A stretch of DNA of 35,966 bases from Desulfobacteraceae bacterium (GTDB taxonomy: Bacteria > Desulfobacterota > Desulfobacteria > Desulfobacterales > JAABRJ01): contig JAJDNY010000015.1 in the NCBI GenBank assembly GCA_022340425.1, positions 1 through 35,966 of the forward strand. The letters are read 5' to 3'. Positions 1 through 35,966 of this stretch are shown here, piece after piece (the stretch's first letter is position 1; each line of letters begins with the position of its first letter). Under the pieces are notes generated by a model. It made no database searches and was not told where the DNA came from. It worked only from the letters and a program-made list of their open reading frames with translations. The position numbers and the translations under genes are program-made.

Positions 1-146
1 CCGCATCCCTGATCGATTACGTGCGCATCTGCGACCCTCACAGCCTGGAGGACGTGGCGTCAGTCGCCCAGTCGGCGCTGATGGCGCTGGCCGTCAAGGT
101 GGGGGCGGCGCGCCTGATCGACAACGCGCTTTTGACGCCGACCTGA
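1..146 (+). CDS. panC: Pantoate--beta-alanine ligase, C-terminal fragment
   Basis: Only the last 47 codons are inside the window; the reading frame enters at base 3 and stops with TGA at 144-146. The visible peptide contains IDYVRICDP and ends with GAARLIDNALLTPT. The ARLIDN motif near the C-terminus is typical of PanC, which condenses pantoate with beta-alanine using ATP in pantothenate (coenzyme A) synthesis in the cytoplasm. The gene lies upstream of metK in the same direction, with a 133-base gap in which I recognise no structure apart from the metK ribosome binding site. The assignment rests on a short fragment, so the family is probable rather than certain. Confidence 0.75.
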   Translation, partial: ASLIDYVRICDPHSLEDVASVAQSALMALAVKVGAARLIDNALLTPT

Positions 147-279
147 CCGACTGATCCCAATCAAGGTTTGCCCCTAAGAGGACGACAAGTGGGCCATCAC
201 CCGATGCATTACCCAGAGGGCTGACCGCAAAGGCCCGCAGCGGAAATCTTACGGGCATTTTACCACCAAGGAGTGAACG

Positions 280-1449
280 ATGAGCAATGAACAATTCTTT
301 TTTACCTCCGAGTCGGTGACCGAGGGCCACCCCGACAAGGTTGCCGACGCGATCTCGGATGCCGTCCTGGATGCCATCATGGCCCAGGACCGCAGCTGCC
401 GCGTGGCCTGTGACACCATGGTTACCACCGGCCTGGCCTTCATCGCCGGTGAAATCACCACCGAGTGCTACGTGGACATGCCCCAGATCGTGCGTGACAC
501 CATCCGCGATATCGGCTACTGCTCCTCCCAGATGGGCTTCGACTACCAGACCTGCTCGGTGATCACCAGCATCGACCACCAGTCGCCGGACATCGCCCAG
601 GGGGTCAATGTCGGCCAAGGGCTCTACAAAGACCAGGGCGCCGGCGACCAGGGGTTGATGTTCGGCTTCGCATCGGATGAAACCCCCGAGCTGATGCCCA
701 TGCCCATCATGTACGCCCACAAGCTCTCGCGGCGGCTGGCGGTGGTGCGCAAAAACGGGGCGCTTGACTTCCTGCGTCCCGACGGCAAGACTCAGGTGAC
801 CATCGAGTACGAAAACGGCTCCCCCAAACGGGTGGATGCCGTCGTGGTGTCCGCCCAGCACAAGCCGGACGTGACCTACGAAGACCTCCGCGAGGCCATC
901 ATCGAAGAGGTCATTAAGAAGGTCATTCCGGCCAAGATGACCGACGGCGACACCAAGTACTTCATCAACCCCACCGGCCGTTTCGTCATCGGCGGCCCCA
1001 TGGGCGACTGCGGCCTGACCGGTCGCAAGATCATCGTGGACACCTACGGCGGCCAGGGCAGCCACGGCGGCGGGTGCTTTTCCGGCAAGGACCCCTCCAA
1101 GGTGGATCGCAGCGCCTCTTACATGGGGCGCCATATCGCCAAGAACATCGTCGCCGCCGGGATTGCCAAGAAATGTGAAGTCCAGATCGCTTACGCCATC
1201 GGGGTCGCCGAACCGATCTCGATCATGGTCGACCTGATGGGCACCGGCAAAATTCCCAAGTGCCGCGTCAAAGAGATCGTGCGCGAGGTTTTCGATCTGC
1301 GGCCGGCGGCCATCATCGAATACCTCGACCTGCTGCGCCCCATCTACCGCAAGACCTCGGCCTACGGCCATTTCGGCCGCACCGAACCCGAATTTTCATG
1401 GGAGCAAACCAACATGGCGGAGACCATCAGGGAGAAAGCCGGGCTCTGA
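280..1449 (+). CDS. metK: S-adenosylmethionine synthetase
   Basis: The enzyme makes S-adenosylmethionine from methionine and ATP. The 389-residue length fits the family. Near the N-terminus is the [12 protein letters not shown] motif (His17 and Asp19 region, ATP and metal binding). [12 protein letters not shown] follows near residue 115, and the glycine-rich loop [17 protein letters not shown] lies near residue 265. Most relatives have alanine where this loop has Cys (GGGAFSGKD). The start is supported by AAGGAG at 268-273, six bases before the ATG. A terminator hairpin follows the gene, so metK and the next gene ahcY can be expressed separately even though both serve the activated-methyl cycle. 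I looked for a SAM-binding riboswitch in the 130-base leader and recognised none. Confidence 0.97.
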
Positions 1450-1479
1450 TTTTCTTCTCATCCAGGCGACGGAGGCGGC

Positions 1480-1509
1480 GGGGCGGTTTGCGGACCGCCC
1501 CGGTTTTTT
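1480..1509 (+). terminator. Intrinsic terminator after metK
   Basis: An 8-bp perfect stem, GGGGCGGT (1480-1487) pairing with ACCGCCCC (1494-1501), encloses a 6-base loop and is followed by GG and six T residues (1504-1509). It begins 30 bases after the metK stop codon, which is the classic Rho-independent layout. Confidence 0.85.
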
Positions 1510-1559
1510 AATCCTCGTCGGACGACAACCAAAGACGATTTGAAAAGGAGAACCGCAAG

Positions 1560-3014
1560 ATGCCGATCGCACCTGCCGATATACCCCGCAACCAAATCCT
1601 GGCGCTTGATCTCAGCCTGCCTTACAAGGTGGCCGATCTTTCCCTGGCCGAGCTGGGCGCGCGGGAAATGAAACTATCCGAAAAAGAGATGCCGGGGCTG
1701 ATGGCCGTGCGCCAAAAATACGGCGCCCGGCAGCCCCTGGCCGGTATGAAGGTCATGGGCAGCCTCCACATGACCATCCAGACCGCCATGCTGATCGAAA
1801 CCCTCAAAGTGTTGGGGGCCGATATCCGCTGGGCGACCTGCAACATCTTCTCCACCCAGGATCACGCCGCCGCGGCCGTGGCGCGCTCCGGGGCCGCGGC
1901 GGTCTTCGCCTGGAAAGGCGAGACCCTGGAGGAGTTCTGGTGGTGCACCGAGCAGGCCCTCACCTGGCCGGACGGCAGTGGGCCGGACCTGATCGTAGAC
2001 GACGGCGGGGACGCCACCCTCTACGTTCACCAGGGGGTGGCGGTTGAAAAGGACCCCGGCCTGCTAGAAAAATCCTACGAGAGCGAGGACATGAAGTGCC
2101 TGATGGCCCGTCTGGCCCTCAGCCATGCCCAGGACCCCGGCCGCTGGACGCGGGTCGCCGCCCGGATCCGGGGAGTTTCCGAGGAAACCACCACCGGGGT
2201 GCATCGCCTCTACCACCTGGCCAACCAGAAGGCCCTGCTCTTTCCGGCGATCAACGTCAACGACGCCGTGACCAAGTCCAAATTCGACAATCTCTACGGC
2301 TGCCGCGAGTCCCTGGCCGACGGCCTCAAGCGCGCCACCGACGTGATGATCGCCGGCAAGGTGGTGGTGGTCTGCGGCTACGGTGATGTGGGCAAGGGCT
2401 GCGCCCAGTCCATGCGGGGCTTCGGTGCCCGGGTGATCGTGACCGAAATCGACCCCATCTGCGCCCTGCAGGCCGCCATGGAGGGCTACGAGGTCATGCC
2501 CATGGAGGACGCCGTGGAGCGCGGCGATATTTTCGTCACCGCCACCGGCTGCATCAACGTCATCACCGGCGCGCACATGGAGGCGATGAAGGACGAGGCC
2601 ATCGTCTGCAATATCGGGCATTTCGACAACGAAATCGAGATGAGCTACCTCTACCGGAACAGCGCCTGCCGCAAGACCCCGATCAAACCCCAGGTGGACC
2701 GCTGGACTCTGGCATCCGGGCGTTCCATTATCGTGCTGGCCGAAGGCCGCCTGGTCAACCTGGGCTGCGCCACCGGGCACCCCAGTTTCGTCATGAGCAA
2801 CAGCTTCACCAACCAGTGTCTGGCCCAGATCGAGCTGGCCAGCAAGGACCTGGAAAAGCGGGTCTACACGCTGCCCAAAAAGCTCGACGAGGAAGTGGCG
2901 CGGCTGCACCTGGAGCGGATCGGGGTCCGTTTGGACCGGCTGTCCCGGGAGCAGGCGGATTATCTGGGGGTCTCGGTCGAAGGCCCCTATAAACCCGACT
3001 ATTATCGCTATTAA
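1560..3014 (+). CDS. ahcY: Adenosylhomocysteinase (SAH hydrolase)
   Basis: The enzyme splits S-adenosylhomocysteine into adenosine and homocysteine, removing the inhibitory product of SAM-dependent methylation. The protein is 484 residues, within the family range. It shows [15 protein letters not shown] near residue 100, the substrate-domain segment [16 protein letters not shown], the NAD-binding loop [24 protein letters not shown], and a C-terminus ending in PYKPDYYRY, comparable to the conserved KPDHYRY tail that contributes to the neighbouring cofactor site. AAGGAG at 1545-1550 fixes the ATG start. It follows metK in the same direction, so synthesis and recycling genes are adjacent. The stop codon lies 9 bases before a long palindromic repeat, which may also end its transcript. 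Confidence 0.97.
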
Positions 3015-3023
3015 ATTTTTTCA

Positions 3024-3180
3024 GGGTCGCGGTAAGAAATAATTCCAAAACATTGCGACGGATTTTGGTTCGTCATCAAGGCGCATCCGTCGGCGCATAT
3101 CGAGATATGTGCCGGCGGATGAAACGCCGAGGACGGGCCAAAAGACAAGCAAGATGTGGAGTTATTTTTTGCCGAGGCCC
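3024..3180. repeat. Long imperfect palindromic repeat, family 1, copy 1
   Basis: A 157-bp imperfect palindrome fills the space between the convergent genes ahcY and nadK. One arm starts GGGTCGCGGTAAGAAATAAT and the other, read on the minus strand, starts GGGCCTCGGCAAAAAATAAC. The centre carries a GCATATCGAGATATGTGC-like hairpin. It aligns almost end to end with the reverse complement of 9438-9595. Read from nadK, the GGGCCTCGG end begins at the very base after the nadK stop codon. The strong fold with an A/T run near its end could end transcription in both directions. It encodes no protein and resembles a REP/MITE-type element. Confidence 0.85.
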
Positions 3181-4041
3181 TCAGACCCGGCCGCCGCTCC
3201 AGCGCAGCTTGGCCTTCAGTATGTCGAAATAGTTCTGTCCGGGCAGGGTGATCATCCGGACGGGGTGGCAGCCCTTGGTGACGATGATCCTGTCGTTGCC
3301 GTCGATGTCGAGGCCGGCCTGGCCGTCAAAGGTCAGCATGATATCCGCCGAGTCGGCGTCCAACTGAAGCATGATGCAGACCTCTTCCGGGACGATCACC
3401 GGCCGGTTGGTGAGGGTGAAGGGGCAGATCGGCGTAATCAGGATGCCGGGAACCGCCGGGTGGACCACCGGGCCGCCCGCCGCCAGGGAATAGGCGGTGG
3501 AGCCGGTGGGGGTCGAGATGATCAGACCGTCAGCGCGGAAGGTGGTGAGGTAATGATCGTCGATGGAGGTCCGGATGTTGGCCAGGCGCGCCAGTGCGCC
3601 CTTGTTGATCACGATGTCGTTTAGGACCGTTTCGCGAATCACCTCCTTGCCCTGGCGCAGCACGCGCACCAGCAGGCGCATGCGCGACTGGGTTGAAAAG
3701 GGCTCCGCGAGAATCCGATCGGCCGCGTTGAACAGGTCGTCCTCGGTTATCTCGGCCAGAAAACCGACTTCTCCCAGTTTTACCCCCAGAATCGGGATGG
3801 GCTGATCCCCGATCCACCGCACGGCGCTTAAGAAAGTGCCGTCGCCGCCCAGCACGAAAACGCAGAAAAGATCCGCCGGCGCCGGGGGGGCGGCGCCTTC
3901 GGAAATCCGCCGGTTGATCGGCAGGGTGCTCTCCTTGCGGACCACCGTACACCCCCGAAATTTGAGCCACTCCTCGAAGGCATCCGCCTTCCTGCCGGCC
4001 TCCGGGTCATTTTTGACCACCAAACCGATCCGCTTCGCCAA
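3181..4041 (-). CDS. nadK: NAD kinase
   Basis: The enzyme phosphorylates NAD to NADP in the cytoplasm. In the 286-residue version the GGDG motif is at 65-68 ([15 protein letters not shown]), followed by LNDIVINKG and [18 protein letters not shown], the family's nucleotide- and NAD-binding segments. I chose a TTG start at 4041. It gives the usual N-terminus [16 protein letters not shown] and has AGGAAGG eight bases upstream. A longer frame reaches an ATG at 4155 but adds 38 cysteine/arginine-rich residues unlike the family. The gene converges on ahcY and is divergent from the liv operon. Its stop codon directly abuts a family-1 palindromic repeat. Confidence 0.93.
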
Positions 4042-4215
4042 CCGTACCGCCTTCCTGTTGCGGGCTGCCAATTCAGGGTTGAAAATCGCCGTGCCTGCCC
4101 GTCGGCAACAGCTCAGAAGTCTATGCGCTGATGAACGCCGGCAACAAGATTTCAATTATAAGGATAATTTCAAAACGGCAAGGGGTTTTTGGAAAGATCC
4201 CAAAATTCTTTTGAC

Positions 4216-4244
4216 TTGACGAGGTTACGCTGAATCTCTATAAA
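4216..4244 (+). promoter_or_regulatory. Predicted sigma-70 promoter of the liv operon
   Basis: TTGACG (4216-4221) and TATAAA (4239-4244) are separated by exactly 17 bases, close to the sigma-70 consensus, in an AT-rich stretch. Transcription would begin near 4251 and give a leader of about 220 bases before livK that contains a palindromic repeat copy. Prediction from sequence only. Confidence 0.65.
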
Positions 4245-4302
4245 AAACTCATTTTACGTGAGCGGAATTTTCTTGAAGCGATAAAAGGTCAAAAATCCGA
4301 AA

Positions 4303-4418
4303 GTTTTGTAAAAGGGTCAAGTTGCGGCGCGTAAATCTCGCGGATTAAAGGACTACTTATCTGCGCCTTAGGGGACCCAGAGATACTGCGCAAGGCGGAA
4401 ATTGCCCTTTTTATCGTT
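4303..4418. repeat. Palindromic repeat, family 2, copy in liv leader
   Basis: About 116 bases form an imperfect palindrome whose left arm starts GTTTTGTAAAAGGGTCAAGT and whose right arm ends GAAATTGCCCTTTTTATCG. The same arms occur at 29046-29169 and a right-arm fragment occurs near 23534-23570. The rest of the 427-base gap between nadK and livK holds the liv promoter and ribosome binding site; I see no gene in it. Because the element lies between promoter and livK, its RNA would fold into a long hairpin in the leader and might attenuate or stabilise the message. Confidence 0.7.
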
Positions 4419-4468
4419 ATTGCCATCAATGTTTGGTTCTTAAACCGTCAATCAGGAGGGAGGAGATT

Positions 4469-5629
4469 ATGTTAAAACGTCATTCTCGTGTTTTGGCAAT
4501 ATCAATTGCAGGCATGCTGGCCATTACCCTTGTTGTCGCATGTTCGCAAAAGGAAGAAACTGTGGTCGTTCAAAAAGAAGAAGTCAAGCCGGTTAAAATT
4601 GCCGTAGTGGGACCCCACAGCGGTGACTTGGCTTCTTATGGAATTCCCACCGTGCGTGCGGCCGAGTTAGTAATGGAACGGCGCAATGCCCTATGCGGTG
4701 TCAACGGCCGATCCATTGAGTTGGTAGTGGAAGATGATGTCTGCAAGCCTGAAATAGCCACCAGTTCGGCTACCAAGGTCGCCGGCGAAGGCGTCCATGC
4801 CGTATTGGGCCACATCTGTTCGGGCGCCACCAAGGCTGCCTTGGGAATCTACAAAGACACAAACCTCGTGGCCATGTCGCCGTCAGCCACCAACCCGGCC
4901 CTTACCCAGAGCGGCGACTATCCCAATTTCTTCCGCACAATTGCCTCGGATGATGCCCAGGCAAAGCTGGAAGTGGAATTTGCCTTAGGCGTTTTGAAAG
5001 TCTCAAAGATTGCCGTGCTGCACGACAAGGGCGATTACGGCAAAGGATTGGCCGAATTTGCCAAAGGCTTCATCGAAGCCGATTCGCGCGGTGAAGTGGT
5101 CTTATACGAAGGCGTTACTCCCGGAGCTGTGGATTACTCCGCGGTGGTCAATAAGATCGACCAGTCCGGTGCTGAAGCTGTCATATTTGGCGGCTATCAT
5201 CCAGAAGCCTCTAAAATTGTCTCTCAAATGCGCAAAAAAGGCATGACCACCATTTTTATTTCCGATGATGGTGTTAAGGACGATACCTTTATCAAAGTGG
5301 CCGGCGAATATGCCGAAGGCGTTTATGCCACCGGTCCTATGGACACCACCAATAACCCCCTTGCCATCGAAGCCGTCGAAGCCCACAAGAAAAAGTATGG
5401 CGAGGATCCGGGCGCCTTCTTTCTGAATGCTTATGCGGCTGCTCAAGCCCTGATCAACGCGGTGGAAAAATCCTGCTCCACCGATTATAACGACATCGTC
5501 AACGTGCTGCGCAACGAGTGGGTAGCCACACCGCTGGGAATTATCAAGTTTGATGAGCGTGGGGACGCCATTGGTGTGGGTTTTGCCATGTATCAGGTCA
5601 AAAATGGTGCCTATGAAGAAGTAATATAA
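4469..5629 (+). CDS. livK: Branched-chain amino acid ABC transporter, substrate-binding lipoprotein
   Basis: This is a LivK-type periplasmic receptor that would deliver leucine, isoleucine, valine or a related amino acid to LivHM. The start at 4469 is chosen because the purine-rich AGGAGGGAGGAG (4454-4465) precedes it; an upstream in-frame ATG at 4433 lacks such a site. The N-terminus MLKRHSRVLAISIAGM with the lipobox VVAC indicates a lipoprotein with Cys at about residue 23. The mature part begins with VKIAVVGPHSGDLASYG and contains GHICSGATKAALGIY and LVAMSPSATNPAL, typical of the type I periplasmic-binding fold. The protein is 386 residues. The exact substrate cannot be read from sequence. 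The gene heads an operon that is AT-richer than its neighbours. Confidence 0.93.
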   Translation: MLKRHSRVLAISIAGMLAITLVVACSQKEETVVVQKEEVKPVKIAVVGPHSGDLASYGIPTVRAAELVMERRNALCGVNGRSIELVVEDDVCKPEIATSSATKVAGEGVHAVLGHICSGATKAALGIYKDTNLVAMSPSATNPALTQSGDYPNFFRTIASDDAQAKLEVEFALGVLKVSKIAVLHDKGDYGKGLAEFAKGFIEADSRGEVVLYEGVTPGAVDYSAVVNKIDQSGAEAVIFGGYHPEASKIVSQMRKKGMTTIFISDDGVKDDTFIKVAGEYAEGVYATGPMDTTNNPLAIEAVEAHKKKYGEDPGAFFLNAYAAAQALINAVEKSCSTDYNDIVNVLRNEWVATPLGIIKFDERGDAIGVGFAMYQVKNGAYEEVI

Positions 5630-5650
5630 GCCAATGCGGCGAATTAATTG

Positions 5651-5686
5651 GGGAACGGGCGCACCGCCGCCTGTTCCCTAATTTTT
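5651..5686 (+). terminator. Hairpin terminator/attenuator between livK and livH
   Basis: GGGAACGGGCG (5651-5661) pairs with CGCCTGTTCCC (5668-5678), an 11-bp stem with one G-U pair and a 6-base loop, followed by TAATTTTT. It lies 22 bases after livK and 44 before livH. A partial terminator here would give more binding protein than permease, as is common in such operons. Confidence 0.7.
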
Positions 5687-5729
5687 ACCGGACGGTTTCA
5701 GTCATGGCTGAAAAGGGTGAGATGAGTCG

Positions 5730-6638
5730 ATGAACATTGATTATTTCTTTCAAATGTTTTTAGGCGGTTTGACCCGCGGCAGCATCTACGCTCTGATCGC
5801 CTTGGGATACACCATGGTCTACGGCATCATTCAGCTGATCAACTTCGCCCATGGTGAAATCTACATGATTGGCGCCTTCACCGGCCTGATCGTGGCCGGC
5901 CTGATGACTTTATCGGGTTGGAACAGTCTATCCATCTTGGTGATCGCCTCCATGGCCGCCGTGGTCTATGCTTCCGCCTACGGCTGGACCATGGAAAAAA
6001 TCGCCTACAAGCCTTTGCGCAAGGCCCCCCGCTTATCGGCTCTGATCAGCGCCATTGGCATGTCGCTGTTTTTGCAAAACTACGTTCTGCTAGCCCAAAC
6101 CTCCGACTTTTTGCCCTTTCCCAATTTGATTCCTGAGTTTAAATTTCTCAAGCCCGTCGAGCATATCGTGCGCTCATCGGAGATTGTCATCTATGTCACC
6201 ACCGCCGTGGTTATGGTTCTGCTGACAGTGATGATTAAGTTCACCCGCATGGGCAAGGCTATGCGTGCCACCTCCCAGGATCAGGAGATGGCCATGCTGG
6301 TAGGGGTGGATGTCAACCGAGTGATCTCGACCACATTTGTAGTCGGATCGGCAACCGCAGCCCTGGGTGGTATCCTGATCGCTTCGCACATCGGCCAGAT
6401 CAACTTCTACATCGGTTTTATTGCCGGCATAAAAGCCTTTGTGGCCGCGGTTCTGGGCGGTATCGGTAGCATGCCCGGTGCCGTTCTGGGCAGCCTGGTG
6501 CTGGGCTGGACCGAGAGCTTTTTTACCGGCTACATCTCCAGCGACTATGAGGATGTCTTTGCCTTCCTCTTTTTGGTCTTTATTTTGATTTTTCGACCAT
6601 CTGGAATCTTGGGCCGCAAGGAGACCGATAAGGTATGA
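5730..6638 (+). CDS. livH: Branched-chain amino acid ABC transporter permease LivH
   Basis: This is an inner-membrane permease of the LivH family, 302 residues, with about eight hydrophobic segments. The N-terminal GGLTRGSIYALIALGYTMVYGIIQLINFAHGE is the family hallmark, and the C-terminus ends LIFRPSGILGRKE. A cytoplasmic loop with GKAMRATSQDQEMAMLVGVDVNRVI is the EAA-like contact site for the ATPases. AAAAGGGTGAGATGAG before the ATG can serve as ribosome binding region. The gene overlaps livM by 4 bases (ATGA), showing translational coupling. Confidence 0.95.
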   Translation: MNIDYFFQMFLGGLTRGSIYALIALGYTMVYGIIQLINFAHGEIYMIGAFTGLIVAGLMTLSGWNSLSILVIASMAAVVYASAYGWTMEKIAYKPLRKAPRLSALISAIGMSLFLQNYVLLAQTSDFLPFPNLIPEFKFLKPVEHIVRSSEIVIYVTTAVVMVLLTVMIKFTRMGKAMRATSQDQEMAMLVGVDVNRVISTTFVVGSATAALGGILIASHIGQINFYIGFIAGIKAFVAAVLGGIGSMPGAVLGSLVLGWTESFFTGYISSDYEDVFAFLFLVFILIFRPSGILGRKETDKV

Positions 6639-7939
6639 AGCGATCCCAAACACCTGACTCTCCGAAAAGCCAAGTGCTTGGAGTGCGTCCTCACGCCAGT
6701 GCCGGGGCCGTATCGCCATTGAACTGGGATGAGTTGAAAAAATCAGTGCTGGCTGCCATCTGGTTTATGTTCCTGACCTTCCCGATAATGGCTATCCGCG
6801 TCAATACCATCTATAAAACCATTGAATGGCGCTGGTCCCGGGTAGCTATGGTGGGCATCGGCGTCTTTTTTCTCTCCTATCTCTGGCGCTACCTTATCCG
6901 CCGCAAGGAGGCCGGCCGCAAGCAACGCGAAAGTGGAGAGACCACTTCTTTAAGCCTTAGCCAAAAAATCATCAAAAATCCGCGATTGGCAAGACCTGCC
7001 ATTCTCGCAGTGGCCATTTTCTTTTTGATCTTCCCCCAGGTTTTTTCTCTTTATCAAATCGATATCATGACCACCGCCCTGATCTATGTGGTGGTGGCTT
7101 TGGGATTGAACATCGTGGTGGGTCTGGCCGGATTGTTGGACCTGGGTTACGTCGCTTTTTATGCCGTAGGCGCATACTCCTATGCCCTGCTAAATTATCA
7201 TTTCGGGATCGGATTCTGGCTGGCTCTGCCAATCGGAGGGGCCATGGGTTTCATTTTCGGTATCATCCTCGGTTTTCCCGTGTTGCGGTTGCGGGGTGAC
7301 TACCTGGCCATTGTGACCCTGGGTTTCGGAGAAATCATTCGACTGGTCCTGGAAAACTGGAATGAATTCTCCTTTGGCCCTAGCGGAATTGCCAATATCC
7401 CCCGCCCGGGATTCTTTGGTATGCAGTTCAGCCTTCACCAGAACCATATTTTTATCTACTACCTGATGATCGGCCTGAGCCTGTTTACCATCTTTGTGGT
7501 GCGCCGCCTGCAGGATTCGCGTATCGGCCGCGCCTGGATGGCTTTAAGGGAGGACGAAGTCGCCTGCCAGGCCATGGGCATCAACAAAACCCGAACTAAA
7601 CTAAGCGCATTCGCCTTGGGTGCGACTTGGGCCGGCATGGGTGGGGTGATGTTTGCCGCCAAGACCACTTTCATCAACCCGGCCAGTTTCACCATTTGGG
7701 AATCGGTAATCATACTATGCTGCGTGGTGCTGGGTGGAATGGGTTCCATCGTGGGGGTTATCTGCGGGGCCTTCGCCCTAAAATTGCTGCCCGAATATTT
7801 CCGTGCTTTTTCCGAATACCGCATGCTGGCTTTTGGCTTGGTGCTGGTACTGATGATGGTTTTTCGGCCAGGTGGATTGATCAGCAACGTACGACGGGTT
7901 TACAAGTTCGAGGGTACCAACCCAATTCATGGAAAGTAA
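6635..7939 (+). CDS. livM: Branched-chain amino acid ABC transporter permease LivM
   Basis: This second permease subunit has 434 residues. Like E. coli LivM it has an N-terminal extension with extra membrane segments before the core. The core shows LNIVVGLAGLLDLGYVAFYAVGAY, then FPVLRLRGDYLAIVTLGFGEIIRLVLENW, and the coupling loop GRAWMALREDEVACQAMGINKTRTKL. It ends near VFRPGGLISNVRRVY. It pairs with LivH in the inner membrane. The start overlaps the livH stop by 4 bases and the stop overlaps livG by 11 bases, so the operon is tightly packed. Confidence 0.95.
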   Translation: MKRSQTPDSPKSQVLGVRPHASAGAVSPLNWDELKKSVLAAIWFMFLTFPIMAIRVNTIYKTIEWRWSRVAMVGIGVFFLSYLWRYLIRRKEAGRKQRESGETTSLSLSQKIIKNPRLARPAILAVAIFFLIFPQVFSLYQIDIMTTALIYVVVALGLNIVVGLAGLLDLGYVAFYAVGAYSYALLNYHFGIGFWLALPIGGAMGFIFGIILGFPVLRLRGDYLAIVTLGFGEIIRLVLENWNEFSFGPSGIANIPRPGFFGMQFSLHQNHIFIYYLMIGLSLFTIFVVRRLQDSRIGRAWMALREDEVACQAMGINKTRTKLSAFALGATWAGMGGVMFAAKTTFINPASFTIWESVIILCCVVLGGMGSIVGVICGAFALKLLPEYFRAFSEYRMLAFGLVLVLMMVFRPGGLISNVRRVYKFEGTNPIHGK

Positions 7940-8738
7940 TAATCCCATGCAGACTGTTTTGGAAGTCTCCCAACTCACCATGGATTTCGGTGGCCTTCGG
8001 GCCCTGGACCAAGTCGACCTGGTGGTTAACAAAGGTGAAATCGTAGCTCTAATCGGTCCCAACGGTGCCGGCAAAACCACCTTGTTCAACTGCATCACCG
8101 GCATCTATAACCCCACCTGCGGTCAGATAACTCTCACCACACCGGGAACGGGCGAAACTTGCCGGCTTAATGGTCTTAAACCGGATCAGATCACGGCCAA
8201 GGGAATGGCGCGCACCTTCCAGAACATTCGCCTCTTCCAAAACATGACCGTCTTGGAAAACGTCATGATTGGTCGTCATTGCCGCCTGCACACCGGCATC
8301 CCGGGAGCCATCTTCCGTCCGCCCCAAGCGCGCAAAGAAGAAAAACAAGTGATTGTTGACAGCTATCGCATTCTGGAGAAGTTTGGTCTGGCCGCCTTTG
8401 TCAATGAGTTCGCCAAAAACCTGCCATACGGCGCCCAGCGCCGCCTGGAGATCGCCCGAGCCATGGCCACAGAACCCTTTTTGCTGCTGCTGGACGAACC
8501 GGCCGCCGGCATGAACGCCCAGGAGACCAGGGAACTTGATTTTCTTATAGAGCAGTTGCGCAACAAGGAAAAAATATCGATCCTGCTCATTGAACACGAC
8601 ATGAAACTGGTCATGCGCCTTTGTGATCTAATCTATGTAGTCGACTACGGCAAAAAGATCGCTGCTGGTACGCCTCGGGAAATCAGCCGCAACCCCGAAG
8701 TGATCAAGGCCTACCTTGGAGAAGAGGTTGATGCTTAA
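7929..8738 (+). CDS. livG: Branched-chain amino acid ABC transporter ATP-binding protein LivG
   Basis: This ATPase subunit of 269 residues carries Walker A GPNGAGKTT near residue 43, the LivG-type signature segment LPYGAQRRLEIARAMA, Walker B LLLLDEPAAGMN and the switch histidine in LLIEHDM. The insertion between Walker A and the signature (RTFQNIRLFQNMTVLENVMIGRH) is normal for LivG. The ATG at 7929 overlaps livM; a second in-frame ATG at 7947 gives MQTVLEVSQ and is also possible. It acts with LivF on the cytoplasmic side of LivHM. Confidence 0.94.
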   Translation: MESNNPMQTVLEVSQLTMDFGGLRALDQVDLVVNKGEIVALIGPNGAGKTTLFNCITGIYNPTCGQITLTTPGTGETCRLNGLKPDQITAKGMARTFQNIRLFQNMTVLENVMIGRHCRLHTGIPGAIFRPPQARKEEKQVIVDSYRILEKFGLAAFVNEFAKNLPYGAQRRLEIARAMATEPFLLLLDEPAAGMNAQETRELDFLIEQLRNKEKISILLIEHDMKLVMRLCDLIYVVDYGKKIAAGTPREISRNPEVIKAYLGEEVDA

Positions 8739-9438
8739 ACTGAATGAAATCCATACCTATTACGGCAATATCCAAGCCCTCAAAGGAGTTACCCTTGAAA
8801 TTTCGGAAGGTGAAATCGTGACCTTGATCGGTGCTAACGGCGCTGGTAAATCAACCACTTTGATGTCCATCTGCGGCGTTGTTCCGCCGCGCCGAGGGGA
8901 AATTCTTTTTGGAGAAAAACCTATCCATGACATGGCCCCCAACGACATTGTCGCCTTGGGCATCTGTCAGGTGCCCGAGGGGCGGCGGATCTTTCCGTTT
9001 CTGACCGTTTTAGAAAACCTTGACATGGGAGCCTTCCTGCGCAAGGACAACGCAAAAATCAAATCCGACTTGGACTATGTCCTCCAACTGTTTCCCATTC
9101 TGGCCGAGCGCCGCAACCAGGCCGGCGGCACCCTGAGCGGCGGGGAGCAGCAGATGCTGGCCATTTCCCGGGCGCTGATGGCTCGTCCCCGGCTGCTGTT
9201 GCTGGACGAGCCCTCCCTGGGTCTGGCCCCCCTGGTGGTGCGCCAGATTTTCGAGATCATAGGGAAAATCAACCAGGAGCAGAGAACCACCATCTTCCTG
9301 GTGGAGCAAAACGCCAACCTGGCCCTGAAGGTCGCTCACCGGGGCTATGTCATGGAAAACGGCCGGATCACCCTGGCCGATGCGGCCGCCAGCCTTTTGG
9401 CCAATGAAGCGGTCAGAAAAGCCTACCTCGGTATTTAG
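8731..9438 (+). CDS. livF: Branched-chain amino acid ABC transporter ATP-binding protein LivF
   Basis: This second ATPase of the Liv importer has 235 residues. It shows Walker A GANGAGKST, the signature LSGGEQQMLAISRAL and Walker B LLLLDEPSLGLAP, followed by FLVEQNANLAL with the switch-region acid. The ATG at 8731 overlaps the livG stop and has GGAGAAGAGG just upstream; an in-frame TTG at 8716 is less likely. It is the last gene of the operon. Its TAG stop shares its final base with the start of a family-1 palindromic repeat, which may act as the operon terminator. Confidence 0.95.
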   Translation: MLKLNEIHTYYGNIQALKGVTLEISEGEIVTLIGANGAGKSTTLMSICGVVPPRRGEILFGEKPIHDMAPNDIVALGICQVPEGRRIFPFLTVLENLDMGAFLRKDNAKIKSDLDYVLQLFPILAERRNQAGGTLSGGEQQMLAISRALMARPRLLLLDEPSLGLAPLVVRQIFEIIGKINQEQRTTIFLVEQNANLALKVAHRGYVMENGRITLADAAASLLANEAVRKAYLGI

Positions 9439-9595
9439 GGCCTCGGTAAAAAATAATTCCACAATCTTGCTTGTCTTTTGGCCCGTCACCGGCGTTGCAT
9501 CCGCCGACACATATCGCGATATGCGTCGACGAATGCGCCTTGGTGACGAACCAAAATCCGGCGCCATCTTGTGGAATTATTCTTTACCGCGACCC
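9438..9595. repeat. Long imperfect palindromic repeat, family 1, copy 2
   Basis: This 158-bp copy is nearly identical to the reverse complement of 3024-3180. The arms are GGGCCTCGGTAAAAAATAAT at the left and, on the minus strand, AGGGTCGCGGTAAAGAATAA at the right. The centre contains CACATATCGCGATATGCG. The left end begins on the last base of the livF stop codon. It occupies most of the gap between livF and the next gene, and the arms can pair over almost the whole element. Confidence 0.85.
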
Positions 9596-9633
9596 TTAGC
9601 GCCGCCCGTCGGGTTGATTGGACACTCCCCCGC

Positions 9634-10083
9634 ATGACCTCTCTTTGGTTTTACATTCTGCTGGCGCTCGTCGCCGGGGCCTGCCTGCCCACCCAGGCCG
9701 GGATCAACGCCCAGCTCAACCGCTGGACCCTCTCCCCGGTGTGGACCGCCGCGATCTCCTTCGCCGTGGGCACGGCCGCCCTGATCGTTTATGGCCTCCT
9801 GACCCGCGGGCCCCTGACGCTGCAAGGGCTTTCCGCCGGGACCCCCTGGTGGGTCTGGACCGGCGGGTTTCTGGGGGCCTTCTTCGTCTCGGCCACCGTG
9901 GTTCTGGCCCCGGCATTAGGGGCAGCCGCCATGGTGGCGCTGATTATCGCCGGCCAGATGCTGGTTTCCCTGGGACTCGATCATTTCGGCCTGCTGGGCT
10001 ACCAGCCCCATCCGCTGACCCCCTGGCGGCTGGTCGGTGCGGCCCTGATCGTCGCCGGCGTGGTCCTGGTGCGGCGCTTCTAA
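9634..10083 (+). CDS. DMT-superfamily small membrane transporter (DUF606/YdcZ-like)
   Basis: This 149-residue integral membrane protein has five hydrophobic segments. The N-terminus MTSLWFYILLALVAGACLPTQAGINAQLNR and the segment GGFLGAFFVSATVVLAPALGAAAMVALIIAGQM match the DUF606 (YdcZ) family, relatives of the EamA/DMT exporters that have half the usual number of helices and probably dimerise. The substrate is unknown. I chose the ATG at 9634 because the longer frame from 9571 begins inside the palindromic repeat. No strong ribosome binding site is visible. It converges on the minus-strand cobalamin operon, with 17 bases between the stops. Confidence 0.82.
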   Translation: MTSLWFYILLALVAGACLPTQAGINAQLNRWTLSPVWTAAISFAVGTAALIVYGLLTRGPLTLQGLSAGTPWWVWTGGFLGAFFVSATVVLAPALGAAAMVALIIAGQMLVSLGLDHFGLLGYQPHPLTPWRLVGAALIVAGVVLVRRF

Positions 10084-10100
10084 ACCCTTCCAAGGAGTTT

Positions 10101-11159
10101 TCAGGTCAACAGAAAGTAGACTGCCCCGACCGCCGCCAGGCTCAGGACGCGGAACCCCTGGCCCAGCAGCAGGAGCTGGACCCCCATGACCGGCGCAAAG
10201 ATCCCCATGTAGTGCGGCAGTTGGTGGCGCAGGGCCCGGATCGGGAAGGCCACCAGGTTGCCGATCAAAAGCGCCAGGACCGTCTGCCGGGTGGTGAGCA
10301 CGCCGGCCTCCAGCAGCGCGCCGGCAGCGGCAAAGCCCGAGGTGAACTCCGCGGCGAAGCTCAGGACCACCACCGAGAGCGCCTCCATCGGGATGAATGT
10401 CGTGACCACGTAGCGGGTCAGCCAGGCGCGGGCCTGGTCGAAAAGGCCGGCGCTGCCGGCCAGAAAAACGGCGATGTAGATGGGCACCACGTAAAGCGCC
10501 ACACGGGTCAGGCGCAGCGGGAACTTGCGTCGGATGGCCGGCCAGATGTCCTCCCGCCGGCTGATGGGTGGCGGCCGGCGCTTGTCCCCGGCGGGGGATG
10601 CCATTTCCACCGGGGGGGCCGGGAGCCTGAAATGGCCGTAGGCCAGCAGGAGGAGCGTTCGCCCGAGGGCCGCCAGAAAGGTGAGCAGGAAGTAAAGCGC
10701 CCCGGCCCGTCCGGTCAGGGGGATGACGATGAAAAAAGTGGTGGGCAGGTGCAGAAAGAAGGCCGGAAACTGGTTGACCAGGTTGGTCAGAAAAAGCTGG
10801 CGGCGGGAGATCCGGCCCTCCTTGAAGAATTCCCAAAGCATGGCGTTGGCGGCCACCCCGGAGAAAAAGGCGGTGGTGAAGGTCGCGCTGCAGTGCGGGC
10901 CCAGCCGGCCGAAGCGGAAAAGAGGGCCGGCAAGAACCGCCAGGTAGCGGGTCCAACCGGCGGCCTCGATGAGCTGGCCGGCTACCAGGCCGGCCCCGAT
11001 AAAGCCCAGCAGCCGGATCAGGGGCCACAGCAGCCGGCGGGCAAGGTGGGTCACAGTCAGCCCATCGATGGTCAGCAGACCTCCGGCCAGCATCAGCGCG
11101 GAGACCGCCAGGGATATGGTCAGCGCCCGGTAGGGGATGCCGCCCTTACGCCGACTCAT
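10101..11159 (-). CDS. Nucleoside-recognition (gate) domain membrane protein
   Basis: This 352-residue polytopic membrane protein has about eight to nine hydrophobic segments and resembles the nucleoside recognition/gate domain seen in spore maturation proteins SpmA/SpmB and in NupC-type carriers. Characteristic stretches are FTTAFFSGVAANAMLWEF, NLVNQFPAFFLHLPTTFF and, near the C-terminus, EFTSGFAAAGALLEAG with LIGNLVAFPIRALRHQLPHY. The charged loop near residues 185-215 divides two similar halves. It overlaps the end of cobI by 14 bases and has GAGG just upstream of its ATG, so it is the last gene of the riboswitch-controlled cobalamin operon. That context suggests movement of cobalt, a corrinoid or a nucleotide-loop precursor, but the substrate is not known. 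Confidence 0.8.
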   Translation of the reverse strand: MSRRKGGIPYRALTISLAVSALMLAGGLLTIDGLTVTHLARRLLWPLIRLLGFIGAGLVAGQLIEAAGWTRYLAVLAGPLFRFGRLGPHCSATFTTAFFSGVAANAMLWEFFKEGRISRRQLFLTNLVNQFPAFFLHLPTTFFIVIPLTGRAGALYFLLTFLAALGRTLLLLAYGHFRLPAPPVEMASPAGDKRRPPPISRREDIWPAIRRKFPLRLTRVALYVVPIYIAVFLAGSAGLFDQARAWLTRYVVTTFIPMEALSVVVLSFAAEFTSGFAAAGALLEAGVLTTRQTVLALLIGNLVAFPIRALRHQLPHYMGIFAPVMGVQLLLLGQGFRVLSLAAVGAVYFLLT

Positions 11160-11877
11160 TTCCCCTCGGGCGCTTGGCGATGATCAGGGTCAAATAGTGG
11201 GGCGGCATCTCGGCCAGCGCACGGATGTCGCGCACGATCTCCTGGTCGTCGTGGCCGCAGTTGCGGACGCCGAAGCTGTTGGGGAGCATGCCGGCCTCCT
11301 CGATGGCCCCCGCGATGCCCCGCACGTTGCGGTAGGACTTCAAAAAGACCACATTTTCGGGTGTGATCGTCAGCTGCCGCAGACGGTCGCCGCCCTTGAC
11401 CCCCGACATGATCAAGAGCGCCTCCTCGCCCTCCACCAGGGGCACGTTGAGGGCGGCGGCGGCCGCTTGGTAGGAGGTGATCCCGGGCACGGTTTCCACC
11501 GGGACATGGGGGGCGGCGGCCCGGACGTATTTCAGGGTGTAGCCGAAGGTGGAATAGGTCAGGGGGTCGCCCAGGGTGAGAAAGGCCACGTCGCGACCGG
11601 CGTCCAGTTCGGTGATCAGGGTTTGTGCGTTGGCCTGCCAGGCGGTGCGCAGGGCCGCCCGGTCGCGGGTCATCGGGTAGGGCAGGCGCCGCACGGCGGT
11701 CCCGGGGGGGATGTGCGGCCGGGCGATCTCGACCGCGATGCTGTGGTTGTTCTTGGCGGATGCGGCCGTGAAGATCACATCCACCCGGCCCAGGATGCGG
11801 GCCGCTTTGAAGGTCAAAAGATCCGGGTCGCCGGGGCCGACGCCGATGCCGTATAGCGTGCCGGTGGGTGGGGTCAT
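11146..11877 (-). CDS. cobI: Precorrin-2/cobalt-factor II C20-methyltransferase
   Basis: This enzyme methylates C-20 of the (cobalt-)sirohydrochlorin ring early in corrin synthesis, using SAM. It has 243 residues. The N-terminal GTLYGIGVGPGDPDLLTFKAARIL is the tetrapyrrole-methylase P-loop, and LTLGDPLTYSTFGY and ETVPGITSYQAAAAAL are further family motifs. Because a cobaltochelatase is in the same operon, the cobalt-early (anaerobic, CbiL-type) substrate is more likely than metal-free precorrin-2. AGAGG lies seven bases before the ATG. The stop lies inside the start of the next gene. Confidence 0.92.
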   Translation of the reverse strand: MTPPTGTLYGIGVGPGDPDLLTFKAARILGRVDVIFTAASAKNNHSIAVEIARPHIPPGTAVRRLPYPMTRDRAALRTAWQANAQTLITELDAGRDVAFLTLGDPLTYSTFGYTLKYVRAAAPHVPVETVPGITSYQAAAAALNVPLVEGEEALLIMSGVKGGDRLRQLTITPENVVFLKSYRNVRGIAGAIEEAGMLPNSFGVRNCGHDDQEIVRDIRALAEMPPHYLTLIIAKRPRGNESA

Positions 11878-11943
11878 GGGGCTGCCTCTGCTGTGCTCGG
11901 GTTGAAGCGCTGCCGCGCCGCGGTTGGGGTTGACGATGGGCCT

Positions 11944-12924
11944 TCAGTGCGGGTCGAGCCCCGCGGCGCGCAAAATGGCCGCCGCCGACGGCTCGAAGAC
12001 CGACGGGTAGAGGATTCTTCCGATGGCCGCGATGCCCAGCAGCAGCCGCGGCGTGGGGCGCGCCACGATGGTTTCGTCCACCAGGAAAACCGCATTTTCA
12101 CGCACCGCCTTGAGGACCGCAAAGCCGGGCGTTGCGGTGATGGTCTCCCGGCTGACGGGGTTCATCACCCCCTGCTGGGCCAGGTAGAAGTCCAACTCGG
12201 CGGCATGCGACAGGACCCGTTCCGTGCCGTAAGCCGCGATGTTGGTGTCCCGGACGGGGGGCGCGTCGGCGGCCAGATTGATGCCGCCGGCGGTTTCCAG
12301 GGCGAAGATCGGCATGGAATCGGGGGAAAAGGTCTTCATCTTGCTGTGGATCGCCTCGAAGAAAACCCGTTTGGGGGTCTCCACCCGGTCCGCGAGGCCG
12401 GCAAAGGCCGCCACCGCCTGGCGAAAGCGCTCCGTCAGGGCGGCGGCCTGGGCCTTGCGGCCGCCGAGCACCCCGAGAATCTCCCAGTAGGCGTACATCT
12501 CCTGGATGGTGCCGGGCTGCAGCGAGACCACCGCGATCCCGCTTTTCTCCAGGCGCTCCATCAACGGGCGGTAGCCGCGGTCGATCATCGGCCGCACCAG
12601 GACGAGATCCGGCCGGGCCGCCAGAAACTTTTCGGGGTCGTCGTGGTAGGAGAACACCGGCTTGCGCCGGGCCGCGGGGGGGTGCGACTCGTGACGCGTG
12701 ACGCCGATGATTTCGCGATCCAAGCCGAGCGCAAACAGGTTCTCGGTGTGGGCCCCGTAAAGGGAGATGATCCGTCCGAAAGGCTGTCTCACCACCCGCT
12801 GCCGGCCGCCCTGGTCGGTGATCCGGTTGCCGTCGGTCAGACCGAAGTCGGCCGCCCTCCCGGGCAAGGCCCCGGCCCAGCTGCCGGCGGCGACAATCAG
12901 CAGAAGGATGGCGGCTGGTTTCAT
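11944..12924 (-). CDS. ABC transporter substrate-binding protein, BtuF/FepB type
   Basis: This is a periplasmic binding protein of the cobalamin/iron-siderophore class, 326 residues. A signal peptide (MKPAAILLLIVAAGSWAGALPGRA) precedes DFGLTDGNRITDQGGRQRVV. The helical-backbone fold is suggested by RIISLYGAHTENLFALGLDREIIGVTRH near residues 50-80, PDLVLVRPM, and a C-terminal ETAGGINLAADAP segment. The ATG start overlaps the ATPase stop by 4 bases. Ligands could be cobalamin, cobinamide, a cobalt or iron chelate, or a tetrapyrrole; the cobalamin riboswitch and neighbouring cbiK and cobI favour a corrinoid-related ligand. Confidence 0.88.
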   Translation of the reverse strand: MKPAAILLLIVAAGSWAGALPGRAADFGLTDGNRITDQGGRQRVVRQPFGRIISLYGAHTENLFALGLDREIIGVTRHESHPPAARRKPVFSYHDDPEKFLAARPDLVLVRPMIDRGYRPLMERLEKSGIAVVSLQPGTIQEMYAYWEILGVLGGRKAQAAALTERFRQAVAAFAGLADRVETPKRVFFEAIHSKMKTFSPDSMPIFALETAGGINLAADAPPVRDTNIAAYGTERVLSHAAELDFYLAQQGVMNPVSRETITATPGFAVLKAVRENAVFLVDETIVARPTPRLLLGIAAIGRILYPSVFEPSAAAILRAAGLDPH

Positions 12925-13703
12925 GCGGCAGCCTTTCGGAAAGCGACCTGATGGGCGCCGGTAAATGCGTCGAAGGAAACCTTGGCGCTGACTCCGAAAA
13001 CCTCCCCCAGGGTCTCCGCCCGCAACACCTCCCCGGTAGGGCCGTGGGCGACAACCCCGCCGGCCTTCATGAACACCAGACGGTCGCAGAAAGCGGCCGC
13101 CTGGTTGACGTTCTGGAAGACCGCGATCACGGTTTTGCCCGCCGTTCGCACCGCACCGGCGGTCAGGGCCAAGAGGTCCAGACAGTGGCCGATGTCGAGG
13201 TTGGAGGTGGCCTCATCCAGCAGCAATACCCGTGTGTCCTGGGCCAGGGCGCGGGCGAAGACCACCCGCTGGCGCTCGCCGCCGCTGAGCTCGGTGACCA
13301 AGGCGCCGCGCAGGGGCCAGATGCCGGTTGCTACCATGATCTCGCGGACCCGCTGGTGGTCCCCGGCCGAGGGCGCGGCAAAGCGCGGGATGAAAGGGTA
13401 GCGGCCCATCATGACGATTTCCTGGGCGGTGAAGGGAAAGTTGATGTAAAAATCCTGCGGTACCAGGGCGATTTCGGCGGCCAGGGCGCGGCGCGAATAG
13501 CCGTGGAGCGGCCTGCCGCGGTAGCGGATGGCGCCCGCAGCCGGGCGCCGGTGGCCGGCGAGAAGGTCCAGTAAGGTGGTCTTGCCGCAGCCGTTGGGTC
13601 CCAGAATGCCGTAAAAATGGCCCGCCGCCAGCGAAAGCGACACCCCCTGCAGGACGGGCCGGCGGGCGTAGGCGAACGCCACGGATTCGACTTCAAAGCT
13701 CAT
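12921..13703 (-). CDS. ABC transporter ATP-binding protein, BtuD/FecE type
   Basis: This 260-residue ATPase is placed from the ATG at 13703, which overlaps the permease stop (ATGA); the open frame continues far upstream but only as antisense to the permease. It shows Walker A GILGPNGCGKTTLLD, the Q-loop segment ALVPQDFYINFPFTAQEIVMMGRYP typical of FecE/BtuD proteins, the signature LSGGERQRVVFARALA and Walker B VLLLDEATSNLD. One feature to note is VFQNVNQA where most relatives have a switch His in a 'VLHDLNLA' segment: the canonical His-Asp pair is replaced by Gln-Asn. It powers the adjacent permease. Its stop overlaps the binding-protein start. Confidence 0.93.
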   Translation of the reverse strand: MSFEVESVAFAYARRPVLQGVSLSLAAGHFYGILGPNGCGKTTLLDLLAGHRRPAAGAIRYRGRPLHGYSRRALAAEIALVPQDFYINFPFTAQEIVMMGRYPFIPRFAAPSAGDHQRVREIMVATGIWPLRGALVTELSGGERQRVVFARALAQDTRVLLLDEATSNLDIGHCLDLLALTAGAVRTAGKTVIAVFQNVNQAAAFCDRLVFMKAGGVVAHGPTGEVLRAETLGEVFGVSAKVSFDAFTGAHQVAFRKAAA

Positions 13704-14758
13704 CGGCGGCTGCCCCGCATGGTCTGGCGCTTGCGGAAGACGTAGCAGAAAAACGGCCCCCCGATCAGCGCGGTCAAGACCCCGATGGGGATCTCGGTGG
13801 GCAGCAGGGCCCGGGTGGTGGTGTCGGCGCCCAGCAGCAGGATGGCCCCCGCCAGCAGGGAGACTGGAATCAGGCGGCGGTTGTCGGGGCCGGTCAGGGC
13901 ACGCATCATGTGCGGCACCAGGAGCCCCACGAAGCCGATAATCCCGGAGACCGAGACACACACCGCCGAGACCAGGGACGCACTGACGATCAGCACCAGC
14001 GTGACCCGGCGCGTGTCCACCCCCAGAGAGCCGGCCGCGCGCTCGCCCATGGCCATCAGGTTGAGGTCGCGCGCAAAAAAGACAAAGACCGCCAGCCCCA
14101 GGCAGACGCAGACGAGGGTGAGGGCCACGTCCGTCCAGGTGCGGGAGGCGAAGCTGCCCATCAGCCAGAAAATGATCACGGCCACCTGCTCGTCGGCCAC
14201 ATACTTGAGAAAGCTGATGCCCGCCGAAAGGATCGCTGCCACCACGATTCCCGAAAGGATCAGGTTGTTGGAGGAGAGCCCGCCGGCCGCCGCGGACAGA
14301 TAGACCACCACCGCCAGGGTGCCCGCGGCCCCGATGAAGGCGCACAGCGGCACCGAGTAGACCCCCAAAAAGTCAATGCCCAGCAGCAGGGCCAGCGCGG
14401 CGCCGAACGCCGCGCCGGCGGAGACCCCCAGGGTGTAGGGGTCCGCCAGGGGGTTGAGCAGGACGCCCTGGTAGACCGCCCCGGCCACGGCCAGCCCGCC
14501 GCCCACGATGGCCGCGGTCAGGATGCGGGGCAGGCGAACCTCCCACACCACCACGGGGTGGACCGGGTCCAGCGCCGCTGCAATTTCCGGCATCCCCGCG
14601 GTTTTGGCCGCCAGGATCCGGGCCACCTCGCCAATTCCAAGGTGGATATAGCCCAGCCCCGCAGACGCCAGGATAAGAATCCCCAGCAGGAGGGTCAGCA
14701 GCAACATCTGCAGGCCGGTGGAGCGTTGCACGCGGTTTTTGAAGTTGGGTTCCATCAT
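13700..14758 (-). CDS. ABC transporter permease, FecCD/BtuC type
   Basis: This polytopic inner-membrane permease has about 352 residues and roughly ten helices. The segments WEVRLPRILTAAIVGGGLAVAGAVYQGVLLNPLADPYTLGVSAGAAFGA and GIIGFVGLLVPHMMRALTGPDNRRLIP are signatures of the FecCD/BtuC family; the latter carries the coupling helices that contact the ATPase. The start is uncertain: ATG codons at 14758 and 14755 follow an AGAGG, while the open frame extends to 14842 with no good site. It stands after cbiK and overlaps the ATPase gene by 4 bases, making a complete importer with the two following genes. Confidence 0.92.
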   Translation of the reverse strand: MMEPNFKNRVQRSTGLQMLLLTLLLGILILASAGLGYIHLGIGEVARILAAKTAGMPEIAAALDPVHPVVVWEVRLPRILTAAIVGGGLAVAGAVYQGVLLNPLADPYTLGVSAGAAFGAALALLLGIDFLGVYSVPLCAFIGAAGTLAVVVYLSAAAGGLSSNNLILSGIVVAAILSAGISFLKYVADEQVAVIIFWLMGSFASRTWTDVALTLVCVCLGLAVFVFFARDLNLMAMGERAAGSLGVDTRRVTLVLIVSASLVSAVCVSVSGIIGFVGLLVPHMMRALTGPDNRRLIPVSLLAGAILLLGADTTTRALLPTEIPIGVLTALIGGPFFCYVFRKRQTMRGSRR

Positions 14759-14925
14759 CCTCTGGCAATGGCCCTCGGCAGCACTCTGGTCACCTGCCAT
14801 AAACGGGTGCCGGGGGCCAGCGCCTGACGGTCTCCCCGGCACCCCGGTGCGGCAGTGGTTGCCTGCCGGGCAATTCCGCTGCCGGCCAGCGGAGCGTTGG
14901 GCGGCAATGGACCGGGACCCTGCGG

Positions 14926-15921
14926 CTACTCCAGCGGGATGCCGTTATCCCGGGCGGCATCCCGGATGTGCGCCACGAAAATCTGCGCAAATTGATCATT
15001 GGATCCCAGACCTTCCAGCACGGGCTCGACACTGAAACCCTTTCCGCTGAGAATCGTTTTCCAGGAGTCCGGCTCGTCGCTTGCCATGTCGTTCATGGCG
15101 TGATCCCCGGCCACGATCATAAGCGGTTTGAGGACGATTTTGCCGCTCTCAAAGTGCGACAGATAGCGGGCGACGTCATCGATTCCGGGAAACCCTTCCA
15201 CGGCACCGATGTAGGTGACCACATCGGGATACATCTCGCGCATTTTTTTCTGGGCCTCGCCGTAAATGCCGGTGGACCAGTGTTCGTTGCCGTGTCCCAT
15301 GTAGACCAGCATGGCCCCTTGCTTGCGGGCCAGTTCCACGTCCGCGGCCAGGGTTTTAAGGGCCTTTTCCATGTCCTCGTGGTAGCTGTAGCGGTCGCCG
15401 GGCATGCCCAGCGCCGGGCGGCCCATCACGATTTTGTCAAAGGGCTGCCATTTGGCCTTCATGGTGCGGATGCCGGCCAGGGCGCGCACATGGGCGGCCA
15501 GGTCGTGGGACTGCTCCATGAAAAAGATGTGGGTTGGCTGGACGATGATGCTGCGGTAGCCCTCCTCCATGAGCTCCCCCACCGTGGCGATGATGTTCTT
15601 GACGTAGAGGATCTCGGCGGGGATGCCCTGGTTGAGCCATTTTGCGGATTCGGCCTGGCGCTCCCGCCAGACCGCGCGGATGATGTTGGAGGTGAAGGTG
15701 ATTTTGACCGGAACCCCGGGAAACGCCTTCTGGACCTCGTCCTGAATGTTGACGATCGCCGTGACTGCCGAAGGCACCGTGGTGCCGAAATTGGCCAGAA
15801 CGATCGCCGTTTTTGATTTTACGCCCTCGGTCGGGCCGTGGTCGGCGGCGGCAGCGGGCGAGACGGTCAGAATGAACAGCAGAAAAGAGGATCCAAAAGC
15901 CATCAGGGCATTTTTCAACAT
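14926..15921 (-). CDS. cbiK: Secreted sirohydrochlorin cobaltochelatase
   Basis: This 331-residue CbiK-family chelatase inserts Co2+ into sirohydrochlorin. Residues 1-26 form a clear signal peptide ending SPAAAA, so the enzyme is expected in the periplasm, like the CbiK-P form known from Desulfovibrio. Candidate metal-binding and catalytic residues are His210 in VYMGHGNEHW, Glu242 in AVEGFPGIDD and His274 in VAGDHAMND, spaced as in characterised CbiK proteins. AAAGGAG lies seven bases before the ATG. It is the first gene after the cobalamin riboswitch and its terminator. A periplasmic chelatase next to an ABC importer suggests its product, or the metal, may be handled outside the cytoplasm. 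An alternative role in iron chelation for heme or siroheme is possible. Confidence 0.93.
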   Translation of the reverse strand: MLKNALMAFGSSFLLFILTVSPAAAADHGPTEGVKSKTAIVLANFGTTVPSAVTAIVNIQDEVQKAFPGVPVKITFTSNIIRAVWRERQAESAKWLNQGIPAEILYVKNIIATVGELMEEGYRSIIVQPTHIFFMEQSHDLAAHVRALAGIRTMKAKWQPFDKIVMGRPALGMPGDRYSYHEDMEKALKTLAADVELARKQGAMLVYMGHGNEHWSTGIYGEAQKKMREMYPDVVTYIGAVEGFPGIDDVARYLSHFESGKIVLKPLMIVAGDHAMNDMASDEPDSWKTILSGKGFSVEPVLEGLGSNDQFAQIFVAHIRDAARDNGIPLE

Positions 15922-16103
15922 TCCATCACTCCTTTACGGGTTGGCAATCTAAAGAAAGCGGTTGGTTGCGCCAGCCGCCGCCGAAGGGCGGTCGTCCTTA
16001 AAAAAACCTCCTGCCGGGGCACGTTGGCGCTCGGTTGTGGATCTTTTTTCCGGCACCTCCTTTCCATCGAGAGACCGGTCCCGCTGGGAGTTTTGCCAAG
16101 CCC

Positions 16104-16143
16104 AAACAAAAGCCCTTCAAGCCGATTTACGGCATGAAGGGCT
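16104..16143 (-). terminator. Intrinsic terminator serving as riboswitch expression platform
   Basis: On the minus strand AGCCCTTCA pairs with TGAAGGGCT (9 bp) around an inner GCCG/CGGC helix, and the hairpin is followed by TTTGTTTG. It lies about 65 bases after the riboswitch and about 190 before cbiK, the place expected for ligand-controlled termination of the cobalamin operon. Confidence 0.75.
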
Positions 16144-16209
16144 GCACCCGTTTCACTTGACCCTCATTTCTGGCCGTTGGTTCTGTATCCGCGCAGCAAA
16201 ACGGCCGAT

Positions 16210-16366
16210 GACAAGGCAGGTCTTCTGGCTTACGGATCAACCGAGCACCCGCGCCTTCCCGTCTGAAGGGTTCCAGACAGTGGCATGTTGCGGGTGTCGT
16301 CCCCGATTACAGCAGCGGGACCGCTCCCGAATTTCACGGGATTCCCTATTAAGCCTTTACGGCACC
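16210..16366 (-). ncRNA. Cobalamin riboswitch
   Basis: Read on the minus strand, the region carries the conserved parts of the cobalamin aptamer in order: GGGAATCCCGTGAAATTCGG with the following GGAGCGGTCCCGCTGCTGTAA-like core, GCCACTG at 16284-16278, GGAAGGCGCGGG, and the B12 box AAGCCAGAAGACCTGCC at 16231-16215. It lies in the 480-base gap between the PHP gene and cbiK, with a promoter just before it and a terminator after it. Binding of adenosyl- or other cobalamin is expected to switch off the cbiK operon. Confidence 0.95.
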
Positions 16367-16376
16367 TTGATTTTCC

Positions 16377-16405
16377 CCTCTAAACGATCGGCGGAAGTTT
16401 GTCAA
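16377..16405 (-). promoter_or_regulatory. Predicted promoter of the riboswitch-controlled operon
   Basis: On the minus strand TTGACA (16405-16400) is followed after 17 bases by TAGAGG (16382-16377). Transcription would start near 16370, almost exactly at the 5' end of the riboswitch. The -35 element overlaps the stop codon of the PHP gene. The -10 box matches only moderately. Confidence 0.6.
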
Positions 16406-17280
16406 GCAAGCTGCGGCGATTTGTGCCCCCTGGACACCGGGCAGGGCCAGTCGGTGCTTGCACCCAGGGCCTGAAGCAGGTCGATCGCCCGGGGGATGTG
16501 GCGGCCGACGGTGTCCACCCCGTGGGAGTCGTCGCCGGGGACGAGGGCGATGCCCATGGCGTGCGCGGCCTGCAGGATGGGGGCGGCGATATAGGGCTCG
16601 GTGGCGCCTTTGACCAGGGCGCGCACGTTGAAGTCCAGGATCAGGCCCAGATCCCGGATGCAGGCCAGGTTGCGCCGGATGCGGGTTCGGATCTCGGGCC
16701 GCTCCAGGCGCGCGCGGTAGTCCGGGTCGTAGACCCGCACCAGGTCGAAGTGGCCCACCACCGCCGGCTTGAGGGCTTGAATCATCTCCAGCTGCAGGTC
16801 GAAATAGCGGATGTAAAGGGCGTCCAACCCCCCCACGGCGTGGGCGGCCCGGGTGTAGGCCTCCGGGGAAAAATCGAAGTTGTGGTCGGCCACATGGTGC
16901 ACCGAGCCCACCAGGTAATCCGGTGCGAAAGCGGCCGCCAGTTCGCGGGCGTAGGCGACGGCGCCGCTGTAGGTTTCGGTTTCCATCCCGACGAAGACCG
17001 TCATCCGGCCGGCGAAGGCGGCCTGCAGGCGGCGGCCGGTGGCGATATAGCGGGCGAAGCGCTCCCGCAGGGCCCGGGCGTCCAGACCGGCTGCGATCTC
17101 GTCCGGGTAGCGAAAGCGGTCCTCGGTCGGGGGCATGTGTTCGGTGATTCCGACCCAGGCGAAGCCCTGGGCGGCGTACGCCTCCAGGATGGCCTCGAGG
17201 CTGTCGCTGGCATGCTGGCAGAATTCACCGCTGTGGCCGCCGTGGACCGATACCAGGGCTGGGGGGGTGCCGGTGGTCAT
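16402..17280 (-). CDS. PHP-domain phosphatase, HisJ-type histidinol-phosphatase family
   Basis: This 292-residue PHP-superfamily metallo-phosphoesterase most resembles the HisJ/HisK histidinol-phosphatases, which remove phosphate from L-histidinol phosphate in histidine synthesis. Metal-site motifs visible are VHGGHSGEFCQHA near residues 12-25, GITEHMPP near residue 45, GMETETYSG, the pair LVGSVHHV, VGHFDLVRVY and, near the C-terminus, VPGDDSHGVDTVG. AAAGGAG stands six bases before the ATG. No other his gene is nearby, so a different phosphate ester remains possible. It is divergent from fumC, and its stop codon lies within the -35 box of the next promoter. Confidence 0.8.
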   Translation of the reverse strand: MTTGTPPALVSVHGGHSGEFCQHASDSLEAILEAYAAQGFAWVGITEHMPPTEDRFRYPDEIAAGLDARALRERFARYIATGRRLQAAFAGRMTVFVGMETETYSGAVAYARELAAAFAPDYLVGSVHHVADHNFDFSPEAYTRAAHAVGGLDALYIRYFDLQLEMIQALKPAVVGHFDLVRVYDPDYRARLERPEIRTRIRRNLACIRDLGLILDFNVRALVKGATEPYIAAPILQAAHAMGIALVPGDDSHGVDTVGRHIPRAIDLLQALGASTDWPCPVSRGHKSPQLA

Positions 17281-17544
17281 CGCGAACTCCTTTCGGGTGG
17301 GGTGGCATCGGCCCCGTTATAGTCGATCACCCCTGCCGGGGCAAATCGTTCCTTAAACCGGCCGCCGCGGCTGGAAAATCCGGGAGAAATGGTTATCATA
17401 ACGACTGTGAATGCGGTGGACTGTTACCGACTTGTTTTTCTTACCCATTTCGACTAATGAATACGACAGGTGGTTGACGCCGCGCCGGATTGCAACGGCG
17501 CGTTTCGGCCGATCGCTGCTTGCCTCTATGAAAGACGAGCTGCC

Positions 17545-18936
17545 GTGACCTATCGAAACCTCGAAGACAGCATGGGCACCGTGCGGGTGCCGGTTGATGC
17601 CTATTACGGGGCCCAGACCCAGCGGGCAGTGGAAAATTTTCCCATCAGCGGCGCCCGTTTTGCGCCGGCCCTGATCCACGCCCTGGCACTGGTCAAACGC
17701 GCCGCTGCCCAGGTCAACACCGACCTCGGGCTTCTGGACGGCGCTGTCGCGGGCGCCATCGCCGCCGCCGCCCAGGAGGTTATCAACGGCCGCTGGGCAG
17801 ACCAGTTCGTGGTGGATGTTTTCCAGACCGGCTCGGGGACCTCCACCAACATGAACATGAACGAGGTGCTGGCCGCCCGGGCCAACGAAATATTGACCGG
17901 GCGCCGGGACCCCAAGCAGCCGGTGCACCCCAACGACCACGTCAACCTGGGCCAGTCCAGCAACGACGTGATCCCCTCCATGGTTCACGTCGCGGCCCTG
18001 GGGATGCTGCAGCGGGAACTGCTGCCGGCGTTGGCGGGCCTTCACGGCGCCCTGGAAGCCAAGGCCGGGGCCTTTGCCGACGTTGCCAAGATCGGCCGCA
18101 CCCACCTCCAGGACGCGGTCCCGATGACTCTCGGGCAGGTGTTTTCCGGTTTTGCCCGTCAGGTGGCGCTGGGCCAGGCGCGGCTGGCGGGTGTCACCGA
18201 CCGCCTGGCGGAGCTGGCCCTGGGGGGAACCGCGGTGGGCACCGGGGTCAACACCCACCCGGAATTTGCCGGACGCGTGATCACTGAAATCGCGGCCCAA
18301 ACGGAGTTGCCTCTGCGGGAGGCCGGCAACCATTTCGAGGCCCAGGCCGCCCGGGACGCCGCGGTGGAAACCAGCGGCGCCCTCAAGACCCTGGCGGTCA
18401 GCCTGACCAAGATCGCCAACGACCTGCGCTGGCTCTCCTCCGGGCCCCGCTGCGGGATCGGTGAAATCACCCTGCCGGCGCTCCAGCCGGGCTCCTCGAT
18501 CATGCCGGGCAAGGTCAACCCGGTGATCCCCGAGGTGGTGTTGCAGGTGGCGGCCCAGGTCATCGGCAACGACGCGGCCATCACCATCGGCGGCCAGTCC
18601 GGCAATTTCGAGCTCAACGTGATGATGCCCGTCGTGGCCCACAACCTGCTGCAGTCCCTGCAGCTTTTAACATCCGCGGTGCGGGTCCTGGACCAAAAAT
18701 GCGTTGCCGGCATCCAGGCCAACCGCGAGCGCGCCGCCGGCTTCATCGCCCAGAGCCTCGCCCTGGCCACCAGCCTGGTGCCCCACATCGGCTACGATGC
18801 CGCGGCGGCGGTGGCCAAGCGCGCCCATGCCAGCGGCAGGACGGTGGAAGCCGTGGTGCGTGCCGAAGGCCTGCTCCCCGAGGAACAGATCGACCAGATT
18901 TTTCGAAACCCTTTCACCCAAGGAGGAAACCCATGA
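17545..18936 (+). CDS. fumC: Fumarate hydratase, class II
   Basis: This is the iron-independent fumarase that interconverts fumarate and malate. From a GTG at 17545 the protein has 463 residues and starts [36 protein letters not shown], matching the family N-terminus; the open frame reaches further upstream to 17470 without family similarity. Other hallmarks are [42 protein letters not shown] and the superfamily signature [11 protein letters not shown]. The ribosome binding site is weak. The gene overlaps a small zinc-ribbon gene by 4 bases. In a sulfate reducer it would serve the citric acid cycle or its reverse. Confidence 0.93.
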
Positions 18937-19145
18937 GCGCCAAAAACAAGACTTTCAAGATCCAAACCTCATGTCCCCAGTGCGGCTGCAGCGCCGTCTC
19001 CCACCTCTCCCCCGAGGAGATCCGGGAGCGCTTCGGCGACGTGCCTAACGTGGAAATGGAGTGCTCCGAGTGCATGCTCAAGTACAGCACCCCTATGGAG
19101 GACGCCTGCCCGGAATGGGACAAGGAGTGCAAGCTCAAGAAGTGA
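18933..19145 (+). CDS. Small cysteine-rich zinc-ribbon protein
   Basis: This 70-residue cytoplasmic protein has AAGGAGG a few bases before its ATG, and it overlaps the fumC stop (ATGA). It has CPQCGC near residues 14-19 and CSECMLKY near residues 44-51, spaced as a two-knuckle zinc ribbon, then further cysteines in [15 protein letters not shown]. Lysines dominate both ends. I do not recognise a named family. Co-translation with fumC suggests linked expression, not necessarily linked function. Confidence 0.8.
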
Positions 19146-19235
19146 CCCCGGCCGTAAACCCCTGACGGCGGCAACGTGCACCGGCCCGCGGTCCCGGCGC
19201 TGCCACTGTTTTTACGAGACCGCACCAGGATCGGG

Positions 19236-20192
19236 ATGAAACCTGCAAACGCCCCACCGCTTTCCCAGGCCTATACCGGCTGGTCGCGCCTGAAACTCTT
19301 TCTGGCCCTTTCACGCACCCCCCACGGGTTGATCGACATGACCACCCCGGCTTTCGCGGCGCTGCTGTGGTTGGGGGCTTTTCCGCCGTTTTCGGTTACG
19401 GTGCTGGGGCTGATCACCGCCTTTGCCGGGTACACGGCGGTCTACGCGCTCAACGACGTCATCGACTACCGGGCGGACCGCGAAAAGGCCCTTAAGGGCG
19501 GTTTCTGCAGCGCCGGCGCGGACCTGGACGCGGTCATGATTCGCCACCCGATGGCCTGCGGGTTCCTGAGTTTCCGCGAAGGACTGCTCTGGGCGCTGGC
19601 TTGGGCGGCGCTGGCGCTGGCCGGGGCCTATCTGCTCAACCCGGTGTGCGTGGCGGTCTTTTTGGCCGGCAGCCTGCTGGAGGCGATCTACTGCCTGCTG
19701 TGGCGCGTAACCCACCTGCGCACCCTGGTCAGCGGCGCCGTCAAGACCTCGGGGGCCGTGGCGGCGGTTTTCGCCGTGGACCCCCGGCCGGCGCCGATGT
19801 TTGTGGCGGCGCTGTTCGTGTGTCTTTTCTTCTGGGAAATCGGGGGCCAGAACGTGCCCAACGACTGGACCGATATCGAGGAGGACCGGCGCTTCAAGGC
19901 CAAAACCATTCCGGTGCGCTTCGGGACCGCCCGCGCCAACGGCATTATCCTGGTCTCCCTGGGGATTGCCGTCGGGGTCAGCCTGATCCTCTTCTTCCTG
20001 TCCCAGGCCCGCTTCGGGCTGCCATTCGTGGGGCTGGTGCTTTTAATCGGCGGCTACCTGCTGCTGCTGCCGGCCTACTGCCTTTACCGCACCCCCACCC
20101 GCGCCGGCGCCATGGTGCTCTTCAACCGCGCCAGTTACTATCCCGTGGCCCTGCTGCTGGTGGTCCTGCTCAAACTCATCACAACCGCCTAA
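19236..20192 (+). CDS. UbiA-family membrane prenyltransferase
   Basis: This 318-residue integral membrane protein has eight to nine hydrophobic helices. It shows both Asp-rich magnesium/prenyl-diphosphate sites: NDVIDYRAD at about residues 73-81 and NDWTDIEEDRRFKAKTIPVRFG in the second half. The family moves polyprenyl chains to aromatic or other acceptors in quinone, heme O or lipid synthesis. The distant ubiE-like gene in this window makes a role in menaquinone synthesis plausible but unproven. AGGA precedes the ATG at 19236 by five bases; an earlier in-frame GTG at 19176 lacks support. It is followed after 18 bases by a cytochrome b5-domain gene. Confidence 0.85.
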   Translation: MKPANAPPLSQAYTGWSRLKLFLALSRTPHGLIDMTTPAFAALLWLGAFPPFSVTVLGLITAFAGYTAVYALNDVIDYRADREKALKGGFCSAGADLDAVMIRHPMACGFLSFREGLLWALAWAALALAGAYLLNPVCVAVFLAGSLLEAIYCLLWRVTHLRTLVSGAVKTSGAVAAVFAVDPRPAPMFVAALFVCLFFWEIGGQNVPNDWTDIEEDRRFKAKTIPVRFGTARANGIILVSLGIAVGVSLILFFLSQARFGLPFVGLVLLIGGYLLLLPAYCLYRTPTRAGAMVLFNRASYYPVALLLVVLLKLITTA

Positions 20193-20210
20193 TTCTGGAG
20201 GAACGCCCCC

Positions 20211-20930
20211 ATGAAGGAGTTTACGGCCGAGGAGTTGGCCCGCTTTAACGGTGAAAACGATGCCCCCACCTACGTCGCTTACAAGGGCAAGGTCTACGAC
20301 ATCAGCGGCAGCAAGATGTGGCGCAGTGGGCTGCACATGAAGCGCCACCGGGCCGGGGCCGACCTGTCCACCGATATCCAGGCCGCCCCTCACCAGCCCG
20401 ACGTGCTGGAGCGCTTCCCCCAGGTCGGGGTGCTGCTGGTTGAGAGCGGGCCCGGGCCGGAGGTCGAGGTCCCGGAGAAACTGGCGCGTCTCCTGAAGCG
20501 CTTTCCCATGTTGCGACGCCACCCGCACCCCATGACGGTGCACTTCCCCATCGTGTTCGTTTTCGCCACCGCGTTTTTCACCCTGCTTTACCTGCTCACC
20601 GGCGTGCCCTCCTTCGAGGCCACCGCCCTGCACTGCCTCTGGCTGGGGATCCCCTTCACCATGGTGGCGATTTCCACCGGGCTCTACACCTGGTGGCTGA
20701 ACTATCTCTCGGCTCCCATGCGCGCGGTCACCATCAAAAAACGGCTCTCGCTGAGCCTGCTGACCCTGATGGGGATCCTCTTCGTCTGGCGCATGGCCGA
20801 CCCCGCGGTCATCACCCCGGTCAGCGGCGCGGGCTACCTGTACCTGCTGCTGGTGCTGGTGATGTTTCTGATGGTCTGTGTGATCGGCTGGTTCGGGGCG
20901 GAGCTGACCTTCCCCATCGAACGCGACTGA
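20211..20930 (+). CDS. Cytochrome b5-like heme domain fused to DUF2231-type membrane domain
   Basis: This 239-residue protein joins two parts. Residues 1-80 are a small cytochrome b5-like domain: FTAEELARFNGENDAPTYVAYKGKVYDIS, then GLHMKRHRAGADLS (His42 and His46) and AAPHQPDVLERFP (His61), whose histidines are candidate heme ligands. Residues about 100-239 carry HPHPMTVHFPIVFVFATAFF and about four transmembrane helices, as in DUF2231 proteins. The heme domain has no signal peptide, so it probably faces the cytoplasm. CTGGAGGAA lies before the ATG. The gene follows the UbiA gene closely and likely shares its transcript, suggesting a link to quinone or membrane redox chemistry. Confidence 0.85.
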   Translation: MKEFTAEELARFNGENDAPTYVAYKGKVYDISGSKMWRSGLHMKRHRAGADLSTDIQAAPHQPDVLERFPQVGVLLVESGPGPEVEVPEKLARLLKRFPMLRRHPHPMTVHFPIVFVFATAFFTLLYLLTGVPSFEATALHCLWLGIPFTMVAISTGLYTWWLNYLSAPMRAVTIKKRLSLSLLTLMGILFVWRMADPAVITPVSGAGYLYLLLVLVMFLMVCVIGWFGAELTFPIERD

Positions 20931-21538
20931 GGCGGGCAGACCGCCTTTCCGTGGAAATAGGCGGGCCGGCCTGCGGACCGGATTCCCGTAAGTTTGCGAT
21001 AGTGTCACTATGTTAAGGGCTACCTTCAAATATCGGTTCTGGGCCATAACGGTTTGCCTGCTGGCACTTGGTCTGTCCATGGTGGTCCCCGAGCCGCCGG
21101 CGGCAGAGAGCTTGGACAACTCCGGAACCGCCTCCCCAGAGATCCTTTTTTCCTCGGTATCGACCAGCGCGTCGTCCGCCAATCTGGCCAGCTACAAACG
21201 AACCCGGCTCCACGGTATCGACGGCCTTTTGGCTGTTCTGCCCAGAAAGTGCGCCAACCTTACCAAAAGAATATCCTTTCCCTTTCTTTCCAACGAAAAC
21301 GCCGAAGTCACCCATTGTGCAGAAAATTCGGCAAGTCCCATTCGGGCGCCCCCCGTCCGCCACTCGTAAGACTCCTCAAGGCAATTCAAAACTCGCCATA
21401 ACCGTATTGCACAGCTTTTTGTGCAATTTAGATGTGGTGTCCCCAATTAATGCGGCACGAATCTCGTGGACTACCGTCCGTTTTCATTCCACTGAATTCG
21501 GTGGCAGGGCTTTTGGGGGTCGTGCGTCAGGAGATCTT
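20931..21538. other. 608-base stretch without a convincing gene
   Basis: A weak hairpin (GGCGG/CCGCC with a short T run) follows the preceding stop directly. An open frame at 21010-21369 on the plus strand begins with a signal-peptide-like sequence (MLRATFKYRFWAITVCLLAL) but lacks a ribosome binding site, and its remainder does not look like protein. I regard it as unproven, perhaps a decayed secreted-protein gene. A perfect 8-bp hairpin, ATTGCACA with TGTGCAAT, lies near 21402-21425. Confidence 0.4.
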
Positions 21539-21724
21539 ATGCGTAATCAACCTTCGGTGTCGTCAAGCAATAGGATGGGAAATAAACCTTCTTCGGGGCC
21601 GGAAATCGATTACTCCCCCAAGAACCACACCCGCGGTGAAATCCTCCTGTATGGCGGGAAGGTGCTGGTCGTTGTGGGCATCATTTCGGTCCTTTTCTGG
21701 ATGGTGGAAAAATATTTCTTTTAG
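21539..21724 (+). CDS. Small single-span membrane protein of unknown function
   Basis: This 61-residue protein begins MRNQPSVSSSNRMGNKPSSG, with a polar serine-rich N-terminal half, then EIDYSPKNHTRGEILLYGG and one hydrophobic helix (KVLVVVGIISVLFWMV) before the end EKYFF. AGGAG stands about six bases before the ATG. The frame stays open far upstream, but only this part reads like protein. I do not recognise the family. It is followed by another unknown gene and tatA in the same direction, so it may belong to a short operon concerned with the membrane. Confidence 0.6.
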   Translation: MRNQPSVSSSNRMGNKPSSGPEIDYSPKNHTRGEILLYGGKVLVVVGIISVLFWMVEKYFF

Positions 21725-21884
21725 CCGAAAGAAACCTCGGTTTGCCGGCAAATTGGAGTAGAGGACATTTGGTTCTATGCCTCGCATTGCAACAACAAAC
21801 AGAAAACATCTCGAATCGTAGTGCGGTCGGTGAGGTGAATCATTGATAGTTCAACTTTGATCTTCATATTAAAGGAGAAAAACC

Positions 21885-22217
21885 ATGGGCTGGAAATTTT
21901 GGCAACGCAATGAGGAAAAAGACGCATCCAAACCCAAACTGCCCAAACCTGCGGCGCTACCCGATAGGATCGGAAGGTTTATGGTGGTCGAGGAAAAGAT
22001 GGACCCGGACTACGTCTGGGGGCTGAAATGTGCCATGAAACCACATTCGCAAGGTCCGACAAGTATTGCATTCCGCGTTTTCAGCGAAAACTCTTCTCAA
22101 AACGCAGGTGTACGGGTTGTGAATTATGATTCGCTGGATGCTCATCCTGAACTGATCATTTTACAAGGCCGGTTCGATAAGCGCTCCGATAAGATAGAAA
22201 TCCCAAAAGAGGGCTAA
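21885..22217 (+). CDS. Conserved-looking hypothetical protein, 110 residues
   Basis: The ATG has a strong AAAGGAG seven bases upstream. The protein starts MGWKFWQRNEEKDASKPKLPKP, a lysine/proline-rich tail, and then appears to form a compact domain (RIGRFMVVEEKMDPDYVWGLKCAMKP, IAFRVFSENSSQNAGVRVVNYDSLDAHPELIILQGRFD). There is no signal peptide or membrane helix, so a cytoplasmic protein is expected. I do not recognise a family. It lies 56 bases before tatA in the same direction. Confidence 0.7.
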   Translation: MGWKFWQRNEEKDASKPKLPKPAALPDRIGRFMVVEEKMDPDYVWGLKCAMKPHSQGPTSIAFRVFSENSSQNAGVRVVNYDSLDAHPELIILQGRFDKRSDKIEIPKEG

Positions 22218-22273
22218 ATGATCATTTCTAACGCTCCCATTGAAACCGTTTCTTGGAGTATATAGGAAACCCT

Positions 22274-22450
22274 ATGTTTGGCATCGGAATGCAGGAGATG
22301 ATTGTTATTTTGGTTATTGTTCTGATCATTTTTGGGGCTGGTAAATTACCGGAAATCGGTGGTGGGATGGGCAAGGCGATCCGCAATTTCCGGCAAGCCA
22401 CCAGAGAGGACGAAAGCATTACCGCTGATCAGATCGAAGAGAAAAAATAA
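22274..22450 (+). CDS. tatA: Twin-arginine translocase subunit TatA/E
   Basis: This 58-residue protein has the classic layout: an N-terminal helix [20 protein letters not shown], the hinge [10 protein letters not shown], an amphipathic helix [17 protein letters not shown] and a short acidic-basic tail. TatA forms the protein-conducting part of the Tat pathway, which exports folded, often cofactor-containing, proteins. I chose the ATG at 22274, preceded by AGGAAA; an in-frame TTG at 22253 is also open. TatB and TatC are not in the window, so this is a stand-alone copy here. Confidence 0.9.
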
Positions 22451-22490
22451 CCCATCAATATCCTCAGATTGAGTGGGAACCGAATGACAG

Positions 22491-22528
22491 GGCGGTGCTG
22501 CTGCGTGCATCAACAAAGCAGCACCGCC
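22491..22528. repeat. Perfect 12-bp inverted repeat downstream of tatA
   Basis: GGCGGTGCTGCT (22491-22502) is perfectly complementary to AGCAGCACCGCC (22517-22528) around a 14-base loop. No T run follows directly. It may help end or protect the tatA message together with the hairpin at 22566-22611. Confidence 0.65.
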
Positions 22529-22565
22529 GGGGAGGCTCATCGGGGGTGATTTCCACCGAAAGATT

Positions 22566-22611
22566 GGATGCCGGGCCTGATCAGATCGGCATCCGGGCGG
22601 CCTCTTTTTTT
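22566..22611 (+). terminator. Possible terminator after tatA
   Basis: GGATGCCG (22566-22573) pairs with CGGCATCC (22587-22594), and a run of seven T residues follows at 22605-22611. The 10-base space between stem and T run is longer than usual. The rest of the 22451-23019 gap holds a transposase relic on the minus strand and the yefM promoter/operator. Confidence 0.5.
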
Positions 22612-22769
22612 ACCTTTCGTTTGGAAAGTTGATCGAGAATTATCGGAAGGCGGCCCTATCCTGTTCAAGTTTAGAAGGAGAGGAAAACCAATTTGGGTTG
22701 GTTTCGCGATGGGCAGCCTCCAGCCACTGCGGTATGGCCGGAATAGATGTCGGGCCAAGGTAGACATGA

Positions 22770-22859
22770 AGACCGGAATGCCTCCAGAATTGCTCTAACA
22801 ATCCCAGCGAAGATATGGTGCAGTGTCCCAGGTGCACACACCCGGGCTTGCCGTGGCAT
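22770..22859 (-). pseudogene. Relic of a REP-associated (IS200-like, Y1) transposase
   Basis: Read on the minus strand from an ATG at 22859 the peptide starts MPRQARVCAPGTLHHIFAGI, very close to the N-terminus of REP-associated tyrosine transposases, where MPRxARxxxPGxxHHI is followed by a short conserved RG or GI segment. After about 25 residues the similarity is lost, and the catalytic HxH and Tyr region is not found in any nearby frame. It is therefore a truncated fragment, not a working enzyme. Such transposases are linked to palindromic REP repeats, which fits the palindromic elements elsewhere in the window. Confidence 0.55.
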
Positions 22860-22962
22860 GGGCCGTTAAATGCAAAATCGGCAACGATTTGAAAATGTAT
22901 AAATGCCGAGGGCGTCCCTTGGCACCCGTGGTGAAAACTGAGGTTAAGTTGCCGCTTTGATA

Positions 22963-23007
22963 TTGACACCACACGCATCATGTTGTACAGAAAAAAGTAC
23001 ATGTACA
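22963..23007 (+). promoter_or_regulatory. Promoter and operator of yefM-yoeB
   Basis: TTGACA (22963-22968) and TACAGA (22986-22991) are 17 bases apart. TGTACA, the core bound by YefM in E. coli, occurs exactly at 22984-22989 and 23002-23007. An imperfect copy, AGTACA, lies at 22996-23001, 12 bases centre to centre from the first. The first core overlaps the -10 box, so bound YefM-YoeB would block the promoter. Confidence 0.7.
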
Positions 23008-23019
23008 AGGAGGCAAATT

Positions 23020-23271
23020 ATGAAAGCCATTACATACACAGCAGCCCGGCAAAACCTTGCCAAAACCATGGAACAGGTCTGCGAGGATCATTCTCCTATA
23101 ATAATAACGCGAAAAACCAACGAATCCGTGGTTATCATGTCCCTTGAAGACTATACGGCACTCGAGGAAACCGCCTACCTTTTGCGGTCCCCAAAAAATA
23201 CCAGGCGTTTGATCGAATCCATCGTCCAACTTGAGGATGAAAAAGGTGTTGAAAGGGATCTTATCGATTGA
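23020..23271 (+). CDS. yefM: Antitoxin YefM (Phd/YefM family)
   Basis: This 83-residue antitoxin binds and neutralises YoeB and represses its own promoter. The N-terminus [31 protein letters not shown] is the DNA-binding Phd/YefM fold, [29 protein letters not shown] is the conserved middle, and the acidic C-terminus ([12 protein letters not shown]) is the toxin-binding part. AAGGAGG (23008-23013) fixes the ATG at 23020. The stop overlaps the toxin start. Confidence 0.95.
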
Positions 23272-23522
23272 AATTGTTCTTTTCAGATTATGCCTGGGAG
23301 GATTACCTTTACTGGCAAAAGACCGATACAAAAATCCTGCGCCGTATCAATCGGCTGATAAATGAGATCAAGCGCAGGCCCTTTGAAGGCATCGGCAAGC
23401 CCGAGCCTCTGAAACAGGCACTCTCCGGATATTGGTCCCGCCGTATCAATGATGAACACCGAATCGTCTACAAAATAACTGATGATGCTGTTCAGATAGC
23501 CCAACTGCGCTACCATTATTGA
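23268..23522 (+). CDS. yoeB: Toxin YoeB, ribosome-dependent mRNA interferase
   Basis: This 84-residue RelE-fold toxin cuts mRNA at the ribosome when free of YefM. The active residues of E. coli YoeB are all present at the same numbers: Glu46 (GKPEPL), Arg65 (NDEHR) and His83 (RYHY). The start is a TTG that overlaps the antitoxin stop (TTGA), which should keep toxin translation low and coupled to yefM. The gene is intact. A half copy of a family-2 palindromic repeat follows it. Confidence 0.95.
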
Positions 23523-23533
23523 CGTCACAGCAA

Positions 23534-23570
23534 CTTCTGGATGCAGCGCAGCGCAGAAATCGGACTTTTC
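23534..23570. repeat. Half copy of palindromic repeat family 2
   Basis: The segment GATGCAGCGCAGCGCAGAAA followed by TCGGACTTTT matches the right arm of the element at 29046-29169 with a few changes; no left arm is found next to it. The remaining 23571-23782 shows nothing I can assign. Confidence 0.55.
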
Positions 23571-23782
23571 GCGCCGCCATCAAATCTTCAGGATTGCTCG
23601 GGTAGACTTGCTGCGGTAAAATCCGACTAAATGATGTACCTGCGGGCGGGATTGTAGCCATCAAGACGAGAAGCCGCGGGCGTACGCTCATGAAAGAGGA
23701 GGCCCTATGGCACCTACGTTCTCTTCTGTCGATCGCAATGGCGGCTGGCCGTTCGCTTCCGGCAAAAAAAGGATCCGCCGAT

Positions 23783-24376
23783 TCAGCCTTTGACGGCGCA
23801 GGCCAGCAAGCCGGCAAACCGGATTTCCAGGCGCAACTGGCACGCCAAGCCGTTGGCCCGCAGGGCGGCGTGCAGATCGCGGCTGTGGAAACGGTTTTCG
23901 GTGGGGTGGACCAGCAGGCGGCGCACCACGGGGTTGGCGTAGACCGGGGGGTAGAGCTCCAGCAGGTAGTAGCGGCCGCCGGGTTTGAGCACCCGGCTGA
24001 TCTCGCCGACGGCCGCCTGCCAGTCGGGCACGTGGTGCAGAAAGCCGAACCCGAATACGGCGTCGAAGCGCGCCGCACCGTAGGGCAGGCGGACGGCGTC
24101 GGCCACGCAGAGGTGGACCCCGGCCGCAGTTTGGCGGGTCAGGCGGCGCCGGGCCATGGCCACCATGACGGGGTCCAGGTCCAGTACGTGGAGGGCCGCC
24201 GGCCGCAGCCGGCGCCGCAATACCTCGGCCCCGGCCCCCCGGCCGCAGCCGATTTCAAGCACCGTTGCGTTGGCCGCAACCGGCAGGCGGCGCTGGAACC
24301 ACAGGATTTCCCCGCGCTGCATCAGCAGCCGCAGGGGGCTGTTGACCACCCAGCGCTCCATGCGGTTGAGCTTCAC
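23783..24376 (-). CDS. Class I SAM-dependent methyltransferase
   Basis: This 197-residue methyltransferase has a Rossmann fold: motif I VLEIGCGRGAGAEVL near residue 40, the acidic LDLDPVMVAMAR after it, CVADAVRLPYGAARFDAVFGFGFLHHV, and the post-motif RVLKPGGRYYLLE. The start is a GTG that overlaps the stop of the ubiE-like gene by 4 bases, so both are co-translated. The substrate is unknown. The family also includes quinone and small-molecule methylases, so a role beside the neighbouring quinone methyltransferase is possible. Confidence 0.87.
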   Translation of the reverse strand: MKLNRMERWVVNSPLRLLMQRGEILWFQRRLPVAANATVLEIGCGRGAGAEVLRRRLRPAALHVLDLDPVMVAMARRRLTRQTAAGVHLCVADAVRLPYGAARFDAVFGFGFLHHVPDWQAAVGEISRVLKPGGRYYLLELYPPVYANPVVRRLLVHPTENRFHSRDLHAALRANGLACQLRLEIRFAGLLACAVKG

Positions 24377-25197
24377 GGGGGCCCCCCGGCCTTGCGCGCC
24401 ACGTGCACCACCGAGATGCCGTTGGTCTGGCGGCGATAGCTCACGCGCGCAAAGCCGATCCCCCGCAGCATCTCGCTGAGTTCATCCGGCAGGGGAAAGG
24501 TGCGGATCGATTCGGGCAGGTGGGTGTAGGCCTGGCGCGAGCCTGCGAGGAGCTCGCCCAGTTGCGGCATGATGTGGAACGAGTAGAAATCGTAGAGCAA
24601 TCTGAAGACCGGATCGGTGGGCTTGGAAAACTCCAGGCACATCATGACCCCGCCGGGCGCCAGAACCCGGAACATCTCCTGAAACCCCCGCTCCGGGTGG
24701 GTGACGTTGCGGATCCCGTAGCCCACCATGGCGGCATTGAAGCTGCCGTCGGTGAAGGGGAGCCCCTCGGCGTTGCCCTGGGTGTGGCAGATCCGGCGGC
24801 CGTTGGCCGATGCGGCCACCTTGCCGCGGCCGGCGGCCATCATTTCCCAGTTGATGTCGCAGATCACCACCCGGCCATTGGTGCCCACGCGCCTGGCGGC
24901 CAGAATGGCCAGGTCCCCGGTGCCGCCGCAGAGGTCCAGCACCCGGTCGCCGAGCTTGAGGCCCATCATCCGGACCGACTGACGCTTCCAGGCGTGGTGA
25001 ATCCCGAAACTGAGCAGGGTGTTCATGAAATCGTAATGGCGGGCCACCGAGTCGAAGTGCCGGCGCACCCGGCGTTCCTTTTCCGCCTCCGGCACCGCCT
25101 CGTAGCCGAAAAACGTTTTGGGGGGTGCGGTCTCTTTTTCGGCGAGCTTCTCCTGCCGTTTGCGGCGGTCAACCCACGCGCTGGTTTTCAGGGGCAT
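24373..25197 (-). CDS. ubiE: Demethylmenaquinone methyltransferase-like (UbiE/MenG)
   Basis: This 274-residue class I methyltransferase has the UbiE family segments: VARHYDFMNTLLSFGIHHAWKR, VLDLCGGTGDLAILAARRV (SAM site), DINWEMMAAGRGK, GNAEGLPFTDGSFNAAMVGYGIRNV and FQEMFRVLAPGGVMMCLEFSKP. It would methylate demethylmenaquinone in the last step of menaquinone synthesis. An N-terminal extension of about 50 residues (MPLKTSAWVDRRKRQEKLAEKE) precedes the usual start. The ATG at 25197 has AGAGG upstream. It overlaps the next methyltransferase and diverges from a PAS-SpoIIE gene 156 bases away. Confidence 0.88.
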   Translation of the reverse strand: MPLKTSAWVDRRKRQEKLAEKETAPPKTFFGYEAVPEAEKERRVRRHFDSVARHYDFMNTLLSFGIHHAWKRQSVRMMGLKLGDRVLDLCGGTGDLAILAARRVGTNGRVVICDINWEMMAAGRGKVAASANGRRICHTQGNAEGLPFTDGSFNAAMVGYGIRNVTHPERGFQEMFRVLAPGGVMMCLEFSKPTDPVFRLLYDFYSFHIMPQLGELLAGSRQAYTHLPESIRTFPLPDELSEMLRGIGFARVSYRRQTNGISVVHVARKAGGPP

Positions 25198-25353
25198 CCA
25201 GAGGTCCTCTACGGCTGGCGGGTGTGAACGGTTTTTTAGCATCCGGCCCGCTGCGGCGTTTCGCGCGGGTCGGGCACTTCCATAGCAGACAGGGCCTGAA
25301 ATTGCCAGTGCAATAAGCCGCTTGCCGGCCCCTTTAAAGGAATCGCCGCGCCC

Positions 25354-26574
25354 ATGGATACCGACTGGAACGACCTCAAGGAATCCAACGAGTTTTTGAA
25401 GCTGCTGCTGGAGAACATCAATTCGGCGGTCCTGATCGCGGATGAACACTTGCAGATCCACCAGTTCAATCGTGTCTTCCTGCAGCTTTTCGACCAGGCC
25501 GGCAACCGCATGGCCGAGAAGTCCTTCGGGCGGATCTCGGGCTGCGTGCACGCCGTGCAGGAGAACAAGCCCTGCGGCGAGACCTCCCAGTGCCGCTTCT
25601 GCCTGCTGCGCCGCTCGCTGGTCAAGACCTTTCTTGAGAAGACACCTTCGGACAAACTCTGGCTGGAGCGGGTCTTTTACATCAACGGCCGCCCGGTGGA
25701 GAAATTCCTGGAATTCAGCACGCGCCACATCACCTTCCGCGGCCGCAAAATGATCCTGGTGATCATCTACGACGTCACCGACATCGAGAAGCAGAAAATC
25801 GAGCTGGAGAAAAAACAGCGCCAGCTGGACCTGGACCTCCAGGCGGCGGCCGGCATCCAGCAGAGCCTGCTGCCCAAATGCTGCCCGACGCGCACCAACC
25901 TCCGTCTGGCCTGGAAGTTCGAACCCAGCGGGCAGGTGGGGGGCGACATCTTCAACCTCTGCGAGACCTGCCCGGGGCGGCTTGGTCTCTACATGCTGGA
26001 TGTCTGCGGACACGGGGTTTCGGCCGCGATGATTTCGGTCACGGTCTCCCAGTTTCTCCAAAGCCTGGGTGCACCTGATGGCGGTGCGGGCGCCTTTCCG
26101 GACCCCGCCGGGGTACTCACGCGCCTCAACCGCGAATTTCCCTTTGAGCGCTTCGACAGCTACTTCACCATCGTCTTCGTGGATATCGATCTCACCAGTG
26201 GTGAGATGCGCTACAGCTGCGCCGGCCACCCGCCGCCGGTTTTGCTGCCCCACGCCGGTGGTCTTGAGGTTTTGGGGCAGCATGGCCCGGTGATCGGCCT
26301 GGATGAGGGCGTCGTGTTTAAGCAGCATCGCCGCCGCCTGCGGCCCGGCGACCGCCTGGTGCTCTACACCGACGGGCTGGTGGATGTCGCCAACCAGGCG
26401 GGCGAGCTGTTCGGGCGCCGGCGGCTGCACGCCGCGCTGCAGGCGGCCTGGCCCGAACCGGTGGCGGGTCTGGCCGATGGCGTCTACGACGCCGTCAAGG
26501 ACTTTGGCGGCGACCGGCGCCCCGAAGACGACCTCAGCCTGATGGTGGTGGAGTATACCGTTCATTCCGCCTGA
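25354..26574 (+). CDS. PAS-domain SpoIIE/RsbU-type serine phosphatase
   Basis: This 406-residue signalling protein has a PAS domain at about residues 12-145, a short coiled coil (EKQKIELEKKQRQLDLDLQAA) and a PP2C/SpoIIE phosphatase domain from about 165 to the end. The phosphatase shows GQVGGDIFNL, LDVCGHGVSAAMIS and GGDRRPEDDLSLMVVEY, the metal-binding Asp motifs. The PAS part has Cys64, Cys74, Cys80 and Cys83 (GCVHAVQENKPCG, QCRFC), a four-cysteine pattern seen in many sensor proteins of anaerobes that could bind a metal or cofactor or sense redox state. No signal peptide or helix, so it is cytoplasmic. It probably controls an anti-sigma antagonist not in the window. Confidence 0.9.
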   Translation: MDTDWNDLKESNEFLKLLLENINSAVLIADEHLQIHQFNRVFLQLFDQAGNRMAEKSFGRISGCVHAVQENKPCGETSQCRFCLLRRSLVKTFLEKTPSDKLWLERVFYINGRPVEKFLEFSTRHITFRGRKMILVIIYDVTDIEKQKIELEKKQRQLDLDLQAAAGIQQSLLPKCCPTRTNLRLAWKFEPSGQVGGDIFNLCETCPGRLGLYMLDVCGHGVSAAMISVTVSQFLQSLGAPDGGAGAFPDPAGVLTRLNREFPFERFDSYFTIVFVDIDLTSGEMRYSCAGHPPPVLLPHAGGLEVLGQHGPVIGLDEGVVFKQHRRRLRPGDRLVLYTDGLVDVANQAGELFGRRRLHAALQAAWPEPVAGLADGVYDAVKDFGGDRRPEDDLSLMVVEYTVHSA

Positions 26575-26717
26575 GTCCGGGAGGCGGCCGCGGCCCGCCG
26601 TTGACATCCGGGGCGCTTTCCCCTTATGGTTTCAGGGCGACCCGGCGGCCGGTCTGCTGCCCCTGACCGCCGCCCGGGTGCTTTCCTGCCGCTTCCCCCA
26701 ACCGCCGGAGGTCTCCA

Positions 26718-27836
26718 ATGAACGAGCTTCTGTTTTCCCCCATCCGCATTGGCGCACTGACCTTGAAGAATCGCCTGACCATGGCCCCCCTCTACCTGGG
26801 CTACGCCGGGGAGGGCGGCACGGTGAGCGATCTTTTACTGGAGCACTACCGCCAGATGGCGGCCAGCGGGGTGGCCCTGGTGGTGGTGGAAAACGCCACC
26901 GTCGACCACCCCGCCGGCAGCGGGTCCCACCGCACCCTGCGGGCCGACAGCGACGCTAACCTCCCCGGCCTGACCCGTCTGGCGCAGACCATCCAGGCCC
27001 AGGGCGCCCTGGCCTGCCTGCAGCTCAACCACGCCGGCCGTTTTGCCGGCGCCGCCGAACAGCCCGTGGCGCCCTCGGCCGTGGAAACCTTCGGCCGCCT
27101 GCCCAAGGCCCTGGAAGAAGAGGAAATCGGCGCCATCGCGGCCAAATTCGCCGATGCCGCCCGGCGCGCCTGCGCAGCCGGCTTCGACATGGTGGAACTG
27201 CACGGCGGCACCGGCTATCTGCTGGCCCAGTTCGTCTCGCCGCACACCAACCGCCGGACCGACGCCTACGGCGGCAGCCCGCAGGGTCGGCTGCGCTTTC
27301 CGCTGGAGGTGGTCCAGGCGGTCACGGCGGCGGTGGGCCCCGCGCCAGTGGGATACCGCTTTCTGGCTGACGAGTGGCTTCCCGGTGGCCTGAAGCCGGC
27401 GGAGTCGACTCCTTTCGCGGCGGCATTGGAGGCCGCGGGCATCGCCTACCTCTCGGTCATGGGGGGCACCTATGAATCCTTCTTCTTGCCGGATATAATC
27501 TCCCGCGGAAGGCAGGACGGCTACATGGTCGACCTGGCGGCGGGGGTCAAGCAGCGCGTCGGCATCCCGGTGATCACCGCCGGCCGTCTGTCCGGCGGGG
27601 CCCTCTGCGAAAGGGTGCTGCAGGCTGGGCAGGCTGACCTAATCGGGCTGGCGCGGGTCCTGTGGGCCGACCCCGAATGGCCCGTCAAGGTGCGCGAGGG
27701 GCGCGAAGACGCCATCCTGCACTGCGACCCCGACTGTGGCGACACCTGCACCCAGCTGGTGATCAAAGGCCTGCCGGCCTTCTGCGTCCGCTGGCCGCGG
27801 GCCAAGCGGCAGGCTTTGAAAGCCATGTTCATTTGA
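26718..27836 (+). CDS. NADH:flavin oxidoreductase, Old Yellow Enzyme type
   Basis: This 372-residue FMN-binding TIM barrel starts LFSPIRIGALTLKNRLTMAPLYLGYAGEGG and contains LQLNHAGR, FDMVELHGGTGYLLAQFVSPHTNRRTDAYGG, VGYRFLADEWLPGG, VITAGRLSGGALCERVLQAGQADLIGLAR. The C-terminus has Cys336, Cys340, Cys344 and Cys356 (C-x3-C-x3-C-x11-C), resembling the 4Fe-4S site of 2,4-dienoyl-CoA and enoate reductases. The FAD/NAD domains of those enzymes are absent, so an outside electron donor is expected if the cluster is real. GGAGG precedes the ATG by six bases. The substrate is unknown. It stands 33 bases before the next gene in the same direction. Confidence 0.88.
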   Translation: MNELLFSPIRIGALTLKNRLTMAPLYLGYAGEGGTVSDLLLEHYRQMAASGVALVVVENATVDHPAGSGSHRTLRADSDANLPGLTRLAQTIQAQGALACLQLNHAGRFAGAAEQPVAPSAVETFGRLPKALEEEEIGAIAAKFADAARRACAAGFDMVELHGGTGYLLAQFVSPHTNRRTDAYGGSPQGRLRFPLEVVQAVTAAVGPAPVGYRFLADEWLPGGLKPAESTPFAAALEAAGIAYLSVMGGTYESFFLPDIISRGRQDGYMVDLAAGVKQRVGIPVITAGRLSGGALCERVLQAGQADLIGLARVLWADPEWPVKVREGREDAILHCDPDCGDTCTQLVIKGLPAFCVRWPRAKRQALKAMFI

Positions 27837-27869
27837 GGTTTTGAAATCGGCCGAAGAAAGGCGCCCGTG

Positions 27870-28967
27870 ATGGCCGGATACCAGCTGACCTGGATCACCG
27901 ACGATCTCGCCGTGGGCTACGCCCCCATGTCCTACGATGAACTGGATGCCATCCGCGCCCAGGGCATCGACGCCATCGTCAACCTCTGCGGCGAATTCTG
28001 CGACCTGCACGAAATCGAGGAAAACTCGGGCTTCGAGGTCTACTACCTGCCCATCGAAGATGAGTGCGCCCCCGAGATGGCCTCCATGGAAACCGCTCTG
28101 GACTGGCTGGACGAGGCCATCTACCTGGGCAAGAAGGTCCTGGTGCACTGCCGCCACGGGATCGGGCGCACCGGCACCTTCGTGACCTCCTATCTCCTGC
28201 GCCGCGGGCTGGGGCTGAAGGCCGCGGAGAAAAGGCTGCGGCACACCCGCGCCAAACCCACCAATTACTGCCAGTGGCGCTTGGTGAAAAAATTCGGCAA
28301 GAAATCCGGGGTCCTGAAGGTTCGCCAGCCCACCCTGGAGAGCCGCGCGGCGGTGGATCTGGGTCCCTTTTTCGATCACTACGAAAGCCTGGTGCAGATG
28401 GTTGCGGAGAACCTGGCGGCGGCCGGCGAGCACCCGGGCTGCGGGCGGGAAACCGATCTGTGCTGCCGGCGCTACTTCGAAATCCAGCTGATCGAGGTGG
28501 TTTACCTGAGTACCCAGATGAACCGCACTCTCAAGCGCGCGGCCCGGACCGAGGTCATCGCGGCCGCGATGCAGGCCTACGGCCAAACCCGCGCCCTGCG
28601 CAGCAGCCTGGCGCATCTGCGGAGCGATCCGGACGCCTTCCAGGACGCGGTCAAAAACGCCTGCGACCAGGCCGGGCTGCTCTGCCCGTTGAATCAGGAC
28701 GGGCGCTGCGCGGTCTTCGACCGCCGCCCCATCCGCTGCCGGGTCTTCGGGGTGGCCCATGAGATCGTCGCCGGCAAGATCATCGGTAACACCCTTTTCA
28801 ATCTTTCCGCCAGCCTCTACCAAGAGTTTACCGGCCAGCAGCTCCAGGACCGGCGGCTGACCTTTTCGCTGGCCGAAACCGTCTCCGGCCGCTATGTCGA
28901 GAAATACTTTCGCTTTCTCTCGCAGTTGAGTCAGACAAACGGCGACACGCCGGCGGCCCCGGGCTGA
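27870..28967 (+). CDS. Dual-specificity phosphatase fused to YkgJ-like cysteine-cluster domain
   Basis: This protein of about 365 residues has two parts. Residues 1-150 form a cysteine phosphatase with the P-loop HCRHGIGRTG (Cys95 to Arg101 counted from the GTG at 27867) and a general-acid Asp in LPIEDE, as in dual-specificity phosphatases. Residues 165-350 carry a cysteine cluster (CGRETDLCC near 192-200, then LCPLNQDGRCAVFDRRPIRCRVFG near 272-294) that matches the C-terminal layout of YkgJ/UPF0153 proteins, thought to bind zinc or iron. The start is ATG 27870 or GTG 27867; AAAGG lies just upstream. It probably shares a transcript with the flavin oxidoreductase. Confidence 0.82.
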   Translation: MAGYQLTWITDDLAVGYAPMSYDELDAIRAQGIDAIVNLCGEFCDLHEIEENSGFEVYYLPIEDECAPEMASMETALDWLDEAIYLGKKVLVHCRHGIGRTGTFVTSYLLRRGLGLKAAEKRLRHTRAKPTNYCQWRLVKKFGKKSGVLKVRQPTLESRAAVDLGPFFDHYESLVQMVAENLAAAGEHPGCGRETDLCCRRYFEIQLIEVVYLSTQMNRTLKRAARTEVIAAAMQAYGQTRALRSSLAHLRSDPDAFQDAVKNACDQAGLLCPLNQDGRCAVFDRRPIRCRVFGVAHEIVAGKIIGNTLFNLSASLYQEFTGQQLQDRRLTFSLAETVSGRYVEKYFRFLSQLSQTNGDTPAAPG

Positions 28968-29045
28968 GCCGACGAACCGAATGAAAGCGGCAGGCGCGGC
29001 CCGGATGGACCAACCCTGATGAAGCGGTAAAAAGCCGAAAACCAG

Positions 29046-29169
29046 ACAGTTTCGTAAAAAGCTCAAGTTACGGCGCGCAAATCTCAGCGGCGTGAGGCGT
29101 ACACCTTTACGCCGCAGGGACTTCGAGATGCAGCGCAACGCAGAAATTGGGCTTTTTACGGAACTGTCG
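29046..29169. repeat. Palindromic repeat, family 2, full copy
   Basis: About 124 bases form a near-complete palindrome: the left end GACAGTTTCGTAAAAAGC matches the reverse complement of the right end GCTTTTTACGGAACTGTC with one change. The inner arms GGCGCGCAAATCTC and GAGATGCAGCGCAACGC also pair imperfectly, and GGCGTACACCTTTACGCC forms the central hairpin. The same family is in the liv leader and after yoeB. The element fills most of the 234-base gap before cls. Confidence 0.8.
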
Positions 29170-29201
29170 CCCTGGACGCACAATTTCAGCGGGATATCCC
29201 C

Positions 29202-30632
29202 ATGAACTGGACCTTCTCCGGTTTTGTGATTGCCGTTGAGCTGATCGGGATCGCCAGTGCCGTGCACGCCCTTTTCACCGTGCGCACGGCCCAGGGCACG
29301 GTCGCGTGGGTCGTCGGCCTGATCGCCTTCCCGTGGCTGGCGCTGCCGCTCTACTGGTTTTTCGGCAGCCGGCGCTTCGAGGCCCATTCGCGCGCGATGC
29401 AGGAAAAACTCAGCCGGCACCAGGAGCACATCGATCGCGCCCACGCCGGAATGGCCCCATTTCAGGTGGATCCCCGCGACGTCCGGCCCGGGGCGGCCCT
29501 GGCCCTGGCGGCCATCGCCCGGAAGTCGTTTTTGCGCGGCAACCGACTGGATCTGCTGATTGACGGGGGGGCCACCTTCGACGCCATTTTGGCTGAAATC
29601 GCCGGGGCCAAGCACGCCATCTACGTGCAGTTTTACATCATGCGCAACGACGGCCTGGGGAGGCGCCTGCTGGAGGCGCTTGCCGCCAAGGCGGCCGAGG
29701 GCGTGGCGGTCTGCTTTCTGATCGACAGTTTCGGCGGGGCGGCGATGACCCCCAGGGTCATGCGTAAATGGCGCGCCCGGGGGGTCCGCATGGCCGCCTT
29801 CAGCGCCTTGAGCGGCTGGCGCGACCGATGGCGGCTCAACTTCCGCAACCACCGCAAAAACGTGATCGTAGACGGCCGGATCGGCTTCATTGGCGGCCAC
29901 AATGTCGGCGACGAATACCTCGGGCTAAATCCCAAATACGGCCGCTGGCGCGACACCCACATTCGCGTGGCGGGGCCGATCGCGCTGCAGCTGCAGATGG
30001 TCTTTGCCGCCGATTGGTATTTCGCCACCGGCGAGATCCTGGACGCCTCCTGGCAGCCCCACGACCCCGAACCGGAACGCGCTGGGTGCCAGGCCCTGGT
30101 GCTGGCCTCCGGGCCTTCCGACCCCCAGGAGCGCTGCACCCTCTTCTTTCTCCATGCCATCTCCATGGCCCAGCGCAGGCTCTGGATCGCCAGCCCCTAT
30201 TTCGTGCCCGACGAGGGGATCATCCAGGCGCTGCAGCTCGCCGCCATTCGGGGGGTCGAGGTCCGGCTCCTGCTGCCCATGAAGCCGGATCAGCTCCTGG
30301 TCTGGCTGGCCTCATTCGCCCTACTCAAGGAGCTCGACCACCCCGGGATTCACGTTCACCGCTTCACCGGCGGGTTTCTGCACCACAAGGCGCTGCTGGT
30401 GGACGAAAGCTTCGCGGCGGTGGGCACCAAGAATTTCGACAACCGCTCCTTCCGGCTGAACTTCGAGATCACCCTCGCCGTTACCGACGCCGGCTTTGCG
30501 GCCGAGGTCGCGGCGATGTTCACTCGGGATTTTGGCGAGTCGCTGGAGGTCGGCGCCCGGGCCTACGACGCGCTGCCGTTTCATCTCAAGGTCGGCGCCA
30601 AGGCCGCGCGGCTGCTGGCGCCTGTGCTCTGA
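29202..30632 (+). CDS. cls: Cardiolipin synthase
   Basis: This 476-residue membrane enzyme makes cardiolipin from phosphatidylglycerol. Two N-terminal helices (FSGFVIAVELIGIASAVHALF and WVVGLIAFPWLALPLYWFFG) precede two phospholipase-D domains. Their HKD motifs are visible: NHRKNVIVDGRIGFIGGHNVGDEY and HHKALLVDESFAAVGTKNFDNRSF, the latter with the typical NFDxRSF. The ATG at 29202 lacks a strong ribosome binding site, and a family-2 palindromic repeat ends 32 bases upstream. No terminator is evident after it. It opens the envelope-related gene group at the right of the window. Confidence 0.93.
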   Translation: MNWTFSGFVIAVELIGIASAVHALFTVRTAQGTVAWVVGLIAFPWLALPLYWFFGSRRFEAHSRAMQEKLSRHQEHIDRAHAGMAPFQVDPRDVRPGAALALAAIARKSFLRGNRLDLLIDGGATFDAILAEIAGAKHAIYVQFYIMRNDGLGRRLLEALAAKAAEGVAVCFLIDSFGGAAMTPRVMRKWRARGVRMAAFSALSGWRDRWRLNFRNHRKNVIVDGRIGFIGGHNVGDEYLGLNPKYGRWRDTHIRVAGPIALQLQMVFAADWYFATGEILDASWQPHDPEPERAGCQALVLASGPSDPQERCTLFFLHAISMAQRRLWIASPYFVPDEGIIQALQLAAIRGVEVRLLLPMKPDQLLVWLASFALLKELDHPGIHVHRFTGGFLHHKALLVDESFAAVGTKNFDNRSFRLNFEITLAVTDAGFAAEVAAMFTRDFGESLEVGARAYDALPFHLKVGAKAARLLAPVL

Positions 30633-30963
30633 GCCGCGGCGCGCCTGTGGTCAGAAGTGAAGGGGCCGGCCATCGGGTGGGCTGCCACCCAATGCCGATA
30701 TAGAGTCAGGATGCCGATATTTCGGCACCTTTAAGGCCTTGGCGCAATCTTCAGGCGCCGCTTGCCACTCGCAGAAATCAATTGATTCAGATGAGTTATC
30801 CCTGTTTTTGCAGCCTTCCGCAGGCTTTAGTATGGATTTCGCATTACCACTTCAGTGTTGCCCTGACCCTGCCTGATCCAGAACTGAAATTGATACCTTT
30901 GGAGACCAGGTCCCGGGAACGCCTTTGGGAAGGAAAACAAAAAACCAGAAAGGAACATCCATC
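30633..30963. other. 331-base gap between cls and a lipoprotein gene
   Basis: The direct repeat ATGCCGATAT occurs twice around 30692 and 30711, the second copy leading into a small GCCGATATTTCGGC hairpin. An AT-richer part near 30780-30910 may contain the promoter for the next gene, but I see no clear pair of boxes. No gene is evident. Confidence 0.4.
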
Positions 30964-31668
30964 ATGAAAAAGACAGTCAAAGCGGTTTTGGCAATGGGCA
31001 TCGGTTTGGCGTTCGCGGGGGGTATCATTTCCTGCGCCACCACGGGTTCGCAAACGCCGGAAGCCGCACCTAAACCGCAAAAGGCGGGTTTTCTCGGAGA
31101 ATACGCCGAGAATTTAGCGCCCGGCCCCGAGGGCGGGGCCAAGATGCGCTGGTTGAAACCGGGGGTTGATTTTGCGAAATACAACAAGGTGATGCTGGAC
31201 AGCGTCATCTTCTTCTTTGCTGACGACTCGGAATACAAGGGCATCGATGCCAACGAATTGAAGGAACTGGCCGACGGCTTCAACCTGCAACTGGTCACCA
31301 CCCTCAAAGAACGCTATCCCATCGTGGCCGAACCCGGCCCGGACGTCCTTCGGGTCCGAATCGCCATCACGGACCTCAAGCAGAGCCGGCCCGGCTTGAG
31401 CGGTATCAGCACGGTCGTCCCGATTGGATTGGGTGTGAGTATTCTCAAGAAGGGCGCCACGGGTTCGTGGGCGGGGTCGGGGTCGACCAGTGCGGAGTTG
31501 ATGGCGCTGGACTCGCTGTCCAACGATGTCATTGCCGTTGCCCAGGACGATAGAAGCGCCGCCTTCACCGAACGCTTCACCAAGTGGGGATCGGCGGAGG
31601 AAGCCTTCAAGTTCTGGTCGGAGAGGATCAAATTGTTCCTGGACAACGCCCGCGGTGCCAAGCAGTAG
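30964..31668 (+). CDS. DUF3313-type lipoprotein
   Basis: This 234-residue predicted lipoprotein has the signal sequence MKKTVKAVLAMGIGLAFAGG followed by IISC, a lipobox with Cys near residue 22. The mature part has MRWLKPGVDFAKYNKVMLDSVIFFFADDSEYKGIDANELKELAD and AEPGPDVLRVRIAITDLKQSRP, as in DUF3313 proteins, whose role is unknown. A Gly/Ser-rich stretch (GVSILKKGATGSWAGSGSTSAELMALDS) follows. AGAAAGGA lies nine bases before the chosen ATG; an in-frame ATG at 30925 lacks a signal peptide start. It precedes the MscS gene by 200 bases. Confidence 0.82.
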   Translation: MKKTVKAVLAMGIGLAFAGGIISCATTGSQTPEAAPKPQKAGFLGEYAENLAPGPEGGAKMRWLKPGVDFAKYNKVMLDSVIFFFADDSEYKGIDANELKELADGFNLQLVTTLKERYPIVAEPGPDVLRVRIAITDLKQSRPGLSGISTVVPIGLGVSILKKGATGSWAGSGSTSAELMALDSLSNDVIAVAQDDRSAAFTERFTKWGSAEEAFKFWSERIKLFLDNARGAKQ

Positions 31669-31868
31669 TCTGACGTCGACAGAGCGCTGAGCGTTGCGGT
31701 CAAGTTGCGCTTCCTGGTTCTTGCCCGGCCGGTGCCGGACCCGGGTGGCGCAGCCACCGGCTGGGGTCCAGGCCGCCGGCCGGACAAGGGCGATTGGGTC
31801 CCGCGGCGCTTCCGGGTCAGGCGTCGATTCGGGACAAAACGCCTGGTTGCGGGCGGGAGTAAAATTAC

Positions 31869-34262
31869 ATGAAAAACGTTGTGAAACGCTTCGCGTGGAT
31901 ACTGGCCTACCTGTTACTGTTCGCTTGCTTCGCCAGCGGGGTTATATGGGCGCAGAAGTTCCCGCAACCCAAGGCGAAAAAGCCCGCGGCCGCCCCCCAG
32001 GAGATCGTGCTGCCCGCCCACCTGCAGACCCCGGAGCAGGTTGAGGCTTTCATGGGCCCGCTGACCGACGAGCAGGCACGCCAGGTGCTGGCCCGGGTCC
32101 TGAAAGGGCAGGCGGCCGCGGAAATTCTGCCGGATGCGGGGCGGCCGGCCTTCGGGGTCCGGGGCAATCGGCTGGGGCAGGCATTCTACGGGGCGGCCGA
32201 CGCCGCCGCGGCACTGGTGAAAAAGCTGTCCGGGACCCTCGGTGAGGCGGACGCCCGATCACAGAATCTGGGCGATGCCTGGCAAAAGCTGACCGGCGGC
32301 GGGGGCGTGGGACGCTTCGCCCGCATCCTGCTGGCCCTTTTTTTCATCCTGGCTGCGGGGTTGCTGCTGAGAGGGCTGCTTTTTCGCCGGACCCGGGATG
32401 TCCGCGAAAGGTCGCTCGCCTCGCTGCGATTGGGGGTGGTGGGGTTTTGGGGGCGGGTTGCCGCCCACCTGACCCAGGAGATCCTGGGGGTCGCCGTGTT
32501 CGCGGCCACCACCTTCATTCTCTTTGTGTTTTTTTTCCAAAAGGGGGACCCCGGCTACGCCTTCGTTTCGATCTATCTGATTGTCAGCTACTATCTGATG
32601 CTGATGGTGGTTGCGGCCAAGGTCGTTTTTTCACCAGACAACCCGACCCTGCGCCTGTTCCCGATGCCGGACGGCGACGCCGCCTTTCTTTATCGCTGGC
32701 TCCTCCGCATCGCGGCCGGGGCTGCCGTGATCGCCGGGGCGAGTGCCGTGCTGGAAGAGATCGGCGCCGGCGAACCGGTGTGGGTCGTGCTTTACAGCCT
32801 GGCCGGCGTATACATCACCATCGTCCTGGTGGCCATGATCTGGAAAAGCCGCCGGCGGGTTGCCGAGGCCATCCGGCCGGCGGGTGCGGAAACCGCGGAA
32901 GGCGGCCCACGGGCCGCCCTCGCCCAGTACTGGCACTACCTGGCCAGCGTCTACGTGCTCGGCATGGGCGCTTTCTGGGTTGCGGATGTCCTCTTGGGGG
33001 AAGGCACCCGGGTGCTCAACCTGGTCCTCAGCCTGTTCGTGATCCCGGTTTTCATCGGGCTGGACCAGTGGGGGCTGCGACTTCTCAAGCTGGCCTCGGG
33101 CGAGGTGGCGGAGCTGTTCGATCTGAGCAGCGACCGGGTGCGGGAGTTGCCGCCCCTGGCTGAGGAGAGCAGGATCAAGCATTACGCGCCGCTGATCCTG
33201 AAGTTCTATCGGCTGGTGTTGGCGGCGTTTCTTTTCTTCATCGTGCTGGGCCTGTGGGGGGTGAGTTGGACCGTCGGCAGGTTCTTTACTTCACACGTGT
33301 TCAGCATCGTCGTGACCCTGCTGCTGGGCTTTATCGCCTGGGAGTTCGTCAAGGCCCGCATCGACAGCCGGCTGCGCCAGGAAATGCCGGCGGCCGACGA
33401 AGAGATGGAGGAGGGCGGGGCAAGCGGCTCCCGCATCGGAACGCTCCTCGTGCTCCTGCGCAAGTTCGTTCTGACGGTGTTGTTCGTGATCGTTTCGCTG
33501 ATCGTGCTCTCCGCCCTCGGGGTGAACATCGGCCCCCTGATCGCCGGCGCCGGGGTCATCGGCCTGGCCATCGGTTTCGGTGCCCAGACCCTGGTGCGGG
33601 ACATCATCTCCGGCGTGTTCTTCCTGATCGACGACTCTTTTCGCATCGGGGACTACGTGGAGTCCGGTGAGGTCAAAGGAACCGTCGAGAAAATCTCGCT
33701 GCGCTCCATGAAGCTGCGCCATCCCCGGGGAATGGTCTACACCGTACCCTTCGGGAATTTGAAATCGGTCACCAACTTCAGCCGGGACTACATCATCACC
33801 AAGCTGGAATTCCGCGTGCGCTATGACACCGACGTGGAAATGGTGCGCAAGATCATCAAGAAGATCAACAAGCAGCTGCGCAAAGACGAGGCCTTCAACC
33901 GCGCCATGCTGGGTGATCTCAAGTCCCAGGGGGTGAAGCAATTTGAAGACTCGGGCATGATCCTGAGGGTCAAGTTCAAGACAGTGCCCGGGGAGCAGTT
34001 CATCATTCGCCGGGAGGTCTTCCGGATGATCCAGGAGGAGTTTCACGCCAACGGCATCGAGTTCGCCCACCGCAACGTCACCGTTTACATGCCGCCAGAG
34101 CTACAGACCCCGGCGAGCGAGGCCGGACAGTCGGTGAAGACCGCCCAATCCGTCGATCAGAATGTCCTCCAGGCGGGCGCGGCGGCCGCTCAGGCCGTGC
34201 TCCAGCAGGAAGAGGAAGACCGGCTGAAGGCTCAGGCGGGGACCAAAGGGAAAGGGAAATAG
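31869..34262 (+). CDS. Large mechanosensitive channel, MscS family
   Basis: This 797-residue channel opens under membrane tension. A signal-like N-terminus (MKNVVKRFAWILAYLLLFACFASG) precedes a periplasmic segment, about nine to ten membrane helices, and the MscS core. The core shows ALGVNIGPLIAGAGVIGLAIGFGAQTLVRDIISGVFFLIDDSFRIGDYV, the pore helix and beta domain, then KLRHPRGMVYTVPFGNLKSVTNFSRDY and the C-terminal domain. The long extra membrane region makes it a YbiO/YjeP-like type rather than MscS itself. A glutamine/alanine/lysine-rich tail ends the protein. GGGAG stands nine bases before the ATG. It is followed within about 20-30 bases by the glutamate-receptor-like channel gene. Confidence 0.92.
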   Translation: MKNVVKRFAWILAYLLLFACFASGVIWAQKFPQPKAKKPAAAPQEIVLPAHLQTPEQVEAFMGPLTDEQARQVLARVLKGQAAAEILPDAGRPAFGVRGNRLGQAFYGAADAAAALVKKLSGTLGEADARSQNLGDAWQKLTGGGGVGRFARILLALFFILAAGLLLRGLLFRRTRDVRERSLASLRLGVVGFWGRVAAHLTQEILGVAVFAATTFILFVFFFQKGDPGYAFVSIYLIVSYYLMLMVVAAKVVFSPDNPTLRLFPMPDGDAAFLYRWLLRIAAGAAVIAGASAVLEEIGAGEPVWVVLYSLAGVYITIVLVAMIWKSRRRVAEAIRPAGAETAEGGPRAALAQYWHYLASVYVLGMGAFWVADVLLGEGTRVLNLVLSLFVIPVFIGLDQWGLRLLKLASGEVAELFDLSSDRVRELPPLAEESRIKHYAPLILKFYRLVLAAFLFFIVLGLWGVSWTVGRFFTSHVFSIVVTLLLGFIAWEFVKARIDSRLRQEMPAADEEMEEGGASGSRIGTLLVLLRKFVLTVLFVIVSLIVLSALGVNIGPLIAGAGVIGLAIGFGAQTLVRDIISGVFFLIDDSFRIGDYVESGEVKGTVEKISLRSMKLRHPRGMVYTVPFGNLKSVTNFSRDYIITKLEFRVRYDTDVEMVRKIIKKINKQLRKDEAFNRAMLGDLKSQGVKQFEDSGMILRVKFKTVPGEQFIIRREVFRMIQEEFHANGIEFAHRNVTVYMPPELQTPASEAGQSVKTAQSVDQNVLQAGAAAAQAVLQQEEEDRLKAQAGTKGKGK

Positions 34263-34291
34263 AAGGCGATTCGGATGGGGTGTTGAAGTCC

Positions 34292-35398
34292 ATGTTTTCA
34301 AATCCAAAGCTCCTGGGGATCGGTTGCGGGGTGATCTGGTTCTGGCTTCTTTTGGTGATGCCTGAGAATGCCGCTTCCCAAGACGACGCTGCGGTTTCAC
34401 CCAAGCTGGTGGTGGGGACGGTGGTGGCGCCGCCGATGGCCATGAAAAACGCCGATGGCCGATGGGAGGGCTTCGGTATCGAAGTCTGGGGGACCGTGGC
34501 CGAGGAGATGGGCGTTTTGTTCGAGATTCGCGAATTCGGCAGCCTGGGTCTTTTGGTGGATGCGATCAAAAACGGAGACATAGACGTCATCCCTTCCTTG
34601 CCTGTGGAGGCGCGGTACGAAGCTTTCATGGATTTCGCCCAATCCTACCTGAAATCGGGATTGGCCATTGCGGTGCCGGTGGCAGGTGCCGGTGGCAGAT
34701 TGCGGAGCGTTACCGCAAGCCTATTTTCAAAGGATATCCTGCAAGCGGTTGGTCTGCTGGTCCTGATGTCGCTGATAGCCGGGATGGTCGTCTGGGGGTT
34801 TGAAAGGCGGTCCAACCGCGAAATGTTCGGTGGTGGGGCTGGGAAGGGGATCGGCCAAGGCCTCTGGTGGTCCATGACGACCATGACCACCGTGGGATAT
34901 GGAGACAAGGCGCCAAAGACAATCGGCGGGCGGATCACTGCGGCCGTCTGGATGCTCTCATCGATCGTCTTTATCTCCAGCTTTACGGCCCACATCACGA
35001 CCTCGCTGACCGTCGGTGAGCTGCGCGGCAAGGTTCGCGGCTTTCACGATCTTTTCAATGCCCGCGTCGGGTCCATACCCGAATCCGAGGCCATGATTTT
35101 CCTGGCTAGCCGCGGGATGGCCGCAAAGCCCTTTAAAACCATATCCGAAGGGTTGCAGGCGGTCGCCGACAAGAAAATAGATGCGTTTGTGTTGAATGAA
35201 GTCATACTGAAGTACTTTGTAAAAAATGAATTTCCCGGGCGGGTGCGGGTCATACCCGGAATTTTTGATGAATATTTTGTCGGCATCGGCTTGCAAGCCG
35301 GAAGCCCGCTGCGCAAACCGGTCAGCCAGGCATTGCTGGAGTTGATGAAAACCGAAAAATGGACTGAACTGCTCAATCGCTATAAACTGAATTCTTGA
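34292..35398 (+). CDS. Prokaryotic ionotropic glutamate receptor-like potassium channel
   Basis: This protein of about 368 residues (372 from a GTG at 34280) combines a periplasmic amino-acid-binding fold with a potassium-channel pore. After an N-terminal signal/anchor, lobe one spans about 40-150 (KLVVGTVVAPPMAMKNADGRWEGFGIEVW and VDAIKNGDIDVIPSL). Next come a helix (DILQAVGLLVLMSLIAGMVVWGF), a pore loop WWSMTTMTTVGYGDKAP with selectivity filter TVGYGD, a second helix (AAVWMLSSIVFISSFTAHITTSL), and lobe two from about 250 (LRGKVRGFHDLFNARVGS to TEKWTELLNRYKL). This is the GluR0 layout: ligand binding outside opens a K+ pore. The ligand is unknown. It probably shares a transcript with mscS. 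Confidence 0.9.
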   Translation: MFSNPKLLGIGCGVIWFWLLLVMPENAASQDDAAVSPKLVVGTVVAPPMAMKNADGRWEGFGIEVWGTVAEEMGVLFEIREFGSLGLLVDAIKNGDIDVIPSLPVEARYEAFMDFAQSYLKSGLAIAVPVAGAGGRLRSVTASLFSKDILQAVGLLVLMSLIAGMVVWGFERRSNREMFGGGAGKGIGQGLWWSMTTMTTVGYGDKAPKTIGGRITAAVWMLSSIVFISSFTAHITTSLTVGELRGKVRGFHDLFNARVGSIPESEAMIFLASRGMAAKPFKTISEGLQAVADKKIDAFVLNEVILKYFVKNEFPGRVRVIPGIFDEYFVGIGLQAGSPLRKPVSQALLELMKTEKWTELLNRYKLNS

Positions 35399-35461
35399 TT
35401 TTAAATGTTTGTGTTCGCTAATCGTTAAACCAAAGCCAGGGAAGACTGGCGGATAATTGGC

Positions 35462-35966
35462 ATGTCAACCCGACACCTGATGGCCTGCCATGACTGCGAC
35501 CTGCTCTACCGCATGCCTGCCGTTGCCGAGGGCATGACGGCCACCTGCGTCCGTTGCGGGGCGGTGCTCGCCAGGCCCAAACGCAACGGCCTGGAGCGCT
35601 CGCTGGCCCTGGCGGTGGCCGGCCTGGTTCTTTTCGTGCTGGCCAACAGCTTCCCGTTTCTGGGCTTCAAGGTCCAGGGCCAGGTCCGGGAGACGCTGCT
35701 CTTAACCGGGATCTGGGAGTTGCACCTGCAGGGGATGCCCCAGGTAGCCTTGCTGGTGTTTGTCACCACCGTTCTCGCCCCGCTGGCGCAGCTGCTCGCG
35801 CTGGTTTACATCCTGCTGCCGCTGAGGCGCGATCGTCCGGCACCCGGCATGTTTCAAGTCTTCCGCTGGCTGCGCAGCATCGCGCCCTGGAGCATGACGG
35901 AGGTGTTCATGCTGGGGATTCTGGTCTCGGTCGTCAAGCTGGCCAAGATGGCCCAGATCATCCCGG
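35462..35966 (+). CDS. pqiA: Paraquat-inducible protein A (PqiA/YebS family), cut by the window end
   Basis: 168 codons are visible and no stop is reached. The protein starts MSTRHLMACHDCDLLYRMPAVAEG, with a zinc-ribbon pair CHDC and CVRC (TATCVRCGAVL) as in PqiA, then a helix ALAVAGLVLFVLANSFPFLGFKVQGQ, two further hydrophobic segments and RWLRSIAPWSMTEVFMLGILVSVVKLAKMA, all family features. PqiA works with PqiB (MCE domain) and PqiC in envelope lipid transport; partners would lie beyond the window. The ribosome binding site is weak. Confidence 0.85.
   Translation, partial: MSTRHLMACHDCDLLYRMPAVAEGMTATCVRCGAVLARPKRNGLERSLALAVAGLVLFVLANSFPFLGFKVQGQVRETLLLTGIWELHLQGMPQVALLVFVTTVLAPLAQLLALVYILLPLRRDRPAPGMFQVFRWLRSIAPWSMTEVFMLGILVSVVKLAKMAQIIP

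Follow-up and report, generated by a model that had tools for sequence, protein, structure and literature searches.

A GluR0-type channel gene of a Desulfobacteraceae bacterium in which the amino-acid clamp of the binding pocket is exchanged for other conserved residues

The described channels nearest to the one considered here are the Synechocystis protein GluR0 (slr1257) and its Nostoc counterpart NpGluR0 (2pyy). Synechocystis GluR0 is a K+-conducting channel whose N- and C-termini face outward, and it influences the volume of the cell after KCl shock (PMC13099474). In a survey of 22 prokaryotic channels, the Arg and the Asp of the binding pocket were found to be totally conserved (PMC2950845). 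Among eukaryotes, AvGluR1 of Adineta vaga is an iGluR with a K+-channel filter, and the animal ionotropic receptors (IRs) retain the iGluR fold with some of the glutamate-contacting residues lost. The IRs serve below as a parallel case and not as a related group (PMC2924276).

The window, as the whole stretch of analysed DNA is called here, is one entire contig (C15) of 35,966 nucleotides from a draft genome of 3.97 Mb. Near its right end, an uninterrupted open reading frame on the plus strand starts with ATG at 34292 or, alternatively, with GTG at 34280 and ends at 35398, giving a protein of 368 or 372 residues; the pocket residue numbers below are counted from the GTG start. The protein has a hydrophobic helix or putative signal peptide at its N-terminus (34304-34357, helix 5-22 of the structural model). 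This helix is followed by the S1 lobe of a ligand-binding clamshell (34406-34678), the M1 helix (34730-34804, model helix 147-171), the selectivity filter TVGYGD (34889-34906), the M2 helix (34922-35023, model helix 211-244) and the S2 lobe (35030-35395), all on the plus strand. The gate region of M2, SSFTAHITTSLTV, can be aligned with SSYTANLAAFLTV of GluA1. A search of the genome found no second GluR0-type channel, so that the window gene is the sole copy. A scan of a collection of genome contigs with the protein yielded a single partial relative.

The layout originally predicted, that of GluR0, in which a two-helix pore interrupts a type-3 binding protein fold, is borne out by four kinds of evidence. 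Pfam assigns SBP_bac_3 to residues 43-368 (E 9.6e-15), split by Lig_chan at 161-262 (4.2e-15) and Ion_trans_2 at 187-243 (3.3e-13), all of them far beyond chance. The top match in a sequence search of the PDB is the ligand-binding core of NpGluR0 (2pyy, E 2.8e-22), after which come an ancestral binding protein and numerous AMPA receptors. The modelling that had been proposed as a check gave confident clamshell lobes: the AlphaFold2 model, built from a 32-row alignment, has a mean pLDDT of 85.7, with both lobes at about 91-96, and M1, the pore helix and M2 are all helical. Foldseek superimposes the whole chain of the model on the ligand-binding domain and transmembrane part of GluA4 and GluA2 over 366 columns (E 1e-21). 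The TM-scores are merely about 0.6, as would be expected if the angle between the lobes and the pore differs from that of AMPA receptors. As the two lobes flank two helices and a pore loop with the T-V-G-Y-G filter, as in Group 1 of Ger 2010, the protein is a GluR0-type channel and presumably K+-selective.

The protein shares with GluR0 and NpGluR0 the S1-M1-P-M2-S2 order, the K+ filter, the signal peptide and a similar size. Its likeness to the eukaryotic AMPA and kainate receptors lies in the pore-split clamshell, in the fold match described above and in the resemblance of its gate motif to theirs, but it has neither an ATD nor M4, its filter is of the K+ type and its pocket is different. 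AvGluR1 has the same kind of filter, but it is eukaryotic and opens in response to glutamate and to hydrophobic amino acids.

It is in the pocket that the window protein departs from GluR0 and NpGluR0. Of their pocket residues, the Thr, the Arg, the Asp, the Pro and the lid Tyr are all replaced, and Phe, Glu, Tyr and Val are gained. The residues by which an amino-acid-gated iGluR is recognized are exchanged one after another: the S1 ligand Thr (the GluA2 T480 column) is Pro, the S1 Arg for the alpha-carboxylate is Tyr113, with an Arg one position before it (the Arg-Tyr pair at 34613-34618), and the S2 Asp/Glu for the alpha-amino group is Asn306. This Asn belongs to an Asn-Glu pair (35195-35200) that stands in place of the canonical Asp-(Ala)-Pro. 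The column of GluA2 Thr655 holds Glu (35087-35089), giving Ser-Glu rather than Ser-Thr. The Arg/Asp pair, which was to be looked for in the pocket, is thus Tyr and Asn, and a separate profile-profile alignment gave an identical register, so that two independent methods agree. The suggestion that the ligand is an amino acid finds no support in this pocket.

These exchanges are not peculiar to one protein. In a tree of 71 rows, from which the four pocket columns had been left out, the window protein falls into a clade of 17 rows (support 100/100) that is spread over seven families of its order. The pocket columns of this clade were compared with those of 40 K+-filter relatives outside it. The S1 ligand Thr is absent from all 17 members (P, A, S or G instead). 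The Arg is lost in 14 of 17, being retained only in L040, L107 and L108 and replaced by H, Y, F, L or N elsewhere; counted against the outside relatives, it is present in 3/18 of the clade and 35/38 of the others. The Asp column holds 12 N and 5 D (5/17, against 38/40 outside). Pro308 occurs in none of the 17 and in 40/40 of the outside relatives, and the lid Tyr of column 334 in none of the 17 and in 39/40. At the same time, other residues have become characteristic of the clade: Phe303 and Tyr332 are found in all 17 members, and Val334 and Glu307 in 14 each. The TVGYGD filter is kept in all 17 full-length members. By replacing the Arg and Asp, the clade departs from the published picture of total conservation. 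The loss of glutamate contacts in an iGluR fold recalls the animal IRs, but the window channel is bacterial, has a K+ filter and is phylogenetically no IR, so that the change is parallel only. The canonical Arg has been lost independently in another GluR0-like lineage (L086, L087 and L088; N, L and S in its place), which does not belong to the order of the window.

The protein is under purifying selection. Its dN/dS is 0.23 in the comparison with L036 and 0.18 in that with L037, with the lobes and the pore each below 0.35. Together with the filter, intact in every full-length member of the clade, these low values indicate that the gene is very probably functional. Between the window and its congener the ratio is 0.62 over half of the channel gene (bootstrap 0.37-1.01), and that of a nearby PLD gene is 0.13. 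Positive selection between the congeners is not claimed, because the interval reaches 1 and only half of the gene is covered.

By combining these observations, it is possible to describe how the channel might work. By analogy with GluR0, the protein would assemble as a tetramer into a ligand-gated, K+-selective channel, and its two lobes would lie in the periplasm. When a small molecule there binds between S1 and S2, the clamshell would shut, and its closure would pull on M1 and M2 and open the TVGYGD pore. Since the amino-acid clamp is replaced by another conserved pocket, the ligand is, judging from the pocket residues, most likely neither glutamate nor any other plain alpha-amino acid. We therefore favor, with moderate confidence, a ligand-gated K+ channel of the GluR0 family in which the clamp has been exchanged for a different conserved pocket. 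The confidence is no higher because the early Arg leaves a shifted contact with the carboxylate possible.

This contact is the basis of a competing explanation, in which the channel is an ordinary amino-acid-gated GluR0 whose Arg has slipped by one position and still holds the carboxylate, while Asn306 and Glu307 hold the amino group. The Arg ahead of the canonical column is invariant in the seven sequences of the window's own subclade (f1/f31), three members of the clade retain the Arg and five the Asp, and iGluRs may tolerate a partial loss of backbone contacts (PMC12226733). For the Epsilon receptors GluE2alpha, glutamate binding is predicted even though R485 is missing (PMC12226733), and this counts against a non-amino-acid pocket. 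However, 6 of the 14 Arg-less members (L042, L044-L047 and L110) have no basic residue at the preceding position, the Thr, the Pro and the lid Tyr are missing from every member, and the profile alignment assigns Tyr, not the neighboring Arg, to the column. We thus regard amino-acid gating as rather unlikely. A still less probable explanation, to which we would give little weight, is that the clade is losing its ligand gating and that a relaxed, non-binding clamshell now sits on a K+ leak channel, either constitutive or sensitive to tension. That the Arg column is so varied (Y, F, L, N and H) and the ratio between the congeners so high would agree with such a decay, but of the new pocket residues Phe303 and Tyr332 are fixed across families and Val334 and Glu307 almost so, and dN/dS in the lobes at larger distances is 0.14-0.32.

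A ligand-gated channel with an exchanged pocket thus remains the preferred reading. The clade breaks the invariant Arg/Asp clamp described in surveys, yet keeps the pore, which suggests that the receptor-channel scaffold serves other ligands in bacteria. In a broader form, for which we see about even chances, bacterial K+ channels of the iGluR family would, independently of the animal IRs, have given up the recognition of amino acids, and their new, conserved pocket would suit periplasmic ligands of another class. This would have happened in several of the order's families and perhaps for a second time in L086-L088. As the proteins of the clade are small and encoded by single genes, they would be handy for finding such ligands. 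To call such genes glutamate-gated on the basis of architecture alone is unsafe annotation.

The right end of the contig carries, all on the plus strand, a DUF3313 lipoprotein-like gene (30925-31668, PF11769), a large mscS-family gene (31869-34262, 797 aa, PF00924 and PF21082), the channel gene, and the start of pqiA (35462-35966, PF04403), truncated by the contig end. The mscS product has the Pfam MS_channel domains and scores 181.8 with PRK11465 (YbiO-like), for which the cut-off is 596. Between congeners, its N-terminal part changes fast (68% identity), and its MscS core is 96% identical (window 31869-34262 and L048 581-3082). Elsewhere in the window there is a cobalamin riboswitch (RF00174, 120.8 bits) on the minus strand at 16198-16384.

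The gap between the end of mscS and the ATG of the channel is 29 bases, in agreement with the earlier estimate of about 30. From this proximity, joint control had been proposed, and one can imagine a single osmotic unit: MscS would release solutes on hypo-osmotic shock, and the channel would sense the released solute in the periplasm and move K+. The short gap on the same strand, kept in the one congener sampled (G055), is consistent with such a unit, as is the part of Synechocystis GluR0 in volume regulation, for which effluxed glutamate has been proposed as the trigger (PMC13099474); the OpuAC-domain relatives described below link the channel family to osmolytes. But when synteny was followed into the relatives whose flanks were examined, as had been suggested, the adjacency was found in that congener and in none of the others, so that it is not conserved and is confined to one genus. 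The mscS orthologs of the sister family f31 (G152, 67% identity; G030, 66%; G126, 49%) each lie on a contig other than that of the channel. In two sister genomes the channel is instead beside pqiA and a pqiB with MlaD domains (L038 1-8177, which also has DUF3313 and MlaA, and L039 5965-10685), which makes mscS look like the newcomer. Finally, the pocket appears not to be glutamate-specific. The case for joint control is thereby weakened, and we consider a single osmotic unit unlikely; the two channels may share a role in osmotic response, although conservation lends this no support. Read most simply, the data point to a DUF3313/pqi neighborhood of older date, which mscS entered in the window's genus, so that its place beside the channel looks like a chance, recent arrival. 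The two genes may be co-transcribed in this genus, although mscS is not a conserved partner; a scan for sigma-70 promoters across the mscS-channel region found nothing above chance. No gene family recurs beside the channel across the clade members with flanks examined, apart from pqiAB in the two genomes mentioned and, in one family, genes of an Opp/Dpp-type peptide ABC transporter directly 5' of the channel (L043 462-5690 and L046 640-5700).

Such channels had also been called scarce in bacteria. Relatives were counted at E <= 1e-20 in samples of the order, class and phylum. At least one relative was found in 32/194 genomes of the order and in 22/395 of the phylum, some genomes hold up to six GluR0-type relatives, and 21 plasmid records carry relatives, those on plasmids of Alphaproteobacteria and Salmonella being more distant. 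The word scarce is therefore only partly apt: the family is patchy in its distribution and not rare.

In five genomes of the order, an OpuAC (glycine-betaine-binding) domain is fused to the N-terminus of a complete GluR0-type K+ channel, giving proteins of about 730 residues. Pfam identifies the fusions at L057 5986-8190 and L058 5989-8172, both on the minus strand, and two that are cut by a contig end, L060 1-1977 (plus) and L056 5974-7485 (minus); the fifth, L112 5983-8184 (minus), is 57% identical across the same layout. These channels retain the canonical Arg and Asp. In a further 198 genomes of the phylum, OpuAC-type and channel-type matches occur on separate proteins only, and a literature search, with subscription papers outside its scope, found no OpuAC or betaine fusions to GluR0-type channels. 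The fusions resemble the two-clamshell ATD-LBD layout of eukaryotic receptors. As a review gives bacterial iGluRs an LBD and a pore only (PMC3483616), this layout merits a study of its own.

Other relatives differ in the pore. Four GluR0-like proteins (L071 1286-2395, L073 2303-3430, L074 5971-6966 and L098 1441-2547) have FVTSGPIRYYEF, FVTSWPIRYYEF or FATTGPIRYYEF in the pore loop in place of TVGYGD and are, from these loops, possibly non-K+ channels. The pore loops of L093-L097 and L113 are unusual as well (SGVCFGISL, for example), and those of L099-L101 are of another type. Of a GluR0-like protein, a 199-residue open reading frame at L062 4373-4972 encodes no more than the pore and S2; it lies 2.9 kb from a full-length one.
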